Origin: Arenimonas terrae
GTDB lineage: Bacteria > Pseudomonadota > Gammaproteobacteria > Xanthomonadales > Xanthomonadaceae
NCBI RefSeq assembly: GCF_006265115.1
Contig: NZ_SMDR01000002.1
Location: 557,743 to 621,742, forward strand
Length of the DNA stretch: 64,000 nucleotides
Reading direction: 5' to 3'
This document shows positions 1 to 64,000 of the stretch, piece after piece (position 1 is the stretch's first letter; each line of letters opens with the position of its first letter). The translations under genes and the position numbers were made by a program. The notes under the pieces were generated by a model. It searched no databases and had not been told where the DNA came from. It worked only from the letters and a program-made list of their open reading frames with translations.

Positions 1-35
1 CGCGCGACCGCGGTTTGATCCGGGCGGACCGAAGC

Positions 36-377
36 TCAGGGCGCTCCCGGCTCCGGCCGCTGCCGCGCGGCCTGCTCGCGCAGTTCCTTGCGCCGGGCTT
101 CGATCCGGCTGCGCAGGTTGTCGACGTCGGCGGCCGCCGCAGTCACGCGCGCCGCGTTATGGACGGCTTCGGCTTCGGCGTTGGCGTCGCGGCGGGCTTC
201 TCGCACCATCGCCCGGTCGGCGCGCGGTGTGGAATCGGTCGCCTTCTCCGCCGCGGCGGCGGACGCCGGCGCGGAGGCCGGCACGGCCTGCCCTCCCTGG
301 CCATCGCGCGTGCAGGCCGCGGATGCCAGCAGGGCAGCCAGGCCCAGGACGGCCAAGCCCATGTTCTGCAGCTTCAT
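36..377 (-). CDS. Small Ala-rich lipoprotein, unknown function
   Basis: The product is 113 aa. It opens with a hydrophobic signal ending in a lipobox-like LLASAAC (Cys near residue 21), so it should be a lipid-anchored envelope protein. The mature part is Ala/Glu/Arg-rich. A predicted helical, possibly coiled-coil stretch (DVDNLRSRIEARRKELREQA) fills the C-terminal third, and a low-complexity Ala/Pro linker follows the lipid site. The ATG at 377 was chosen over an upstream in-frame ATG because a good ribosome-binding site (GGGAGA) sits just before it and the lipobox is then correctly placed. No family was recognised. The role may be structural, but that is only inference. Confidence 0.6.
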   Translation of the reverse strand: MKLQNMGLAVLGLAALLASAACTRDGQGGQAVPASAPASAAAAEKATDSTPRADRAMVREARRDANAEAEAVHNAARVTAAAADVDNLRSRIEARRKELREQAARQRPEPGAP

Positions 378-465
378 TTCATTCTCCCGTTGGGTTCGGC
401 GCCCGCCGGAATCGCGCCGCGGGCCTTCAGGAGATATGAAACTTGGCGGGTCCGGCCGCCATCGC

Positions 466-495
466 AAAAAAAAAGCAGCCCCGAAGGGCTGCTTT
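466..495 (-). terminator. Rho-independent terminator with UUCG loop
   Basis: Read on the minus strand, a perfect 7-bp stem GCAGCCC/GGGCTGC closes a TTCG tetraloop and is followed by nine T. It lies just downstream of the Gly-rich protein gene that ends at 527 and should terminate that transcript before the lipoprotein gene. Confidence 0.9.
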
Positions 496-526
496 GGCGA
501 CGCTGCCCTGGCGGGCGGACGGCCGA

Positions 527-1123
527 TCAGCGGCCGCCCTTGTCCTTGCCTTTGCCTTTGCCCTGGCCGCCTTGGCCCTGGCCGCCCTGCGGCCTGCCAC
601 CGCCCTGCGAGGCCGGACCGGCGCTGCGGCCGCCCTGCGGACCGGCCGCGCGGGCACCATGGCCGCCATTGCCGCGACCTGCCTTCATCTTGCCGTGGCC
701 GCGGCCGACCTTGCCCTTGAGCGCATGGAAGGCCGCCGAGCCGGGCTTGATGCCCAGGCGCTGCGCGATCGCGCCCCAGCCCTGGCCGTGGTCGCGCTCG
801 TAGATGTGGATGATCTCCAGGCAGGGCCGGCCCAGCTGGTAGGCGATGGCGCAGGCGAAGTAGAGGTCGCCCGGCGCCCAGCGTCGCTCGAGGTAGTACT
901 CGCTGACGAGGTGGCGGGGCGCGCCGAAGCTCACCACCACGTCGTCGATGAAGCCGTCGGTGTTGCCGCTGGCGAACACGTTGATGTCGCCCAGCTGGGT
1001 GTCCACGAAGGCATCGCCCGTGCGCGGGCTGAAGCCGAACACGAAGCTGTCGACGAGGGCCTGGGCACCGGCCGAGAAGGCCAGGCCGAAGGTGAGCACG
1101 AATCCGGCGATCTTGGTTTTCAT
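527..1123 (-). CDS. Exported protein with Gly/Lys-rich tail, unknown
   Basis: The product is 198 aa. The N-terminus (MKTKIAGFVLTFGLAFSAGA) is a plausible Sec signal peptide. A middle domain of about 120 residues (with DHGQGWGAIAQRLGIKPGSAA) is followed by a low-complexity tail of about 60 residues rich in Gly, Gln, Lys and Arg. The tail is basic and probably disordered, so it could bind polyanions or the cell surface; this is inference. A strong terminator follows the gene and the next gene upstream is separated by 70 bp, so it may be transcribed alone. No enzymatic motif was recognised. Confidence 0.6.
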   Translation of the reverse strand: MKTKIAGFVLTFGLAFSAGAQALVDSFVFGFSPRTGDAFVDTQLGDINVFASGNTDGFIDDVVVSFGAPRHLVSEYYLERRWAPGDLYFACAIAYQLGRPCLEIIHIYERDHGQGWGAIAQRLGIKPGSAAFHALKGKVGRGHGKMKAGRGNGGHGARAAGPQGGRSAGPASQGGGRPQGGQGQGGQGKGKGKDKGGR

Positions 1124-1193
1124 TGTTTTGGCTTCCTGGGTCCGGGGGACGCGGCGATTCTGCATCGGATCGATGAACCGTGCCGGAACCGTT

Positions 1194-1667
1194 TCACAGT
1201 CTCTGCAGGCGGTAGCCCAGGCCGTCGCCGAAGGTGCGGCCGCGGCCTTCCAGCATCTCCAGGCCACCGTCGGGCTGGACCCAGAACCAGCGGCTGGCGG
1301 GGCCCTGCGGGTCGAGCCGGTAGACCGGGGTGTCCACGCCCTCCAGCGACAGCGTCTCTTCGGTCCATTCGCCCTCCTGCACGAAGGCGTTGTCGCCTTC
1401 GACGCCCAGGTAGGTTTCTTCGAGCAGGTAGCGGCGGGCGCCGTCCTCGCCGCGCAGCACCAGGCGGGTCTGGATGCCGTCGCAGTCGGCGCAGGGCAGC
1501 ACGCCCAGCCAGGTGCGCTCGAAGTCTTCGGCCAGGGGCGCCGCGCGCTCGGCGCGCTCGGCGGGCGCAGCGGCGGAATCGGATTCGGACGAGCGGCCGC
1601 AGCCCGCCAGGGCGAGCGCGGCGAGCCCCAGCAGGGCCAGCGGGCGGAGGGTTCGCGGCAAGCGCAT
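1194..1667 (-). CDS. NlpE-like lipoprotein (copper-resistance NlpE N-terminal domain)
   Basis: The 157-aa product has a lipoprotein signal ending in LALAGC (Cys near residue 22), an acidic/Ala linker, then an NlpE N-terminal-type domain with the typical LPCADCDGI CxxC motif near residue 60 and the stretch RTWLGVLPCADC. In Escherichia coli NlpE signals surface contact and lipoprotein-trafficking stress to CpxA. This protein has only the N-terminal domain, as in many shorter homologues. The ATG at 1667 is preceded by GGAGA; two more in-frame ATGs lie 12 and 24 bases upstream. The tonB-like gene diverges from it. Confidence 0.75.
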   Translation of the reverse strand: MRLPRTLRPLALLGLAALALAGCGRSSESDSAAAPAERAERAAPLAEDFERTWLGVLPCADCDGIQTRLVLRGEDGARRYLLEETYLGVEGDNAFVQEGEWTEETLSLEGVDTPVYRLDPQGPASRWFWVQPDGGLEMLEGRGRTFGDGLGYRLQRL

Positions 1668-1830
1668 CGGCGTCTCCATCGGGGCTTCCATCCTAGCCCG
1701 GGAGCCCTTGGACCGCAGGCGCGCGCCGCGGTTCCGTTCAAGCCCCGTTCGGCGCGATGACGACGCCCTCAACCCCGTTGCCGGCACCCGCGCGTTGACA
1801 GCCCTGCGACCCCAGCCCAGGAGGTGTCCC

Positions 1831-2493
1831 ATGGTCCGCAGCCTGCCCCACCCGTCCGCCTTCGCGCAGATCGACGCCAAGCGCATCGCCGGCAATACCG
1901 TCGTCGTGCTGGTGCATGCGCTCGCCTTCGCCCTGCTGATGGCGCCCTCGACCTGGGAGCCGCCGGCACCGGCGCCGCGCCTGGAGGTGGTGGTGCCGCT
2001 CGTCACCGACCCGGCCCCGCCGCCGCCGATCCCGCCGCCGCCCGCCGACCCGATCCGCGTGCCGCGCGAGACGCGCACGCCGACGCCGATTCCCACGCCG
2101 CGCGTGGACAACACGCCGGTGGCCGACACCGCCCCCGTGCTCGACGCCGGAACCGAAGCCGCCCTGCCCAGCGACGACGCCGGCCCGGTGGTGGACACGT
2201 TCGATCCCGGCCAGCCCCAGGTCGAAACCCTGGCCTACGACGTTTCGCCGGCCCCGCGTTATCCGCGCCAGGCCCTGCGCAGCGGCGCGGAAGGCACCGT
2301 GGTGCTGAAGGTGCTGGTGGATGAACAGGGTCGCCCGCAGCAGGTGGTGATCGAGCGCAGCAGCGGGCACCGCCTGCTCGACCAGGCCGCGCGCGACCAG
2401 GTGCTGGCGAAGTGGCGCTTCCACCCGGCCACGCGCCAGGGCCGCGCGATCGCCGCCTATGCCCTGGTGCCGATCGCCTTCGATCTGCCCTGA
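1831..2493 (+). CDS. TonB family energy-transducer protein
   Basis: The 220-aa product has classic TonB architecture. A short cytoplasmic N-terminus is followed by one transmembrane helix (about residues 23-41), a Pro-rich periplasmic spacer (PPPPIPPPPADP and Thr/Pro pairs) and a C-terminal TonB domain (about residues 135-220) with YPRQALRSGAEGTVVLKVLV and KWRFHPA. TonB proteins couple the proton-motive force, through ExbB/ExbD, to outer-membrane receptors. No exbBD lies nearby, so this is probably an auxiliary TonB. The start is fixed by a strong Shine-Dalgarno, GGAGGT, 7 bases upstream. Confidence 0.88.
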   Translation: MVRSLPHPSAFAQIDAKRIAGNTVVVLVHALAFALLMAPSTWEPPAPAPRLEVVVPLVTDPAPPPPIPPPPADPIRVPRETRTPTPIPTPRVDNTPVADTAPVLDAGTEAALPSDDAGPVVDTFDPGQPQVETLAYDVSPAPRYPRQALRSGAEGTVVLKVLVDEQGRPQQVVIERSSGHRLLDQAARDQVLAKWRFHPATRQGRAIAAYALVPIAFDLP

Positions 2494-2580
2494 AGGCCGC
2501 CCCGCGGCGTCGGACCGGGAATCACGCCGGTTCGACGTCGCGGCGGCACAATGGAGGCCCCTCGCCCCAAGGCCGTCCCG

Positions 2581-3324
2581 ATGCGAACCCTCCTGCTCCC
2601 GCTCGCCCTGCTCTGCGCCGCCCTGCCCGTGCAGGCGCAGGAAGGCCCGCCGCGCTGGACCTTCGGCGTGATCGCCGCCGACCGCGACGCGCCCTACACC
2701 GGCCTGGACGAAGACCTGCTGGTCGTGCCCCTGGTGCGCTTCGAGGGCGAACGTTTCTACCTGCGCGGCCTGCGCGCCGGATGGCGCCTGGTCGACACGC
2801 CCGGCTACGAACTGGCGGTGATCGGCCAGGCGCGCTTTGACGGTTACGACGCCGAAGACTCGCCCTTCCTGGCCGGCATGTCCGACCGCCGCGCCTCGCT
2901 CGACCTCGGCCTGGCCTCGACCTGGACCTCGAAAAAACTCGGCGCGCTGGAACTGTCGGGCGTGGTCGACGCTCTCGACCGCAGCGGTGGCGCCGAACTG
3001 GCCGCGTCCTGGAACCTGCTGTTCCGCGCCGGCGGCTGGACCGTGGTGCCGGGCGCTTCGCTGCGCTGGCAGAGCGAGGACATGGTGGACTACTACTACG
3101 GCGTGCGGGCCATCGAAGGCATCGTCGGTCGGCCGCCCTATTACGGCGAAGCGGCGCTGACGCCCGACGTGTCGGTGCTCGCCACCCTGCCCTTCGCCAA
3201 ACGCTGGACCTTCTTCGTGCGCGCCAGCCACGCCTGGCTGCCGTCGGAAATCTCAGACAGCCCGATCGTCGACGACGAAAGCAGCACCGCGCTGTTCGTC
3301 GGCCTGGGCTACTCGCCGGACTAA
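2581..3324 (+). CDS. MipA/OmpV family outer-membrane protein
   Basis: The 247-aa product has a cleavable signal peptide (MRTLLLPLALLCAALPVQA) and an amphipathic beta-strand pattern throughout. It ends in a beta-strand typical of outer-membrane barrels (LFVGLGYSPD). Features such as PLVRFEGERFYLRG and VGRPPYYG match the MipA/OmpV family, some members of which scaffold murein synthases. The ATG at 2581 was preferred over one 30 bases upstream because the signal peptide then starts correctly. Its stop codon overlaps that of the convergent GGDEF gene by three bases. Confidence 0.8.
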   Translation: MRTLLLPLALLCAALPVQAQEGPPRWTFGVIAADRDAPYTGLDEDLLVVPLVRFEGERFYLRGLRAGWRLVDTPGYELAVIGQARFDGYDAEDSPFLAGMSDRRASLDLGLASTWTSKKLGALELSGVVDALDRSGGAELAASWNLLFRAGGWTVVPGASLRWQSEDMVDYYYGVRAIEGIVGRPPYYGEAALTPDVSVLATLPFAKRWTFFVRASHAWLPSEISDSPIVDDESSTALFVGLGYSPD

Positions 3325-4693
3325 GGCTCCGCGGCGACCGCGCGATCGCGACCGGCCTGCTTGGCGGCGTACAGCGCGGCATCGGCGCGTGCGACCAGGG
3401 CCGGGGCGGCCTCGCCGGCGCGCGCTTCGGCCACGCCCACGCTCACGGTCACCGGCCGATGCAGCCACAGGCCGTTGCGCACGTCGGCGACGATGCGTTC
3501 GGCGACCACCAGCGCATCCGCGCGGCGTGCGCCGGGCAGCAGCACCGCGAATTCCTCGCCGCCGTAGCGCGTGGCGACGTCGCCGGGCCGCAGCGCCAGC
3601 GGCAGCAGCCGGCCGGCCTGGCGCAGCGCTTCGTCGCCGGCAGGGTGGCCGAAGCTGTCGTTGTAGGCCTTGAAGTGGTCCAGGTCGAGCAGCAGCAGCG
3701 AGAAGGTCAGGCCGACACGCTCGCGCTGCTCGAACAACCGCACCAGGGCCGCGTCGAAGGCGCGGCGGTTGCCCAGCCCGGTCAGCGCATCGGTGTGGGC
3801 GCTGTCGCGCAGGGCGACGGCGGTGCGGTTCTGCCGCTCCACCCGGTCCAGCAGGGCGCTGGCCCACCAGATCATGGTCGCGACCGCCACGCCCGACGAC
3901 ACCGCCAGCACCGTGATGATCGCGCCTTCGGATATCCAGTCGCTGGCGCGCGCCAGCTGCGCGAGGTAACTCAGCAGCGCCGGCACCAGCAGGGCCGGCA
4001 GCAGGGTGCGGCGCGCCAGCTCTCCGCCGAAGGAATCGGCGGCCAGCACCCGCGCCACGCCGCGGCCCGCATCGGTGGCCAGCCAGCCCAGCGCCAGCAG
4101 GAAGAGCATCGCCGCCGTGTGCATCGAGATCGGGTTGAACGGCGCCTCGCGGTCTCCGGTGCCCATCGCGTAGCCATAGGCGCTGAGCGCGAACAGCGCG
4201 ATCGCCAGCACCAGAAGCGCCAGGGTCTGGCCCAGCCACACGCGCCCGGCGTCGCTCAGGCCTTTCCAGCCCAGCAGCAGGAAACCGATGGCGCTGATCT
4301 GCGACATGCGGCCCGGCGGCCGGCCCAGCGCCAGCGCCTTGGGGTCGTCGAACAGCAGGGTATCCAGGCCCAGGTCAGCCCCGGTGGCGTACTGCGCCAG
4401 CGTCGCCAGGCCCAGCACGAGCACGGCGCCGGACATCAGGGTGACGGCCGTCGGCGCGTGCGGGTGCGGAAAGGTGCTGGCGAGCAGGGCCAGACCCGAC
4501 AGCAGCAGGCCGATGGCGGTATTGGCCTTCATCTCGGCATGGCCGGGCACCACCGACTTGAGAAGGTCGATGTCCATCGCCCAGCCCAGCAATGCGGAGC
4601 AGGCGATCACCACGACCGCGGCGCCGGCGCCGCGCGCGAAGCGCCGCAGCGTCGCCGCGCGCCGCGGACTGATCGCCGGCAGGGTGGCCGCGG

Positions 4694-4697
<4 letters not shown>
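3321..4697 (-). CDS. Membrane diguanylate cyclase (GGDEF) with intact I-site
   Basis: The 458-aa product has eight or so predicted transmembrane helices in the first 290 residues, then a GGDEF domain. The signature is GGEEF near residues 379-383. RxxD (RPGD) lies exactly five residues upstream, which is the canonical allosteric inhibitory site. It should make cyclic-di-GMP from two GTP at the inner membrane and be product-inhibited. The membrane sensor region matches no named domain that I recognise. The GTG start at 4697 overlaps the stop of the acyl-CoA dehydrogenase gene by GTGA, which indicates translational coupling. Confidence 0.88.
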
Positions 4698-6496
<1,799 letters not shown>

Positions 6497-6562
6497 GGCT
6501 CGACCTGCGGGGGCGTCGGGCGGAGCTTAACAAGCGCGCGCCTTCCGGCGCAGTGAAGGCGG

Positions 6563-7300
6563 CTAGCCGGCGCCTCCGGCCGATGCGGCGGCGCGCGCCT
6601 GCAGCGCAGCCACCGCCGCGGGAATGCCCGCGGGTCCGTCCACGCTCACCATGCGCGGCGCGTGCCCGGGCTCGAGCCCATTCTCCTGCTCGTGCGCCCA
6701 GGTCACGTGGTAGGGCATGTGCACGCCCCAACCGCCCAGGCGCAGCACCGGCTCGATGTCCGAACGCAGCGAGTTGCCGACCATCGCGAACGCCTCCGGC
6801 GCGACGCCGAACTCGCCCAGCACCCGCGCATACGCGCGCGCATCCTTCTCCGACACGATCTCGATGCGCCGGAACAGGTCGGCCAGGCCCGAGGCCGCGA
6901 CCTTGGCTTCCTGGTGGAACAGGTCGCCCTTGGTGACCAGCACCACCGGCACGTCCCGCGCCACCGCCTCGACCGCCGCGCGGATGCCGGGCAGCAGCTC
7001 GACCGGATGCGCCATCACCGCCTTGCCCAGCTCGACGATGCGGTGCATGTCGGCGGCGCTGATGCGCCCTTCGGTCATCGCGTACGCGGCTTCGAGCATG
7101 GACAGGGTCATGCCCTTGGCGCCGTAGCCGAACAGCTTGAGGTTGGCGCGCTCGGTGGCGAGCAGGCGCTGGTGCAGGCCGGCGTCGGCCAGGTCGACAT
7201 AGCCGCCGACGATGACCTCGAAGGCCGCGTTCGCGGACTGGTAATAGCCCTCGCTGTGCCAGAGGGTGTCGTCGCCGTCGAAGCCGATGAGCTGGATCAT
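6563..7300 (-). CDS. HAD-superfamily hydrolase
   Basis: The 245-aa product has all four HAD motifs: FDGDDTLWH at the N-terminus (nucleophile Asp and the general-acid Asp), VLVTKGD (motif II), a Lys before the last motif (VSEKDA) and VGNSLRSDIEP (motif IV, Mg2+ binding). An alpha-helical cap lies between motifs I and II. It is likely a cytosolic phosphatase of small phosphorylated metabolites. The substrate is not predictable. It stands upstream of the acyl-CoA dehydrogenase with a 66-base gap and diverges from yceH. Confidence 0.85.
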   Translation of the reverse strand: MIQLIGFDGDDTLWHSEGYYQSANAAFEVIVGGYVDLADAGLHQRLLATERANLKLFGYGAKGMTLSMLEAAYAMTEGRISAADMHRIVELGKAVMAHPVELLPGIRAAVEAVARDVPVVLVTKGDLFHQEAKVAASGLADLFRRIEIVSEKDARAYARVLGEFGVAPEAFAMVGNSLRSDIEPVLRLGGWGVHMPYHVTWAHEQENGLEPGHAPRMVSVDGPAGIPAAVAALQARAAASAGGAG

Positions 7301-7407
7301 GGGAAGCCGGTGGGCGGGTGGAGACGGAATGCTAACCCGGACCGCCGCGAAGGTCGTGCGCCGGCACGACGTCCGGCATCATGGGCTTCTTTATCCGGAC
7401 CGCGGCC

Positions 7408-8055
7408 ATGAACTCTTCCGAATCCAACGCCCTGCCCCCGCTCAGCGCCACCGAAGCCCGCATCCTGGGCAGCCTGGTCGAGAAGGAAGCGACCACGCCC
7501 GAGGCCTATCCGCTCACCGCCAATGCCGTGCAGCTGGCCTGCAACCAGAAGAACAACCGCGATCCGATCCTGGAGCTCGAGGCCGGCGAAGTCGGCCACG
7601 CCCTGCGCGAGCTGGAATCGCGCGGGCTGGTGCAGTCGGTGCATGGCGCCCGCGCCCAGCGCTACGAACACCGGCTGTCGGCGGCGTATTCGCTGACGCG
7701 CCAGCAGCAGGCCCTGGTCAGCGTGCTGCTGCTGCGGGGTCCGCAGACCGCCGCCGAACTGCTGACCCGCTGCGAGCGCCTGAACGGCCCGCGCGAACTC
7801 GATGACGCGCGCCAGCAGCTCGAGCGCCTGATCCAGCGCGGCCTGGCCGTGAACCTGGGCCGCGGCGCCGGCCAGCGCGAAGACCGCTACATGCACCTGC
7901 TCGCGGGCCCGGTGTCGCCGGACCTGCTGGCCGCCGCCGCACCGCGCGCGGCCAGCCCGGCGCGCACGTCGCTCGAGGCCCGGGTCGAGGCGCTGGAGGC
8001 TCAAGTCGTCGAACTGAGCGACCAGGTCCGGCGTCTGCTCTCTCCCGCCGACTGA
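7408..8055 (+). CDS. yceH: YceH family (DUF480) winged-helix protein
   Basis: The 215-aa product matches the YceH family: LSATEARILGSLVEKE and TPEAYPLTANAVQLACNQKN at the N-terminus, then two winged-helix-like domains, a Pro/Ala linker and a short C-terminal coiled coil (VEALEAQVVELSDQVRRL). The family is widespread in Proteobacteria and its biochemical role is not established; DNA binding is suggested by the fold. The ATG at 7408 was preferred over an ATG 27 bases upstream because the family normally begins close to the LSATEARILG motif. Confidence 0.9.
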   Translation: MNSSESNALPPLSATEARILGSLVEKEATTPEAYPLTANAVQLACNQKNNRDPILELEAGEVGHALRELESRGLVQSVHGARAQRYEHRLSAAYSLTRQQQALVSVLLLRGPQTAAELLTRCERLNGPRELDDARQQLERLIQRGLAVNLGRGAGQREDRYMHLLAGPVSPDLLAAAAPRAASPARTSLEARVEALEAQVVELSDQVRRLLSPAD

Positions 8056-8093
8056 CGCGTAGGATGGGCGCCGCGCCCCCGCCGGAGACCGCC

Positions 8094-8837
8094 ATGCGCC
8101 CGAACACCCTGCCCTCCCTCGCGCTCGCCGCGATCGTGCTCATCACCGGCTGCGCCACCAGCGCCCAGGCCGACGACTGGAAGGACCGGCTCCGGGACAG
8201 CCTGGGCGGCTCGCGCAGTTCGCGCCTGAGCGAATCCGAGGCCTCCGGCGGCATCAAGGAGGCGCTGGCCCAGGGCGTGCACCGCGCCGTCACCCAGCTC
8301 GGCCGCACCGACGGCTTCTACGGCGACAGCGCCGTGCGCATCCGCATCCCCGGCCAGCTGGGGAAAATCGCCGACACCGCGCGCCAGCTGGGCGCCGGCC
8401 GCAAGGTCGACGAATTCGAGCTGTCGATGAACCGCGCCGCCGAAAAGGCCGTGCCGATCGCCGCCGACGTCTTCGCCGACGCGGTGCGGCAGATGACCGT
8501 GCGCGACGCCATCGACATCGTGCGCGGCGAACCCGACGCCGGCACCCGCTTCTTCCGCCGGGTCACCGAGGACCGGCTGCGCGCGCAGTTCCATCCCATC
8601 GTCGAGGACGCGACCGAAAGCGCCGGCGTCACCCAGCGCTACAAGGCCATGGTCGGACGCAACGCCGGCCTGGTGGCGCTGCTGGGCGGCTCGGAGTCGG
8701 TCGACCTGGACGATTACGTCACCGAGGCGGCGCTGGACGGCCTGTTCAAGGTCGTCGCCGACCAGGAGCGGGCCATCCGCGAGGATCCCGCGCAGCGTTC
8801 CAGCGAACTGCTGCGCAAGGTCTTCGGCAGCCGCTGA
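8094..8837 (+). CDS. DUF4197 lipoprotein
   Basis: The 247-aa product has a lipoprotein signal ending in LITGC (Cys near 19), then a full DUF4197 domain: GGIKEALAQGVHRAVTQLG, FELSMNRAAEKAVP, TRFFRRVTEDRLR and DDYVTEAALDGLF. Members are about this length and are periplasm-facing; their function is unknown. The start at 8094 follows CGGAGACC. The gene follows yceH by 38 bases and may share its transcript. Confidence 0.88.
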   Translation: MRPNTLPSLALAAIVLITGCATSAQADDWKDRLRDSLGGSRSSRLSESEASGGIKEALAQGVHRAVTQLGRTDGFYGDSAVRIRIPGQLGKIADTARQLGAGRKVDEFELSMNRAAEKAVPIAADVFADAVRQMTVRDAIDIVRGEPDAGTRFFRRVTEDRLRAQFHPIVEDATESAGVTQRYKAMVGRNAGLVALLGGSESVDLDDYVTEAALDGLFKVVADQERAIREDPAQRSSELLRKVFGSR

Positions 8838-8870
8838 GCGGTCGCGGCGTCTCCGGCCGCCGCCGGGCGC

Positions 8871-9467
8871 TCAGTCGCCGCGGCCGACCGGCTGGTCCAG
8901 GTCGGGATCGGTGCCGCCGATGATCACGCTGCCGATGCGCATCTCGTAGATGGCGTCGTGCGGGCGGCCGAACACTTCCTGGGTCAGCTCGGCCAGGGCC
9001 GGGCCGGCGCCGCCTTCGAGCCAGTAGCGGCCGCAGGGCTCGCCGAACACCTGCGACTGCGTCAGCCGGGCATTGCCCAGGCCCTGGCCGGTGATGCGCT
9101 GGGACTGCTGGCCGCTGGCGAAGATCGCGCGCAGCTGGGTTTCGGGCGAGACGCGCACGTGCCAGGCGGTGGCGTCGGGTGCGGTCAGCAGCAGGGCCAC
9201 CGGGCCGGGCACGCGCACGTCGACGCGACGGATCGATTCGCGGCCGGGTTCGGACTCGGGCGTCGGCCGCCCGCCGTCGATGACGAACAGCCGGCCGGGC
9301 ACAGGCAGGCCGACATGGGGGATGCGGCAGCGGCTCCAGTCCACGCCGCTGCCGGCGGCGGGCGCGGCCGCCGCGGTCTCGGGCGCCGCTGCGGGGGCCG
9401 GGGCTTCGCCGCAGGCACCCAGCAGCAGGGTCAGGGACAGCAGGGGCAGGAAAAGGCGGTGCGTCAT
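8871..9467 (-). CDS. Lipoprotein, unknown function
   Basis: The 198-aa product starts with a lipoprotein signal (LLSLTLLLGAC, Cys about residue 19), then an Ala/Pro linker and a globular domain. The domain has three cysteines after the lipid site; two of them (SRCRIPH and GEPCGRYW) could form a disulfide. No family was recognised. It ends convergently with the DUF4197 gene, 33 bases apart, and lies downstream of the DMT exporter on the same strand. Confidence 0.6.
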   Translation of the reverse strand: MTHRLFLPLLSLTLLLGACGEAPAPAAAPETAAAAPAAGSGVDWSRCRIPHVGLPVPGRLFVIDGGRPTPESEPGRESIRRVDVRVPGPVALLLTAPDATAWHVRVSPETQLRAIFASGQQSQRITGQGLGNARLTQSQVFGEPCGRYWLEGGAGPALAELTQEVFGRPHDAIYEMRIGSVIIGGTDPDLDQPVGRGD

Positions 9468-9527
9468 TCGGTCGTCCGGGGGGTAGGAACCGCCCGAAGC
9501 ATAGCCCGACGCCGGGTCCGGGAGCCG

Positions 9528-10406
9528 CTAGGGGTGTTCGGCCTCCGCATGCACCCGCTCGCGGCGGATCAGGTACAGGCCGCTGGCGACGATGATGCCG
9601 GCGCCGGCGAAGGTCCAGCCGTCGGGCAGGGCCTGCCAGACCAGCCAGTCCAGCATCAGGCCCCAGGCCAGGGCGCTGTATTCGAACGGCGCGACGACCG
9701 AGGCCTCGCCGGCGCGGAAGGCTTCGGTGATCGCCACCTGGCCCAGGAAACCGGCCAGGCCGACCCCGGCGATCACCCAGGCATCGCCCCACATCAGCGG
9801 CACCCACTGCGGCCAGGCCAGGGCGCCGGCGCCGACACCGGTCATCAGCAGCATCCAGAACACCATGCTCTGGCTGCTGTCGGTCCGGTGCAGCACGCGC
9901 ACCGTGATGGCCGACAGCGCATAACCGGCGGCCGACAGCAGCACCGCCAGTCCGGCCCAGCTCAGCACGCCTTCGCCGGTCGGCCGCAGCACGACCAGCA
10001 CGCCGAGCAGGCCCACGCCGATCGCGGTCCAGCGCCGCGGCCCGACCTTCTCGCCCAGCAGGGGCACCGACAGCGCCGTGATCATCAGCGGCGCGACGAA
10101 AAACAGCGCGTAGGCGCCGGCCAGCGGCATCACTTTCAGCGCGTAGGCGAAGGACGCCAGCATCACGATCGACAACACGCCGCGCAGCAGGTGCAGGGGC
10201 CAGCGGATGCGCAGCAATCCGGCGCCGGCGCCGGTGGCCAGCACCCACACCAGCACCAGCGGCAGCGAGGACAGGCCGCGGATGGCCGCGACCTGCATCG
10301 ACGGATAGTGGCCCGAGAGGTGCTTGAGCCCGCCGTCCATCAGCGAGAACAGGCCGACGGCGAGCAGCATGGCGACGATGCCGCGCAGGTTGTTGGGCTG
10401 GGTCAT
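9528..10406 (-). CDS. DMT/EamA family transporter
   Basis: The 292-aa product has ten predicted transmembrane helices in two EamA repeats. The first ends around PLLGEKVGPRRWTAIGVGLLGVL, the second around EYSALAWGLMLDWLVW. It belongs to the drug/metabolite transporter superfamily and should export a small metabolite from the inner membrane; the substrate is unknown. The ATG at 10406 was chosen because the peptide upstream of it is Arg/Ala low-complexity and not membrane-like. Confidence 0.85.
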   Translation of the reverse strand: MTQPNNLRGIVAMLLAVGLFSLMDGGLKHLSGHYPSMQVAAIRGLSSLPLVLVWVLATGAGAGLLRIRWPLHLLRGVLSIVMLASFAYALKVMPLAGAYALFFVAPLMITALSVPLLGEKVGPRRWTAIGVGLLGVLVVLRPTGEGVLSWAGLAVLLSAAGYALSAITVRVLHRTDSSQSMVFWMLLMTGVGAGALAWPQWVPLMWGDAWVIAGVGLAGFLGQVAITEAFRAGEASVVAPFEYSALAWGLMLDWLVWQALPDGWTFAGAGIIVASGLYLIRRERVHAEAEHP

Positions 10407-10458
10407 GCCGCCATTGTGCGCGAGGCCCGTCGCCACCGGGGCAGTCGCGGCCATTACC

Positions 10459-10668
10459 TCAGGCTCCGTTCGTGCATTGGCGGCAGCTGCCGTCGTCCGG
10501 CGCGCCCGGCGCCAGCGCCTCGGCCACCGCCTCGCGCGCCGGCTGCCAGCTTTCGCGCAGGGTGCGGGCACTGGCCTTGCGGTTGCCGTAGGTCGGGCCG
10601 TAGCCATCGTCCATGTGCGGGTCGGTGAAATGGCCGTGCAGGAACAGCAGGTTCTTGTAGACGTTCAT
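10459..10668 (-). CDS. Small 69-aa conserved-type protein
   Basis: The product is 69 aa, beginning MNVYKNLLFLHGHFTDPHMD and ending with a CRQC pair. It has a good Shine-Dalgarno (AGGGAGA), no signal peptide and no transmembrane helix. The codon pattern looks coding. It diverges from a LysR-type regulator, with 112 bases between them, which is the classic arrangement for a LysR target. The function is unknown; the CxxC end could bind metal or be redox-active, but that is speculation. Confidence 0.65.
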   Translation of the reverse strand: MNVYKNLLFLHGHFTDPHMDDGYGPTYGNRKASARTLRESWQPAREAVAEALAPGAPDDGSCRQCTNGA

Positions 10669-10757
10669 GGTCTTCTCCCTGGGCCGCGGCGCGGCGTTAC
10701 TTGATGGAAATGAAAGATAGGGAGATGCTTGTCCGCGCAGTAGCGATACCTTTTCAA

Positions 10758-10768
10758 TCAAGACTTGA
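10758..10768. promoter_or_regulatory. Inverted repeat, candidate LysR operator
   Basis: TCAAG-A-CTTGA is a perfect dyad in the 112-base divergent spacer between the 69-aa ORF and the LysR gene, 13 bases before the LysR start codon. A further CTTGA half-site lies at 10700-10704. LysR regulators usually bind such dyads between divergent genes and repress themselves. Confidence 0.45.
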
Positions 10769-10780
10769 GCGAAATTCAAC

Positions 10781-11740
10781 ATGAGCCGGCTTCCGCTGCA
10801 GCCGATCCAGGGCTTCCTCACCGCCGCGCGGGCCGGCAACCTCTCGCGTGCGGCGGAATCGCTCAACCTCACCGTCAGCGCGCTCAGCCACCAGATCCGC
10901 GCGCTGGAAGAGCGCCTGCGGCAGCGACTGTTCGAACGCGGCCCGCGCGGCATCCGCCTGACCGCCGACGGGCAGCGGCTTTTCGACGCCGTGGCGGCGC
11001 CCTTCGACGCACTCGAACGCGCGCTGCGGCCCTGCTGCTCGCGCCGCGACGAAGTGCTGAGCCTGAGCCTGCTGCCGTCCATGGCCTCGAGCTGGCTGGT
11101 GCCGCGCCTGCCCGGTTTCCTGGCCGCGCACCCGCAGCTCGAGATCAACCTGCAGTCGAGCATCAGCCTGGTGGACTTCGAACGCGACCTCGCCGTGGAC
11201 GCGGCGATCCGCTACGGCCCCGGCCGCTGGCCCGGCCTCACCGCCACCCACCTGTTCGACGACTGGATCGCGCCGCTGGCCAGCCCGAAACTGGTGGCCG
11301 AACACGGCGGCAATAAACCGCAGGACCTTTCGCGCTATCCGCTGCTGGAAGACGACGCCGGCCGCTGGCCCGACTGGTTCGCCCGCTTCGGCGGCAGTGC
11401 GCCGCGGCGCTTCGTCGCCCGGCTCGACGATGCCGAGACCCTGCACCGCGCCGCGGCCGCCGGCATGGGCGTGGCGATGGGCCGCATGACCCTGGCCAAG
11501 CCGCTGATCGACGCCGGCCTGCTGGTGGTGCTGAGCCCGCAGCGGCTCAAGTCCGACTATGCGCACTACCTGGTGCATCCGGCGCGCTCGGACGACCACG
11601 CAGGCCTGGCCGCGTTCCGCGCCTGGCTGCTCGAGGAAGCGCGCCGCTACGGCGCCGCGATGGACGAACCGGCGCCGGCGGTCAGCCCGCGCAGGCCCGC
11701 GCCACCTTCGCGTCGAGCTCGGAGCGCTGGCGGAAAGTGA
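10781..11740 (+). CDS. LysR-type transcriptional regulator, GcvA-like
   Basis: The 319-aa product has an N-terminal winged helix (AARAGNLSRAAESLNLTVSALSHQIRALEERL, of which the AAESLNLTVSALSHQ segment is the recognition helix region) and a LysR substrate-binding domain. WDYGPG-like loops of the GcvA subgroup appear as DAAIRYGPGRWPGL. The effector is unknown. It likely controls the divergent 69-aa gene and itself. The last 20 codons (Pro/Arg-rich) overlap the 3' end of the convergent gene below by 59 bases, so the C-terminal tail may be a recent extension. Confidence 0.88.
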   Translation: MSRLPLQPIQGFLTAARAGNLSRAAESLNLTVSALSHQIRALEERLRQRLFERGPRGIRLTADGQRLFDAVAAPFDALERALRPCCSRRDEVLSLSLLPSMASSWLVPRLPGFLAAHPQLEINLQSSISLVDFERDLAVDAAIRYGPGRWPGLTATHLFDDWIAPLASPKLVAEHGGNKPQDLSRYPLLEDDAGRWPDWFARFGGSAPRRFVARLDDAETLHRAAAAGMGVAMGRMTLAKPLIDAGLLVVLSPQRLKSDYAHYLVHPARSDDHAGLAAFRAWLLEEARRYGAAMDEPAPAVSPRRPAPPSRRARSAGGK

Positions 11741-12071
11741 GGCGGTTCCAGAGCCGCTCGCGGGTGGCGTCGGCGGAGCGGCGCGCGGCAGCGCAGCGGC
11801 TGGCGGCGGGATCGCGCCGCGGCGCGGTGGTGCGGCGCGCGCCCGGCCGCGCAGGCCCTGGAGAAACGGTCGGCGCGGCGCTCGCGGCCGGCCTCGCCGG
11901 CGTGGCTTCCGGCACCACGGCCCGCACCCACAGCGTGCGCGAACCGGCCGCGCAGGGCGCCGACTGGTAGCTCACCGCGCCGGCGGCATCGACGCACTTG
12001 TGCAGCTCGTCCGCGCCGACGGCGGACGAACCCATCCAGAACACCAGGAAAACCGCCAGCCCTCGCGACAT
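11682..12071 (-). CDS. DUF4124-like exported protein (copy 1)
   Basis: The 129-aa product has a signal peptide (MSRGLAVFLVFWMGSSAVGA) followed at once by a DUF4124-like module: ELHKCVDAAGAVSYQSAPC with a trailing LWVRAVVPE. A Pro/Ala/Arg linker and a short helical C-terminus with a final Cys follow. The same module is found at 12935-13423 and 21548-22294. Such proteins are common in the envelope of Xanthomonadaceae; their role is unknown. The 3' end overlaps the LysR gene on the other strand. Confidence 0.7.
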   Translation of the reverse strand: MSRGLAVFLVFWMGSSAVGADELHKCVDAAGAVSYQSAPCAAGSRTLWVRAVVPEATPARPAASAAPTVSPGPARPGARRTTAPRRDPAASRCAAARRSADATRERLWNRLTFRQRSELDAKVARACAG

Positions 12072-12158
12072 TTTCGTCCTCCGTCCGGGAGGACCATTGC
12101 AGCGTGGCGCGGGTTCTGGCGCCGCAGGCATCCGCCGCGGCGGCGCCTGCGAAAACCG

Positions 12159-12842
12159 CTAGCCGCCGGCGCGGACTTCCACCAGCTCGACGCTGGCGTC
12201 CTGGCCCGCCACCTGCGGACGACCTTCGGGCACCGGCAGGGGTGCCACCTCAGCGCCGCCCGGCGCACCTTCGGGCAGGAAGCGGAACCACAGCTGCATG
12301 CGCGTGGCGACCGGCTGGCCGTCGCGCTGCTCGGGATCGAAGCGCCACCCGTGCAGGGCGGTGATCGCCGCCTGGCCGAAGGCCGGGTCGACGGTGGGCT
12401 CGGCGAGCACTTCGAAGTTGCCGGCGCGGCCGGCGGTGGTAACGGTGAACACCAGCACCAGTTCCGCGGCCGTGTCGCGCAGCGCCTCGGGATAACGCGC
12501 TGCGGCGCGGCTGATCACGCGCGGGCCGAGCTTGAGCCTGGCGGTGCGGACGATGACGTTTTCGCCGTTGGGGATCATCTGCACGCGGCCGTCGAGCCAG
12601 CTGCGCGATGCCACCGGACCGGCCGCGCCCTGCGCGGGAAGGAAGTCCGCGGCGCGCACCTGCTTGATCACGATCGGCCGCAGCGCGTTCGACAGCGGCG
12701 GCCGCTGGCTGGGCTCGAACTTCTCGACCTCGCCCGCCGCCGACAGCTCGACCCAGCCGCCGAAGCCGATGCTGTCGACCGCCTCCTGCGCCGCTGCCGG
12801 CATCGCGGCCGCCAGCAGCAAAACCCAGACGTAGGACTTCAT
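12159..12842 (-). CDS. Periplasmic TonB-C-terminal-like protein
   Basis: The 227-aa product has a cleavable signal (MKSYVWVLLLAAAMPAAAQ), not a TonB anchor. The C-terminal half resembles a TonB C-terminal domain: ARYPEALRDTAAELVLVFTV, then ITALHGWRFDPEQRDGQPVA. A Pro-rich tail ends the protein. Without a membrane anchor or Pro-rich spacer it cannot act as a normal energy transducer, so it may be a soluble partner or a divergent family member. It lies between two DUF4124-like genes on the same strand. Confidence 0.65.
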   Translation of the reverse strand: MKSYVWVLLLAAAMPAAAQEAVDSIGFGGWVELSAAGEVEKFEPSQRPPLSNALRPIVIKQVRAADFLPAQGAAGPVASRSWLDGRVQMIPNGENVIVRTARLKLGPRVISRAAARYPEALRDTAAELVLVFTVTTAGRAGNFEVLAEPTVDPAFGQAAITALHGWRFDPEQRDGQPVATRMQLWFRFLPEGAPGGAEVAPLPVPEGRPQVAGQDASVELVEVRAGG

Positions 12843-12934
12843 GGCACACCCCCCGGAAAAGACCGGCTAGCCTCCCAGACCGGCGCGGATGAATCCGTCG
12901 ACCCGGTCACAGATCGCGGCGCCGGACCAGGCGG

Positions 12935-13423
12935 CTAGAGCGAGGCCGCCTCCGGGTCGCGGCAGGTTTCGACCACCCAGTCGTAAAGGCGCCGCTTCTG
13001 GGTTTCGCTCAGCTCCAGCCAGTCCATGGCCAGCGCGGCATCGTTGAAGTCGTGGGCCCGGGTGCAGTCGCTGGTGCGCTCGGGCCGACGCCCCGCGGCC
13101 TCGTCGGCGCGGCGCTGCGCCTCGGCGGCCCGCCGGGCTTCGGCGGCCAGCCGGGCCTCTTCGGCCAGGCGCGCCGTTTCGGCGACGCGCCGGGCCTCGG
13201 CGTCGACCAGGGCGGCGCGTGCCGCCAGCTCCTCCGGCGTCGGCGCCGGCTCGGGGTCGGCTTCGCGCTTCCAGTCCTGGGTGCTGCCCTTGGGGCAGGG
13301 CTCGGACTGGATGCTGACCGCACCCTGCGCGCTCGTGCACTTGTACAGCGCCTCGGCGCCCGCCGGCGGCGCGGACGCCGCCAGCAGCGCCGCGCACAGC
13401 CCCATCGGCCAGACCGCACGCAC
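12935..13423 (-). CDS. DUF4124-like exported protein (copy 2)
   Basis: The 162-aa product has a signal peptide, then ALYKCTSAQGAVSIQSEPC and DWKREADPEPAPTPEE, the same module as at 11682 and 21548. A long Ala/Glu/Arg helical region (about residues 65-115, probably coiled coil) and a C-terminal domain with two Cys (SDCTRAHDF and VVETCRD) follow. The start codon lies three bases from the end of the S9 peptidase gene upstream, so the two are likely co-transcribed and coupled. Confidence 0.7.
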   Translation of the reverse strand: MRAVWPMGLCAALLAASAPPAGAEALYKCTSAQGAVSIQSEPCPKGSTQDWKREADPEPAPTPEELAARAALVDAEARRVAETARLAEEARLAAEARRAAEAQRRADEAAGRRPERTSDCTRAHDFNDAALAMDWLELSETQKRRLYDWVVETCRDPEAASL

Positions 13424-13426
13424 GGC

Positions 13427-15436
13427 CTACTCCGCCGGCGCTTCGGTGGGCGCCGCGGCTTCGGCCGGCGTGGCCGCCGGCGCGGGCACGCCCTTGAGAT
13501 GCTGGTCGAGGAAGGCCAGCATGCGGCCGTAACCCTCGATCTGGTTCTTCTTCTTGGTGAAGCCGTGGCCCTCGTCGTCGAACACGACGTATTCCACCGG
13601 CACGCCGTTCTTCTGCACCGCGGCGACGATCTCGTCGCTCTCGGGCTTGATCACGCGCGGGTCGTTGGCGCCCTGCAGCACCATCAGCGGCACGTTGATC
13701 TTGTCGGCATGGAACAGCGGCGAGGTCTCGACCAGGAAGTCGCGCTGGGTCTCGGGATTGCCGATCTCCTGGTACAGCGCCTCGCGGAAGCTTTCCCAGT
13801 ACGGCGGGATCGACTCGAGCGTGCGCACCCAGTTCGACACGCCGAAGATGTCCACGCCGACCTTGAACTCGCCCGGCTTGAAGGCCAGCGCCGACAGGAC
13901 CATGTAGCCGCCGTAGCTGCCGCCGACGATGCCGATCCGGTCGTCGTCGACGTAGTCCAGGGACTGCAGGTACTTCTTGGCCTCGATGGTGTCCCACAGC
14001 GGCTCGCGGCCGTGCTTGCCGTCGTCGGCGGCGAAGAAGGTCTTGCCGTAGCCCGAGCTGCCGCGGTTGTTGATGCCCAGCACCACGTAGCCGTGGTTGG
14101 CGAGGTACTGGATCAGGGCCGAGTGCGCGCGCGTGGTCTGCCCGCCCGGGCCGCCGTGCACCCACACCAGGGCCGGTGCCTTCGCGTCGGCGGTGGCCTG
14201 GTGCGGCTTCCACAGTATGTTCGGGATCTCCATGCCGTCGAAGCTCTTGAAGCGCACGACCGAAGAATCCACCAGGTCGGCCGGGTCGATGGCCGGGTTC
14301 AGCGACGTGGTCAGCTGCTTCGGCTCGCCGCCGATGTCGAGCACGTACAGGTCGTTGGGCTGGCGGTCGCCGTTGAGGTAGAAGGCCAGCCTGTTCTCGG
14401 AGCGGGCGATGCGCAGGTTGCGGATCTCGCCGGCCGGCAGGGCCGGCAGCGGCACTTCGGCGCCGCTGGCGGCGTCGAGCAGGGTGACCTCGGTGCTGCC
14501 GTCGACGCTGGTGGCGATGCCCAGGTATTTGCCGTTGTGCGAGAAGAACGCATCGGAGATGTCCCAGTCGGCCTTGCGCACCGGCTCGTGCGCGCCGCTG
14601 GCCAGGTTCACGCGGCGCAGTTCGGCGAACTCGCCCTGGTCGTTGGCCGTGTAGTACAGCCACTGCCCGTCCGGGCTGAAGGCCTGGGCGTTGAAGTTGG
14701 CCTGGCCTTCGTGCTGCGAGATCTTGGTGGACTTGCCGGTGGCCAGCTCGACCACGTGCACGTCGGAGTCGTTGGTGGTGTGGGTTTCGGCCAGGGCCAG
14801 CCAGCGGCCGTCGCCGGAGATTTCGGCGGGCTCGAAGCCGGCCTCGTTCTTGTAGACGAGCTCGCGTTCGTAGCTGGTCGCGTCGTAGCGGTAGACGTCG
14901 AAGAAGCGCGGGTCGCGCTCGTTGCTGATCACGTGGAAGGCGCCGCCGTCGTGCGTGAAGCCCAGGAAGTCGGCCTTGAGGCCCTTGCCCGGGGTCAGGT
15001 CCTTCTCGCTGCCGTCGGCGGCGATCACGAACAGGTGGTCGAGCTCGTCGCCGTCGTCGTCGCGCGCGATCAGCACGCGGTCGTCGGCCGGGAAGTAGGC
15101 CACGCCCCAGCTGTTGTCGGTGGTCGATTCCGTCACCGGCGTCCACTCGCCGCCGGCCACGGGCATCGAGTACACATTCCAGACGCCGGCCTTGTTCGAC
15201 GAGAACAGGATGCGCGATTCGTCGGCGTTGAACGAGGCGCCGCTGACGCCGGTGGATTCGATGAAGTCCTCGATCACGTACTGCTTGGCCGGACGCGCGA
15301 CCTCGGCCACCGGGGCGGCGGCGGTGGGCGCCGGCGCCTCCGGACCCGCGGCCGGCTGGCAGGCCGCCAGGGCCAGGGAGAGCGCGAACGGCAGTGCGAT
15401 GGCGATCGAAAGCGGGCGGCGGCGCAACGGCTTCAT
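13427..15436 (-). CDS. S9 family prolyl oligopeptidase-type serine peptidase
   Basis: The 669-aa product has a lipoprotein signal (LSLALAAC, Cys about residue 26) and an Ala/Pro linker. A seven-bladed-type beta-propeller (about 50-400) carries repeats such as FSPDGQWLYYTAND. The C-terminal alpha/beta hydrolase domain has VWVHGGPGGQ, the nucleophile elbow GGSYGGYM (Ser about 506), Asp in GANDPR (about 591) and His in DEGHGF (about 622). It should cleave peptides in the periplasm. The ATG at 15436 was preferred over an upstream one because it gives the lipobox. It heads a run with the DUF4124-like gene. Confidence 0.88.
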   Translation of the reverse strand: MKPLRRRPLSIAIALPFALSLALAACQPAAGPEAPAPTAAAPVAEVARPAKQYVIEDFIESTGVSGASFNADESRILFSSNKAGVWNVYSMPVAGGEWTPVTESTTDNSWGVAYFPADDRVLIARDDDGDELDHLFVIAADGSEKDLTPGKGLKADFLGFTHDGGAFHVISNERDPRFFDVYRYDATSYERELVYKNEAGFEPAEISGDGRWLALAETHTTNDSDVHVVELATGKSTKISQHEGQANFNAQAFSPDGQWLYYTANDQGEFAELRRVNLASGAHEPVRKADWDISDAFFSHNGKYLGIATSVDGSTEVTLLDAASGAEVPLPALPAGEIRNLRIARSENRLAFYLNGDRQPNDLYVLDIGGEPKQLTTSLNPAIDPADLVDSSVVRFKSFDGMEIPNILWKPHQATADAKAPALVWVHGGPGGQTTRAHSALIQYLANHGYVVLGINNRGSSGYGKTFFAADDGKHGREPLWDTIEAKKYLQSLDYVDDDRIGIVGGSYGGYMVLSALAFKPGEFKVGVDIFGVSNWVRTLESIPPYWESFREALYQEIGNPETQRDFLVETSPLFHADKINVPLMVLQGANDPRVIKPESDEIVAAVQKNGVPVEYVVFDDEGHGFTKKKNQIEGYGRMLAFLDQHLKGVPAPAATPAEAAAPTEAPAE

Positions 15437-15522
15437 CGGGGGCTCCGGGTCGGGTTCAGGGCCCGACTCTACGCCCAAGCCCGGCGCCCGCGAAATGGCC
15501 GGCGACGTCTCCCGCCGCCGGC

Positions 15523-16257
15523 TCAGGGCGCCGCGGCGGGCCAGTCGGCCACGTCCACCAGCTCGATGCCGGACGCATCGGCCAGCAGGCGCATCACCTC
15601 GTAGCGGCTCTCGATGCCCACCAGCATCACGATGCGCTGGCCCGGATGGCGGGCCGCGGCCTCGAGCAGGCGCTGGGCGTGGTGTTCGTTCCAGCGGCGC
15701 TGGTTGGTTTCGGCGACCGGGCCGACCAGGCGGTTCTTGAGGTCGCGGTTGGCGCCGACGACGCGGTCGGTCAGGGCGTCGTGAACCGCCTCCGGCGTGC
15801 GCCAGTGCACGGCCAGGGCGGCATAGGTCGCCGCATCGAGGTCGCGCAGGGCCGCACGCACGGCGGGCCGTTCCTTTTCCAGTGCGACGTGGGCGGCGGT
15901 GGACGGGCCGGAGAGCTCGGCAAACAGCGGCTCCGCCGGCTCCGAGGCGTAGGCGGTCGCGCCGCGCGCGTCGATCATCGGGAACACCACCTGCACGTAT
16001 TCGACCTTGCCGGGCCAGACGGTGCGCTCGCGCAGTTCGGTCGGCGTCACGTCGAGCACGAACACGTCCGGGTCCAGGCGCTCGATCAGGGCACGCAGCG
16101 TGGGCAGGTCGTAGGACGGCGTGGTTTCGTGTTTTTTGTACAGGGTCGAGACCACGAACACCTTGGGCTTCGGGGCCTCGCCGTCGGCGGCGAAGGCCGG
16201 TGCGTGGCCGAACGATGCGGCGAGCAGGAAGGTCAACAGCAGTCGGTTCAATCGCAT
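15523..16257 (-). CDS. Exported protein, unknown function
   Basis: The 244-aa product has a signal peptide (MRLNRLLLTFLLAASFGHAPAFA). The mature part starts with PKVFVVSTLYKKHETTPSY, includes LIERLDPDVFVLDVTPTELRER and ends with GQRIVMLVGIESRYEV and a hydrophobic Asp-rich tail. The layout, with an N-terminal beta-strand/His segment and a late GIESRY motif, weakly recalls TraB/GumN-type or related hypothetical hydrolase-like proteins. I do not assign a family. It is separated from the S9 peptidase start by 86 bases. Confidence 0.6.
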   Translation of the reverse strand: MRLNRLLLTFLLAASFGHAPAFAADGEAPKPKVFVVSTLYKKHETTPSYDLPTLRALIERLDPDVFVLDVTPTELRERTVWPGKVEYVQVVFPMIDARGATAYASEPAEPLFAELSGPSTAAHVALEKERPAVRAALRDLDAATYAALAVHWRTPEAVHDALTDRVVGANRDLKNRLVGPVAETNQRRWNEHHAQRLLEAAARHPGQRIVMLVGIESRYEVMRLLADASGIELVDVADWPAAAP

Positions 16258-16309
16258 GGCGCGCTCCGGGTGGGGGACCGCGCCACTGTCGGCGCGCCGC
16301 CGCGGGCGC

Positions 16310-16531
16310 CTAAGGGCCGGAAGTACCGGGTGCGGCGAAGCCATTACCTGCGGCGCGCGCGGCGCGGCGTTCGGCCGCGAGCGCGACGATCCGCCGGCGC
16401 TCGTCGTCGTCGGCCGCGTGCCAGCGCAGGATGTCGTCCAGCGTGCGGCCGCAGCCCAGGCAGACGTCCTGCGCGTCCAGGCAGCAGTTGCGCGTGCAGG
16501 GCGAAGCGGTTGGTGCGGTGGGGCCGGCCAT
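16310..16531 (-). CDS. DUF1289 small Cys-rich protein
   Basis: The 73-aa product carries the DUF1289 signature: SPCTRNCCLDAQDVCLGCGR, then TLDDILRWHAADDDERR. The four or five clustered cysteines probably bind a metal or Fe-S cluster. The family is small, cytosolic and uncharacterised. The ATG at 16531 gives the usual length. It lies 17 bases after the stop of the next upstream gene, so the two are probably co-transcribed. Confidence 0.82.
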   Translation of the reverse strand: MAGPTAPTASPCTRNCCLDAQDVCLGCGRTLDDILRWHAADDDERRRIVALAAERRAARAAGNGFAAPGTSGP

Positions 16532-16548
16532 CCGGACGCCGCGCGCGC

Positions 16549-17547
16549 TCAGGCCTCGGGCCGCAGGGTCATCACCAGGAACCTCTCGTCCCGGGCACCG
16601 AACACATCGCGGGTCTCGGACCGCTCCAGCCACTGGATCACGCCGGTGGCTGCGTCGATGCGATACCGCGTCACCACCCGCAACACGACCCGCCCCGGCA
16701 GCTTCGCCCGCTCGTCCGCGCTCAGCGTCTTGCCCATCATCCGCTCCGCGGTATCGAGCAGCACCGGGGCCGATCGCTCCGGATCCATGGTCACGGTCCA
16801 GGTCATTTCGATCGGGCCGCCTTCGGTGGCCGGCGGGTCGACGCGGAAACTGCCCTGCATCGGAAACGTGTCGCCGCCCAGCGGATTCGGGGCGTCTTCC
16901 TCGTACTGGATGGTCTCACCCATCACCACGCCGCCCTTGCCGGGGAAGTTGTAGGCCACCGGAAGACGCATCAGCTCGGCTGCGATGACCGCTTCGGAGG
17001 TGATCGCCTGCAGCAACCGGTCCGAGGTCTCCTTTGCCCGCGCCCGTTCGGCCTCGTTCTCCATCGCCGCCAGCGCCTTCTCCTGGGCCGGCAGGGCGAC
17101 CGCCTCGATGGAGCGCCGGAATTCGGGCAGCAGCTCCGCGAGGTTGCCGATGCCGGTCGTGGCGCCCTGCGCGTCCAGCGTGACCCTGACGCCGATCCGG
17201 TTGATCGACCGGTTCAGCGCTTCGACCTGGGCGCGCTGCTCGGCAGCGAAACCCTCCGGGTATTCGACCTTCGCGTCGCTGGCCCGCCATACCTGGCCAC
17301 CGCCGGGATCGCCCGTGATGTGCTGGATCTCGGTGCTGCGCATGAGCGACGTCCTGCCCATGCGCGTCGTCTCGATGCGCTGCTCGAGGTCGTAGGACAG
17401 CGTGCGCGGAGCGTCCCAGGGCCAGGGCCAGTTCGCGGTGTCCACGACGGTCACCGTCTTTCCGGCGCCGTCCTTTTCGATCCTGGACGACTTGGCGTCG
17501 GCGGTCGCGGCCAGCGCGAAGGTCAGCAGAAGAAGGGTGCGCAGCAT
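16549..17547 (-). CDS. Exported protein, unknown function
   Basis: The 332-aa product has a short signal peptide (MLRTLLLLTFALAATADA). The mature part is mixed alpha/beta with no cysteine. A central Glu/Ala/Arg-rich helix (ENEAERARAKETSDRLLQA) separates two beta-rich halves, the second with GGDTFPMQGSFRVDPP. The pattern resembles secreted hypothetical proteins that report or bind hydrophobic ligands, but no family was recognised. It is followed closely by the DUF1289 gene. Confidence 0.6.
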   Translation of the reverse strand: MLRTLLLLTFALAATADAKSSRIEKDGAGKTVTVVDTANWPWPWDAPRTLSYDLEQRIETTRMGRTSLMRSTEIQHITGDPGGGQVWRASDAKVEYPEGFAAEQRAQVEALNRSINRIGVRVTLDAQGATTGIGNLAELLPEFRRSIEAVALPAQEKALAAMENEAERARAKETSDRLLQAITSEAVIAAELMRLPVAYNFPGKGGVVMGETIQYEEDAPNPLGGDTFPMQGSFRVDPPATEGGPIEMTWTVTMDPERSAPVLLDTAERMMGKTLSADERAKLPGRVVLRVVTRYRIDAATGVIQWLERSETRDVFGARDERFLVMTLRPEA

Positions 17548-17578
17548 CGCAGCTCGCCTGTGCAGGAAAGGGTTGGAT

Positions 17579-18259
17579 TCATGGCCCGCGCGCCAGCGAC
17601 CAGAACGGGATCTCGACGCGCGTGCGGAAGCCGTTGTTGCGGTACAGCTCCAGCGCGCGGGTGTTCTGCTGGCTCACGTGCAGGAAAGGGATCAGGCCGC
17701 TGGCCAGGAGGTCGTTCGCCAGCCAGGCCATCAGCCGGCGCGCGTAGCCGCGGCCGAGGAAATCCGGATGCGTGCAGACCGCGCTGATCTCGCGCCAGCC
17801 CGGCGGGCCCATGCGCTCGCCGATGATGGCCGCCAGCCGCCCGTCTTCGTAGAGGCCGAAGTAGCGGCCCAGCCGCATCGTCTGCGGCCGGAAATAGTGC
17901 GGATAGACCAGGGCGGTGAGCGCGAGCACGTCGGCGCGCTGCGCGTCGCCCAGTTCGATGAAGTCCGGGCCCGGCACCTCGGCCAGCGGCGCATCGCAGA
18001 CCATCTGCGCCAGGTCGCCCAGGTTCTGCAGCGCCCAGCCGGACGGCGCCGGCGGCACCGCGCCCAGCAGATAGACCGATTCGCCCGGCGCCACCAACGC
18101 GTCGAGTCCCGTCTGCAGCGGCGTGCCCGGCCCCGGCACGCCGAGGAAGGGCGCGACCTCGGCCGGATAGCGCAGCACTTCGCCGTGGGCGAGCGCGAGG
18201 TCGCGATGGCGATGCGCCAGCGACTGCCAGATCGGATTGTCGAGCGGATGCGCAGCCAT
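17579..18259 (-). CDS. GNAT family N-acetyltransferase
   Basis: The 226-aa product has a GNAT/FR47-like fold in its C-terminal half. ISAVCTHPDFLGRGYARRLM is the strand 4/acetyl-CoA pyrophosphate loop (the R/Q-x-x-G-x-G/A type motif appears as GRGYAR). HVSQQNTRALELYRNNGF is the typical final motif. The N-terminal part is a divergent half-domain. It should acetylate a small amine or protein terminus. The start codon lies 11 bases past the lyase stop upstream, so the pair is an operon. Confidence 0.85.
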   Translation of the reverse strand: MAAHPLDNPIWQSLAHRHRDLALAHGEVLRYPAEVAPFLGVPGPGTPLQTGLDALVAPGESVYLLGAVPPAPSGWALQNLGDLAQMVCDAPLAEVPGPDFIELGDAQRADVLALTALVYPHYFRPQTMRLGRYFGLYEDGRLAAIIGERMGPPGWREISAVCTHPDFLGRGYARRLMAWLANDLLASGLIPFLHVSQQNTRALELYRNNGFRTRVEIPFWSLARGP

Positions 18260-18270
18260 GGGCGCGGTCC

Positions 18271-19425
18271 TCAGCCTTCCAGCGAATCCGCCAGCCGCTG
18301 CGCGATCTGCTCCGGCGGCAGGCGCAGGATGGTCGGGTTGACCTGCATCGGGAAGGCGTCGGCATCCGGCCCCGGCCAGGGCAGCACGATGCCGCGGGCC
18401 TGCGCGCGTTCGGCCAGCGCGCCCAGCGGGACGCCGGTGGCCGAGAGGTAGAAGCGGCTGGTCCCTTCCGGCACCTTGCGCACGCGGAAGCGGCCCTGCG
18501 CCTCCAGCAGGCCGATCAGCCGGTTCGCCGCGCGCCAGGACTCGGCGTAATCGCGCTCGTAGGTTTCGGCGTAGCCGGACACCAGCGCCACCGTCGGCCA
18601 GGCCTGCGGCAGCGAGCCGCCGAATAGGCGCCGGGTGTGGAACAGCCCGTCGATGAAGGCCTTGTCGCCGGCGATCACCGCGCCGGCCATGCCGTTGAAG
18701 TGTTTCCACAGCGAAACGTAGACAGTGTCGAACAGCGCGGCGATCTCGGGCAGCTTTTTGCCCGAGTGCAGCGGCAGGTTGAACAGGCGCGCACCGTCCA
18801 GGTGCATGCGGATGCCCTGCTCGCGCGCCCAGGCGCTGATGCGGCGCATTTCGCCGAAATCGGCCATGGCGTGGTCGAGGCGGCGCACCGGGCTTTCGAT
18901 CGCGATCACGCCGACCTTGGTCTCGACGCGGCCGCCGCCGGAGCGGTCGACCCAGCGTTCCACTTCGTCCAGCGTCAGCGTCGCCTGGCCGGGCGCCAGC
19001 GGGACCAGGTTCAGGCCGCTGAGCATCTGCGCGGCGTCGCCGCTGTCGTTGTAGAGATGGCTTTCGGCCTGCACCAGCACGCGCCGGCGATTGCCGGCCA
19101 GCTTGCGCACGGCCAGGTGGTTGGCCAGGGTGCCGGTGGGCACGAACATCGCCGCTTCCTTGCCCAGCAGGCCGGCGAACTGCTTTTCGATTTCGGCGAC
19201 CGGGCCGCCGAGCGAGTAGTAGTCCGGGTGCAGGTTGCTGGCGTTCACCACTTCACCCAGGCGGGCGGCGTATTCGCGCGGGCTCAGGCCCAGGCCGTCG
19301 GGGCCGAAGTTGACCGTCTGGAAAAGGCCTTCGCCCGATGCCGCCTCCGCCGCGGCCGCGGTGGCGGCGAACATCGGCGAAGCGGCGGCCAGGCCGCTGG
19401 CGGCGAGGAAGTGGCGGCGGTCCAT
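18271..19425 (-). CDS. Threonine aldolase/beta-eliminating lyase-like PLP protein with Tat-like leader
   Basis: The 384-aa product has an N-terminus that looks like a twin-arginine leader (MDRRHFLAASGLAAASPMFA), followed by an aspartate-aminotransferase-fold domain of the threonine aldolase type. FVPTGTLANHLA and MHLDGARLFN (Asp binds the PLP ring nitrogen) are present. The candidate Schiff-base Lys is in SLWKHFNG. The family normally cleaves L-threonine to glycine and acetaldehyde in the cytosol, so the leader implies export of a folded, cofactor-loaded enzyme. Substrate and location are inferred. It is followed by the acetyltransferase gene. Confidence 0.8.
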   Translation of the reverse strand: MDRRHFLAASGLAAASPMFAATAAAAEAASGEGLFQTVNFGPDGLGLSPREYAARLGEVVNASNLHPDYYSLGGPVAEIEKQFAGLLGKEAAMFVPTGTLANHLAVRKLAGNRRRVLVQAESHLYNDSGDAAQMLSGLNLVPLAPGQATLTLDEVERWVDRSGGGRVETKVGVIAIESPVRRLDHAMADFGEMRRISAWAREQGIRMHLDGARLFNLPLHSGKKLPEIAALFDTVYVSLWKHFNGMAGAVIAGDKAFIDGLFHTRRLFGGSLPQAWPTVALVSGYAETYERDYAESWRAANRLIGLLEAQGRFRVRKVPEGTSRFYLSATGVPLGALAERAQARGIVLPWPGPDADAFPMQVNPTILRLPPEQIAQRLADSLEG

Positions 19426-19536
19426 GCAGGGCTCCCGGATCTGGTGGCAGACGGGCCACGCGGGGGCGCGGCCAGCCCCGGGAGCATAACGGCAGCGATG
19501 GAGAAAGTCGGCGCGATGCGCGCCGGTGACGCCGGG

Positions 19537-19821
19537 TCAGGCGTCGCGTTCGAGCGGCAGGCGGTCTTCGAACAGCGCGTCGTCTTCGTCGCTGTCCTCG
19601 TCGTCCAGCTCGGGGCCGGTCTGCCAGTCCTTGATCAGGGCACGGGCGACGATGGCCTCGCCGTCCTCGACCACGACACGGATCTGGGGAGTGGCCGGAA
19701 CGCCGGCGGGGGACCCGGCCACGTTCGGGCCGAAGACATGGGCGGCGATGCCGGCGCTGACCAGCAGATCCTGCACGAGCTGCGCATCGAGCTCGCTTTC
19801 GGCGATGTAGACGGGTGTCAT
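19537..19821 (-). CDS. DUF2007 small protein (putative signal-transducing)
   Basis: The 94-aa product matches DUF2007: VYIAESELDAQLVQDLLVSAGI, then a V-rich strand IRVVVEDGEAIVARALI and an acidic C-terminal tail (DDEDSDEDD). The fold is PII-like in related proteins, hence the loose signal-transducing label; no function is proven. The acidic tail is longer than in most members. A perfect CRP/Clp-type site lies 81 bases upstream of the start. Confidence 0.8.
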   Translation of the reverse strand: MTPVYIAESELDAQLVQDLLVSAGIAAHVFGPNVAGSPAGVPATPQIRVVVEDGEAIVARALIKDWQTGPELDDEDSDEDDALFEDRLPLERDA

Positions 19822-19901
19822 GGCGGCCCCTGTTTGCCTGCCAGCCGCGGGAGGCGGCCTGTTTCCGCCCGCGATTAGGCGATCTTCTTCACACTCAGAA
19901 T

Positions 19902-19917
19902 GTGAACTGGTTCACAC
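19902..19917. promoter_or_regulatory. Perfect CRP/Clp-type binding site
   Basis: TGTGA-N6-TCACA appears with the exact 5-6-5 spacing and arms that extend to TGTGAAC/GTTCACA. A third half-site, TTCACACT (19889-19896), lies just beside it. It stands 81 bases upstream of the DUF2007 start, where an activator would act on that gene. In Xanthomonadaceae the matching regulator is Clp, which responds to c-di-GMP rather than cAMP. Confidence 0.7.
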
Positions 19918-19965
19918 TTTTCCGGGTTTTCGGGTGCGTGGTGTCCCCGGGCAGACAAACGGAAC

Positions 19966-19993
19966 GCCCCCGGTTCCTCGCGGAACCAGGGGC
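19966..19993 (-). terminator. Hairpin, possible terminator of the 20019 gene
   Basis: Arms GCCCC.GGTTCC and GGAACC.GGGGC, with one central mismatch and a TCGC loop, lie 26 bases after the stop of the exported-protein gene at 20019. On the minus strand only a weak, interrupted T-tract (GTTCCGTTTG) follows, so termination may be partial. Confidence 0.55.
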
Positions 19994-20018
19994 GCGGGAT
20001 GACACCGGGGAACCGGCC

Positions 20019-20855
20019 TCAGCGGCGGCGGGCGGGCTTGCAGCCGTCCAGCCAGACCTGGTGCAGGATGTTGTCGTATTCGGCGAAACGGCCTTCGAAG
20101 CGCGCGGTCTCGCCGCGGCGGAAGGTCAGCACCAGGGCCTGCTGGTTGGGCTTGAACACGCAGGCCACGCCGGTCTGCGGCGCGTTGTCGCCCGGCACGC
20201 GGATGATGGAATCGTTGTGGTCGAGGATGTGGAACGCGACGATGGTGTCGCCCTCCACCTGCTGGATCGACGACACCTTGCCCTTGAGCGCGTAGCGGCG
20301 GCCGGTGTGGCGCGCCACCACGGCGGCGGCATTGGCCTGGCCTTCGCGGGCGATGCGGCGCGAGAACATGTAGACGTCCTGTTCGGTCACGTCGTCCACG
20401 TTCTGGGTGGCCGCGCCCTTGGCCGCGGCCTGGCGGCCGGCGTCGCCGCCCTGCAGCTTGCCCAGCAGGGTGCACATGTAGCTGCGGATGTTCTCCGCCT
20501 TGGCGAACTGGCCCTTCTCGGTCTTCACCGTCATCTCGACCGCGGCGGCGCCGCCTTCGTCGTAGACATTGATCAGGGTCGGGATCGGGCGGGTGGTGTT
20601 GGTGGAGCGCTGCTCGACCAGCAGGGTGCCGGTTTCGACGTCCTCGGACAGCACGTCCATCTTCTCGCCGATCATGATGCCCCGCATCTGGCCGATGGCG
20701 TCGGCGATGGACTGGTCGGGCACCGTCACCGCACTGGAGAAGTCCACGCCGGTGAAGGCGTTGCCGGACTTCTTGAAGTTGTCTTCGCATTCGCCGGCCT
20801 GGGCGGCGTTGGCGGCGGCGGCAAGCGCCAGGGCAAGCAGGGCGGGACGGAGCAT
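20019..20855 (-). CDS. Exported protein, unknown function
   Basis: The 278-aa product has a signal peptide (MLRPALLALALAAAANAAQA) and a mature start of GECEDNFKKSGNAFTGVDF. Four Cys (ECEDN, MCTLLG, ACVFKP, GCKPARRR) fall as two possible disulfide pairs. The C-terminal half, with RYALKGKVSSIQQVEGDTIV and FEGRFAEYDNILHQVWLDGC, resembles an OB-fold-like beta barrel; this is only a resemblance. The family was not recognised. The ATG at 20855 was chosen because it begins the signal peptide. A GTGAAG dyad lies 132 bases upstream. Confidence 0.6.
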   Translation of the reverse strand: MLRPALLALALAAAANAAQAGECEDNFKKSGNAFTGVDFSSAVTVPDQSIADAIGQMRGIMIGEKMDVLSEDVETGTLLVEQRSTNTTRPIPTLINVYDEGGAAAVEMTVKTEKGQFAKAENIRSYMCTLLGKLQGGDAGRQAAAKGAATQNVDDVTEQDVYMFSRRIAREGQANAAAVVARHTGRRYALKGKVSSIQQVEGDTIVAFHILDHNDSIIRVPGDNAPQTGVACVFKPNQQALVLTFRRGETARFEGRFAEYDNILHQVWLDGCKPARRR

Positions 20856-20986
20856 TCGGACCTCGGGGAAGATGGGGGACGCCCCGGGAGTGTCTTTGAC
20901 GGTCGGGACAAACTCAAGACAAACCGGGACGAACGACTCGATTGGCGACATGAACTGCCGGGGCAAGCACAGCTAACCGGGACAAT

Positions 20987-21002
20987 GTGAAGCGGACTTC
21001 AC
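20987..21002. promoter_or_regulatory. GTGAAG-N4-CTTCAC inverted repeat
   Basis: A perfect 6-bp dyad with a CGGA centre lies in the intergenic stretch upstream of the exported-protein gene at 20855. The half-site TGTGAA is the same as in the CRP/Clp-type site at 19902, but the spacing differs from consensus. It is a candidate operator for the downstream minus-strand genes. Confidence 0.35.
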
Positions 21003-21060
21003 GCGGGCGCGGCGGCCATCGATGGCGTCACATGCCTCGCCGCATGGGGTACGCCCGCGC

Positions 21061-21483
21061 TCAGCCCGACACGCAGGCCAGGCTGCGCACGCGCAGCACC
21101 GACTGTTGCCGGAAGCGTTCGCGGTAGGCCGCGACGATTTCGGCGACCGCCCGCTCGTTCGCCGCGTCCGCGGGATGCACGAGGTTGAGCACGTACGAAG
21201 CCTCCCGCACCGGCGTGCCGTCGGCGTCGCGCCACTGGCCCTGCGCCGGCCAGACGGTCAGCCCGGCCGGAAACCGCGGTGTCACGGTGTCCGCGAGGAA
21301 TTCCGCCCATTCCGCCGGAGTCACCTCGCCGGTCGGCGTTCGGGTGCCGAAATAAAGCAGGTCCTGGACCTGTTCCCGCGCGGGCGGATCGCAGGGCGTG
21401 CCGGGCGCGGTGGCACAGCCGGCGAGGGCCAGGGCAAGGAATAGCGCGCAGCATCGAAGTGGAACAGGCGATGTGGATCGCAT
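21061..21483 (-). CDS. DUF3574 lipoprotein
   Basis: The 140-aa product has a lipoprotein signal (FLALALAGC, Cys about residue 23) and a DUF3574 domain: DLLYFGTRTPTGEVTPAEWA, FLADTVTPRFPAGLTV and an REASYVLNLVHP strand. The family is small and uncharacterised. It ends with a Cys (SLACVSG) that could pair with the one in the N-terminal CDPPA. The start lies 64 bases after the DUF4124-like gene on the same strand. Confidence 0.82.
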   Translation of the reverse strand: MRSTSPVPLRCCALFLALALAGCATAPGTPCDPPAREQVQDLLYFGTRTPTGEVTPAEWAEFLADTVTPRFPAGLTVWPAQGQWRDADGTPVREASYVLNLVHPADAANERAVAEIVAAYRERFRQQSVLRVRSLACVSG

Positions 21484-21547
21484 CGGGGAGCTTCCGTCGC
21501 GGGCGGAACGGTCAGCATACGCGCCGAATGCGCTGACCCAGGCGGGC

Positions 21548-22294
21548 TCAGTAGCACGCTTCCTGGATACGGTCGCCGTGCCGGCGCAGCCCATCGTGCG
21601 TGACGTACTGAAGCGGCTGGCGGCGATAGGCCGCATCCGCGGCCCGTGCGGACTGGCAGGCCGCGGACGATCCGGGTTCCGCTCGGGTCGTGGCGCCATT
21701 CGTCGAATACCCACCCGACCCTTCCGCTGCGTCGTTGGCAGCCTGGCGTTCGGCGGCCTGGCGCGCGAGCGCCATCCGCCGCTGCTGTGCCGGTGTCGGC
21801 TCCGGTTCTGGCGTCGCATCCCGCACCCAGGCCTGGGTGGCGTCAGCCGCGCAGGGTTGGGACTGGAAGCTCGAATGACCCTTCCCATCCACGCACTTGT
21901 ACAGCGCCGCACCGGAGGAAGACGGGCTGTAGCTGCGCGGGGGCACATAGGTTTCGGCTCGCGGCTGCGGCCGTGGCGCGGTGGACTGCACCGGAACGGC
22001 GCGGGGCTCCGGCGGCTTCGGCTGGCTGCTGACGAAGGCGACATAGCCCGCCGAGCTGAGGATCGCGATCGCCCCCACTGTGCCCAGCACGCCGCTGTAG
22101 GGCACTTCCGCTTGGCGGAGCCGCCCGCGCGGGTCGCGCTGGACCGAGGGCGTGGAGAAGAACGCATAGGCGCCCAACAGCGCCGCCATCAGCAGGAAAA
22201 GGAAGGCGACCGAGCCATAACCCCAGTTCACCAGCACCACCGCGACCATCAGGTCGATGAACGCGACCGTCAGGAGGAACCAGAACTTCGCCAT
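21548..22294 (-). CDS. Membrane protein with DUF4124-like module (copy 3)
   Basis: The 248-aa product begins with two transmembrane helices (about residues 3-22 and 27-46) and a third near residues 71-87. The periplasmic part contains ALYKCVDGKGHSSFQSQPC and WVRDATPEPEPTPAQ, the same module as in the two copies at 11682 and 12935. A Gln/Ala-rich helix and two C-terminal Cys (SAACQSA, EACY) follow. Unlike the other copies it is held in the inner membrane. The ATG at 22294 follows a GGGGTG ribosome site; a GTG lies two codons upstream. Confidence 0.65.
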   Translation of the reverse strand: MAKFWFLLTVAFIDLMVAVVLVNWGYGSVAFLFLLMAALLGAYAFFSTPSVQRDPRGRLRQAEVPYSGVLGTVGAIAILSSAGYVAFVSSQPKPPEPRAVPVQSTAPRPQPRAETYVPPRSYSPSSSGAALYKCVDGKGHSSFQSQPCAADATQAWVRDATPEPEPTPAQQRRMALARQAAERQAANDAAEGSGGYSTNGATTRAEPGSSAACQSARAADAAYRRQPLQYVTHDGLRRHGDRIQEACY

Positions 22295-22382
22295 GCCCAC
22301 ACCCCGCCGCCCCTGTCGAAGGCGTAAACGCCGGGATGGATTGTTTCAGGACGCGCGGGGCCGAACTGTGCGCGGCGCCTTG

Positions 22383-23477
22383 TTACTGAACCTGACCCCG
22401 TTGCGACGCGTCTTCCGAAAGGAACCCGGCGATGTGCCGGACGTAGGCCTCGGGCTGTTCCCACCAAAGGATGTGCCCGCCGCCTGGGATGAACTGGTAG
22501 CGGGCGTCCGGAAACAAGTCGACGTATTCGTAGGCCTCCGCATAGGGCACAAAATCGCACTGCCCCTGCAGCACCAGCACCGGGCCCGGGAAGCGGCGCA
22601 TCTGCGGGCGCGGGTCTTCGACATCGCCGAACCAGTTGGCGCCGGTGCGCACGTACACGCCCGCGCCGCCTTCTTCCGGCTTCACGTTTTTCGGGTCGCA
22701 GACCATGTTGCGGGTGAAGCCGGCGGCCAGCGTGTTCAGGGCCGCGTCCGCCTCGGCGTCCGACACGGTTTTCACGTTGAAGGCCATGGCGAAGGCCTGC
22801 GCCAGGATCACCTTGGCCGGCATCGCCGACAAACCGGTGTCGCGCCGGTACTGCTCGGGATCGGGGATGCGGAAGTCCAGGGTTTCAGGGATGGGATAGC
22901 GCGACTCCACCACCGCCCGCCCCTGCTCGTCGTATTCGGCGGGCTCGAGGTTGGCGGGTGAGCCGAGCACCAGCCGCGCCACCTTCTCCGGATGCCGCGC
23001 GGCGTAATACGCCGCCAGCCGGGCGCCATGCGACTGCCCGACCAGGGCCACGCGCTCGACGCCCAGCTGCCGCCCGACGATCTCGTGCAGGTCGGCGATC
23101 TGGTCGTTGAAGCCGCTGTCCTTGGGCCGCGGCAGGCGGTCGGACAGGCCCGAGCCGCGCTGGTCGTAGAGGAAGACCTCGTGCCCGGCATCGGCCAGCG
23201 GCTGCAGGGTCTGGATGATCGAGGAGTGCACGTAGCCGCCGGGCCCGCCGTGCAGGAACACGACCGGCAGCCGGCGCGGCGCGCCCGCCGCCGGCGCCAG
23301 CCGCGTATAGGCGATGCGGTAGCCGCCCTGCATCTGCCAGTACTGCGTGTCGGCGCGCGGCGCGATGGCCGCTACGGTGGTGCGGACGGGAATCAGAAAC
23401 ACGACCCCGACCGCCACCGCAAGCACCGCCGCGCCCACGACCGTCGCGCGGAACATCCACCGCAGGAATCGCCTCAT
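22383..23477 (-). CDS. Alpha/beta-hydrolase, proline iminopeptidase-like
   Basis: The 364-aa product has an N-terminal hydrophobic anchor (about residues 10-31) and an alpha/beta-hydrolase domain typical of prolyl aminopeptidases: FLHGGPGGYVHSS (oxyanion), LYDQRGSGLSDRLPRP, nucleophile elbow GQSHGA, Asp in QGQCDFVPY and His in GGGHILWWE. It should act at the periplasmic face of the membrane on N-terminal Pro peptides or small esters. The ATG at 23477 was chosen because the hydrophobic segment follows at once. Confidence 0.83.
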   Translation of the reverse strand: MRRFLRWMFRATVVGAAVLAVAVGVVFLIPVRTTVAAIAPRADTQYWQMQGGYRIAYTRLAPAAGAPRRLPVVFLHGGPGGYVHSSIIQTLQPLADAGHEVFLYDQRGSGLSDRLPRPKDSGFNDQIADLHEIVGRQLGVERVALVGQSHGARLAAYYAARHPEKVARLVLGSPANLEPAEYDEQGRAVVESRYPIPETLDFRIPDPEQYRRDTGLSAMPAKVILAQAFAMAFNVKTVSDAEADAALNTLAAGFTRNMVCDPKNVKPEEGGAGVYVRTGANWFGDVEDPRPQMRRFPGPVLVLQGQCDFVPYAEAYEYVDLFPDARYQFIPGGGHILWWEQPEAYVRHIAGFLSEDASQRGQVQ

Positions 23478-23657
23478 CCAATCCGCTCCAGCCCTTGGGA
23501 TCGACGCAAGGGAATGGTGTCCAGCATAGGGCCCGGGCATTCGCCGCGAGTGTGGCGTCAGTAATGCCGCCGCAATCGCGGTGGCTGCCGACGACGAGCC
23601 GCACGCACGATCGGGCACGCGGCCGGTGATTCCGGGCGATTGGGGGATTTCTGGCGG

Positions 23658-24830
23658 TTACTCGCCGCGCTTCCTGCGCCAGTCGTCGAACTCGCGCTGG
23701 GCGGCACGACGCTCGAGCTTGCCGAGACGGCCCTCGATCTCGGCGCGCAGGTCCGGCTCCTCGCCGTTGCCGGAGGCAATGGCCTGCGAGTACAGCACCC
23801 AGGCGCGCACCGGATCCGCGTCGACCCCTTCGCCCCGCAGGTACATCACCGCCATGCCCCGGTAGGCGTGCGAGCTTCCGGCATCGGCAGCGCGCTGATA
23901 GAACGACAGTGCCTTGGCGAAATCCTGCGGAACGCCCTCACCGGAAGCATGCATCACCGCCAGACTCGTCAGGCCGTCGCTGTCTTCGCCGGCGGCCGAT
24001 CTCTCGAACCATTGGACGGCGGCCACCGGGTCCGGCTTCCGACCTTCGCCCCTCACGTAGGCCATGCCGACGCGCCACTGCGCATGCGGTTCGCCGTGGT
24101 CGGCCGAACGCTGGTACCACTCCAGCGCACGGTCCAGGTCCGTCTCGCCGGCCCAGCCGAATTCCAGGATACGGCCCATGTCGCGTTCGGCTTCGCGCAC
24201 GCCCTTGCCGGCGGCGATTTCAACCAGTGCCGCACCGTCCTCGGCATTCGCGGATCGGCCGCACTGGCCGCGGAAGCGCGTGAGGCCGATGTAGTAGACG
24301 GCGATCACGTTCGGAGGGTCCATCGCGCCAAGCTCACGCAGCAGGCCACAGGCGGCGTCGACATCACGCTCGACCAGCGGCGACCCCTGGTAGAGATTGA
24401 CCGCGTAGTTGAGCTTCGCGCCCTCGTCGCCGGCCGCCACCGCACGCTTGAGGTAGTCGAGCGCTTTCTGCGCATCCACGGGCACGGTCCAGCCGTTGGC
24501 GTGGAGCATGTAAAGGCGGTTCAGCGAGGCGCCACTGCCCTTGGCACCCGCACGCTCGGCCAGGGCGATCATTCGCGAGAGATCCATGCCCAGCATGTCC
24601 TGGATAGCCACTCCACTCAGCGCCTGGTCCATCAGGGCGCCCGCCAGGCGCTCGTCGACATCCCGGCGTTCGAGGGATTCGTAGGGTTCGAGGACGTCCA
24701 CCGCCTCGGCAAACCGGCTTTCGTCCAGCAGCTTGTCGGCACGCGACACGGCTTCCGCCACTTCGTCGGCGCGGGCCGCTCCAGGCAGGACCAGGGCCAA
24801 CACCAGCAGCGCGCGGAGGATCAGTTGCAC
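23658..24830 (-). CDS. Sel1-repeat (TPR-like) exported protein
   Basis: The 390-aa product has a signal peptide (QLILRALLVLALVLPGAARA) if the GTG at 24830 is used; it is preceded by GGTGG five bases away. No usable ATG lies near, and a TTG lies 20 codons further upstream. At least five Sel1/TPR-like repeats follow, such as ALDYLKRAVAAGDEGAKLNY, ALEWYQRSADHGEPHAQWRV and ALSFYQRAADAGSSHAYRG. Such repeats make protein-protein scaffolds, often in the periplasm. The partner is unknown. The C-terminus is a charged helix (ERRAAQREFDDWRRKRGE). Confidence 0.8.
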   Translation of the reverse strand: MQLILRALLVLALVLPGAARADEVAEAVSRADKLLDESRFAEAVDVLEPYESLERRDVDERLAGALMDQALSGVAIQDMLGMDLSRMIALAERAGAKGSGASLNRLYMLHANGWTVPVDAQKALDYLKRAVAAGDEGAKLNYAVNLYQGSPLVERDVDAACGLLRELGAMDPPNVIAVYYIGLTRFRGQCGRSANAEDGAALVEIAAGKGVREAERDMGRILEFGWAGETDLDRALEWYQRSADHGEPHAQWRVGMAYVRGEGRKPDPVAAVQWFERSAAGEDSDGLTSLAVMHASGEGVPQDFAKALSFYQRAADAGSSHAYRGMAVMYLRGEGVDADPVRAWVLYSQAIASGNGEEPDLRAEIEGRLGKLERRAAQREFDDWRRKRGE

Positions 24831-24896
24831 GGAGGCCACCAAATCGGCAAAGGATGATCGCAGGGTATTGAGCGGACCAGACCGCCGCAAGCTGTC

Positions 24897-25457
24897 TCAG
24901 GCCCGGCCACCCACGCGCATCGCCCCCAGCATCGCCGCGGTGGACGCCTGCAGCGTCTGCGCCAGGTCGGCGGCGGTGCAGGTGGCTTCGCCCGCGAGCC
25001 AGGCGAGGATGGGCGACAGCATCGCGTCGGCCAGCGAATGCGCGGCCAGGCGCGGCGGCACGCGCAGGTGGGCGCCGTGGTCGCGCTTGAGTCGCGCCTC
25101 GATCATCGCCACCAGGGTGGCGCGCACCGGGCGCAGGCCCGCGCCCTGGAAAATGCCGCGGGCCATCGCGCGGTTCTGCCAGAAGTGTTCCAGGATGCCC
25201 TGCACGCATGTGGGCGAGGGCTCGCCCAGCATCGAGGCCAGGATGCCGAACGGGCCTTCGATGGCCGCGGCCAGCAGCGCGTCCTTGCTGCGGAAATGTT
25301 CGTAGAAGGTGGAGCGGCTGACGCCCGCTTTCGCGACGACATCCGCGATCGTGATCTCGTGGTAGCGCCGCGACAGCACCAGGCCGAAGAAGGCCTGCAG
25401 CAGGGCCTCGCGGCTGCGGCGCTTGCGCGGGTCCTGGGCGTCGTGGGCGAGCGTCAT
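24897..25457 (-). CDS. TetR/AcrR family transcriptional regulator
   Basis: The 186-aa product has an N-terminal TetR helix-turn-helix (about residues 12-57): YHEITIADVVAKAGVSRSTF, then YEHFRSKDALL. A divergent ligand-binding domain of about 120 residues follows. It is divergent from the membrane protein at 25561 and likely represses it, with the operator in the 103-base spacer. The ligand is unknown. Confidence 0.87.
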   Translation of the reverse strand: MTLAHDAQDPRKRRSREALLQAFFGLVLSRRYHEITIADVVAKAGVSRSTFYEHFRSKDALLAAAIEGPFGILASMLGEPSPTCVQGILEHFWQNRAMARGIFQGAGLRPVRATLVAMIEARLKRDHGAHLRVPPRLAAHSLADAMLSPILAWLAGEATCTAADLAQTLQASTAAMLGAMRVGGRA

Positions 25458-25560
25458 GGCCGGATTCTCCCACGCGCCCTGCCGGACAGGAGGCCGCGAC
25501 TGTCCGGAAACCGGCGCGCGCCGGCCGCCAGCATGGGCGCACCCTGTCCGGAGACCACCG

Positions 25561-26238
25561 ATGCCCACCCCGCCCTCCCCGCTCGCCCGCCGCCTGGTCG
25601 GCGGCACCCTGATCGGCGCCAGCGCGCTGTCCCTGCTGGCGATGTCGCACCACCCCACCGCGCACGGCATGAGCAAGGAACTGTGGGTGGCCGACCTGGT
25701 GCGCATCGGCGCGCTGAGCCGGCCCGTGCACGGCGGCATGATCGTGTGCGTGATTGCGCTCTGGCTGGCCCTGGCCGAATGGACGGCGTGGCGCGGCACC
25801 GCCCTCGCGCGCATCGCCGAAAAGCTCTACGGCCTGGGCGCGATCGCCATGATCGGCGCCGCCCTGATCAATGGCTTCGCCATCGACCACTACGCCAGCA
25901 GTGCGCTGCAGGGCGGCCCCGACGCGTTGCGCGACGCGGCGCGCGTGATGCCGCTGGCCTGGTCGCTCAACCAGACGCTGGCGGGGTTTGGGGTGTTTGC
26001 GCTGTCGGGCGGGATCGTGGCGTGGTCGATCGATCTGTGGCGTGGGCCGGGCGTATTGGCGCGCGTGGCGGCCACCTATGGCGTGGTGGTGATGCTGGGC
26101 TTGTGCGCCACGTTTGCCTTCAGCGCATTCGAGCTCGATGTGACGGGCATGGCGGCAGTGGTTTTGGCGCAGGCATTTTGGTACGTGACGACCGGCATCG
26201 TTTCATGGCGTCACGCGACCTTCTTGGGGAAAAACTGA
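25561..26238 (+). CDS. Integral membrane protein, unknown, divergent from TetR
   Basis: The 225-aa product has five or six predicted transmembrane helices. It is rich in Gly, Ala and Val, with a His cluster near the N-terminus (AMSHHPTAHGMSK) and two Trp-rich segments (LAEWTAWRG, SIDLWRGPG). No family was recognised. A decayed second copy of its 3' third is at 28246-28463, so a duplication or rearrangement took place here. It is probably controlled by the divergent TetR regulator. Confidence 0.65.
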   Translation: MPTPPSPLARRLVGGTLIGASALSLLAMSHHPTAHGMSKELWVADLVRIGALSRPVHGGMIVCVIALWLALAEWTAWRGTALARIAEKLYGLGAIAMIGAALINGFAIDHYASSALQGGPDALRDAARVMPLAWSLNQTLAGFGVFALSGGIVAWSIDLWRGPGVLARVAATYGVVVMLGLCATFAFSAFELDVTGMAAVVLAQAFWYVTTGIVSWRHATFLGKN

Positions 26239-26255
26239 AGGCGAATGCGCGGCCA

Positions 26256-26639
26256 TCAGGCCAGGCCGTTGCCCCACAGGGCATTGCGCAGGCGGTTGCT
26301 TGGATCCCGCCGGCGTTTGATGTCGGCGAAGCGGGCCGCTTCCGGATAGGCGCGCTGGAACGGCTCCCGCGTGGCGTTCAGGCGATAAGGCGATAAGGCG
26401 ATAAGGCAGGCAGTAGCGTCCGCCTTCGGCCAAGGCAGCGTCGATCAGCTCGCGGGTCCACTTCTCTACCGACTGGCTGGCATAACGGTGGCTGCGCTTC
26501 TTGTAGAAGAGGGCGAAACAGAGAACCTCCTGACCCGACGCGCGATGGCGGCCACAGTCAGGCCCGCCAAGCGCGTCACGTCCTGCACCACGTTGCCCTC
26601 CTCCGCAGTCGGCCTGCAGCCACCCGCCAGCAACGCCAT
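26256..26639 (-). pseudogene. Remnant of a FAD-linked oxidase with 8-bp repeat frameshift
   Basis: On the minus strand the 3' end reads YRLNATREPFQRAYPEAARF and KRRRDPSNRLRNALWGNGLA before a stop. Slightly upstream, in another frame, it reads ALFYKKRSHRYASQSVEKW and RELIDAALAEGGRYCLPYRL. These are the C-terminal (BBE-like) parts of FAD-binding oxidases. The two frames are broken at three copies of the 8-mer AGGCGATA (26380-26403). The 5' end, from the ATG at 26639, gives MALLAGGCRPTAEEGN, a lipobox start of such enzymes. The FAD-binding centre is missing, so the gene has a large internal deletion and cannot make an enzyme. Confidence 0.75.
26380..26403. repeat. Three tandem copies of an 8-bp unit (AGGCGATA)
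   Basis: AGGCGATA repeats three times in perfect tandem and is followed by a partial fourth copy. It lies inside the oxidase pseudogene. Two added copies equal 16 bases, which shifts the frame by one. Slipped-strand replication is the likely cause. Confidence 0.85.
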
Positions 26640-26691
26640 GCTTGCCTAGGCCTGGAACAATCGGCGACGGAGGGGATCGAATCTGGAGCGG

Positions 26692-28119
26692 TCATGGTTC
26701 ATCGTTGGCCTGGGCAATGGCCGGCAAGCTCGGCGCAGACGCCTGTCCTGTACTGAGCGAACCCGTCTCCGCCGAGTCAAACCTGGGATACCACCGACGC
26801 TCCCTGTTCAGAAAACGGGTTGAGGCCTCATTGGCCGAATCATGGATTCGAAACGCCTCCGAAACATGGACATTTCCGTCCCGATCCCGAAATCTGATCC
26901 GGGCATCTCTACGGCTGCCTTGAAGAAGCAGTTTCCAATCGGCCCACTCGTACAGCACCTCGTGTGAACCTCCAGGAGGCAACTCCAGGAACGAATCAGG
27001 CGACGCGCCATCCTCGAGTACAACCGGGTCGCTCCAGACAGTCCCGCCCCACGCGCGCTCCTGAAGATGGGCGTCCTGATAGAGGCCGCCAAGCAGATAG
27101 TCGTCGCCGTCCTTCCACGCAGGGACCCGAAGGGTTTCGTCCGACGCGTTTCGAAGCATGAACCGCGCGTACATGCGATGCCCCGTCACGTTGGCGACAT
27201 ACTCGGCGACGAAGCCGACGAACTCGGTGCCCAGCGCATCGCGGGAGCTCGCCGCCTCCTCGATCATGCGCTTGAATTCACTCCGCATATGATCACTCGC
27301 GCCCGCCATTTCCGGCTGGCCAGGGGCCCATCGCAGCTTATTGGGGTCCGCGCCGTTGTCGATCAGGACGCGTGTGACGTCCAGCGCGCGTTGGCCCTGG
27401 ATCGCGATCGACTGCATGGCGGCCTGGAGCGGAAAGGCCGCCACGCCGAGTTCGTGTTTCGATGCTCCCGAACTGACATCGTTAGGCGGCCGTTTGGCGT
27501 TGGGATCGTAGCCATAGGACAGCAAGGCAGCCACGTTGCCCGCCCGACCGGCGCGTACCTGGGCGATCAACGCATCTTCTGCCTCGATTTCGAAACGACG
27601 GTCATCGAGGTCGTTCGCGAGCATCCAGTCCAGCGCCTTCCGATTAAGCGTGGCCTGCCGCGCGAACTGGTCGAAAACATCGGTACGCCAGTAGCTTGCG
27701 CCGGTGCGGCCGTCCACCAGCGCCGCCAGCAGTTGTGAGGCCCCTTGCTCGTTCGTGTCAGCCAGCTGGGCCGCCTGGCAGACCAACCGCGCCTCGTACA
27801 GGAAGCCTCGCGGCGCAGCATCCAGGGATTCGATCAAAGTCGGAGAACAGTCCCCACGCTCGAGGATCTTGTATGCGAAGACGCTTTCGGGGATTGATAT
27901 GCGCGCCTCGGTGAACGTCCGGATGACGTTTTCGAAAGCCTCGTCGGCGGCGGCGTTGTCGCCCTTCGCCAACGCAGCGTCGAACCTGTCGATGGCGATT
28001 TGCCAAGGCCTCGAGCGTGATCCAGCGTCGGGGCAGCTCGACGTGCACGCAAGCGCAGAACAGGTGGCCAGCATCAAGCAGGCCAGGGCCCCTATTTGCA
28101 CCAACTCCGTTCGATCCAC
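26692..28119 (-). CDS. Ankyrin-like lipoprotein, unknown, in atypical segment
   Basis: The 475-aa product starts from a GTG with a GGGGGT site upstream. The N-terminus (QIGALACLMLATCSALAC) looks like a lipoprotein signal. About residues 230-260 form an ankyrin-like unit (LDVTRVLIDNGADPNKLR) after a looser one (VAALLSYGYDPNAKRPP). The C-terminal 180 residues are beta-rich with no cysteine. The gene is noticeably lower in GC and uses rarer codons than its neighbours, and it lies between two scars (a pseudogene and a duplicate fragment), suggesting recent acquisition. The function is unknown; protein-binding is suggested by the repeats. Confidence 0.6.
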   Translation of the reverse strand: MDRTELVQIGALACLMLATCSALACTSSCPDAGSRSRPWQIAIDRFDAALAKGDNAAADEAFENVIRTFTEARISIPESVFAYKILERGDCSPTLIESLDAAPRGFLYEARLVCQAAQLADTNEQGASQLLAALVDGRTGASYWRTDVFDQFARQATLNRKALDWMLANDLDDRRFEIEAEDALIAQVRAGRAGNVAALLSYGYDPNAKRPPNDVSSGASKHELGVAAFPLQAAMQSIAIQGQRALDVTRVLIDNGADPNKLRWAPGQPEMAGASDHMRSEFKRMIEEAASSRDALGTEFVGFVAEYVANVTGHRMYARFMLRNASDETLRVPAWKDGDDYLLGGLYQDAHLQERAWGGTVWSDPVVLEDGASPDSFLELPPGGSHEVLYEWADWKLLLQGSRRDARIRFRDRDGNVHVSEAFRIHDSANEASTRFLNRERRWYPRFDSAETGSLSTGQASAPSLPAIAQANDEP

Positions 28120-28245
28120 GTGACACCCCCAAGGCTGCGCAACCGTCGCACCATGAAAGCATATCTCTGCGCCGTCAGTGCGAGCATTCCACTCAGATGG
28201 CGCCGGCAATCTTGCAGTCGGCGAGCCCGACTCGATCAGCTGCAG

Positions 28246-28463
28246 GCTTCATCGTGGCGTGGTCGGTAGACCTGTGGCCTGTGCCGAGCATTTTGGCGCG
28301 CGTGGCGGCCACCCATGGCGTGGTGGTGATGCTCGAGTTGTGCGGCGCTTTCGCGGCTGGCCTTTTCCCACTGAATGTGAGGGGGATGGCGGCTGTCGTG
28401 ACGTCGCAGGCGGTTTGGTGCGCGCCTACCGGATTGTCGTCGTGGCGAACGTCGTCGCCGTGA
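28246..28463 (+). pseudogene. Partial, decayed copy of the 25561 membrane gene
   Basis: In one frame the segment reads FIVAWSVDLWPVPSILARVA, then THGVVVMLELCGAFAAGLFP and GMAAVVTSQAVWCAPTGLSS. This aligns over its whole length with the C-terminal third of the gene at 25561 (GIVAWSIDLWRGPGVLARVA). No start codon or 5' part is present, so it is a non-functional fragment ending just before a terminator hairpin. The DNA matches strongly too, for example in the GGCGCGCGTGGCGGCCACC block. It implies duplication or an insertion that left a partial repeat. Confidence 0.85.
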
Positions 28464-28465
28464 CC

Positions 28466-28493
28466 AAAAAAGGGCCCAACAGGGCCCTTTTTT
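28466..28493. terminator. Bidirectional rho-independent terminator
   Basis: AAAAAAGGGCCC-AACA-GGGCCCTTTTTT is a perfect 12-bp dyad with A- and T-tracts on either side, so it can end transcripts from both directions. It closes the class II reductase unit, whose last gene stops at 28511, and separates it from the scarred region. Confidence 0.93.
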
Positions 28494-28510
28494 CAATCAT
28501 CCGCTTTCGC

Positions 28511-29293
28511 TCAACCGCACTTCGAGTAGCCGCAGTTCAGGCAAGTCGCGCAGCCATCCATGATCACGGTGGCCTTGGTGTTGCACTTGAAGCACATCGT
28601 CGCGCTGGGCGGGAAAGAGGCGCCCTCGCCGGTGACCTGCACCGCCTCGTCGGCGCTGGCGCCGTCGGTGCCGGGACCTGCGGGGGCGCCGCTCAGGCCG
28701 TCAGACTTTTTTTTTGCGCGGGCCTCGTAGGCGGCGCGCTTGTCGGCGATCAGCTGCTTCTGGGCTTCGCTGAGCTCCGGGTCGATGATCATGCCGATGG
28801 ACTTGAGGTGCTCTTCCACGACCGAGCCGATCTCGGCCACGATCGACGGCATGTACACGCCGCCGGCCTTGAAGTAGCCGCCGCGCGGGTCGAACACCGC
28901 CTTCATCTCGTCCACCAGGAAGGTGACGTCGCCGCCCTTGCGGAACACGGCGCTCATGATGCGGGTCAGGGCCACGATCCACTGGAAGTGGTCCATGTTC
29001 TTGGAGTTGATGAACACCTCGAACGGACGGCGCAGCTCGTACTCGGTGCCCTGGTTGAGCACGATGTCGTTGATGGTCACGTACATCGCGTGTTCGACCA
29101 GCGGCGACTTGATCTTGTAGGTGGAGCCGATCAGCACCTCGGGGCGCTCGACCTTCTCGTGCATCTGGATGATGTCGGCAGTCGGCAGTTCGACGACGGC
29201 GGCCACGGGCGCCGGCGCGGCAGCCTCCTTGGCCTTGTCCTCGGGCTTCTGCACGCTGTAACCCTTGATTTTCTTGCTGATCTTGATGGCCAT
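28511..29293 (-). CDS. nrdJb: Class II ribonucleotide reductase, C-terminal/NrdJb-type subunit
   Basis: The 260-aa product corresponds to the C-terminal part of adenosylcobalamin-dependent reductase, encoded apart. It has GSTYKIKSPLVEHAMYVTIN, PFEVFINSKNMDHFQWIVAL and FRKGGDVTFLVDEMK, then an Ala/Gly linker and a final zinc-ribbon-like Cys cluster (CFKCNTKATVIMDGCATCLN). The cysteine tail should re-reduce the active-site disulfide after each turnover. The large catalytic subunit is at 30010-32160. A histone-like gene lies between. The ATG at 29293 is the natural start of the family. Confidence 0.85.
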   Translation of the reverse strand: MAIKISKKIKGYSVQKPEDKAKEAAAPAPVAAVVELPTADIIQMHEKVERPEVLIGSTYKIKSPLVEHAMYVTINDIVLNQGTEYELRRPFEVFINSKNMDHFQWIVALTRIMSAVFRKGGDVTFLVDEMKAVFDPRGGYFKAGGVYMPSIVAEIGSVVEEHLKSIGMIIDPELSEAQKQLIADKRAAYEARAKKKSDGLSGAPAGPGTDGASADEAVQVTGEGASFPPSATMCFKCNTKATVIMDGCATCLNCGYSKCG

Positions 29294-29394
29294 CTGGTTC
29301 TTTTCGCTTATGTATTCGGTGGGTGGTTCGCCCGGAGCCCCCCGCCGCACAGCGGCGGGGGGACGGGGTACGACAATCGGGACAGCCTCAGGCT

Positions 29395-29922
29395 TTAGCG
29401 CTTCCTGGCAACCTTTCGGGCGGTCTTCTTGCGGGGCGCCGACTTCCTGGCGACCTTCTTCGCGGCCTTGCGGGCCGGAGCCTTCTTCGCGGCGACCTTG
29501 CGGGTCGCCTTGCGAACGGTCTTCTTCGCCGCGGCCTTCTTGGCGGCGACCTTGCGGGTGGCCTTCTTGGCGACCTTCTTCACCGCCGCCTTCTTGGCCG
29601 CGACCTTGCGGGTCGCCTTCTTGGCGGCCTTCTTGGTGGCGGTCTTGGCGCCGCCGACGCGGGCCTTGACGGCCTTCACCGCCGCGGCGGCCTTCTTCTT
29701 CGCGCCGGCCACGGCCTTCTTCACGGCCTTGCCGGTGTCGGACTTCTCGGCCTTCTTGATCTGGGCCTTGGCCTTCTTGATGGTCGGGGCGGCCTTCTTC
29801 TTCGCCGCCTTCATCACCTTGTTGGCCTGGTCGGCGATGGCGCTGCCGATTTCCGAAGCCTTGTCGCTGACGCTTCCAGCGGCACTGGAAATGGCCGCCG
29901 TGACACCGTTGCCGTTGCTCAT
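29395..29922 (-). CDS. Histone H1-like Lys/Ala-rich protein
   Basis: The 175-aa product has a neutral N-terminal third (about residues 1-40), then a long run of Lys/Ala/Arg/Val repeats such as KKAAKKATRKVAAKKAA, ending KKTARKVARKR. Near-perfect repeats of about 16 residues recur three times. It resembles AlgP/H1-like proteins that bind nucleic acid and condense DNA. Its place between the two halves of a DNA-precursor enzyme suggests a link of chromosome packaging to dNTP supply; this is inference. It is basic enough to bind DNA without any folded domain. Confidence 0.85.
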   Translation of the reverse strand: MSNGNGVTAAISSAAGSVSDKASEIGSAIADQANKVMKAAKKKAAPTIKKAKAQIKKAEKSDTGKAVKKAVAGAKKKAAAAVKAVKARVGGAKTATKKAAKKATRKVAAKKAAVKKVAKKATRKVAAKKAAAKKTVRKATRKVAAKKAPARKAAKKVARKSAPRKKTARKVARKR

Positions 29923-30009
29923 ACCGCTCTCCTCGTCAGAAAAACCGCGGGAATGTTCCGCGGGGCCAATCTAGCGCGATCCCGCGCGGTTTGCGCGCCG
30001 GGCCGGGCG

Positions 30010-32160
30010 TCAGAACTTGCCGTAGTAGCCTTCCTTGAGGGCGTCGAACAGGTTGGCGGCGCTGTGCAGCTCGCCGTCGTATTCGATTTCCTCGTTGCCC
30101 TTCACTTCCACCACGCTGCCGTCCTCGAGCTCGAAGCGATAGGTGGTGTTCTCCAGGTCGGTCTCCTTCACCAGCACGCCCTGGAAGGCGGCCGGGTTGA
30201 AGCGGAAGGTGGTGCAGCCCTTCAGGCCCTGCTTGTGGGCGTACATGTAGATGTCCTTGAAGTCCTCGTACGGGTAGTCCGTCGGGACGTTCGCGGTCTT
30301 GGAGATCGAGCTGTCCACCCACTTCTGGCTGGCGGCCTGGATGTCCACGTGCGCCTTGGGCGTGATGTCGTCGGCCGAGATGAAGTAGTCCGGCAGGCGG
30401 GTCTTCTCGTCGGTGCTGAACGGCATGGCCTCGGCATTGACCAGGGTGCGGTAGGCCAGCAGCTCGTAGCTGAAGACCTCGACCTTTTCCTTGGACTTCT
30501 TGCCTTCGCGGATCACGTTGCGGCTGTAGTGGTGGGCGAACGACGGCTCGATGCCGTTGCTGGCGTTGTTGGCCAGGCTCAGCGAAATCGTGCCGGTCGG
30601 CGCGATCGAGCTGTGGTGGGTGAAGCGCGAGCCGGTTTCCGACAGCTCCTTCACCAGCTCCGGCGCCACCGTGGCCACGCGCTGCATGTAGCGCGAGTAC
30701 TGGGCGTGCAGCTGGCGGCCCTTGATGATCTGGCCGACCTTCCAGCCGTCCTTCTTCATCTCCGGGCGCTTGCGCAGCATCTCGGCGGTGACGGTGAAAT
30801 CCTCGTCCATGATCGGGGCCGGGCCCTTTTCCTTGGCCAGGCTCAGGCCCATCTCCCAACCGGCGACGGCCATCTCGCGGCTCACCTGTTCGGTGAACGC
30901 GACCGATTCCTTCTCGCCGTATTTCATCTTGAGCATGGTCACGGTGCTGCCCAGGCCCAGGAAGCCCATGCCGTGGCGGCGCTTGCGCATGATCTCGTTG
31001 CGCTGCTGCTCCAGCGGCAGGCCGTTCACTTCGACCACGTTGTCGAGCATGCGGGTGAACACGCGCACGACTTCCTTGTATTCCTCCCAGTCGAAGGAGG
31101 CCTTGTCGGTGAACGGGTCGCGCACGAACTTGGTCAGGTTGACCGAACCCAGCAGGCAGGCGCCGTAGGGCGGCAGCGGCTGCTCGCCGCAGGGGTTGGT
31201 CGCGCGGATGTTCTCGCACCACCAGTTGTTGTTCATCTCGTTGACGCGGTCGATCAGGATGAAGCCCGGCTCGGCGAAGTCGTAGGTGGACGCCATGATG
31301 CGGTTCCACAGCTGCTGGGCGCGGATGTGGCCGTAGATCTTGCAGGCCACCATGCCGTCTTCGCGGGTCACGTAGTTGTTGGTGTGCGGCCAGTCGCGCC
31401 AGACCACCTGCTTGGGGTCCTTGGTGTCGACTTCGTCGGCTTCCTTGATGTTCACCGGGAACACCAGCGGCCAGTCCTGGTCCTTCTCGACCGCCTGCAT
31501 GAACTCGTCGGTGACCAGCAGCGAGAGGTTGAACTGGCGCAGGCGCCCGTCCTCGCGCTTGGCGCCGATGAACTCCTTCACGTCCGGGTGCGACACGTCG
31601 AAGGTACCCATCTGGGCGCCGCGGCGGCCGCCGGCCGACGAGACGGTGAAGCACATCTTGTCGTAGATATCCATGAAGCTCAGCGGGCCGCTGGTGTAGG
31701 CGCCGGCGCCGGACACGTAGGCGCCGCGCGGGCGCAGGGTGCTGAACTCGTAGCCGATGCCGCAGCCGGCCTTCAGGGTCAGGCCCGCTTCGTGGACCTT
31801 GCCCAGGATGTCGTCCATCGAGTCGGTGATGATGCCCGACACGGTGCAGTTGATCGTGCTGGTGGCCGGCTTGTGCTCGAGCGCGCCGGCATTGGACGTG
31901 ATGCGGCCGGCGGGAATGGCGCCGCGGCGCAGGGCCCACAGGAAGCGCTCATACCAGTACTTCTGCTTCTCGCTGGTCGGCTCGGCCTCGGCCAGGGCCC
32001 GGGCCACGCGCTGGTAGGTGTGGTCGATGGTCGGGTCGACCGGCTCGCCCTTCTTGGTTTTCAGGCGGTACTTCTTGTCCCAGATGTCGTAGGACGCCGG
32101 CTGCATCTCGATGTCCTGCGCCGTGTTGTTCTTGACCGCCTCCAGGCGAACCGTGCTCAT
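30010..32160 (-). CDS. nrdJ: Adenosylcobalamin-dependent ribonucleotide reductase, catalytic subunit
   Basis: The 716-aa product is the class II reductase catalytic barrel. Key parts are STINCTVSGIITDS (active-site Cys, about residue 103), LKAGCGIGYEFSTLRP, the central ATNPCGEQPLPPYGAC (Asn-Cys-Glu, with the thiyl-radical Cys, about residue 320) and HSSIAPTGTISL. It converts ribonucleotides to deoxyribonucleotides with a 5'-deoxyadenosyl radical, without oxygen. The C-terminal Cys tail is missing here and is encoded by the gene at 28511. The start codon follows AAAGGACTT. A sigma-70-type promoter and two NrdR-like boxes lie upstream. Confidence 0.93.
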   Translation of the reverse strand: MSTVRLEAVKNNTAQDIEMQPASYDIWDKKYRLKTKKGEPVDPTIDHTYQRVARALAEAEPTSEKQKYWYERFLWALRRGAIPAGRITSNAGALEHKPATSTINCTVSGIITDSMDDILGKVHEAGLTLKAGCGIGYEFSTLRPRGAYVSGAGAYTSGPLSFMDIYDKMCFTVSSAGGRRGAQMGTFDVSHPDVKEFIGAKREDGRLRQFNLSLLVTDEFMQAVEKDQDWPLVFPVNIKEADEVDTKDPKQVVWRDWPHTNNYVTREDGMVACKIYGHIRAQQLWNRIMASTYDFAEPGFILIDRVNEMNNNWWCENIRATNPCGEQPLPPYGACLLGSVNLTKFVRDPFTDKASFDWEEYKEVVRVFTRMLDNVVEVNGLPLEQQRNEIMRKRRHGMGFLGLGSTVTMLKMKYGEKESVAFTEQVSREMAVAGWEMGLSLAKEKGPAPIMDEDFTVTAEMLRKRPEMKKDGWKVGQIIKGRQLHAQYSRYMQRVATVAPELVKELSETGSRFTHHSSIAPTGTISLSLANNASNGIEPSFAHHYSRNVIREGKKSKEKVEVFSYELLAYRTLVNAEAMPFSTDEKTRLPDYFISADDITPKAHVDIQAASQKWVDSSISKTANVPTDYPYEDFKDIYMYAHKQGLKGCTTFRFNPAAFQGVLVKETDLENTTYRFELEDGSVVEVKGNEEIEYDGELHSAANLFDALKEGYYGKF

Positions 32161-32341
32161 AAGTCCTTTCTTCCTCCCGGGGCACCCCTCGGTAGGGCGC
32201 CTTATGTGAATTCTTATCGGGTCGTGCCGGCCGGTATTCCGGGGGAAAGGATGCCCGCCCGCGGGGTTTTGCCCCTGGGAAGATGCCCTGTCCGGTCCGT
32301 TTCCCGCATGCCGTCTCGCCGTCGCGTCGTGCAAGCTCCAA

Positions 32342-32357
32342 CCCCAAGACTTGGGGC
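32342..32357. promoter_or_regulatory. Second (weaker) NrdR-like box
   Basis: CCCCAAGACTTGGGGC has the core C-A-A-x-A-x-T-T-G of NrdR boxes and is a near-perfect dyad. Its core lies exactly 31 bases from that of the stronger box at 32373, which is the three-turn spacing NrdR needs. It is in the leader of the reductase gene. Confidence 0.45.
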
Positions 32358-32372
32358 CGCCCCCGCTGCCCG

Positions 32373-32388
32373 ACACAAGATGTAGTGG
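32373..32388. promoter_or_regulatory. NrdR box
   Basis: ACACAAGATGTAGTGG matches the NrdR consensus acaCwAtATaTwGtgt at 13 of 16 positions. It lies just downstream of the -10 element on the minus strand. NrdR represses reductase genes when dATP is high, so this and the box at 32342 should shut down the nrdJ unit. Confidence 0.6.
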
Positions 32389-32400
32389 CAGCGGAAGGCA

Positions 32401-32429
32401 AAACTACCCCTCGGCGGGGGGGCTGTCAA
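32401..32429 (-). promoter_or_regulatory. Sigma-70-type promoter of nrdJ
   Basis: On the minus strand TTGACA (perfect -35) is followed after a 17-base spacer by TAGTTT (-10). It points toward nrdJ, with a leader of about 230 bases. The NrdR-like boxes lie directly behind the predicted start of transcription. Confidence 0.7.
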
Positions 32430-32664
32430 CAACCCGAAACACGCTGAAAACACAGCGGCTTCAAGATGTTCCACGGCACTCCCAGACTTGCCTTGAAACC
32501 TCCGGCGGCTGCTTTCCCGGCGCCAGGCGACCCGTGGAACCAGACTGTCATCACAGTTTCGGGCCGGCCGGCCGGACCGGGCCGGGGCTTGTCCAGCCGC
32601 CGTTCGGCTCCCATCTGTTATCCCGTTCATCTTGTTCATGGCCTGTGCCTCCGGAGCCCGATCC

Positions 32665-34122
32665 ATGCGTCTGCTGACCGCCGCCACTGCCCTCCTGCTC
32701 GCCGGCCTGGCCGGCGCCGGCGCCCACCACTGGCTCAGCCAGCCGGTCGCCGTCACCCCGGCCGCCGCCCCGACCCGGGCCCAGGCCGCCCTGGACACCG
32801 CCGCCGACCTGGCCCTGCCCCGGGTCGCCCAGGCCGCCCTGCCGGCCGAGATGGCCGGCTCGCCGGTCCCGTCCCTGGCGCCGATGCTGCAGAACGTCAC
32901 CCCGGCCGTGGTCAACGTGTATTCCCGCCAGGTGGTCCGGGTGCGCAACCCCCTGGCCGAGTTTTTCGGCATGCCCGGCGGCATGCCGCAGGAGCGCATG
33001 CAGCAGTCGCTGGGCTCGGGCGTCATCGTCGACGCCGAGCGCGGCCTGGTGCTGACCAACAACCACGTCATCGAGAACGCCGACGGCGTGTCGGTGACCC
33101 TGGCCGACGGCCGCACCTTCGAGGCCGAGCTGGTCGGCGCCGACCCCGACACCGACGTGGCCGTGATCCGCATCCCGGCCGAGAACCTCAGCGCCCTGCC
33201 CCTGGCCGACTCCGCGCGGCTGCGGGTTGGCGACTTCGTGGTGGCGGTGGGCAATCCCTTCGGCCTGGGCCAGACGGTCACCAGCGGCATCGTCTCGGCG
33301 GTCGGCCGCAGCGGCCTGCAGGGCCTGGGCTACCAGAACTTCATCCAGACCGACGCCTCGATCAATCCCGGCAACTCCGGCGGCGCCCTGGTGAACCTGC
33401 GCGGCGAACTGGTCGGCATCAACACCGCCAGCTTCAATCCGCGCGGCAGCAATGCCGGCAACATCGGCCTGGGCTTCGCCATTCCCGCCAACCTGGCGCG
33501 CGAGGTGATGCGCCAACTGATGGCCTACGGCGAAGTGCGCCGCGGCTCGCTGGGCCTGGACGGCGAGGACATCACCGAGTTCGCGGCCCGCCAGCTCGAC
33601 CTGCCCGCCAACCAGCGCGGCGCCCTGGTGGCGCGCGTCTACCGCGGTTCCCCGGCCGAGGCCGCCGGCGTGCGGCCGGGCGACATCGTGGTGGCCGCCA
33701 ACGGCGAGCGCATCGACAGCGCCCAGGCCCTGCGCAACCTCGAGGGCCTGCTGCCGGTGGATAAGCAGGTGAGGCTGGAGCTGCTGCGCGATGGCCAGCG
33801 CCTGGCGGTCTCGGCCACCCTCAAGGCCCAAGCCAAGGAGGTGGACGGCGGCGAGATCGACCCGCGCCTGGCCGGCGCCACCCTGACCGAACTGCCGGAG
33901 CGCTTCCGCCAGCAGGGCCTGATCGGCGTGATCGCCAGCAAGGTCGAGCCCGGCAGCCGCGCGGCCCGCAACGGCCTGCGCGCCGGCGACCGCATCGGCC
34001 AGGTCAACCGCCGCAACGTGGCCGACCTGCCGGCCTTCCGCAGCGTGCTGGCCAACCAGCCGCAGGACCTGGTGCTGAGCGTCGCGCGCGGCGGCCGCTT
34101 CGGTTACCTGGTGATGGAATAA
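32665..34122 (+). CDS. HtrA/DegP-family periplasmic serine protease
   Basis: The 485-aa product has a signal peptide and trypsin-like catalytic triad: His in TNNHVIENAD (about 134), Asp in DTDVAVI (about 163) and Ser in GNSGGALV (about 238). Two PDZ domains follow, one with LVARVYRGSPAEAAGVRPGD and one with LIGVIASKVEPGSRAARNGL. It degrades or refolds damaged envelope proteins. The ATG at 32665 was chosen over one 33 bases upstream because the signal peptide starts there and GGAG precedes it. It diverges from nrdJ. Confidence 0.92.
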   Translation: MRLLTAATALLLAGLAGAGAHHWLSQPVAVTPAAAPTRAQAALDTAADLALPRVAQAALPAEMAGSPVPSLAPMLQNVTPAVVNVYSRQVVRVRNPLAEFFGMPGGMPQERMQQSLGSGVIVDAERGLVLTNNHVIENADGVSVTLADGRTFEAELVGADPDTDVAVIRIPAENLSALPLADSARLRVGDFVVAVGNPFGLGQTVTSGIVSAVGRSGLQGLGYQNFIQTDASINPGNSGGALVNLRGELVGINTASFNPRGSNAGNIGLGFAIPANLAREVMRQLMAYGEVRRGSLGLDGEDITEFAARQLDLPANQRGALVARVYRGSPAEAAGVRPGDIVVAANGERIDSAQALRNLEGLLPVDKQVRLELLRDGQRLAVSATLKAQAKEVDGGEIDPRLAGATLTELPERFRQQGLIGVIASKVEPGSRAARNGLRAGDRIGQVNRRNVADLPAFRSVLANQPQDLVLSVARGGRFGYLVME

Positions 34123-34187
34123 GTTCCGGCGCCGCGCCCGCGGCGTCGGTGTAAGGTGAGCCACTGGACCGCAGAGGAGCCCCCGCC

Positions 34188-34502
34188 ATGTCCCGCCCGA
34201 TGCCCGAGCCGACCCCGCCGCTGGACGCGGTGCCCGAACTGAGCCACCTCGAATCGGCCAAGGAAAGCCTGGGCGAGGCGCGCGACGCGCTCAAGACCGG
34301 CGTTTCCGACGCGGTGGGCGCCAGCGCCGCCGCCGCACGCGAGGCCAAGGCCGAACTCGACGACAAGCTGCAGGGCCTGCTCGACCAGGGCAAGGGCCTG
34401 CTCAACCAGGCCGAAGACCTGATCCGCAGCAAGCCGCTGGCCTCGTTCGGCGTCGCTTTCGCGGCCGGTTACCTGGTCGCCGCTCTCACCCGGCGCAAGT
34501 AA
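34188..34502 (+). CDS. DUF883/YqjD-ElaB-like membrane protein
   Basis: The 104-aa product has an amphipathic Ala-rich helix and a C-terminal transmembrane helix (ASFGVAFAAGYLVAALTRRK), the layout of the YqjD/ElaB/DUF883 family, including the GYLVAALTRRK tail. Such proteins bind ribosomes to the inner membrane in Escherichia coli stationary phase. It heads a run with YqjE- and YqjK-like proteins. Confidence 0.82.
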   Translation: MSRPMPEPTPPLDAVPELSHLESAKESLGEARDALKTGVSDAVGASAAAAREAKAELDDKLQGLLDQGKGLLNQAEDLIRSKPLASFGVAFAAGYLVAALTRRK

Positions 34503-34511
34503 GCCGGGCCG

Positions 34512-34973
34512 ATGAGCGGCCAGGAGCCGGCGCAGGACGCGCCGAACCCGCAGCCACCCGGCGAGGCCGGACGCCTGGGCGACGATGCCCAGGCCGTGCT
34601 GTCGGCCGCGCGCGCCACCGCCCGCGCCTACGTCGGCAGCTTCGACGCGCTGCGCCAGCTCTTCGCCGCCGAGGTGGGCCTGGCGCGCGACGCCCTGATC
34701 CATGCCCTGGTCTACCTGCTGGTCGCGACGGTGATGCTGGGCACGATGTACGTGCTGCTGACCGCCCTGGTGGTGACCGCGCTGCGTTCGGCCGGGGCGC
34801 CCTGGCCGCTGGCGATCGCGATACCCCTGCTGGTCAGCGCCGGCATCGGCGGGTTCGGCATCCTGCGCGCGAAGGCGCTGCTGCGCCTGGCCGACTTCGA
34901 GGCCACGCGCCGGCAGCTCAAGCAGGGCCTGGCCGGCCTGCGCGATCCGGCCGCGCCGGAGCCGCCGCCATGA
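34512..34973 (+). CDS. YqjE/phage-holin-III-like membrane protein (DUF1469)
   Basis: The 153-aa product has two central transmembrane helices (about residues 72-94 and 100-120) and short flanks. The layout fits the YqjE family, which groups loosely with phage holin superfamily III, but no phage genes are near. It lies 9 bases after the DUF883 gene and its stop codon overlaps the next start by ATGA, so translation is coupled. Confidence 0.78.
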   Translation: MSGQEPAQDAPNPQPPGEAGRLGDDAQAVLSAARATARAYVGSFDALRQLFAAEVGLARDALIHALVYLLVATVMLGTMYVLLTALVVTALRSAGAPWPLAIAIPLLVSAGIGGFGILRAKALLRLADFEATRRQLKQGLAGLRDPAAPEPPP

Positions 34974-35425
34974 AGCTGTCGGAAAAACAGGCCGCCGTCG
35001 AAGCCGCGGAGCTGCGCTGCCAGGGCCAACGCCTGCACGCGCAGCAGTCGCTGGAGACGCTGAAGTCGGAGTTCCGCCGCAGCGCCACGCCGGGCCGCAT
35101 CGTCGTCTCGGGCCTGGCCCTGGGTTTCGCCAGCGGCATCGCCGCGCCGCGCGGTGCGGCGGCTGCAGTGAGCGGGCGTTTCCTTTCGGGGCCGATATTT
35201 TCCATGCTGTTCGACTCGCTGCTGCCGGGCCTGATGGCCGGCATCACCGCCGCCGCCACCGCCGAGCAGGTGGTGGAAGACACCGCCGCCGACGCGGCGC
35301 AGGGCGCGGCCGAAGCGGCCGTGGAGGAAGCGGTGGAGGACGCTGTCGAGAATCCGGACGAAGCCGCACCGGCCCGCCCCCGTCGTCGTCGCAAGCGCAG
35401 GCCCAAAGCCCGTGTCGACGCCTGA
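34970..35425 (+). CDS. Small YqjK-like protein with Ala/Glu tail
   Basis: The 151-aa product has an N-terminal coiled coil (EKQAAVEAAELRCQGQRLHA), a hydrophobic mid-region (about residues 58-100, one or two transmembrane helices) and an acidic Ala/Glu tail that ends in a basic RRRRKRRPKAR patch. By position it fills the place of yqjK in the yqjDEK set, though similarity is loose. It overlaps the gene before (ATGA) and the gene after. Confidence 0.6.
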   Translation: MKLSEKQAAVEAAELRCQGQRLHAQQSLETLKSEFRRSATPGRIVVSGLALGFASGIAAPRGAAAAVSGRFLSGPIFSMLFDSLLPGLMAGITAAATAEQVVEDTAADAAQGAAEAAVEEAVEDAVENPDEAAPARPRRRRKRRPKARVDA

Positions 35426-36575
35426 ACGCCCCGACGATGCGTCCCCGACCACGCCGGCCACCGCCGCTCCGGCGGTCGTGCGCGTGACCCTGCCCGGCGA
35501 CGACGACCCGCCGCGCCTGCCGCTGTCCAACCACGCCCAGCGCCTGGCCGCGCTGCGCGCGAACTCGCGCCTGCTGTGGGTGCTGGTGCTGGGCGTCATC
35601 CTCTACACCTGCTACTTCGCCTCCAGCCTGATCCTGCCGGTGGTGGTGGCGGCCTTCTTCGCGATGCTGCTCAGCCCGCTGATCAACCGCGTGCCGCTGC
35701 GCTGGCTGCCGCGCGGCCTGGCGGCGCTGATGCTGGTGGCGGGCCTGCTGGGCTCCCTGGGCGCGGTCGGCGTGTTCATCGCCAACCCGGCCGGCGACTG
35801 GGTGCGCAAGGTGCCCTTCGTGGTGCGCGAGGCGGCGCCGAAACTGCAGGCGATGGTGAAGCCGCTGTACGAGGCCCGGCGCGCCAGCGGTTTCGACGAG
35901 CTCGCCGGCGACCCCGAGCCGGGCCCCGAGGAAGTGGTGGTGCGGCCGCCGCGCGACGACCTGGTGTCGGCCACGCCCAAGGTGCTGGGCTCGCTGCTGG
36001 CGGTGATCCTGCTGACCTTCAGCTTCCTGGTCTACGGCGACGACGTGCTCAACAAGCTGCTGATGCTGCGGCCCACGCGCGCCCAGAAGCGGCTGACCGC
36101 CGAGATCGTGCAGCAGATCCAGAGCGACCTGTCGCGCTACATGGTCACCATCAGCGCCACCAGCATCGCCCTGGGCGGCGCCACCGCCGGACTGCTGTGG
36201 TACCTGGGCGTCGAGGACCCGCTGCTGTGGGGCGTGCTGGCCGCCGCGCTCAACCTCACGCCCTTCGTCGGCCCGCTGATCATGGCCCTGCTGCTGGCCC
36301 TGGTCGGGCTGTCGCAGTTCGACACGATCGGCGCTGCGATGATGCCGGCCGCCGGTTTCCTGGTCCTGCACGCGGTCGAGAGCAATGTGCTGACGCCGCT
36401 GGTGCTGGGCCGGACCATGCGCATCAACCCGCTGGCCATCATCCTGTGGCTGATGCTCTGGGGCTGGCTGTGGGGCGTGGCCGGCCTGCTGGTGGCGGTG
36501 CCGATGCTGGTCTGCCTGAAGATCGTCGCCGACCGGGTCGAGGGACTGCGCAGCTGGGCCCGGCTGCTCGAATAG
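35412..36575 (+). CDS. AI-2E family (PerM/TqsA-type) permease
   Basis: The 387-aa product has about eight transmembrane helices with the typical AI-2E split: two N-terminal helices, an amphipathic loop, and a C-terminal block of helices with ALNLTPFVGPLIMALLL and ESNVLTPLVLGRTMRINPLA. Such permeases export small molecules, ions or signals; the substrate is unknown. The GTG at 35412 overlaps the YqjK-like gene by 14 bases. It is probably in the same operon. Confidence 0.82.
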   Translation: MSTPERPDDASPTTPATAAPAVVRVTLPGDDDPPRLPLSNHAQRLAALRANSRLLWVLVLGVILYTCYFASSLILPVVVAAFFAMLLSPLINRVPLRWLPRGLAALMLVAGLLGSLGAVGVFIANPAGDWVRKVPFVVREAAPKLQAMVKPLYEARRASGFDELAGDPEPGPEEVVVRPPRDDLVSATPKVLGSLLAVILLTFSFLVYGDDVLNKLLMLRPTRAQKRLTAEIVQQIQSDLSRYMVTISATSIALGGATAGLLWYLGVEDPLLWGVLAAALNLTPFVGPLIMALLLALVGLSQFDTIGAAMMPAAGFLVLHAVESNVLTPLVLGRTMRINPLAIILWLMLWGWLWGVAGLLVAVPMLVCLKIVADRVEGLRSWARLLE

Positions 36576-36632
36576 GCGACGGGCCGGCCCGGCTCACTCC
36601 GGGCTCACCCCGCAAAGCGGTATCCTTCCGCG

Positions 36633-37340
36633 GTGAAAGCACCGCCCCTGGCCCTGAGCCTCGACCTCGACGACACCCTCTGGCCGATCTGGCCCCTGAT
36701 CGAACGCGCCGAACTCGCGCTCGACGCCTTCCTGCGCGAGCACTGCCCGCGCACCGCGCAGAAGTACCCGGTGCACCGCATGCGCCGGCTGCGCGAGCAG
36801 ATCGCCACCGAGCACCCGCAGTTCGCCCACGACTTCACCCACCAGCGGCGCTTGTCCCTGCTGCGCGCGCTGGAGGACTGCGGCGACGAGGCGGCGCACG
36901 CCGATGCGGCGTTCGAGGCCTTCTACGCCACCCGCAACCAGGTCGAGTTCTACCCCGACGCGCTGCCGGCGCTGGAACGCCTGGCCGCGCGCCGGCCGGT
37001 GGCGGCGCTGACCAATGGCAATGCCGACCTGGCGCGCATCGGCATCCAGGCCCACTTCGTGCATTTCGTCAGCGCCCGCGAGCTGGGCGTGGCCAAACCC
37101 GACACGCCGATCTTCCACGCCACCTGCGAGCGCCTGGGCCTGGCGCCGGCCGACGTGCTGCACGTCGGCGACGACCCGCTGCTGGACGTGGTCGGCGCGC
37201 GCCGCGCCGGCATGCCCAGCTGCTGGATCAACCGCAAGAAGGAGCGCTGGCCCGCCGGCCTGCCGCGTCCGGACCTGGAATTCGCTACGCTTGCCGGCCT
37301 GGCCGACTGGCTGGACACCCACGACACGGAGACCCGATGA
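36633..37340 (+). CDS. HAD-superfamily phosphatase, YigB-like
   Basis: The 235-aa product begins from a GTG with ALSLDLDDTLWPIWP (motif I). Motif II is in VAALTNGNADL, the Lys in ELGVAKPDTPIFHATCERLG and motif IV in VLHVGDDPLLDVVGARRAGM. The layout and the YPD-type cap region match YigB-like phosphatases, one of which dephosphorylates FMN in Escherichia coli. The actual substrate is uncertain. The stop overlaps the aminopeptidase start by ATGA. Confidence 0.85.
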   Translation: MKAPPLALSLDLDDTLWPIWPLIERAELALDAFLREHCPRTAQKYPVHRMRRLREQIATEHPQFAHDFTHQRRLSLLRALEDCGDEAAHADAAFEAFYATRNQVEFYPDALPALERLAARRPVAALTNGNADLARIGIQAHFVHFVSARELGVAKPDTPIFHATCERLGLAPADVLHVGDDPLLDVVGARRAGMPSCWINRKKERWPAGLPRPDLEFATLAGLADWLDTHDTETR

Positions 37341-38728
37341 GCCTGCCGCCCTGCTTCGCCAGCCCCGATGCCGCCGCTGCGGCGCTGCCGCTGCGGCTGG
37401 TGGACCGCGCCGGGTACGCGGCGTGGCGGGACCAGCAGCCGGCGGCCGTGCAGGCCTGGCTCGCGGCGCACGATTTTTCCGGGCAGTCCGGCGCACCGCT
37501 GATGGTGCCGGGCGCCGACGGCCAGCCGTCGTATTTCCTGGCCGGCGTGTCCGATCCGAAGGATCCCCTGGCCCTGGCCCACCTGCCATCGATGCTGCCG
37601 CCCGGCAGCTACCGGCTGGCCGCCGAATCGCCGCTGGCGCTGGAAGCGGGCCAGGCCCTGCTCGGCTGGGGCTTGGGCGCCTACCGCTTCGACCGCTACC
37701 TCAAGCCCGCGCGTGCGCCGGCGCGCCTGGTCATCGACGACGCCAGCGCCGAAAACTCGGAAGCCTTCGCCCTGCTCAAGGCCGCCACCCTGGTGCGCGA
37801 CCTGGTCAACACGCCGACCGAACACATGGGCCCGACCGAACTCGAGGCCGTGGCCACGCGCCTGGCCCAGGCCTACGGCGGCAAGCTCGACGTGGTCAGC
37901 GGCGAAGCCCTGCTCAAGCAGAACTTCCCGGCCATCCACGCCGTCGGCCGCGCCAGCCACCGCGCGCCGCGCCTGATCGAGCTCACCTGGGGCGACGAAT
38001 CGCACCCGCGCCTGGCCATCGTCGGCAAAGGCGTGTGTTTCGACACCGGCGGCCTGGACATCAAGCCCGCCGACGGCATGCGCAACATGAAGAAGGACAT
38101 GGGCGGCGCCGCGCACGCGCTGGCCCTGGCCCAGCTGGTGATGGCGATGAAGCTGCCGGTGCGCCTGCAGCTGCTGGTGCCGGCGGTCGAGAACGCGATC
38201 GGCCCGGACGCCTTCCGCCCCGGCGAAGTGCTGGCCACGCGCCAGGGCCTGTCGGTGGAAGTGGACAACACCGACGCCGAAGGCCGCCTGATCCTGTGCG
38301 ACGCGCTCACCTACGCCGCCGAGGGCAAGCCGAGCCTGCTGCTGGATTTCGCCACGCTCACCGGCGCCGCGCGCATCGCCCTGGGCCCGGACCTGCCGGC
38401 GCTGTTCGCCAACGACGACAAACTGGCCGCCGACTATCTGGCCGCCGGCGAACGCGCCCGCGACCCGCTGTGGCGCATGCCGCTGTGGCGCCCCTACCTG
38501 AGCTACCTGCGCTCGGGCATCGCCGACCTGGCCAATTCGGGCGCTTCGCGCATGGCCGGCTGCATCACCGCCGCGGTCTACCTTGAGCGTTTCGTGCCCG
38601 ACAGCCAGCCCTGGGCGCATGTGGACGTGTATTCCTGGAACGACAGCGACCGCCCGGGCAAACCCGCCGGCGGCGAAGCCCAGGGCCTGCGCGCGGCCTG
38701 GGGCCTGCTCAAGGCCCGCTACAGCTGA
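37337..38728 (+). CDS. M17 leucyl aminopeptidase family protein
   Basis: The 463-aa product has the M17 catalytic core: GKGVCFDTGGLDIKP (Lys and Asp metal ligands, about residue 230), VPAVENAIGPDAFRPGEV and the signature VDNTDAEGRLIL (about 311-318). DFATLTGAARIALGP closes the active site. It cleaves N-terminal residues with two divalent metal ions and forms a hexamer in relatives. The N-terminal 150 residues are the less-conserved macro-like domain. It starts in the stop of the HAD gene, so both are co-translated. Confidence 0.93.
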   Translation: MSLPPCFASPDAAAAALPLRLVDRAGYAAWRDQQPAAVQAWLAAHDFSGQSGAPLMVPGADGQPSYFLAGVSDPKDPLALAHLPSMLPPGSYRLAAESPLALEAGQALLGWGLGAYRFDRYLKPARAPARLVIDDASAENSEAFALLKAATLVRDLVNTPTEHMGPTELEAVATRLAQAYGGKLDVVSGEALLKQNFPAIHAVGRASHRAPRLIELTWGDESHPRLAIVGKGVCFDTGGLDIKPADGMRNMKKDMGGAAHALALAQLVMAMKLPVRLQLLVPAVENAIGPDAFRPGEVLATRQGLSVEVDNTDAEGRLILCDALTYAAEGKPSLLLDFATLTGAARIALGPDLPALFANDDKLAADYLAAGERARDPLWRMPLWRPYLSYLRSGIADLANSGASRMAGCITAAVYLERFVPDSQPWAHVDVYSWNDSDRPGKPAGGEAQGLRAAWGLLKARYS

Positions 38729-38782
38729 GGCGCGGGCGCGGCCCGGCCTCCGGCGCGCGACGGCACATCCATTACCTGCCGA

Positions 38783-38817
38783 CGGCGCGGCTTCGATGAC
38801 AATCGTCAGCCGCGCCG
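38783..38817 (+). terminator. Hairpin after the aminopeptidase gene
   Basis: CGGCGCGGC and GCCGCGCCG form a perfect 9-bp stem with an inner GAC/GTC pair, in the 188-base gap before the ABC export operon. No T-run follows, so it is a rho-independent-like hairpin of uncertain strength. No other feature was seen in this gap. Confidence 0.45.
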
Positions 38818-38916
38818 GGTGATGGCGCGCACTGCCTGAAGAAAGTGCCTTCCAGCACCTTGGCCGCACCGGGTCGGTGGGTACACTGGCCGCCTTCCGG
38901 AAACCGCGCCGAGCCC

Positions 38917-40155
38917 ATGAACAACTCGCCCGACCTGCTCAACCAGCTCCGCATCGACCGCAGCGCCGCCCCGCCGCCGCGTCCGGCCGGCCGCGGCCCC
39001 TGGCCGGCGATCGCCGTCGCCGCCGTCGTGCTGGTCGCCGCCGGCGCCTGGTGGGCGCTGCGCGAGGAGCCGCTGGCGGTGAGGACCGCCGCCGCCCAGC
39101 CCGAGGCCGCCGGCACCGCCTCGGCCGGCACCTCGGTGCTCGACGCCTCCGGCTACGTCACCGCCCGCCGCATCGCCACCGTCTCGTCCAAGGTCACCGG
39201 CAAGGTGCTCGAGGTGCTGATCGAAGAAGGCCAGAAGGTGAAGGCCGGCGAAGTGCTCGCGCGCCTGGAGCCTACCGACGCCGACGCCCAGCGCGACCTG
39301 TCCGCCGCCCAGCTCGAGGCCGCGCGCAGCAACGTCACCGGCATCGCCGCCCAGCTCAAGCTCGCCGACCAGAACCTGGTGCGCATGCGCGACATGGCCG
39401 CGCGCAAGCTCGTCGCCACCGCCATGCTCGACCAGGCCCAGGCCGAACGCGACGCGCTCGCCGCCCAGCTGCAGAGCGCGCGCAGCAACCTGCAGGTCGC
39501 GGTCGAGGCGCTGGCGCTGTCGGACATCGGCGTGGACAACACCGTGGTGCGCGCGCCCTTCGACGGCGTGATCACGGTCAAGGCCGCGCAGCCGGGCGAG
39601 ATCATCTCGCCGATGTCGGCCGGCGGCGGTTTCACCCGCACCGGCATCGGCACGGTGGTGGACATGGACTCGCTGGAGATCCAGGTCGACGTCAACGAGG
39701 CCTTCATCGGCCGCGTGAAGCCCAAGCAGAAGGTCGAGGCCGTGCTCAACGCCTATCCCGACTGGCGCATCCCGGCCGAGGTGATCGCCATCGTGCCCAC
39801 CGCCGACCGCAGCAAGGCCACGGTGAAGGTGCGCATCGCCTTCAAGGAAAAGGACGAGCGCGTGGTGCCCGACATGGGCGTGCGCGTGTCCTTCCTGGAG
39901 GAAGCCAAGCCGGCCGAGGCCAACGCCCCGGCGATCACCGGCGTCACCGTTCCGAGCGAGGCGGTGGTGCAGCGCGAGGGCAAGACCGTCGCCTACGTGG
40001 TGCGCGACGGCCGCGCCAGCCTGCGCGAGATCGAAGCCGGCGACACCCGCGACGGCCAGCGCCGCATCCTGCGCGGCCTGGCGGTCGGCGAACAGGTGGT
40101 GCTGGCGCCGCCCGCCGAACTCGCCGACGGCGGCAAGGTCGCCGTCACGCCCTGA
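38917..40155 (+). CDS. HlyD/MacA-like periplasmic adaptor of an ABC export system
   Basis: The 412-aa product has an N-terminal membrane anchor (about residues 26-46), then a lipoyl-like domain (ARRIATVSSKVTGKVLEVLI), an alpha-helical hairpin, and a beta-barrel (VVRAPFDGVITVKAAQPGEI). It should bridge an inner-membrane transporter to an outer-membrane channel. The ATP-binding and two permease genes follow within 35, 10 and 11 bases. The substrate is unknown. Confidence 0.9.
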   Translation: MNNSPDLLNQLRIDRSAAPPPRPAGRGPWPAIAVAAVVLVAAGAWWALREEPLAVRTAAAQPEAAGTASAGTSVLDASGYVTARRIATVSSKVTGKVLEVLIEEGQKVKAGEVLARLEPTDADAQRDLSAAQLEAARSNVTGIAAQLKLADQNLVRMRDMAARKLVATAMLDQAQAERDALAAQLQSARSNLQVAVEALALSDIGVDNTVVRAPFDGVITVKAAQPGEIISPMSAGGGFTRTGIGTVVDMDSLEIQVDVNEAFIGRVKPKQKVEAVLNAYPDWRIPAEVIAIVPTADRSKATVKVRIAFKEKDERVVPDMGVRVSFLEEAKPAEANAPAITGVTVPSEAVVQREGKTVAYVVRDGRASLREIEAGDTRDGQRRILRGLAVGEQVVLAPPAELADGGKVAVTP

Positions 40156-40189
40156 ACTCCCCTTCCACGCGAACCCCACGAGGCACGCC

Positions 40190-40882
<693 letters not shown>

Positions 40883-40892
40883 GGACGCCGCC

Positions 40893-42056
40893 ATGACCCG
40901 CACCGGACTGGTACTCGCCAACCTCTTCCACCGCAAGGGACGCACGTGGCTGACGCTGCTGTCGGTCATCACGGCGTTCACGCTGTTCGGCCTGCTGCAG
41001 GCCGTGATCGTCGTGTTCAGCAGCGGCGCCGACTTCGTCGGCACCACCCGGCTGGTCACCCAGTCGCGCGTGTCCTTCACCAATTCGCTGCCGATGCGCA
41101 TGGTCCCGGAGATCGACGCGATCCCCGGCGTCGAGCGCGCCATGTACCAGCAGTGGTTCGGCGGCGTGAACAAGGCCGACAACACCGAGATCTTCACCTT
41201 CGCGGTCGACCCCGAGCGCCTGCATGAGGTCTACCCGGAGTGGGTGATGCCGGAGGAACACTGGCAGGCCTTCGCCCGCACCCGCACCGGCATCATCGTC
41301 GGCCGCCAGGTCGCCGACCGCACCGGCTGGAAGGTCGGCGACCGCATTCCGCTGGCCTCGAACATCTTCCCGCAGAAGAACGGCAGCAAGGACTGGGAGT
41401 TCGAGGTCGTCGGCATCTACGACGGCATCGACGAGCAGTGGCAGGGGCAGACCGGCGGCATGTACATCAACCATGCCTATTTCTCCGAAGCCTCGATGTT
41501 CGGCGGCGGGCTGGCCGGCATGTTCTCGCTCAAGATCGAGGACCCGGGCATGGCCGAGGCGATCGCCCAGACCATCGACAAGCGCTTCGAGAACACCGCC
41601 GACGAGACCCGCACGATGTCGGAGAAGGACTTCAACGTGAACTTCCTCAAGCAGCTGGGCGACATCGGCCTGATGCTGCGCTGGATCCTGTTCGCGGTGT
41701 TCTTCACCCTGCTTCTGGTGGTCGGCAACACGATGGCGCAGAGCGTGCGCGAGCGCGTGCCGCAGTTCGCCGTGCTCAAGACCCTGGGCTTCACCGACAA
41801 CGCCGTGCTGGGCTTCGTGCTGGCCGAGACGCTGGCGCTGTGCGCGATCGGCGGGCTGGTCGGGCTGGTGATCGCCTGGGTGCTGAGCCAGGGCATCACG
41901 CAGGCGGCCGGGGGTTTCCTGCCGCCGATCATCCTGACCGCCCAGGTCTGGATCGCCGGCCTGGTGGCGATCATCGTGCTGAGCCTCGCCGTCGGCCTGA
42001 TGCCGGCGCTGCGGGCGCGCCGGCTTCGCATCGTTGACGCCCTCGCGGGCCGCTGA
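40893..42056 (+). CDS. ABC transporter permease, FtsX/MacB-like (first)
   Basis: The 387-aa product has one N-terminal transmembrane helix, a large periplasmic domain (about residues 45-260) and three C-terminal helices, the MacB/DevC/FtsX pattern. The last region has VRERVPQFAVLKTLGFTDNA, a typical FtsX-like motif. It should pair with the second permease as a heterodimer. The substrate is not predictable. Confidence 0.9.
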   Translation: MTRTGLVLANLFHRKGRTWLTLLSVITAFTLFGLLQAVIVVFSSGADFVGTTRLVTQSRVSFTNSLPMRMVPEIDAIPGVERAMYQQWFGGVNKADNTEIFTFAVDPERLHEVYPEWVMPEEHWQAFARTRTGIIVGRQVADRTGWKVGDRIPLASNIFPQKNGSKDWEFEVVGIYDGIDEQWQGQTGGMYINHAYFSEASMFGGGLAGMFSLKIEDPGMAEAIAQTIDKRFENTADETRTMSEKDFNVNFLKQLGDIGLMLRWILFAVFFTLLLVVGNTMAQSVRERVPQFAVLKTLGFTDNAVLGFVLAETLALCAIGGLVGLVIAWVLSQGITQAAGGFLPPIILTAQVWIAGLVAIIVLSLAVGLMPALRARRLRIVDALAGR

Positions 42057-42067
42057 GGAGAACCGAC

Positions 42068-43252
42068 ATGATCAAGCAGATCCTCGCGATCACCGCCATG
42101 AACGTGCGGTCCATCCCCGAACGCTGGGGCCCGTCGCTGGTGATCGTCATCGGCCTGGCCGGCGTGGTGGCGGTGTTCACCGCGCTGCTGGCGATGGCCA
42201 ACGGCTTCTCGTCGACCCTGCAGTCGGCCGGCCGCGGCGACAACGCCATCGTGCTGCGCGGCCAGTCCGGCGCCGAGCTCAACTCCGGCTTCGGCGGCGA
42301 CAGCGTCCAGCTGATCAAGCTCGGTCCGGGCATCCGCAAGGGCCCCGACGGCGAGCCGCTGGCCGCCGGCGAGCTGATGGTGATCACCGAGCTGGGCCGC
42401 AAGGACGATCCCGCCGCCGTCGCCAACGTGACCCTGCGCGGCGTCGAGCCGGCCTCGTTCGCGATCCGCCCGCAGCTGAAGATCACCGCGGGCCGGACCT
42501 TCGCGCCGGGCAAGCGCGAGGTGATCGTCGGCAACGGCGTCGCCGGCCAGTTCGCCGGCACCGCGCTCGGCGACACCCTGCGCATGCGCGGCTCGGACTG
42601 GACCATCGTCGGCCACTTCACCGCCGGCGACGCCAACGACAGCGAGGTCTGGGTCGACCTGGGCACCGCGCAGTCGGCGTTCAACCGCGGCAATGCGGTC
42701 AGCGCCGTGCGGGTCGGCCTGGAGTCGCCGGCCGCGATCGCCACGCTGCGCGCGGCCCTGGCGGCCGATCCGCGGCTCGCCGTGGACGTGACCGAAGAAC
42801 AGGCCTACTACAGCGCCCAGACCAAGGGCGTTCGGCAGACGATCGAGGGCCTGGCCTTCGTGGTCACCTTCATCATGGGCCTGGGCGCGATCTTCGCCGC
42901 ACTCAACACCATGTATGCGGCGGTGTCCACGCGCACCCGCGAGATCGCCACGCTGCGCGCGATCGGATTCGGCGGCATGCCGGTGCTGGCTTCGGTGATG
43001 GTGGAAGCCGTGCTGCTGTCGCTGGTCGGCGGCGTGATCGGCGCCATCGCGGCCTACGTCCTGTTCAACGGGCTGTCGGTGTCGACCCTGAGCCAGGCCA
43101 GCTTCACCCAGGTGGTGTTCGAGTTCGCGGTGACGCCGTCCCTGGTCGTGACCGGCCTGGTGATCGCCATGATCATCGGCTTCATCGGCGGCCTGCTGCC
43201 GGCGATCCGCGCCGCGCGCATGCAGGTCACGACGGCGCTGCGCACGCAGTGA
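42068..43252 (+). CDS. ABC transporter permease, FtsX/MacB-like (second)
   Basis: The 394-aa product has the same MacB-like layout as the first permease: one N-terminal helix, a periplasmic domain, and three C-terminal helices with TRTREIATLRAIGFGGMPVL. It ends 9 bases before a strong hairpin that closes the operon. The two permeases are distinct in sequence, so this is an asymmetric transporter like DevBCA. Confidence 0.9.
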   Translation: MIKQILAITAMNVRSIPERWGPSLVIVIGLAGVVAVFTALLAMANGFSSTLQSAGRGDNAIVLRGQSGAELNSGFGGDSVQLIKLGPGIRKGPDGEPLAAGELMVITELGRKDDPAAVANVTLRGVEPASFAIRPQLKITAGRTFAPGKREVIVGNGVAGQFAGTALGDTLRMRGSDWTIVGHFTAGDANDSEVWVDLGTAQSAFNRGNAVSAVRVGLESPAAIATLRAALAADPRLAVDVTEEQAYYSAQTKGVRQTIEGLAFVVTFIMGLGAIFAALNTMYAAVSTRTREIATLRAIGFGGMPVLASVMVEAVLLSLVGGVIGAIAAYVLFNGLSVSTLSQASFTQVVFEFAVTPSLVVTGLVIAMIIGFIGGLLPAIRAARMQVTTALRTQ

Positions 43253-43261
43253 TCCGTCCCG

Positions 43262-43289
43262 GACGGACGCGGCCGGCGCCGCGTCCGTC
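43262..43289 (+). terminator. Strong GC hairpin after the ABC operon
   Basis: GACGGACGCGGC-CGGC-GCCGCGTCCGTC is a perfect 12-bp stem with a four-base loop, nine bases after the permease stop. The T-tract is missing, but the stem is long enough to cause pausing or protect the 3' end of the mRNA. Confidence 0.6.
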
Positions 43290-43379
43290 ACCCTCCGCCC
43301 CCGGGCAAATGCCGCCGCTCAGCGTTCCAGGCATGGAACCGGCGCCGGGGGGATAATCGCGGCCCGACCCGGAGCCGCC

Positions 43380-44363
43380 GTGCAGACCGTCCCCGCCCCC
43401 GCCATCCACCGCAAGGGCCTGAGCGCCGCGATCGCGTCCTACGTGCTGTGGGGCGTGTTCCCGCTGTACTGGTACCTGCTCAAGCACGTGCCCTCGCTGC
43501 AGATCATCGCCCACCGCATCGTCTGGTGCGCCGTGTTCGTGGTCGGCTACCTGCTGCTGCGCGAAGGCACGGCCTGGCTGCGCGAATCGCTGGCGCGGCC
43601 GAAGGTCGGCCGCCTGCTGGTGGCCAGCAGCCTGCTGATCAGCTTCAACTGGGGCATCTACATCTGGGCGGTGACGAACGGCCGCGTGATCGAGGCCAGC
43701 CTCGGCTATTTCATCAACCCCCTGGTGAACGTGCTGCTGGGCGTGCTGGTGCTGCGCGAACGCCTGAACCGCGCGCAGTGGACCGCGGTGGCGATCGCCG
43801 CCGCCGGCGTGCTGTGGCTGGCGGTGCAACACGGGCAGCCGCCCTGGGTGTCGCTGGCGCTGGCCTTCAGCTTCGCCATCTACGGCCTGATCCGGAAGAC
43901 CGCGAACGTGGACGCGATCCCCGGCCTGGCGATCGAGAGCCTGATCCTGCTGGTGCCGGCGGTGGCGTGGCTGGCGTGGGCGCAGGTGCAGGGTGTGGGC
44001 GCGTTCGGGAATGGAACGTGGGGCAGCGATGCGCTCCTGGTTTTCGGCGGGGCCCTGACGGCGCTGCCGCTCATCGGTTTCGCCTACGGCGCGCGCCGCA
44101 TCCCCTATTCCCTGGTCGGCATCCTGCAGTACATCGCGCCGACCCTGCAGCTGCTCAGCGGCGTGCTGCTGCTGGGCGAAACCTTCAGCGGCGTGCAGGC
44201 GGTCGGCTTCGGCGCCATCTGGTTCGCGCTGGCGATCTACGCGCTCGACGGCTGGTGGCGTTCGCGCCAGCAGCCGATGCTGGCCGCGAACGAACACTGC
44301 GACGAACAGGTGCCGCCCTGCGACGGCGCCACCCCGCCCAAGGAAGACGGCCGCCCGGCCTGA
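43380..44363 (+). CDS. rarD: RarD-type EamA transporter
   Basis: The 327-aa product from a GTG has about ten transmembrane helices. It matches RarD: GLSAAIASYVLWGVFPLYWY, ISFNWGIYIWAVTNGRVIEA, GYFINPLVNVLLGVL and YIAPTLQLLSGVLLLGE. RarD is a DMT-family protein linked to chloramphenicol sensitivity in other bacteria; its natural substrate is not known. It follows the ABC operon, probably with its own promoter, and precedes the molybdenum-enzyme locus. Confidence 0.92.
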   Translation: MQTVPAPAIHRKGLSAAIASYVLWGVFPLYWYLLKHVPSLQIIAHRIVWCAVFVVGYLLLREGTAWLRESLARPKVGRLLVASSLLISFNWGIYIWAVTNGRVIEASLGYFINPLVNVLLGVLVLRERLNRAQWTAVAIAAAGVLWLAVQHGQPPWVSLALAFSFAIYGLIRKTANVDAIPGLAIESLILLVPAVAWLAWAQVQGVGAFGNGTWGSDALLVFGGALTALPLIGFAYGARRIPYSLVGILQYIAPTLQLLSGVLLLGETFSGVQAVGFGAIWFALAIYALDGWWRSRQQPMLAANEHCDEQVPPCDGATPPKEDGRPA

Positions 44364-44406
44364 GCGGGCTTGCCGGCCCTCCGGCGCCATGCGCTAATCG
44401 GGGCAC

Positions 44407-44841
44407 ATGTCGACCGCCGACACCTTCGCCGCCCTCTACCGCGAGCTCGTGCTCGAGCACGGCCGCGCGCCGCGCCACGGCGGCGAGCTCGAGGCGCCGA
44501 GCCATCGCGCCGAAGCCAGCAACCCGCTCTGCGGCGACCGCATCGTGTTGACGCTGCAGCTGGACGGCGACGGCCGCATCGCGCGCCTGCAGCACCGGAC
44601 CGAAGGCTGCCTGCTCTGCACCGCCTCCGCATCCCTGATGGCCTGCGACGTGCCCGGCCGCGACGCCGACGGCATCGGCGCGCGCCTGGCGGCGCTGCGC
44701 GCGGGCGTCAGCACCGGCGAAGCCGCCGGTCTCGACGACCTGGGCGCCCTGGCCGGCGTGTCCGCGCACCCGGCCCGGCACCGCTGCGTGCTGCTGCCCT
44801 GGGAGGCCCTGGTCTCGGCGCTTTCGGAGGCACCGCGATGA
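44407..44841 (+). CDS. SufU/IscU-like Fe-S scaffold protein
   Basis: The 144-aa product has the SufU layout: LYRELVLEHGRAPRHGGEL, NPLCGDRIVLTL (first Cys and Asp), EGCLLCTASASLM (second Cys, CxxCxAS type) and RHRCVLLPWEAL (third Cys). SufU proteins carry or transfer sulfur/Fe-S clusters. It overlaps xdhC by ATGA. The neighbouring [2Fe-2S] subunit of the molybdenum enzyme is a possible client, but this is inference. No other suf genes are near. Confidence 0.82.
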   Translation: MSTADTFAALYRELVLEHGRAPRHGGELEAPSHRAEASNPLCGDRIVLTLQLDGDGRIARLQHRTEGCLLCTASASLMACDVPGRDADGIGARLAALRAGVSTGEAAGLDDLGALAGVSAHPARHRCVLLPWEALVSALSEAPR

Positions 44842-45851
44842 GCGCTGGCGGCAACCGCGGCGTGCTCGAACGCGCCCGTGCGCTGCGCCACGAGGGCCGC
44901 CATTTTGCGCTCGCGCTGGTCACCGACAGCGAGGGCTCGACCTACCGCAAACCCGGCGCGCTCGCCGTAGTCGCCGAGGACGGGCAGCGCCAGGGCACGC
45001 TCTCGGGCGGCTGCCTGGAGCCGGCGCTTGAACAGCTCGCCCAGCGGGCGATGGCCTCGGGCCGCGCCGAAGCCGCGGTGTTCGACACCTTGGGCGACGA
45101 CGACCTGCTGTTCGGTTCGGGGTCCGGCTGCCGCGGCCGCATGCGCGTGCTGGCCTGGCCAGTGCCCGCGGATGCGCCGCAGGCCCTGCTCGACCTGCTG
45201 CTGGCCGCGCAGGCCGCAGGGCATGACGTCGAGCTGGCCGTGTCCGTCGACGCGGCCCGCCCCGGCGATGCCTGGGCCTGGTCCGACGGGCAGCACGCCA
45301 GGCTCGGCACCTCGATCCCCGACGCGGCGGCGAGCTGGCCGCACGGCCTGCACGAAAACGCCGGCCATCCGCTCGCCCGTCTGCGCATCCGCGCCGCGCC
45401 GCGACTGATGCTGATCGGCGGCGGCCCGGAAGCGCCGCCGCTGCTGCGCCTGGCCGCCACCCTGGGCTGGGCGGCTACGGTGGCCGACCACCGCGAAGGC
45501 CTGCTCGATCCCCAGCGCCTGGCCGATGCCGACCGCCGCCTGCACGCGCGCGCCGCCGCCGCGCTGGCGGAAGGCCCGGCCCCCGACGCCGTGCTGGTGA
45601 TGACCCACCAGGCCAGCGCCGACCTTGAGGCGCTGCGCGCGCTGGCGACGATGCCGGTGCCCTACGTCGGCCTGCTCGGCCCGCCGGCGCGCCGCGACGA
45701 ACTGCTGGCCCTGCTCGAACCCGCCGGTCGCGACGCGCTGCGGGCGCGCCTGCGCGCACCGGTCGGCCTGCCGCTCGGCGGCGAAGGCCCGGAAGCGATC
45801 GCGCTGGCCATCGCCGCCGACCTGCAGCGTTTTTTCCACGCGCCCGGATGA
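44838..45851 (+). CDS. XdhC/CoxI-family molybdoenzyme maturation protein
   Basis: The 337-aa product has the two XdhC parts: an N-terminal domain (ALVTDSEGSTYRKPGALAVV, SGGCLEPALEQLAQ) and a C-terminal Rossmann domain (LMLIGGGPEAPPLLRLA, then VADHREGLL). In relatives it binds molybdenum cofactor, promotes its sulfuration and inserts it into xanthine dehydrogenase-type enzymes. It overlaps both neighbours by ATGA, so sufU-like, xdhC and mocA are one translational unit. Confidence 0.9.
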   Translation: MSAGGNRGVLERARALRHEGRHFALALVTDSEGSTYRKPGALAVVAEDGQRQGTLSGGCLEPALEQLAQRAMASGRAEAAVFDTLGDDDLLFGSGSGCRGRMRVLAWPVPADAPQALLDLLLAAQAAGHDVELAVSVDAARPGDAWAWSDGQHARLGTSIPDAAASWPHGLHENAGHPLARLRIRAAPRLMLIGGGPEAPPLLRLAATLGWAATVADHREGLLDPQRLADADRRLHARAAAALAEGPAPDAVLVMTHQASADLEALRALATMPVPYVGLLGPPARRDELLALLEPAGRDALRARLRAPVGLPLGGEGPEAIALAIAADLQRFFHAPG

Positions 45852-46459
45852 GCGCGCCGCGGCACGCGCTGGTGCTGCTCGCGGCCGGCGGTTCGCGCCG
45901 CCTGGGCCAGCCGAAGCAGCTGCTCGTGTTCGAGGGCGAATCCCTGGTGCAACGCGCCGCCCGGCTCGGGCTGGCGACCGCGCCCGCCTGCGCCCTGCTG
46001 GTGCTGGGCGCACAGTCGCAGGCCGTGCAGGCGGCGACGGCCGGCCTGCCCCTGCAGCGGGTGGACTGCCTGGACTGGACCGCTGGCCTGGGCGCCTCGC
46101 TGCGCGCCGGCCTGGCCGCGGTGCCGGACGACTGCGACGGCGCCCTGGTGCTGCTCTGCGACCAGCCCGCCCTCGACATCCCCCACCTGCAGGCCCTGGT
46201 CACCGCCTGGCGCGCCGCCCCGGACCGCGCCGCGGCCAGCGCCTACGCCGGCGTTCTGGGCGTGCCGGCCCTGCTGCCGCGCGCCTGGTTCGGGGCCCTC
46301 TCCTTCGACGGCGACCGCGGCGCCCGCGGCCTGCTGCGCGAACGGGCAGCGCGGGTGACGGCCGTCGCCGCGCCCGGGCTTTCACAGGACATCGACCGCC
46401 CCGCCGACCTGGCCGCCTTCCCCGAAGGTGGGATTGGAAGTGAAAAAAAGCAGGAGTAG
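45848..46459 (+). CDS. mocA: Molybdenum cofactor cytidylyltransferase (MocA-like)
   Basis: The 203-aa product is a MobA-like nucleotidyltransferase. It has [20 protein letters not shown] (nucleotide-binding loop with its Lys), [15 protein letters not shown] and [15 protein letters not shown]. It should join CTP to molybdopterin, giving MCD, used by xanthine-dehydrogenase-family enzymes. This fits the downstream enzyme. The last residues (SEKKQE) are not conserved. Confidence 0.85.
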
Positions 46460-46496
46460 TCTCGGGACCTTGCCCAGCCGCCGCCAGGGAGACCCC

Positions 46497-46952
46497 ATGA
46501 AGCTTTCCGTCAACGGAACAGAACACGAGGTCGACGCGCCGCAGGACATGCCCCTGCTCTGGGTCCTGCGCGACCTGATGGGACTGACCGGCACCAAGTT
46601 CGGCTGCGGCATCGCGCAATGCGGCGCCTGCACCGTGCACGTGGACGGCGCGCCGCTGCGCAGCTGCGTGACGCCGGCCAGCGCGGTCGCCGGCAAGGCC
46701 ATCACCACCATCGAAGGCCTGTCGGCCGACGGCAGCCATCCGGTGCAGAAGGCCTGGGCCGAGCTCGACGTCGTGCAGTGCGGCTACTGCCAGTCCGGCC
46801 AGATCATGGCCGCGGCGGCCCTGCTCACCGTCGTCAACAATCCCGACGACGCCCAGATCGACGCCGCGCTCAGCGGCAACCTCTGCCGCTGCGGCACCTA
46901 CCCGCGCATCCGCGCGGCCGTGCACCGCGCCGCCGAGATCGCCAAGACCTGA
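46497..46952 (+). CDS. Molybdenum hydroxylase [2Fe-2S] subunit (IorA/CoxS-like)
   Basis: The 151-aa product has both [2Fe-2S] clusters: [17 protein letters not shown], with a further Cys in RSCVTPA, for the plant-ferredoxin-type cluster, then [12 protein letters not shown] and [12 protein letters not shown] for the second. It transfers electrons out of the molybdenum active site. The start codon is preceded by AGGGAGACCCC. The large subunit follows. Confidence 0.92.
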
Positions 46953-47010
46953 CATCCGCACGCCCGCGCAGGCCGCGGGCGTCGACATTTCCGCTGCACG
47001 GAGGTCCACC

Positions 47011-49173
47011 GTGAACGCCGAGAACACCCTCTCCCGCCGCAAGTTCCTCAAGGCCAGCGCCCTGATCGGCGGCGGCCTGGTGGTCGCCTTCGTCGTGCCG
47101 GGCGCGAAGCGGTTCGCGTTCGCGCAGGAACCGGCGGCGGCCAGTGCCGGCTTCGTGCCCAACGCCTTCCTGCGCATCGGCGCCGACGACAGCGTCACCG
47201 TGCTGCTGGCGAACTCGGAAATGGGCCAGGGCATCTGGACCACGCTGTCGATGCTGATCGCCGAAGAGCTCGACGCCGACTGGACGAAGATCAAGGCCGA
47301 ACACGCGCCGGCGGCGCCGGCCTACGCCAATCCCGTGTTCGGCATGCAGGGCACCGGCGGCTCCACGACGACCTGGGCGCAGTTCGACAATTACCGCAAT
47401 GCCGGCGCCACCGCGCGCGCCTTGCTGGTGCAGGCCGCAGCCGCACGCTTCGGCGTGCCGGCGTCGGATTGCCGCACGGAAAACGGCGAAGTCATCGCCG
47501 GCGAACAGCGCGCGCGTTTCGGCGAACTGGCCGACGACGCCGGCAAGCTCGCCGCGCCGGCCCAGGTCGCGCTGAAGGACCCGAAGGACTGGAAGCTGAT
47601 CGGCAAGGGCGCCAAGCGCCTGGACGGCCTGGACAAGATCACCGGGCGCGCGGTGTTCGGCATGGATGTGCAGTTCGACGGCCTGCTTACCGCCCTGGTG
47701 GCGCGCGCGCCGGTGTTCGGCGGCAAGCTGGTCACGCTGGACGACAGCGCCGCCAAGGCGGTGCCCGGCGTACGCCATGTGGTGCAGGTGCCGAGCGGCG
47801 TGGCCGTGGTTGCCGATCATTTCTGGGCCGCCAAGCTCGGCCGCGACGCGCTCAAGCTCGAATGGGACCTCGGGCCGCACGCCGGCCTCGACTCCGGCGC
47901 CCTTCGCGCGGAGTTCCAGCGCCTCGCCGGCACCGAAGGCACGCGCGCCGCGGATGCCGGCGACGCCGCCGCGGCCCTGGCCAAGGGCGGCAAGCAGGTG
48001 GAAGCCGAATACGCGGTGCCCTACCTGGCGCACGCGCCGATGGAGCCGCTCAACTGCACGGTGAAGATCGGCGCCGACCGCTGCGATGTCTGGACCGGCA
48101 CGCAGTTCCAGACCCTGGACCAGGGGCATACGGCGCGCATCACCGGACTCAAGCCCGAGCAGGTCTTCATCCACACCACCTTCCTCGGCGGTGGCTTCGG
48201 CCGGCGCGCGACCGCGGAATCGGACTTCGTGGTCGAGGCCGTGCACGTGGCCAAGGCCGCGGGCGCGCCGGTGAAGACCGTCTGGACCCGCGACGACGAC
48301 ATCCGCGGCGGCTACTACCGTTCGGCCTTCCTGCACCGCGCGAAGGTGGCGCTGGGCGAGGACGGGCTGCCGACCGCCTGGCACCAGGTGCTGGTCGGCC
48401 AGTCGCTGGCGGCGGGCACGCCGATGGCGCCGATGATGATCCACAACGGCGTCGACCACACCTCGGTGGAAGGCGTGGCCGATTCGCCCTACCTCAAGTC
48501 CGTCGCCGACCGCCGGGTCGAACTGCATTCGCCGGAGACCGGGGTGAAAGTGCTGTGGTGGCGCTCGGTCGGCCACAGCCATACCGCGTTCGCGATGGAG
48601 TCGCTGGTGGATGAGCTGGCGCAGGCGGCAGGCCAGGATCCGGTCGAATACCGTCGCGCGCTGCTCAAGAACGAGCCCCGGCATCTGGGCGTGCTGAACC
48701 TGGCCGCCGAAAAGGCCGGCTGGGGCAGCCCGCTGCCCGAAGGCCGCGCCCGCGGCATCGCCGTGCATGCCTCCTTCGGCAGCTTCTGCGCGCAGGTGGC
48801 CGAGGTGTCGCTGGTGGACGGCGCGCCGCGCGTGCACCGGGTGGTGGTGGCGGTGGACTGCGGCATGGCGGTCAATCCCGACAACGTCGCCGCGCAGATG
48901 GAGTCCTGCGTGGCCTTCGGTCTCAGCGCCGCGCTGCACAGCCGGCTGAGCTTCAAGGACGGCCGCGTGCAGGAATCGAACTTCCACGACTTCCGCATCC
49001 TGCGCCTGGCCGAGATGCCGGTGGTCGAAGTCCACATCCTCAACAGCGGCGAGAAGATGGGCGGCATCGGCGAAACCGGCGTGCCGCCGGTGGCGCCCGC
49101 GGTCGCCAACGCCGTGTTCGCACTCACCGGCCAGCGCCTGCGCGAACTGCCGCTGCAACTGGCTGCGGGCTGA
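47011..49173 (+). CDS. Molybdenum hydroxylase large subunit, IorB-like, Tat-exported
   Basis: The 720-aa product starts from a GTG with GGAGGT upstream. The N-terminus ([20 protein letters not shown]) is a twin-arginine leader. The molybdopterin-binding part has [47 protein letters not shown] (about 392) and [15 protein letters not shown], whose Glu (about 687) is the expected base. It resembles isoquinoline 1-oxidoreductase beta subunits, hydroxylating an aromatic heterocycle or aldehyde in the periplasm. The exact substrate is unknown. The cytochrome c gene follows by 10 bases. Confidence 0.92.
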
Positions 49174-49183
49174 GTAGACGACC

Positions 49184-49747
49184 ATGCGCAAGCTGCTGCC
49201 GATCGTCCTCGCCCTGCCGCTGGCCGCCTGCGGCCCGTCCGCCGAAGAGCGCGCGGCCGGCGTCGCCGCCTTCGCCACCGTGCAGCAGGTGTTCCAGCAC
49301 CCGCGCTGCCAGAACTGCCACATCGAAGGCGATGCACCGCTGCAGTTCGACGCCGGCCTGCTGCACGCGCAGAACGTGGCGCGCGGCCCCGAGGGCAAGG
49401 GCGCGCCCGGCCTGCCCTGCAGCGCCTGCCACGGCGAAACCAATCCGCCGGCAAGTTACGGGCCGCATGCGCCGCCCGGCGCGCCGCACTGGCAGCTGCC
49501 GCCGCCGGACATGAAGATGGCCTGGATCGGGCTGCCGCCGGCCGAACTCTGCGCGATGGTGAAGGACGAAGCCCGCAACGGCGGCCGCGATTTCGCCGCG
49601 CTCACCAAACACGTCAGCGAGGACGCGCTGGTGCTGTGGGGCTGGAACCCGGGCGGCGAGCGCGCGCCGGTGCCGGTGCCGCACGCCGAGTTCATCGCCG
49701 CGTTCACCACCTGGGCCAACGCCGGCGGGCCCTGCCCGGAAGGTTGA
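49184..49747 (+). CDS. Diheme c-type cytochrome lipoprotein
   Basis: The 187-aa product has a lipoprotein signal (LALPLAAC, Cys about residue 16) and two heme c motifs, CQNCH and CSACH. Distal Met candidates lie in DMKMAW. It is probably the electron acceptor of the molybdenum enzyme, at the outer face of the membrane. It follows the large subunit closely, as in isoquinoline/aldehyde oxidoreductase loci. Confidence 0.87.
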   Translation: MRKLLPIVLALPLAACGPSAEERAAGVAAFATVQQVFQHPRCQNCHIEGDAPLQFDAGLLHAQNVARGPEGKGAPGLPCSACHGETNPPASYGPHAPPGAPHWQLPPPDMKMAWIGLPPAELCAMVKDEARNGGRDFAALTKHVSEDALVLWGWNPGGERAPVPVPHAEFIAAFTTWANAGGPCPEG

Positions 49748-49788
49748 TCGTGGGCCTGGCCGCCGCTCGGCGACAGGCCGGTGCCGGC

Positions 49789-50190
49789 ATGCGCTTTCCT
49801 GACTGCAGCCGCGGATTGCGGACCTTCACCCTGCTGCTCGCGCTGGTCCTGGCGGCTCCCTTGCCGGCACAGGCGACGCCCGCGGACGCAGAGCGCGAGA
49901 TCACCGCCCTGATCGCCGGCCTACGCGATTCGCCCTGCCGCTTCCAGCGCAACGGCCGCTGGCACGACGGCGCGCGCGCCGCCGCGCACCTGCGCCGCAA
50001 ATACGACTACGTGCGCGAGCGTGGCGGCGTGGACAGCGCCGAGGCCTTCATCGAACTCGCCGCTTCGCGCAGCAGCTTCACCGGCCGTCCCTACCGCGTG
50101 CAGTGCGGCGAAGCGGCGGCCATCGACGCGGGCGCCTGGTTCCGCGCGCGCCTGGCCCTGCTGCGTGGACCGAAACCGCGCGGGTCCTGA
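49789..50190 (+). CDS. DUF5329-like exported protein
   Basis: The 133-aa product has a signal peptide (FTLLLALVLAAPLPAQA) and a small domain: ITALIAGLRDSPCRFQRNGR, AAAHLRRKYDYVRER and the pair of Cys in SPCRF and VQCGE. It looks like the YfeK/DUF5329 family of secreted proteins, unknown in function. The ATG at 49789 was preferred to a GTG 39 bases upstream because it gives the normal signal peptide. It ends 6 bases before the convergent exporter gene. Confidence 0.7.
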   Translation: MRFPDCSRGLRTFTLLLALVLAAPLPAQATPADAEREITALIAGLRDSPCRFQRNGRWHDGARAAAHLRRKYDYVRERGGVDSAEAFIELAASRSSFTGRPYRVQCGEAAAIDAGAWFRARLALLRGPKPRGS

Positions 50191-50196
50191 GCTGCC

Positions 50197-51084
50197 TTAC
50201 GTCACGCGCGCTTTGGCGCGGGTGATGATCACCACGCCGAGCAGGATCACCGCCATCGCGCCGACCGCGTCCCAGCCCACGCGCTCGTGCAGCAGCAGCG
50301 CGCCCAGCAGCACCGCGATCGGCGGGTTGACGTAGGCGTAGCTGGTCGCCAGCGCCGGCCGCACGTGGTGCAGCAGCCAGACGTAGGCGCTGAAGCCGAC
50401 GATCGACCCGAAGGCCGCGAGGTAGCCGACCGCCAGGGTCGCCTTCAGCGGCGGCACTTCGACGATGCGTTCGCCCAGCGCCAGGCCGAGCACGCCCATC
50501 GCCACGCCGCCGCACAGCATCTGCGCCGCCGTGCTCATGAAGGGCGCCGGCAGGTCGCGACCGCGGCTCCACACCGAACCCCAGGCCCAGGCGATCGGCG
50601 CCAGCAGCAGCGCGACCATGCCGACTGCGCTGGCGCGCATCTCGCCGTCGAAGTTGAGCCAGACCACGCCGAGGAAACCGATCACCAGGCCGGTCCACTC
50701 GCCGCGGCTGGGATGCTGGCCACGCAGCATGCCGAACAGGCCGGCCCACAGCGGCATCGAGGCCACCGCCACCGCCGCCAGACCCGACGACACCGTCTGT
50801 TCGGCAACATTCACCAGGCCGTTGCCCAGCAGCATCATGAACAGGCCCATGATCGCCGCGTTTTTCCACTGCGCACGGGTCGGCGGCGCATGGCCGCGCC
50901 AGCGCAGGAAGGCGTAGAACACCAGGCTGGCCGCAACGAAGCGCAGGCTGCCCATCAGGAAAGGCGGATAACCTTCCAGGCCGACGCGGATCGCCAGATA
51001 GGTGGAGCCCCAGACCAGGTACACCGACGCCAGGGCCAGGCCGACCGCCAGGGCCGAGGGTGCCGCGGATTTTCCAGCACTCAT
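50197..51084 (-). CDS. YedA-like EamA drug/metabolite exporter
   Basis: The 295-aa product has ten transmembrane helices in two EamA units. It matches YedA-type sequences: VYLVWGSTYLAIRVGLEGYP, PPFLMGSLRFVAASLVFY and AYVNPPIAVLLGALLLHERV. It should export a metabolite or drug from the cytosol. The start overlaps the stop of the methyltransferase gene (ATGA), so the two are co-translated. Confidence 0.9.
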   Translation of the reverse strand: MSAGKSAAPSALAVGLALASVYLVWGSTYLAIRVGLEGYPPFLMGSLRFVAASLVFYAFLRWRGHAPPTRAQWKNAAIMGLFMMLLGNGLVNVAEQTVSSGLAAVAVASMPLWAGLFGMLRGQHPSRGEWTGLVIGFLGVVWLNFDGEMRASAVGMVALLLAPIAWAWGSVWSRGRDLPAPFMSTAAQMLCGGVAMGVLGLALGERIVEVPPLKATLAVGYLAAFGSIVGFSAYVWLLHHVRPALATSYAYVNPPIAVLLGALLLHERVGWDAVGAMAVILLGVVIITRAKARVT

Positions 51085-51944
51085 GCGCGGCTCTTTTTTC
51101 CTTCCCTGTGCCGTGCCGATTCTGCCGCAAGCAGGCCCTGCTTGCGCGGCAGGCCCCAGCGATAGCCGCCGGGCGTGCCGTCGCCGCGGATCACGCGGTG
51201 GCAGGGCACCAGCACCGCGACGCGGTTGCTGGCGCAGGCGCGCGCGACGGCGCGGGCGGCGCGCGGCGCGCCGAGCTCCTGCGCGAGTTCGGCATAGCTG
51301 CGGGTTTCGCCGGCGGGGATGCGCATCAGCGCCGACCAGACGCGCTGCTGGAAGGCGGTGCCGATCAGCTCCACCGGCACCTGGCCGTCCTTCTGCGCCA
51401 GCGCGTCGGCGACCGCGCGCAGGCGCGGCGCCAGGAACTCGTCGCGGCCGCTGTCCACGCGCTGCAGCTCGGCGCGCGGGAATTCGGCGCGCAGCTCCGC
51501 TTCCAGCGCGGCCGCGTCGTCGCCGAGCGACACCGCGCAGACGCCGCGTTCGGTGGCCGCGACCAGGGCCAGGCCCAGGGCGGTGTCCACCAGCGACCAG
51601 CGGATCTGCAGGCCCTCGCCGCCGCGGCGGTAGGCCAGGGGCGCCATGCCCAGGCGGGCGGCGCCGTCTTCATACACGCGGCTCGGCGAACCGTAGCCGG
51701 CCTCGTACAGCGCCTGGGTCACGGCCTGGCCTTCGCGCAGGCCGCGCTTGAGCGTCTGCAGGCGGCGCTGGGCGCGGTATTCGGCCGGGCTCAGGCCGAA
51801 CTGCTCGCGGAACTTGCGCTGCAGGTGGCTGGGGCTGAGGCCGACGGCGGCGCCGAGCTGGGCCAGGCCCAGGTCGTCCTGGTCCAGCAGGCGGCGGGCG
51901 CGGTCGAGGCGGCGGTCGGGGGTGGCGATGGCGTGGCTGTCCAT
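51081..51944 (-). CDS. AraC-type/O6-methylguanine-DNA methyltransferase fusion (Ada-like)
   Basis: The 287-aa product has an AraC HTH in the first 110 residues (GLSPSHLQRKFREQFGLSPA), an intermediate domain and an O6-alkylguanine-DNA alkyltransferase domain. The latter has AFQQRVWSALMRIPAGET and the acceptor site VLVPCHRVIRGDG (Cys about 249). It lacks the N-terminal zinc domain of true Ada, so it cannot sense phosphotriesters in the Ada way. It should transfer alkyl groups from O6-guanine to its own Cys and may also regulate genes. It is coupled to the exporter gene. Confidence 0.9.
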   Translation of the reverse strand: MDSHAIATPDRRLDRARRLLDQDDLGLAQLGAAVGLSPSHLQRKFREQFGLSPAEYRAQRRLQTLKRGLREGQAVTQALYEAGYGSPSRVYEDGAARLGMAPLAYRRGGEGLQIRWSLVDTALGLALVAATERGVCAVSLGDDAAALEAELRAEFPRAELQRVDSGRDEFLAPRLRAVADALAQKDGQVPVELIGTAFQQRVWSALMRIPAGETRSYAELAQELGAPRAARAVARACASNRVAVLVPCHRVIRGDGTPGGYRWGLPRKQGLLAAESARHREGKKSRA

Positions 51945-52000
51945 GCGCCCAGACTAGCCGGCGCCGTCGGGCACCGGCTATCCGGATGTTGCGGTTTCGC

Positions 52001-54169
52001 TTATTCGGCCCAGACCGTCGGCTGGCGCGTCACCGGCAGCACCTGGGCGGTGAGCTGGCGGTCGGCCGACAGCAGGTCGAGCGCATCGGCCAGGATCGCC
52101 GCCGACTCGCGCAGCAGAGGATCCGGGCGGTTCTTGGCGGCCTCTTCCTCGGCGGCCTGCTGGGCGACGCTGCGCTCGCTGGCGGCCAGGCCGTCGTCGT
52201 CGCGCGCGAGGCTGGCGACATCGATGCCGGCGGCCTTGCGCTCGGCCTCGCGCTGCTTGCGCTCGGCGGCCAGGCGGTCACGCTCGGCGGCGCGCACGGT
52301 TTCGTTGAGCGAGAGGGTCTTCTTGTCACGCTCGGCGCGGAAGGTCGCGACGTCTTCGGCCCACCAGCGGAACTCGCGATCGGTGGCCACGCGCGCCTTG
52401 TGCTGCTGCAGCAGCTGCGGACGCAGCGCGGCCAGGTTGCCCAGGTTGCCGTGCGGCGCGCGGGCAATGCGGGTCGCCGGCAGTGCGTTGTCGTAGGTGC
52501 TCTCGCCGTACTCGCTGGCGTCCAGGCTGACCGGGAAGGCCAGGTCGGGCAGCACGCCGGCATGCTGGGTGGTGCCGCCGTCGACGCGGAAGAACTGCGC
52601 CACGGTCAGCTTCACCTGGCCGAACTTGGCCTGGTCCTTGCGCGGGAAGCGGTCGAGGTCAATGAGACTTTGCACCGTGCCCTTGCCGAAGGTCGGCTCG
52701 CCGATGATCAGGCCGCGACCGTAGTCCTGGATCGCGGCGGCGAAGATCTCCGAGGCCGAGGCCGAGCTGCGGTTCACCAGCACGGCCAGCGGGCCGTCCC
52801 AGGCCACGCCGGTCATGTCGTCGGATTCCACGCTGACGCGGCCGCCGGTCTCGCGCACCTGCACCACCGGGCCCTGGTCGATGAACAGGCCGGTGAGTTC
52901 GACGGCCTCCAGCAGCGAGCCGCCGCCGTTGTCGCGCAGGTCGATCACCACGCCGTCCACCTTCTCGGCGCGCAGCTCGCGCAGCAGTCTGGCGACGTCG
53001 GCGGTGGCCGAACGCGCGTCCTTGTCGCCGCGGCGCCGGGCTTCGAAGTCCAGGTAGAAGGTCGGCAGTTCGACCACGCCGATGCGGCGGTCGCCGATGT
53101 CGATCACGCGCTTCTGCGCCGCCTGCTGCTCGAGCTTGACCTTGTCGCGGATGATGCTGATCGGCTGCGGCTTGGCGTCGGTGCCGGCCTCGGCGGGCAG
53201 CACGTCCAGGCGGACCTGGGTGCCCTTCTTGCCGCGGATCAGCGCGACCACATCGTCGATGCGCCAGCCCACCACGTCCACCATCGGGCCGCTGGCGCCC
53301 TGGCCGACCGCGACCACGCGGTCGCCGACCTTGAGCTTGCCGCCGTTGTCGGCCGGACCGCCCGGCACGATGGTGCGGATGACCACGAATTCGTCCTGGC
53401 GCTGCAGCACGGCGCCGATGCCCTCGAGCGAGAGCCGCATCTGCATGTTGAAGTTCTCGGCGCTGCGCGGCGCCATGTAGCTGGTGTGCGGATCGATCGA
53501 GGTCGCGTAGGCGTTCATGAACGACTCGAACACGTCGTCGCCGCGCAGCTCGTGCACACGCTCGGCCAGGCCGGCGTAGCGCTTGTCCAGGGTCTTGCGG
53601 ATCTCGGCCTGGTCGCGGCCGGCGAGCCGCAGGCGCAGCGCGTCGTTCTTGACGTACTTGCGCCAGGCTTCGTCGAGCTCGGCGGCGTTGGCGGCCCAGC
53701 GTGCGTCCTCGCGGTCGTAGGCCCAGGTCTCGTTGCTGCTGAAGTCGAAGGGCTTGGCCAGCAGGCGGCGCGCGTGGGCGACGCGCTCGTCGACGCGCTG
53801 CAGGTAGGTCTTGAAGATTTCGTAGGCCGGGTCGAGGCGCTGGTTCTTGATCGCGTCGTCGTGGCCGTTGCGGTAGGCCTCGAAGCGGGTGATGTCGGCC
53901 TGGGTGAAGAACAGCTTCTGGCTGTCGAGCGATTCCAGGTAGCGGCGGTGGATCTCGGCCGACAGCGCATCGTCCAGCGGCTTGGCGCGGTAGACGTAGC
54001 GGCTGTCGGACAGGATGCCGTAGACCAGGCGCGCGGCCGCGGCCTGTTCGGCACTGGGGCTGAGCTCCTCGAGGCTGGTCGGGGCGCTGCCGCCGGGGGC
54101 GGAACTGGCGGCCACGGCCAGGGCCAGCGGCAGGGCGGCGGAGAGGGCGATCAGCTTGTGCTTGAGCAT
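52001..54169 (-). CDS. prc: Tail-specific protease Prc/CtpA (S41)
   Basis: The 722-aa product is a full Prc-type enzyme. It has a signal peptide, a helical N-terminal domain, a PDZ domain (LSLEGIGAVLQRQDEFVVIR, PGGPADNGGKLKVGDRVVAV) and the S41 core with RDNGGGSLLEAVELTGLF, SSASASEIFAA (Ser about 468) and FGKGTVQSL (Lys about 494). The Ser-Lys dyad is complete. It ends with a charged Arg/Glu-rich coiled-coil region (RDRLAAERKQREAERKA). It trims PBPs and damaged proteins in the periplasm. Confidence 0.95.
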   Translation of the reverse strand: MLKHKLIALSAALPLALAVAASSAPGGSAPTSLEELSPSAEQAAAARLVYGILSDSRYVYRAKPLDDALSAEIHRRYLESLDSQKLFFTQADITRFEAYRNGHDDAIKNQRLDPAYEIFKTYLQRVDERVAHARRLLAKPFDFSSNETWAYDREDARWAANAAELDEAWRKYVKNDALRLRLAGRDQAEIRKTLDKRYAGLAERVHELRGDDVFESFMNAYATSIDPHTSYMAPRSAENFNMQMRLSLEGIGAVLQRQDEFVVIRTIVPGGPADNGGKLKVGDRVVAVGQGASGPMVDVVGWRIDDVVALIRGKKGTQVRLDVLPAEAGTDAKPQPISIIRDKVKLEQQAAQKRVIDIGDRRIGVVELPTFYLDFEARRRGDKDARSATADVARLLRELRAEKVDGVVIDLRDNGGGSLLEAVELTGLFIDQGPVVQVRETGGRVSVESDDMTGVAWDGPLAVLVNRSSASASEIFAAAIQDYGRGLIIGEPTFGKGTVQSLIDLDRFPRKDQAKFGQVKLTVAQFFRVDGGTTQHAGVLPDLAFPVSLDASEYGESTYDNALPATRIARAPHGNLGNLAALRPQLLQQHKARVATDREFRWWAEDVATFRAERDKKTLSLNETVRAAERDRLAAERKQREAERKAAGIDVASLARDDDGLAASERSVAQQAAEEEAAKNRPDPLLRESAAILADALDLLSADRQLTAQVLPVTRQPTVWAE

Positions 54170-54276
54170 GGGGAGCTTCCGGGAATCAGGGGGTCAGCTT
54201 GCGCCCCCGGGGACGGCGGGGCCTGTGCCGATAGTGCTATCGAAGCCGTGCGTCCCGAGCATACCCCCGCCCTTGT

Positions 54277-55284
54277 TCAGGCGGGGTCAGCAACGAACCC
54301 GGCTTCAGCCGCCATTCGGTCGGCATGGTAGGACGAGCGCACCATCGGGCCGGAGGCCACGTGGGTGAAGCCCATCGCCAGGCCTTCGACCTCCAGGGCC
54401 TTGAATTGTTCCGGGGTCCAGTACGCCATCACCGGATGGTGGTGCGGCGTCGGCTGCAGGTACTGGCCGATGGTGACCATGTCCACGTCGTGGGCACGCA
54501 GGTCGCGCAGGGCGCCCAGCACCTGGTCCCAGGTCTCGCCCAGGCCCAGCATGATGCCGCTCTTGGTCGGCACGTCCGGGTGCTGGGCCTTGAAGCGCTG
54601 CAGCAGCTGCAGCGACCAGTCGTAGTCGGCGCCCGGGCGCACGTTCGGGTACAGCTCGCGCACCGTTTCCAGGTTGTGGTTGAACACGTCCGGCGGATTC
54701 GTGGCCAGGATCTCCAGCGCGCGGTCCATGCGGCCCTTGCCGCGGAAATCGGGCGTGAGGATCTCGATCTTGAGGTTCGGCGACAGCGCGCGCGCCTCGC
54801 GGATGCAGTCGGCGAAATGCTGGGCGCCGCCGTCGCGCAGGTCGTCGCGGTCCACCGAGGTGATCACCACATAACGAAGGCCCATGTCGGCGACGGTGCG
54901 CGCCAGGCTGGCCGGCTCGCCGGCGTCGGGCGGCTTGGGCCGGCCGTGGGCGACGTCGCAGAAGCTGCAGCGGCGGGTGCAGACCTCGCCCAGGATCATG
55001 AAGGTCGCGGTGCCGTGGCTGAAGCACTCGTGGATGTTCGGGCAGCTGGCCTCCTCGCAGACGGTGACCAGGCGGTTCTCGCGCAGCTTGGACTTGAGCT
55101 TGGCGACCGCGTTGCCGGCCGGAATGCGGACCCGGATCCAGCTGGGTTTACGCAGGACCGGCGCGTTTTCGTCGAACTTGACCGGGCTTTTACCGATCTT
55201 GTCGCCGCCCAGCTGCTTCGCACCCTCGACCAGGGGGGAACCCAGCACCTGCAGGGGAATGGTCTTGGCGGCGGGGTCGGACAT
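54277..55284 (-). CDS. lipA: Lipoyl synthase
   Basis: The 335-aa product has both Fe-S motifs: [12 protein letters not shown] (auxiliary cluster, residues about 75) and [10 protein letters not shown] (radical SAM cluster, about 100). It inserts sulfur at C6 and C8 of the octanoyl group made by LipB. It has the RSSYHAD C-terminal Ser motif of the family. lipB lies 12 bases upstream, so both are one operon. Confidence 0.97.
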
Positions 55285-55296
55285 GGGCGCGGGGAC

Positions 55297-56040
55297 TCAG
55301 GCGGGCGGGGTCAGGTCGGGCGGTTCGGGCGAAAATCGGGGCCTCAGGCCCAGCTGGGCGGACAGGGCCGCGACCAGGGCCGGCTTGAGCGCAGCCGGGT
55401 CGCCGGGGCCGCCCAAGTCTAGCACCGAGGTCACTTCCAGCCCCTGGAAACCGCAGGGATTGATGCGCCGGAACGGCTCCAGGTCCATGGCCACGTTGAA
55501 GGCCAGGCCGTGGAAGCTGCAGCCGCGGCGGACCCGCAGGCCCAGGGCCATCACCTTGGCGCCGTCCACGTAGATGCCGGGCGCGCCCTCCTTGCGGACC
55601 GCGGCGATGCCCTGCGCGGCCAGCACGTCGATCACGGCCTGTTCGATCCGGCAGACCAGTTCGCGCACGCCCAGGCCCAGCCGGCGCAGGTCCACCAGCG
55701 GGTAGGCCACGATCTGGCCAGGGCCGTGATAGGTCACCTGGCCGCCGCGGTCGACGTTGATCACCGGAATGTCGCCCGGCGCCAGCACGTGTTCGGGTTT
55801 GCCGGCCTGGCCCAGCGTGAACACCGGATCGTGTTCGACCAGCCACAGCTCGTCTTCGGTGTCGGGGCCGCGGGCGTCGGTGAGGCGCTGCATCGCGCGC
55901 CATACCGGCACGTAGGGCTGACGGCCGAGTTCACGCACCGCCCATGCCCGGCCCGCATCGCCGGCGCAGGCAGATGTGGCTTCGGGGCAGGACGCGTTCA
56001 GCATGTCTGGGCTCGCAGGGGAACTTCGGCGGAGCGACAT
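55297..56040 (-). CDS. lipB: Octanoyl-ACP:protein N-octanoyltransferase
   Basis: The 247-aa product has [60 protein letters not shown] (with Lys) and the acyl-acceptor Cys region [15 protein letters not shown]. It moves octanoyl from ACP to lipoyl domains. The ATG at 56040 is preceded by GGGAG; the N-terminal 25 residues look nonconserved. In related genomes ybeD usually lies just upstream, but here five unrelated genes separate them. Confidence 0.95.
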
Positions 56041-56126
56041 GATATCCGCTCCCGCCGAGGGAAATGTCCGAAAAGCCCGCCATGCATCGTTCTACTGGGA
56101 ACCCCACGCTCCGGAGTTCCTCGAAT

Positions 56127-56747
56127 ATGCAACCGCTCGTCAAAGGCCTCCTGGCTGTCGCCATCTTCGCTGCCGGCATCGGCACGGTGATGCTTCTGGT
56201 CAAGGAAAGTCCCGCCACGATGTTGTCCGCCGACGGCGATGGCGACCGCATGGACCGGATCGAGCGCGAGCAGGAGAAGCGCTACGCCGAACTCAACGCG
56301 AAGCTTGACCGGCTCGCGGCGCATCTTGAGCGCGGCGCTTCGCCATCCGCGCCTCGCCGTTCGCCGCCGGCGCCGGTGCTCGACCTCGAGGCCGCCGCGG
56401 CGAAATCGCGCGACGTGCGCGCCGAACTCGAGCAGTCCGTCCTGTCCGAGCCGGTGTCGCCGCAGTGGGCCCTGGAAACGTCGCGCAGCATCGAGGCGGC
56501 GCTGGCTTCGGCCGATATCCGCGAAATCGGCGCCGAGCCTCCGCTGGGCCAGACCATCGAATGCCGGAGCACGATGTGCCGGATCGAAATGGTGTTCTCC
56601 AATCCCGATCACGCCATCGATGCAGGCACCGTTCTGAACATGGGCATCGCCGATCGCCTTCCTTACACCCGCGCAGTGCGCGATACGCTGCCGGATGGCA
56701 GCACGCAGATGATCGTCTATGCGTATCGCGACCGTCCCAAGTCGTGA
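56127..56747 (+). CDS. Family A protein, copy 1: membrane-anchored coiled coil with Cys-x4-Cys domain
   Basis: The 206-aa product (start at the ATG at 56127, matching copy 2; an ATG at 56064 is also possible) has an N-terminal transmembrane anchor (GLLAVAIFAAGIGTVMLL), a coiled coil (DRIEREQEKRYAELNAKLDR) and a Pro/Ala linker. The C-terminal domain has VSPQWALETSRSIEAAL, IECRSTMCRIEMVFSNP and LPDGSTQMIVYAYRD. The domain is shared with the gene at 58223 (about 50-60% similar over the last 100 residues). The two Cys are five apart and probably bonded in the periplasm. I recognise no described family. Confidence 0.7.
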   Translation: MQPLVKGLLAVAIFAAGIGTVMLLVKESPATMLSADGDGDRMDRIEREQEKRYAELNAKLDRLAAHLERGASPSAPRRSPPAPVLDLEAAAAKSRDVRAELEQSVLSEPVSPQWALETSRSIEAALASADIREIGAEPPLGQTIECRSTMCRIEMVFSNPDHAIDAGTVLNMGIADRLPYTRAVRDTLPDGSTQMIVYAYRDRPKS

Positions 56748-56919
56748 GCATGTCCGCATGCGGCGCGCGCTTGCGTTCTTGTACACGTAGACGAAATTGA
56801 CACGGGCGCGCATGTAGGCGCGGACCCCAAACAAAACAGACCTCAACCCCGACCGGGAGGATCAACGGCCTGATGGCTTCGATCCCGCACGGCGGCATTG
56901 TGCAACCAAGGAGCCAACC

Positions 56920-57438
56920 ATGTCCAAGTCCATCTCTCGCCTCGCCGCGGCCGTCATCACGCTGACCGTGTCGCAGGCCGCGCTCGCAGACAGCAAGACC
57001 GTCGGGCCGAGCCAGTGCCAGCCCTACGGCCAGTCGTCGTCCTACGACACCCTGGCGATCCGCGCCGACGGCGTTCAGAACAAGACCACGAACACCAACA
57101 AGTACGTGATCTGCCCGCTCGACCGCGATGCCGAAAGCAGCTGGACTGCCGAGAACGGCATGGGGATGATCGTGTACTTCGTCTACACCGGCAACGGCAC
57201 GATCCAGTGCACCCTCACGGTCGGCACCGATGTCGCGGGCGTCGACGACGGCCCGGTCGCAGTCTCCGCCAACGCCGTTCCCTATGTTGGGAACCTGTGG
57301 GCGATCCAGTTCGAAGAACGCGCTGGCGAGTCGTTCCAGCCGGCGACGATGACCTGCCGCCTCCCGCCCCAGGCCAAGCTGAGCTTCTACCAGTACAGCG
57401 AAGACACCGCGACCAACCCGGCTCCGCCGGCCCCGTGA
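56920..57438 (+). CDS. Family B protein, copy 1: secreted four-cysteine protein
   Basis: The 172-aa product has a Sec signal (AAAVITLTVSQAALA) and four Cys in the mature part: CQPYGQ, YVICPL, IQCTLTV and TCRLPP. The core SSYDTLAIRADGVQNKTTNT and NKYVICP is nearly identical in all three copies (57630 and 58937). The tail is acidic and Pro-rich (SEDTATNPAPPAP). The signature G-x-N...V-x-CP...C...CxLPP recalls broad secreted beta-sandwich-like hypothetical families, but no named domain. A strong AAGGAG site precedes the ATG. Confidence 0.75.
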   Translation: MSKSISRLAAAVITLTVSQAALADSKTVGPSQCQPYGQSSSYDTLAIRADGVQNKTTNTNKYVICPLDRDAESSWTAENGMGMIVYFVYTGNGTIQCTLTVGTDVAGVDDGPVAVSANAVPYVGNLWAIQFEERAGESFQPATMTCRLPPQAKLSFYQYSEDTATNPAPPAP

Positions 57439-57497
57439 TTCGTCGCCGCGCCAGTGGAGCGCGGCCTCGTTCACCCGGTCTTCCGCAAGGTTTGCCA

Positions 57498-57520
57498 GCC
57501 GGCGGGACTCACCCGCCGGC
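57498..57520 (+). repeat. GC hairpin between family B copies 1 and 2
   Basis: GCCGGCGGG-ACTCA-CCCGCCGGC is a perfect 9-bp stem. No T-run follows, so it may not terminate but could reduce read-through or protect the first mRNA. A C/G block (CCCCCCGGGGG) lies directly after. Confidence 0.6.
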
Positions 57521-57629
57521 CCCCCGGGGGCTAAGCGCTTCTTCGTCCCGCCGGTGACATCTCCACCGACACCCACCCCTTGAGGCCCGAACCCGATTCG
57601 GCGCCTCTCCCAATCGATCCGGAGCTCCG

Positions 57630-58154
57630 ATGAACGCCAAGATCCTTGCCGCTGTCCTGCTGCTGACGGCGCCGCTGTCCGCACAAGCCGATTCCGACGC
57701 CAAGATGATCAGCCCGGGCCTTTGCCAGCCGTACGGCCAGACGTCGACCTACGACACCCTGGCGATCCGCGCCGACGGCATCCAGAACAAGACCACCAAT
57801 TCCAACAAGTACTTCATCTGCGGCGTCGGCCGCGACGGCGAGTCGGCCTGGGATCCCGAAGGTGAAGGCGGCCAGTCGATGCTGCTGTACTTCGTCTACG
57901 AAGGAAACGGCAGCATCCAGTGCACCCGCACCATCGGCACCGACCTGGGCGACTACAACGTCGTGCCCGGCCCGGTCTCCGACACCGTCAACGCGGTGCG
58001 CGCGGTGCCCTACAACCTCTGGGTTGCGACCTTCCCGGAGGCAGCGGGCGACAGCTTCCAGGCCGCGACGTTCACCTGCCGCATTCCGCCGCAAGCCAAG
58101 TTCTCGTTCGCCCAGGTCTACGAGAGCGTCGGCACCGACACCATCGACCCGTAA
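57630..58154 (+). CDS. Family B protein, copy 2: secreted four-cysteine protein
   Basis: The 174-aa product has a signal peptide (KILAAVLLLTAPLSAQA). The four Cys keep their positions: LCQPYGQ, YFICGVG, IQCTRTI and FTCRIPP, although the usual CP after the second Cys is CG here. The core TSTYDTLAIRADGIQNKTTN is conserved to near identity at DNA level too. The middle has an extra Glu/Gly stretch (DPEGEGG), and the tail is short and acidic. A GGAG site precedes the ATG. Confidence 0.75.
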   Translation: MNAKILAAVLLLTAPLSAQADSDAKMISPGLCQPYGQTSTYDTLAIRADGIQNKTTNSNKYFICGVGRDGESAWDPEGEGGQSMLLYFVYEGNGSIQCTRTIGTDLGDYNVVPGPVSDTVNAVRAVPYNLWVATFPEAAGDSFQAATFTCRIPPQAKFSFAQVYESVGTDTIDP

Positions 58155-58180
58155 CCGCGTCCTCACGACGCAGGCACGGT

Positions 58181-58204
58181 CGGAGCGGCCCTCGTGCCGC
58201 TCCG
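58181..58204 (+). repeat. Perfect hairpin between family B copy 2 and family A copy 2
   Basis: CGGAGCGGC-CCTCGT-GCCGCTCCG is a 9-bp perfect stem in the 68-base spacer. It ends 18 bases before the next start codon, so it could regulate translation or stability rather than terminate. Confidence 0.6.
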
Positions 58205-58222
58205 GCCAATGGACGGACTGGA

Positions 58223-58855
58223 ATGAATACTGCGCTCAAGATCATGGCGTCTGCCGTTTGCCTGGCCGCAGCCGCCGCTGGCGGTTATGGCCTGTCGCGC
58301 CTGCAGACGCCCGCGGCCGCGGCCGCGGAAGCAGACAACGGCCTGGCCGCCCAGCTGGCCGAACAGGCGCTCAGGCAGCAGGCGCTTGAAGAGAAGCTGG
58401 ACAGGCTCGTGGCCGACATCCAGGGGCGCCGCGCGTCGGCATCGGAGCGCTCGCGAGAACAGGACGGCGCAGCGAGCCGGCAGACCCTGAGCGAGCGCAT
58501 CGCCGCGTCCCGCATCGCCTCCGAAGCGCTGCAGTCGTCGCTGGAGAACCGGGTCGCCAACGAAGCGGTCTCGCCCGCCTGGGCGCTCGCGACCACCCGC
58601 CAGATCGAGGAGTCGCTGAGCGCCGAACACCTGCAGGAAGTGGGAGCCACCCCCCCGCTGCAAAGCAGCATCGAATGCAGAAGCTCCATATGTCGAATCG
58701 AGATGGTCTATGACAATCCGGGCAGCATCGGCGAAGCCGCTCTGATGCTGGGCATGGCCATCAACGAAGACCTTCCGTTCACCCGGTCCTTCCAGGTGTC
58801 GCTTCCGGACGGAAGTACCCAGATCGTTGTTTACGCCACTCGGAAGCAAATTTGA
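58223..58855 (+). CDS. Family A protein, copy 2: membrane-anchored coiled coil with Cys-x4-Cys domain
   Basis: The 210-aa product has an N-terminal anchor (IMASAVCLAAAAAGGYGL), a coiled coil (AEQALRQQALEEKLDRLVAD) and a variable linker. The C-terminal domain has VSPAWALATTRQIEESL, IECRSSICRIEMVYDNP and LPDGSTQIVVYATRK. The IECRSxxCRIEMV and LPDGSTQ blocks match copy 1; the coiled coil and linker have diverged, as if only the distal domain is constrained. It may be translated from the same mRNA as copy 2 of family B. Confidence 0.7.
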   Translation: MNTALKIMASAVCLAAAAAGGYGLSRLQTPAAAAAEADNGLAAQLAEQALRQQALEEKLDRLVADIQGRRASASERSREQDGAASRQTLSERIAASRIASEALQSSLENRVANEAVSPAWALATTRQIEESLSAEHLQEVGATPPLQSSIECRSSICRIEMVYDNPGSIGEAALMLGMAINEDLPFTRSFQVSLPDGSTQIVVYATRKQI

Positions 58856-58936
58856 TACTGAACTGAAAAGGCGCTGTCCCGAGGTTTCCTTCCAGAAAAC
58901 TGCGGTCACAGCATCGTGGCCAACCCGGAGTCCACC

Positions 58937-59467
58937 ATGAAGACAAGAAGTACGCTTTCCGCCGCACTCTCGATTTCCTTGCTTTCAGGCTTGGCGCTTT
59001 CCAACGCACATGCCGCCAACGACAACAAGCAGTTCAGTCCTGCCGAATGCCAGCCGTATGGCCAGACGTCGACCTACGACACCCTGGCGATCCGTGCCGA
59101 CGGCGTCCAGAACAAGACCACCAACACCAACAAGTACACGATCTGCCCGATCGTGCACGACGCGGACGGGTCCTGGAGCGCGGATTCGGGGCTTACGGTT
59201 GTCCTGGTTTTTGCGTACGCGGGGAACGGCACGATCGAATGCACCCTGACGGTGGGCATCGACACGGCTGGCATCCAGCTTCCGGCCACCCAGACCGTGG
59301 CCGCGTCCCCCTTCCTTGCAGGCCTGAAGATCATCAACTTCACGGAAATGAGCGGCACGAGCGAGCAGCCCGGCACCGTCGTGTGCCGCCTTCCGCCCGG
59401 CGCGAAGCTGAGCTACATCCGATCGGGGGAGGAGGCGGAGACGGATACCGATCCGCCGGCCCCCTGA
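58937..59467 (+). CDS. Family B protein, copy 3: secreted four-cysteine protein
   Basis: The 176-aa product has a signal peptide (LSISLLSGLALSNAHA). Four Cys again: ECQPYGQ, YTICPIV, IECTLTV and VCRLPPG. The core TSTYDTLAIRADGVQNKTTN is identical to the other copies except at two or three residues. The last residues, EEAETDTDPPAP, form the same acidic Pro-rich tail. A GGAG site precedes the ATG, and a strong terminator follows. It ends the five-gene cluster. Confidence 0.75.
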   Translation: MKTRSTLSAALSISLLSGLALSNAHAANDNKQFSPAECQPYGQTSTYDTLAIRADGVQNKTTNTNKYTICPIVHDADGSWSADSGLTVVLVFAYAGNGTIECTLTVGIDTAGIQLPATQTVAASPFLAGLKIINFTEMSGTSEQPGTVVCRLPPGAKLSYIRSGEEAETDTDPPAP

Positions 59468-59493
59468 CTCGCAGTTTCACCGCTGAGAAACAG

Positions 59494-59523
59494 GAAGCCG
59501 CCCATCGGGCGGCTTCTTTTTTG
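59494..59523 (+). terminator. Rho-independent terminator ending the A/B gene cluster
   Basis: GAAGCCGCCC-ATC-GGGCGGCTTC is a perfect 10-bp stem followed by seven T. It stands 27 bases after the stop of family B copy 3 and ends the plus-strand transcript just before the convergent ybeD gene. Confidence 0.93.
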
Positions 59524-59540
59524 TCCCATGCAGCGGCCCT

Positions 59541-59819
59541 TCAAAGCGTCCACTTCACGGCCGGGTGCTCGCGCAGGGCGCCGTGGGCGGCGTCGTAGTC
59601 CTCGCGCGAGTGCGCCTCAAAGACCAGGGTCACCGAGACGTAGTTGCCCTTGGTCGAGGGCTTGATGCGGGTGCGGTCGGGATAGACCGTCAGGCCCAGG
59701 GCCTCGAGCACCATCGGCATGACCAGGTGCAGGTCGGCGTCGGTGGCGCCCATGGCGCTGATCTCGAACACACCGGGAAACTGGAAGCCGTGCTCGGGGT
59801 TGTCGGACTGGATGCTCAT
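59541..59819 (-). CDS. ybeD: YbeD/DUF493 family protein
   Basis: The 92-aa product matches DUF493: GFQFPGVFEISAMGATDADL, VMPMVLEALG and YVSVTLVFEAHSREDYDAAH, with an ACT-like fold. YbeD is usually encoded next to lipB and may modulate lipoate metabolism. The ATG at 59819 follows GGTGGG; upstream ATGs at 59828 and 59855 are less likely. Confidence 0.9.
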   Translation of the reverse strand: MSIQSDNPEHGFQFPGVFEISAMGATDADLHLVMPMVLEALGLTVYPDRTRIKPSTKGNYVSVTLVFEAHSREDYDAAHGALREHPAVKWTL

Positions 59820-59869
59820 GCCCACCATTATGGGGCCGGAGGACCGGTGTCCCAAGCCCGCCGGGCGGC

Positions 59870-60991
59870 TCAGGCGCCGTCGATGCGGACCCGGTCGCGG
59901 CCTTCGGCCTTGGCCCGGTACATGGCCCGGTCGGCGGCCCGGTAGAGCTCGGCGCCGTCGGCCGGCGAGCGGCCGTCGGCACCGGCCACGCCGATGCTCA
60001 CCGAGACGCCGATCGGGCCTTCGCGCAGGCGCAGCGGCCGCTCGGCCAGGCTGCGGCGGAAGGCCTCGGCCACGCCGGCGGCCTCGCCCGTGGACACGCC
60101 GGGCAGCAGCACCGCGAACTCCTCGCCGCCCAGTCGGGCCAGATGCGCATCCGGCGACACGAACAGCTCGCGCATGCGCTCGGCGAAACGCGCCAGGCAG
60201 ACGTCGCCGGCCTCGTGGCCGTGGTCGTCGTTGATGCGCTTGAAGTGGTCGATGTCGAGCACCAGCAGGGTCATCGGTGATCGCGAACCCTGCGCGTCGG
60301 CCGAGCGCCGCTCGAGCACGCCGCTGAAGTGGCGACGGTTGGCCAGGCCGGTCAGCGGGTCGGTGCGGCTGAGCTGTTCGTACTGGTCGCGCTGGTGCCG
60401 CAGTGCCTCGTCCATGTCGAGCCGGTGTTCGTACTCGCGGTGACTGCGGAACAGGATGAGCACTACATAGACCAGATAGACGGCCATCGTCACCGTGATC
60501 GCCAGCGCATCACGGTCCAGGGCCAGCAACACCGGCGCCGGCAGGTAGATCAGCGCGATGCCGAGCAGGGCGCGCTCGCGGCGCATGCTGAAGTTGTGCG
60601 CGTAGGCGGTGGCGTAGGCGATCGAGCACAGCAGCGCCGCCGGGCGCGCCGGTTCGAAAGCAGGATCGAGCAGGGCCCAGGACAGCACGGCGCCCCACAG
60701 CGCCGACGTCGCCAGCACCACCGTCCACTGCCGGTCCAGCCACGCGGCCTGGAGCGCGGCCGGCTGTTCGGACGAGGGGGCGCGCATCACGAAGCGCAGC
60801 GCCGCCAGCACCAGGAACGCCGCGGCGATCAGGCCGCCGGCCACCGGGTGGTCCGAATACACCGAGGCGAAGCCGCCGACCACGGCCCAGCCGGCGAGAT
60901 AGAACACGCCGCCCAGCAGCACGCGCTGCCGGGTGTCGGCCACTTCGCGGATCAGGCGCAGGCGCGCGTCATCACCACCGCCCTCTTCCAT
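59870..60991 (-). CDS. Membrane diguanylate cyclase (GGDEF) without I-site
   Basis: The 373-aa product has about six transmembrane helices and then a GGDEF domain with LARLGGEEFAVLLPG. The inhibitory RxxD is absent: at the expected place it reads VSPD, one residue off register. It therefore should not be product-inhibited like the cyclase at 3321. The ATG at 60991 was chosen for its GGGGG site upstream. It makes cyclic-di-GMP at the inner membrane. Confidence 0.87.
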   Translation of the reverse strand: MEEGGGDDARLRLIREVADTRQRVLLGGVFYLAGWAVVGGFASVYSDHPVAGGLIAAAFLVLAALRFVMRAPSSEQPAALQAAWLDRQWTVVLATSALWGAVLSWALLDPAFEPARPAALLCSIAYATAYAHNFSMRRERALLGIALIYLPAPVLLALDRDALAITVTMAVYLVYVVLILFRSHREYEHRLDMDEALRHQRDQYEQLSRTDPLTGLANRRHFSGVLERRSADAQGSRSPMTLLVLDIDHFKRINDDHGHEAGDVCLARFAERMRELFVSPDAHLARLGGEEFAVLLPGVSTGEAAGVAEAFRRSLAERPLRLREGPIGVSVSIGVAGADGRSPADGAELYRAADRAMYRAKAEGRDRVRIDGA

Positions 60992-61091
60992 CGGACATGC
61001 CCCCTGCATGTGTCGCCGGCGGCTGCGGGAGCCGGCATACGGCCCGATTCTGTCACGACCGGCGCCGCGCGCGCTGCAACCGTGCGCAAAG

Positions 61092-61118
61092 AAAAAGGGG
61101 CCGGCTCGCGCCGGCCCC
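61092..61118 (-). terminator. Rho-independent terminator of dacC
   Basis: On the minus strand GGGGCCGGC-GCGA-GCCGGCCCC, a perfect 9-bp stem, is followed by TTTTTCTTT. It is 41 bases after the dacC stop. Confidence 0.9.
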
Positions 61119-61158
61119 GCATCCATTCAGCCCGGCCTTCAGGCCCGGCCTGCGGAAC

Positions 61159-62385
61159 TCATTCGCCTTCCCACCAGAGCCAGAAGTCGTCGTTCATGCG
61201 GCTGAAGAAACCGCCCTCGGCGACGTCGGCCAGCGCGACCAGGGGACGCTCGGCCACCACCTTGCCGTCCAGCGACAGGCGCAGGGTACCGATCTGCTGG
61301 CCTTTGGCGATCGGGGCCAGCAGCTGCTTGGGCACGTCCATGCTGGGCTTGAGCTCGGCATAGCGGCCGCGCGGCACGGTCACGCGCAGGGCCTCGGTGA
61401 CGCCGAGCGGCACGCTTTCCACTTCGCCGCGCCACAGCTTCTGGTCGGCCACCTTGGCACCGGCGTCGTAGACGCTGTGGGTCTCGAAGAAGCGGAAGCC
61501 CCAGTTGAGCAGGGCCAGGTTGCCTTCCTCGCGCAGCTTGAAGCCGTCGGCCTTGCTCTGGGTGTCGATGCCCAGCACCACCGAGATCAGGCGCTGGTCG
61601 CCGCGCTGGGCCGAAGCGGCCAGGCAGTAGCCAGCGGCCGAGGTGTGGCCGGTCTTGAGGCCGTCGACGCTGGCGTCCTTCCACAGCAGGCCGTTGCGGT
61701 TCCACTGCTGGATGCCACCGTAGGTGAACTCCTTGATCTTGTAGAGCGCGTAGTGGTCCGGGAACTGGCTGATCAGCGCGCGCGAGAGGACGGCGATGTC
61801 GCGCGCCGTCATCACGTGGCCCGGCGCCGACAGGCCGTGCGCATTCTCGAAGTGCGAGTTCTTCATGCCCAGGCGCTGGGCATAGCGGTTCATCAGGTCG
61901 ACGAAGGCGGCCTCGCTGCCGGCCACGTGTTCGGCCAGGGCGATCGCGGCGTCGTTGCCCGACTGGATGACCAGACCATGCAGCACGTCGTCGAGCTTCA
62001 CTTCGGAATTGATCGCCAGCGCGCTGTAGCTGCCGTCGGTGCCGGCGCCGCCGGAGCGCCAGGCGTTTTCGCTGATGCGCACCATGTCGGTGGGCTTGAC
62101 CTTGCCGGCGGCCATCTCGGCGGCCACCACGTAGGACGTCATCACCTTGGTGATGCTAGCCGGCTCCAACGCCTGGTCGATGTTCTCGCCTGCCAGCACC
62201 TGGCCGCTGGTGTGGTCCATCAGGATCCAGGCCTTGGCCTGGGCCGGCACCGGCGCGGTCGGGGTCGGCGCCGCTTCGGCGGGCGCGGGGGCCGGAGCGG
62301 CCGGGGTCGGGACCGGCGTCTGGGCGAAGGCGGCGGTGGCGACGAAGGCGGCCAGCGCGAGGGGCAGGAAACGGGAGGCGGACAT
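61159..62385 (-). CDS. dacC: D-alanyl-D-alanine carboxypeptidase (PBP5/6 type)
   Basis: The 408-aa product has a signal peptide and an Ala/Pro-rich linker (about residues 22-50) not usual in PBP5. Catalytic motifs are SITK (Ser about 75), SGN in VIQSGNDAA (about 143) and KTG in GLKTGHTSAAG (about 243). The C-terminal domain and the amphipathic anchor (FFSRMNDDFWLWW) are typical. It trims the terminal D-Ala of peptidoglycan. The ATG at 62385 was chosen; another lies 21 bases upstream. Confidence 0.92.
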   Translation of the reverse strand: MSASRFLPLALAAFVATAAFAQTPVPTPAAPAPAPAEAAPTPTAPVPAQAKAWILMDHTSGQVLAGENIDQALEPASITKVMTSYVVAAEMAAGKVKPTDMVRISENAWRSGGAGTDGSYSALAINSEVKLDDVLHGLVIQSGNDAAIALAEHVAGSEAAFVDLMNRYAQRLGMKNSHFENAHGLSAPGHVMTARDIAVLSRALISQFPDHYALYKIKEFTYGGIQQWNRNGLLWKDASVDGLKTGHTSAAGYCLAASAQRGDQRLISVVLGIDTQSKADGFKLREEGNLALLNWGFRFFETHSVYDAGAKVADQKLWRGEVESVPLGVTEALRVTVPRGRYAELKPSMDVPKQLLAPIAKGQQIGTLRLSLDGKVVAERPLVALADVAEGGFFSRMNDDFWLWWEGE

Positions 62386-62453
62386 CCGGGAGTAGCTCCA
62401 ATACATGGGCAGGCGCGGGCGCCGGCCGGGAAAAGTGAGGGTAATGCTAGCCC

Positions 62454-63386
62454 TTATTCGCTGAATACTCGCGGGCTGGGCAGGCCCAGGCGGCGAATGC
62501 GCTCGAGCACGCCGTCGACCGAACGCGGCGCCAGCGGACCCACGCGCACCCGCCAGACCTTGCCGCCCTCGACCCGCACGTCCTCGATGCTGACGTCGTC
62601 GATGCCGGCATCCTCGAGCTGGCCGGCGATGCGGCGGGCATTGTCCTTGTCGCGGTAGGCGCCGACCTGCACCACCTGGCGGCGCGATGGATCGGCCGCC
62701 TGCGGGGGCGGCGAGACCGCGATGTCGGCGCCGCCGGTGAGCGCGCGCACCTCGACCCGGGCGGTGCCGGTGCGGTCCACGCCCAGCTTCACCGCCGCGG
62801 CATAGCTGAGGTCGATGATGCGGCCGGCGTGGAAGGGGCCGCGGTCGTTGACGCGCACCACCGCACTGCGGCCATTGTCGAGGTTGGTGACGCGCACGTA
62901 GCTCGGCAACGGCAGCGTCTTGTGCGCGGCGCTGAAGCTGCACATGTCGTAGACCTCGCGGCTGGAGGTCTGCCGGCCGTGGAACTTCTGGCCGTACCAC
63001 GAGGCGATGCCGCGTTCGGAATACCCCTCGGCGCTGGGCAGCACGCGGTAGCTTTTGCCCAGCACGGTGTAGGGCGAGCGATTGCCGTAGGCGGAGGCCG
63101 GCTCGGCGCGCGGCACCGGTTCGGGGATGCCGCTGATGTCGAGCGCGTGTTCGGGCGCGCTGTCGCTGACGCCGGGCGCGTACAGGCCGCCGGGCGTGTA
63201 GTCCTCGTCGCGGTGTTCGCGCACCTGCACGCAGGCCGGTGGCACCGCGGACGCAGGCGGCGCGGCTTCGGCGGCCGAGCGCGGCGCATCGGCGCGCGGC
63301 TCGGCGGCGGGCGGAACGGGCTTCACCGGCTTGTCGGCGCAGCCTGCGAGCAGCGCCAGCATCAACAGCCCCGGCGCGAACCTCAT
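62454..63386 (-). CDS. rlpA: RlpA septal-ring lytic transglycosylase
   Basis: The 310-aa product has a lipoprotein signal (LMLALLAGC, Cys about 16), a Pro/Ala linker and a DPBB domain with GIASWYGQKFHGRQTSSREV and VRVNDRGPFHAGRIIDLSYA (catalytic Asp). A C-terminal SPOR domain has VVQVGAYRDKDNARRIAGQL. It cleaves denuded glycan at the septum. mltB lies upstream with an ATGA overlap. Confidence 0.94.
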   Translation of the reverse strand: MRFAPGLLMLALLAGCADKPVKPVPPAAEPRADAPRSAAEAAPPASAVPPACVQVREHRDEDYTPGGLYAPGVSDSAPEHALDISGIPEPVPRAEPASAYGNRSPYTVLGKSYRVLPSAEGYSERGIASWYGQKFHGRQTSSREVYDMCSFSAAHKTLPLPSYVRVTNLDNGRSAVVRVNDRGPFHAGRIIDLSYAAAVKLGVDRTGTARVEVRALTGGADIAVSPPPQAADPSRRQVVQVGAYRDKDNARRIAGQLEDAGIDDVSIEDVRVEGGKVWRVRVGPLAPRSVDGVLERIRRLGLPSPRVFSE

Positions 63387-64000
63387 GGGGCGACGGCGGG
63401 CGCCGCGCCCGCGGCGATCTCGCGGGAAAGCTGGTACACCGCCATCGCGTACATCGGCGAACGGTTGTAGCGGGTGATGGTGTAGAAGTTGCGGAAACCG
63501 AGCCAGTGTTCGGTGCCGGCGTTGCCTTCGAAGGTCACCAGGGTGGCGGCGAGGTCGTGGCCCTGCGCGACCGCCGGCCGGTAACCCTTCTCGCCCAGTT
63601 CGGCCAGGCTGTACTTGGCCTCCAGCGTATCGGGCACGAACGGCGCGGCGCCTTCGGCGGCCTGCGCGAGCGCCACCACCGGCTCGTCCTTCTTCCAGCC
63701 GTGGGCCACGAAATAGTTGGCGACCGAAGCGAACACGTCGGGCAGCGAACCGAACAGGTCGCGGCGGCCGTCGCCATCGCCGTCGCGCGCGTAGGCGCGG
63801 TAGCTCGAGGGCATGAACTGGCCGTAGCCCATCGCGCCGGCGTAGCTGCCCTTGAGCTGGGCGAGGTCGAGCTTCTCCTCCTTCGCCAGCAGCATCACCT
63901 GCGCCAGCTCGTCGCGGAAGAACTTGCCGCGCATGGTTTCGCGTTCGACCTTGGCCGGGTCGCCGCTGACCGGATAGAAGAAGCCCAGCGTGTAAAGCGC
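63383..64000 (-). CDS. mltB: Lytic murein transglycosylase B, truncated by the window edge
   Basis: At least 205 residues are visible; the 5' end runs past the window. It has GSYAGAMGYGQFMPSSYRAY (conserved around the catalytic region) and DLFGSLPDVFASVANYFVAH, as in MltB. The part at the edge (ALYTLGFFYPVSGDPAKV) is in frame. It cleaves peptidoglycan glycan strands. The stop overlaps the rlpA start by ATGA. Confidence 0.92.
   Translation of the reverse strand, partial: ALYTLGFFYPVSGDPAKVERETMRGKFFRDELAQVMLLAKEEKLDLAQLKGSYAGAMGYGQFMPSSYRAYARDGDGDGRRDLFGSLPDVFASVANYFVAHGWKKDEPVVALAQAAEGAAPFVPDTLEAKYSLAELGEKGYRPAVAQGHDLAATLVTFEGNAGTEHWLGFRNFYTITRYNRSPMYAMAVYQLSREIAAGAAPAVAP

Follow-up and report, generated by a model that had tools for sequence, protein, structure and literature searches.

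The window, a stretch of 64,000 nucleotides from Arenimonas terrae (contig NZ_SMDR01000002.1) that was analysed as a whole, carries five plus-strand genes between lipB and ybeD in the order A1 B1 B2 A2 B3, spanning positions 56127–59467 with each open reading frame where the original prediction had placed it (Table 1). The genes form two sets of paralogues, and the similarity within each set is above chance: the query B2 retrieved B1 with an E-value of 5e-56 and B3 with 4e-41, and the query A2 retrieved A1 with 3e-35. With the same two queries, no further clear copy of A or B was found in the window's genome. The GC content of the cluster is 65.2% compared with 70.5% for the window, a deviation of about 1.5 standard deviations of 700-nt stretches. 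Terminator-like sites are more numerous in the region than expected (6 observed versus 2.9), and the one with the longest stem, which follows B3, likely marks the end of cluster transcription. Judged from the sequence, the common strand, the short gaps and the position of this site are compatible with co-regulation of A with B.

Table 1. Positions of genes and other features in and around the A-B cluster
Feature	Position	Strand	Description
lipB	55297..56040	-	left flank of cluster
A1	56127..56747	+	206 aa; membrane anchor predicted at the N-terminus; helical region; CRSTMCRIE and LPDGST in the C-terminal domain
B1	56920..57438	+	172 aa; predicted signal peptide, Cys 33, 65, 97 and 146, jelly-roll-like model
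B1 copy of 30-codon core	57016..57105	+	common to the three B genes
B2	57630..58154	+	174 aa; second copy of B, ending 68 bp before A2
B2 copy of 30-codon core	57723..57812	+	common to the three B genes
A2	58223..58855	+	210 aa; second A copy, protein used for modelling
A2 C-terminal (alpha-beta-beta)2 domain	58574..58840	+	predicted; residues 118-206, pLDDT about 89-97 per ten-residue block
B3	58937..59467	+	176 aa; third B copy
B3 copy of 30-codon core	59048..59137	+	common to the three B genes
Terminator-like hairpin	59492..59518	+	12-pair stem, T run, directly 3' of B3
ybeD	59541..59819	-	right flank; 92-aa reading, served as query

The two flanking genes lie on the minus strand and are usually adjacent in related genomes, in line with the original prediction: adjacency was observed in all 25 other genomes of the genus with a YbeD match, where the aligned portions of the two genes overlap by as much as 46 bp or are separated by no more than 64 bp. 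At the lipB-ybeD sites of those 25 genomes, no match to A1, A2, B1 or B3 was found in the sequence read, which reached at most 1.5 kb to either side. Where relatives from three other genera have A near lipB, the gene lies beyond ybeD and not between lipB and ybeD (8/8).

Sequence and predicted structure of the two families

Both A1 and A2 contain the blocks IECRSxxCRIEMV and LPDGSTQ that the original prediction gave for family A, and the CxxxxC pair is invariant in 33 A sequences. That A is anchored and carries long helices is supported as a prediction by hydropathy and by the A2 model. The N-terminal segment is more hydrophobic in A than in B (median 2.52 versus 1.99), and an AxA site follows the hydrophobic core in 21 of 53 A proteins compared with 60 of 69 B proteins. 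Three of the 53 A genes do not encode a strongly hydrophobic N-terminus at the start that was picked, which may be wrong (L143, L146, L148). In the A2 model, two helices are followed by an alpha-beta-beta-alpha-beta-beta part predicted with high confidence, while the anchor region, residues 1–41, has a pLDDT below 50.

Among the 50 Foldseek matches listed for the A2 model, GspL periplasmic domains have the highest target-normalised TM scores, with values by target length of 0.64 for 5n7l (XcpY), 0.62 for 2w7v (EpsL) and 0.56 for 5hl8, which we take to be a GspL. No match reached an E-value of 0.001 or better, those to GspL included, and E-values lower than those of GspL were obtained for H-NOX domains and for Peak6, a designed protein. 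PilO (2rjz) was the last of the 50, with a TM of 0.25, and no title among them pointed to a TolA- or TonB-like protein, a candidate that was rejected. The modelled likeness of A to GspL and GspM is one of fold alone. By sequence, membership of A in the GspM or PilO families was also rejected, with no T2SSM or PilO Pfam match at E 0.1 among 33 A proteins and hhalign probabilities below 5% against 10 GspM and 19 PilO rows; by hhalign, GspM and PilO have no sequence relation to one another either. Nor did the profile of lipase-specific foldase (PF03280) give a convincing match, the best E-value being 0.077 in one of the 33 proteins.

Family B had been described as having four Cys and a nearly invariant core. 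Both are present in each of the three B proteins, in which the core reads CQPYGQ(T/S)S(T/S)YDTLAIRADG(V/I)QNKTTN(T/S)NKY and the 30 codons are 91–94% identical in nucleotides, compared with 54–64% elsewhere. Only the Cys proved to be family-wide: across 43 B sequences the four Cys, along with the start Met, are the sole invariant positions, and the core is confined to these paralogues. Consistent with the proposed export, B has a predicted signal peptide. The B model is a beta-sandwich resembling a jelly roll, and its best matches include CBM16, CBM35, CBM61 and CBM27, with TM scores of about 0.3–0.5 and 6–12% identity; other jelly rolls, such as Fbs1, the EphA7 ligand-binding domain and a phage tailspike, are also matched.

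Searches of Pfam and NCBIfam returned no named family for the five cluster proteins, nor for 43 B and 33 A proteins, whose weak matches stayed below curated cut-offs where these are given and included no CBM family in the case of B. A and B did not, then, turn out to be known, unrelated domains; they are two families without a name in annotation libraries. Matches of the A and B profiles to PDB sequences were weak, the best for A having an E-value of 0.0012 over the anchor region. There was no match of A1 or B1 in plasmids or of B2 in viral contigs, and no paper on the A-B pair was found in the literature outside subscription. The original statement that no described system shows these signatures therefore holds at family level within these searches, but pairs of an anchored chaperone and a neighbouring secreted client are a known kind.

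Pairing of A and B across genomes

In 297 genomes of the host's bacterial family, searches found A in 27 and B in 17, of which 16 were common (Fisher p 2e-18). When the surroundings of the genes were read, the number of genomes with both rose from these 16 to 26 of 28. B lies within 700 bp of 46 of the 53 A genes, always on the same strand (46/46) and in both orders (31 BA, 15 AB), and the remaining 7 A genes have no recognised B. Outside the host's family, seven further families of the same class contain pairs (L143, L145, L146, L147, L148, L150, L151, L153, L155, L156). The conserved pairing is thereby established, and B was not found mostly without A in other genomes. The proposed partnership is strongly supported as far as co-occurrence and adjacency are concerned, while physical interaction would be a further, plausible step. 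When the query A3 was run against 398 genomes of the phylum, no more than 7 candidates being scored in each, 18 genomes besides G000 matched at E 2e-4 or weaker, mostly over the anchor and helices, and for this reason we make no claim for A beyond the class.

In a test for pair-specific co-evolution, distances among A proteins correlate with those among their B neighbours (0.52 for 45 pairs), a value reached in none of 2000 free permutations. Within genomes, the true pairing was the best in 5 of 8, and 51 of 768 partner swaps gave a correlation as high. Although this last figure and the joint inheritance of adjacent genes would suit a neighbourhood that arose by chance or hitch-hiking, such an origin is very unlikely given that all 46 pairs share a strand, come in two orders, occur in several families within the class and mostly lie at sites other than lipB.

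Possible roles of A and B

The original prediction had offered an anchored receptor or chaperone with a secreted product. The chaperone option is the best supported of these, because A has the layout of membrane-tethered chaperones of the type II secretion system (T2SS) (PMC4713064) and a predicted fold like that of T2SS platform subunits; B would be the putative secreted product. Our preferred reading, still a tentative one, makes A an escort or foldase tethered to the membrane, with B as the client that is exported, perhaps by the type II route, in the manner of CpaB/CpaA or Lif/lipase, to which no homology was found. A and B would then constitute a two-gene export module. B would cross the inner membrane by Sec, lose its signal peptide and take on its beta-sandwich fold, with disulphide bonds, in the periplasm, while A, tethered in the inner membrane via its N-terminal helix, may hold B with its long helices and C-terminal (alpha-beta-beta)2 domain. 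By this contact A might aid the folding of B or pass it to an outer-membrane export machine, most likely a T2SS, and B would end up outside the cell or on its surface, where the jelly-roll fold suggests a glycan or another surface as its target.

As set out in PMC4713064, a T2SS chaperone is encoded beside its client and co-regulated with it, has a membrane domain at its N-terminus while its C-terminus is in the periplasm, and is needed for secretion. Family A resembles this description in that the 46 neighbouring genes lie beside a putative client and in that hydropathy predicts an N-terminal membrane helix with a periplasmic C-terminus. The T2SS profile GspG matched the window's genome and all 33 A-bearing genomes searched, but does not discriminate them, because it also matched 38 of 42 comparison genomes (Fisher p 0.13). 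As the GspM profile PF04612 matched 10 of 26 genomes and nothing in the window's genome, a T2SS is assigned to that genome by GspG alone. A more specific version, which we regard as improbable, makes A a cargo-dedicated relative of the T2SS platform, bitopic like GspM and PilO, that has become independent of the core machine and been copied, with one copy assigned to each secreted jelly-roll B protein and plugging its own B into a shared T2SS by pairing with GspL.

Both proteins could instead remain on the cell as parts of a permanent structure of the envelope or surface, such as an adhesin and its periplasmic anchor, a reading to which the CBM-like and tail-fibre-like matches of B and a lipobox in one lipoprotein-like A homologue (L086) lend some weight; the lipobox also counts against the preferred reading. 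We consider it fairly unlikely, since B copies exceed A copies (70 versus 53 in the loci read, 16 versus 3 in genome G103) and the signal peptide of B looks cleavable, with no anchor of its own evident.

A toxin-immunity pair, in which B would be secreted to act on other bacteria and A would be an anchored periplasmic immunity protein guarding the producer, is also unlikely. A small secreted protein adjoining an anchored one, many divergent copies, a patchy distribution and the presence of the genes in one species of the genus but not at the same place in others would all suit toxin and immunity. The 23 of 70 B genes without A within 700 bp are confined to five genomes with A at another site (G103, G104, G188, G381, G419), so that protection in trans would be possible. 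Against this, B arrays of three and six in G103 have no A in the stretch read (L074, L075), unlike the usual one-to-one guard, and in two genomes of the host's bacterial family (G178, G199) A persists close to ybeD although no B was found, which counts against the export module as well. Neither PADLOC nor PHROGs gave a match of note for the five cluster proteins, and B looks like a jelly roll and no known toxin fold, though the binding parts of some toxins are among its model matches. For an escort A and its client B, arrays without an adjacent A in genomes with A elsewhere are expected if a single A serves several clients.

The anchored layout, the long helical stalk, the periplasmic domain and the pairing itself would also accommodate A as an inner-membrane sensor of an exported ligand or adhesin B in envelope signalling. 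This we judge quite unlikely, as A has, by its sequence, almost no cytoplasmic part for passing on a signal, and no third gene such as a regulator recurs widely. Among 423 neighbours at 55 loci, called roughly with a noisy home-made gene caller that yields many false frames, no neighbour family occurred in more than 6 loci; one recurrent group reflects the lipA-lipB-ybeD synteny.

Recognition of cargo by the T2SS is a long-standing open question. If A is indeed an escort of B, a compact unnamed two-gene module with the rare fold of the platform, present in several bacterial families, would offer a practical way to study it, and a function could be given to two families so far missing from annotation libraries. 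Should the secretion reading fail, the conserved pair, exported by prediction, would still be worth studying for a new function in the envelope.

Comparison with known systems

On the side of B, the modelled beta-sandwich jelly roll resembles CBM16, CBM35, CBM61 and CBM27, from which B differs in having no Pfam family and four invariant Cys and in being, by prediction, a free-standing exported protein. The pairs CpaB-CpaA and Lif (LipB/LipH)-lipase resemble A-B in their adjacent genes (PMC4713064, PMC13381987), in the N-terminal membrane helix and periplasmic C-terminus of CpaB and Lif, as of A, and in the Sec signal peptide of CpaA and lipase, as of B. According to the same accounts, CpaB has an SRPBCC domain and the chaperoning domain of Lif is helical, whereas A, with no similarity to either found, is predicted to end in an (alpha-beta-beta)2 domain. 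Unlike CpaA and lipase, B is small, with no enzyme family recognised.

GspM, GspL, PilO and PilN are like A in combining a membrane helix, a membrane-proximal part and a ferredoxin-like domain (PMC6233222), but A has an invariant CxxxxC pair, occurs in several copies, mostly beside B, and, judging by the rough survey of neighbours, probably lies outside gsp and pil clusters. According to PMC6233222, GspM has no predicted coiled coil, in contrast to the long helices of A. The secondary structure of the A2 model places an (alpha-beta-beta)2 domain behind one membrane helix, as in GspM and PilO, and this order, a rare permutation of the ferredoxin fold common to GspL and GspM (PMC6233222), is the one that the model predicts for A.

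The insertion between lipB and ybeD

Five plus-strand genes had been predicted between lipB and ybeD, both on the minus strand, and all five lie where the original prediction placed them. A search of the window's genome (3.31 Mb, 7 contigs) gave no further clear copies of A, the predicted membrane-anchored family, or B, the predicted exported four-cysteine family; its two extra A matches (E 0.5-0.7) resemble chance hits.

Features of the cluster and its surroundings (window positions)
Feature	Position	Strand	Description
A1	56127-56747	+	gene between lipB and ybeD
B1	56920-57438	+	gene between lipB and ybeD
B1 core	57016-57105		30 codons, nearly DNA-identical in the three B genes
B2	57630-58154	+	gene between lipB and ybeD
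B2 core	57723-57812		as B1 core
A2	58223-58855	+	gene between lipB and ybeD
B3	58937-59467	+	gene between lipB and ybeD
B3 core	59048-59137		as B1 core
Hairpin	59492-59518		12-pair, terminator-like, 3' of B3
GGDEF-like gene	59870-61126		adjoins ybeD, before dacA

The expectation that lipB and ybeD are usually adjacent in relatives was borne out, as the two adjoin in each of the 25 other genomes of the genus where YbeD gave a hit (one more, without such a hit, stands outside this count). No A1, A2, B1 or B3 matches were found near lipB-ybeD in these 25 genomes, reading up to 1.5 kb on each side, so within this sample the insertion is peculiar to the window's species. The same-genus genome G012 carries an A-B pair at another place (L089). 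The lipB/ybeD region is a recurrent site of A, since eight further genomes from three genera have A near lipB, always beyond ybeD on the far side, a position unlike that in the window. Five of these eight loci have B, one (L084) has a broken B and two (L090, L091) have none; a dacA-like gene lies further out in L072, L079 and L084. At L084:5648-6179 (the same as L108), the frame-shifted B stands beside an intact-looking A near ybeD. Of the 25 same-genus loci, 10 likewise have a GGDEF-like gene next to ybeD and ahead of dacA.

Pairing of A and B across genomes

A and B had been proposed as partners, and their distribution agrees with this. Searching 297 genomes of the bacterial family with profiles built on five A sequences and six of B gave 27 genomes with A and 17 with B, 16 of them shared (Fisher p 2e-18). 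When 39 surrounding stretches were then searched with iterated profiles, B was found to adjoin A in 9 of the 11 initially A-only genomes, and A to adjoin B in the sole B-only genome, bringing the genomes with both to 26 of 28. The two exceptions (G178, G199), with A near ybeD and no B found, belong to one genus. Among named organisms, the pair occurs in Luteimonas arsenica, L. colneyensis, L. padinae and a Xanthomonadaceae metagenome assembly.

Among 229 genomes of the class, A was matched in 16, several hits (E near 1e-3) covering only anchor and helices, and B in 5, counting the window's genome; the four other B genomes all have A. Ten of 14 further stretches from class-level genomes hold adjoining pairs (L143, L145, L146, L147, L148, L150, L151, L153, L155, L156) and span seven families, none the window's, while L144, L149, L152 and L154 showed no pair.

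Over all loci, B lies within 700 bp of 46 of 53 A genes, on the same strand in 46 of 46 pairs, in the order BA in 31 and AB in 15. This count includes L084 with its broken B and leaves out L108 and L109, which lie on the same contigs as L084 and L083, as well as L106, from a different genome and near-identical to L107. A genes without B occur in L090, L091, L095 (with one side at a contig end), L149, L152 and, twice, in the short contig L154. B genes are more numerous (70), 47 having A within 700 bp and the other 23 being confined to five genomes with A elsewhere. In the stretches read from genome G103, B genes number 16 and A genes 3, with three B genes standing in tandem at L074 and six at L075.

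In G103, a single-contig genome of 2.6 Mb, B genes also stand in two pairs at L104. L146:7711-13817 holds a repeat of about 3.7 kb, made up of B genes in alternation with others of about 340 aa and lying close to glycosyltransferase-like genes; it could reflect a true tandem duplication or come from the assembly. Outside the family, more distant A-like proteins that have a CRxxxCR-type motif and lack a recognised B gene are encoded at L149:9177-9779, L152:7628-8326 (both ending in a KGHxLP stretch) and L154:3487-4816, so A may be part of a wider superfamily with other partners.

Sequence and predicted structure

Across 33 A sequences only the start Met, one Gly and two Cys, located in CRSxxCRI, are invariant; across 43 B sequences, the start Met and four Cys. 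An AxA site follows a hydrophobic core in 60 of 69 B and 21 of 53 A proteins, and a lipobox-like pattern occurs in seven B and three A proteins, among the latter convincingly placed in L086 only. In that homologue (L086:7658-8239) the lipobox (VAGC) replaces the plain membrane helix.

The alignments behind both models were shallow, as only sequences from the window and related loci were used. The A2 model (7 sequences; pLDDT averages 77, lies at about 89-97 over the C-terminal domain and drops below 50 for residues 1-41) predicts long helices followed by alpha-beta-beta-alpha-beta-beta. Foldseek against the PDB returned 913 matches at E up to 10, none at E 0.001; among the best 50, the top target-length scores belong to GspL periplasmic domains, 5n7l (0.64), 2w7v (0.62) and 5hl8 (0.56; presumably a GspL), with a designed protein and H-NOX domains at lower E.

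The B1 model (8 sequences, pLDDT 73, pTM 0.68) is predicted to be almost wholly beta. Its PDB matches to jelly rolls such as Fbs1, CBM61, CBM27, CBM16, EphA7 and CBM35 (E about 4e-4 to 2e-3, TM of about 0.3-0.5) and to viral proteins, tail-fibre proteins among them (down to E 4e-5), support a predicted beta sandwich and indicate no specific ligand.

The 30-codon core, which explains the "nearly invariant core" noted originally, is 91-94% identical in nucleotides among B1, B2 and B3, against 54-64% for the diverged remainder. The likeness extends to silent sites, identical residues sharing identical codons at 71 of 82 positions in the core and 104 of 158 outside (p 7e-4, with pairs not independent), which suggests local gene conversion among paralogues or very strong constraint.

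Possible functions and likeness to type II secretion

The roles we infer throughout for A and B are conditional. A would be a tethered escort or foldase and B its exported client, a reading to which we give somewhat less than an even chance. We chose it because the layout of A fits the definition of type II secretion system (T2SS) chaperones in PMC4713064 (gene beside the client's, N-terminal membrane helix, periplasmic C-terminus) and the distribution of GspG permits a T2SS route. A GspG profile matched 33 of 33 A-bearing genomes searched (five more with A, G049, G258, G378, G412 and G522, lay outside this search) versus 38 of 42 others (p 0.13), which permits that route without favouring it. 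A toxin-immunity reading of B and A is weakened by B arrays without adjoining A and by A retained without B. That A is a sensor is opposed by its sequence, which has almost no cytoplasmic part.

According to PMC6233222, the order (alpha-beta-beta)2 found in GspL is a rare one, the closest structural homologue of GspL with that order is GspM, and the two share a periplasmic domain organisation. The GspM profile PF04612 matched 10 of 26 relatives, with no match in the window's own genome, and a PilO profile (the type IV pilus counterpart) matched 26 of 26. Aligning A by hhalign with 10 GspM and 19 PilO sequences revealed no relation, so the resemblance of A to GspL and GspM, as modelled, would be one of fold and layout rather than demonstrated kinship.
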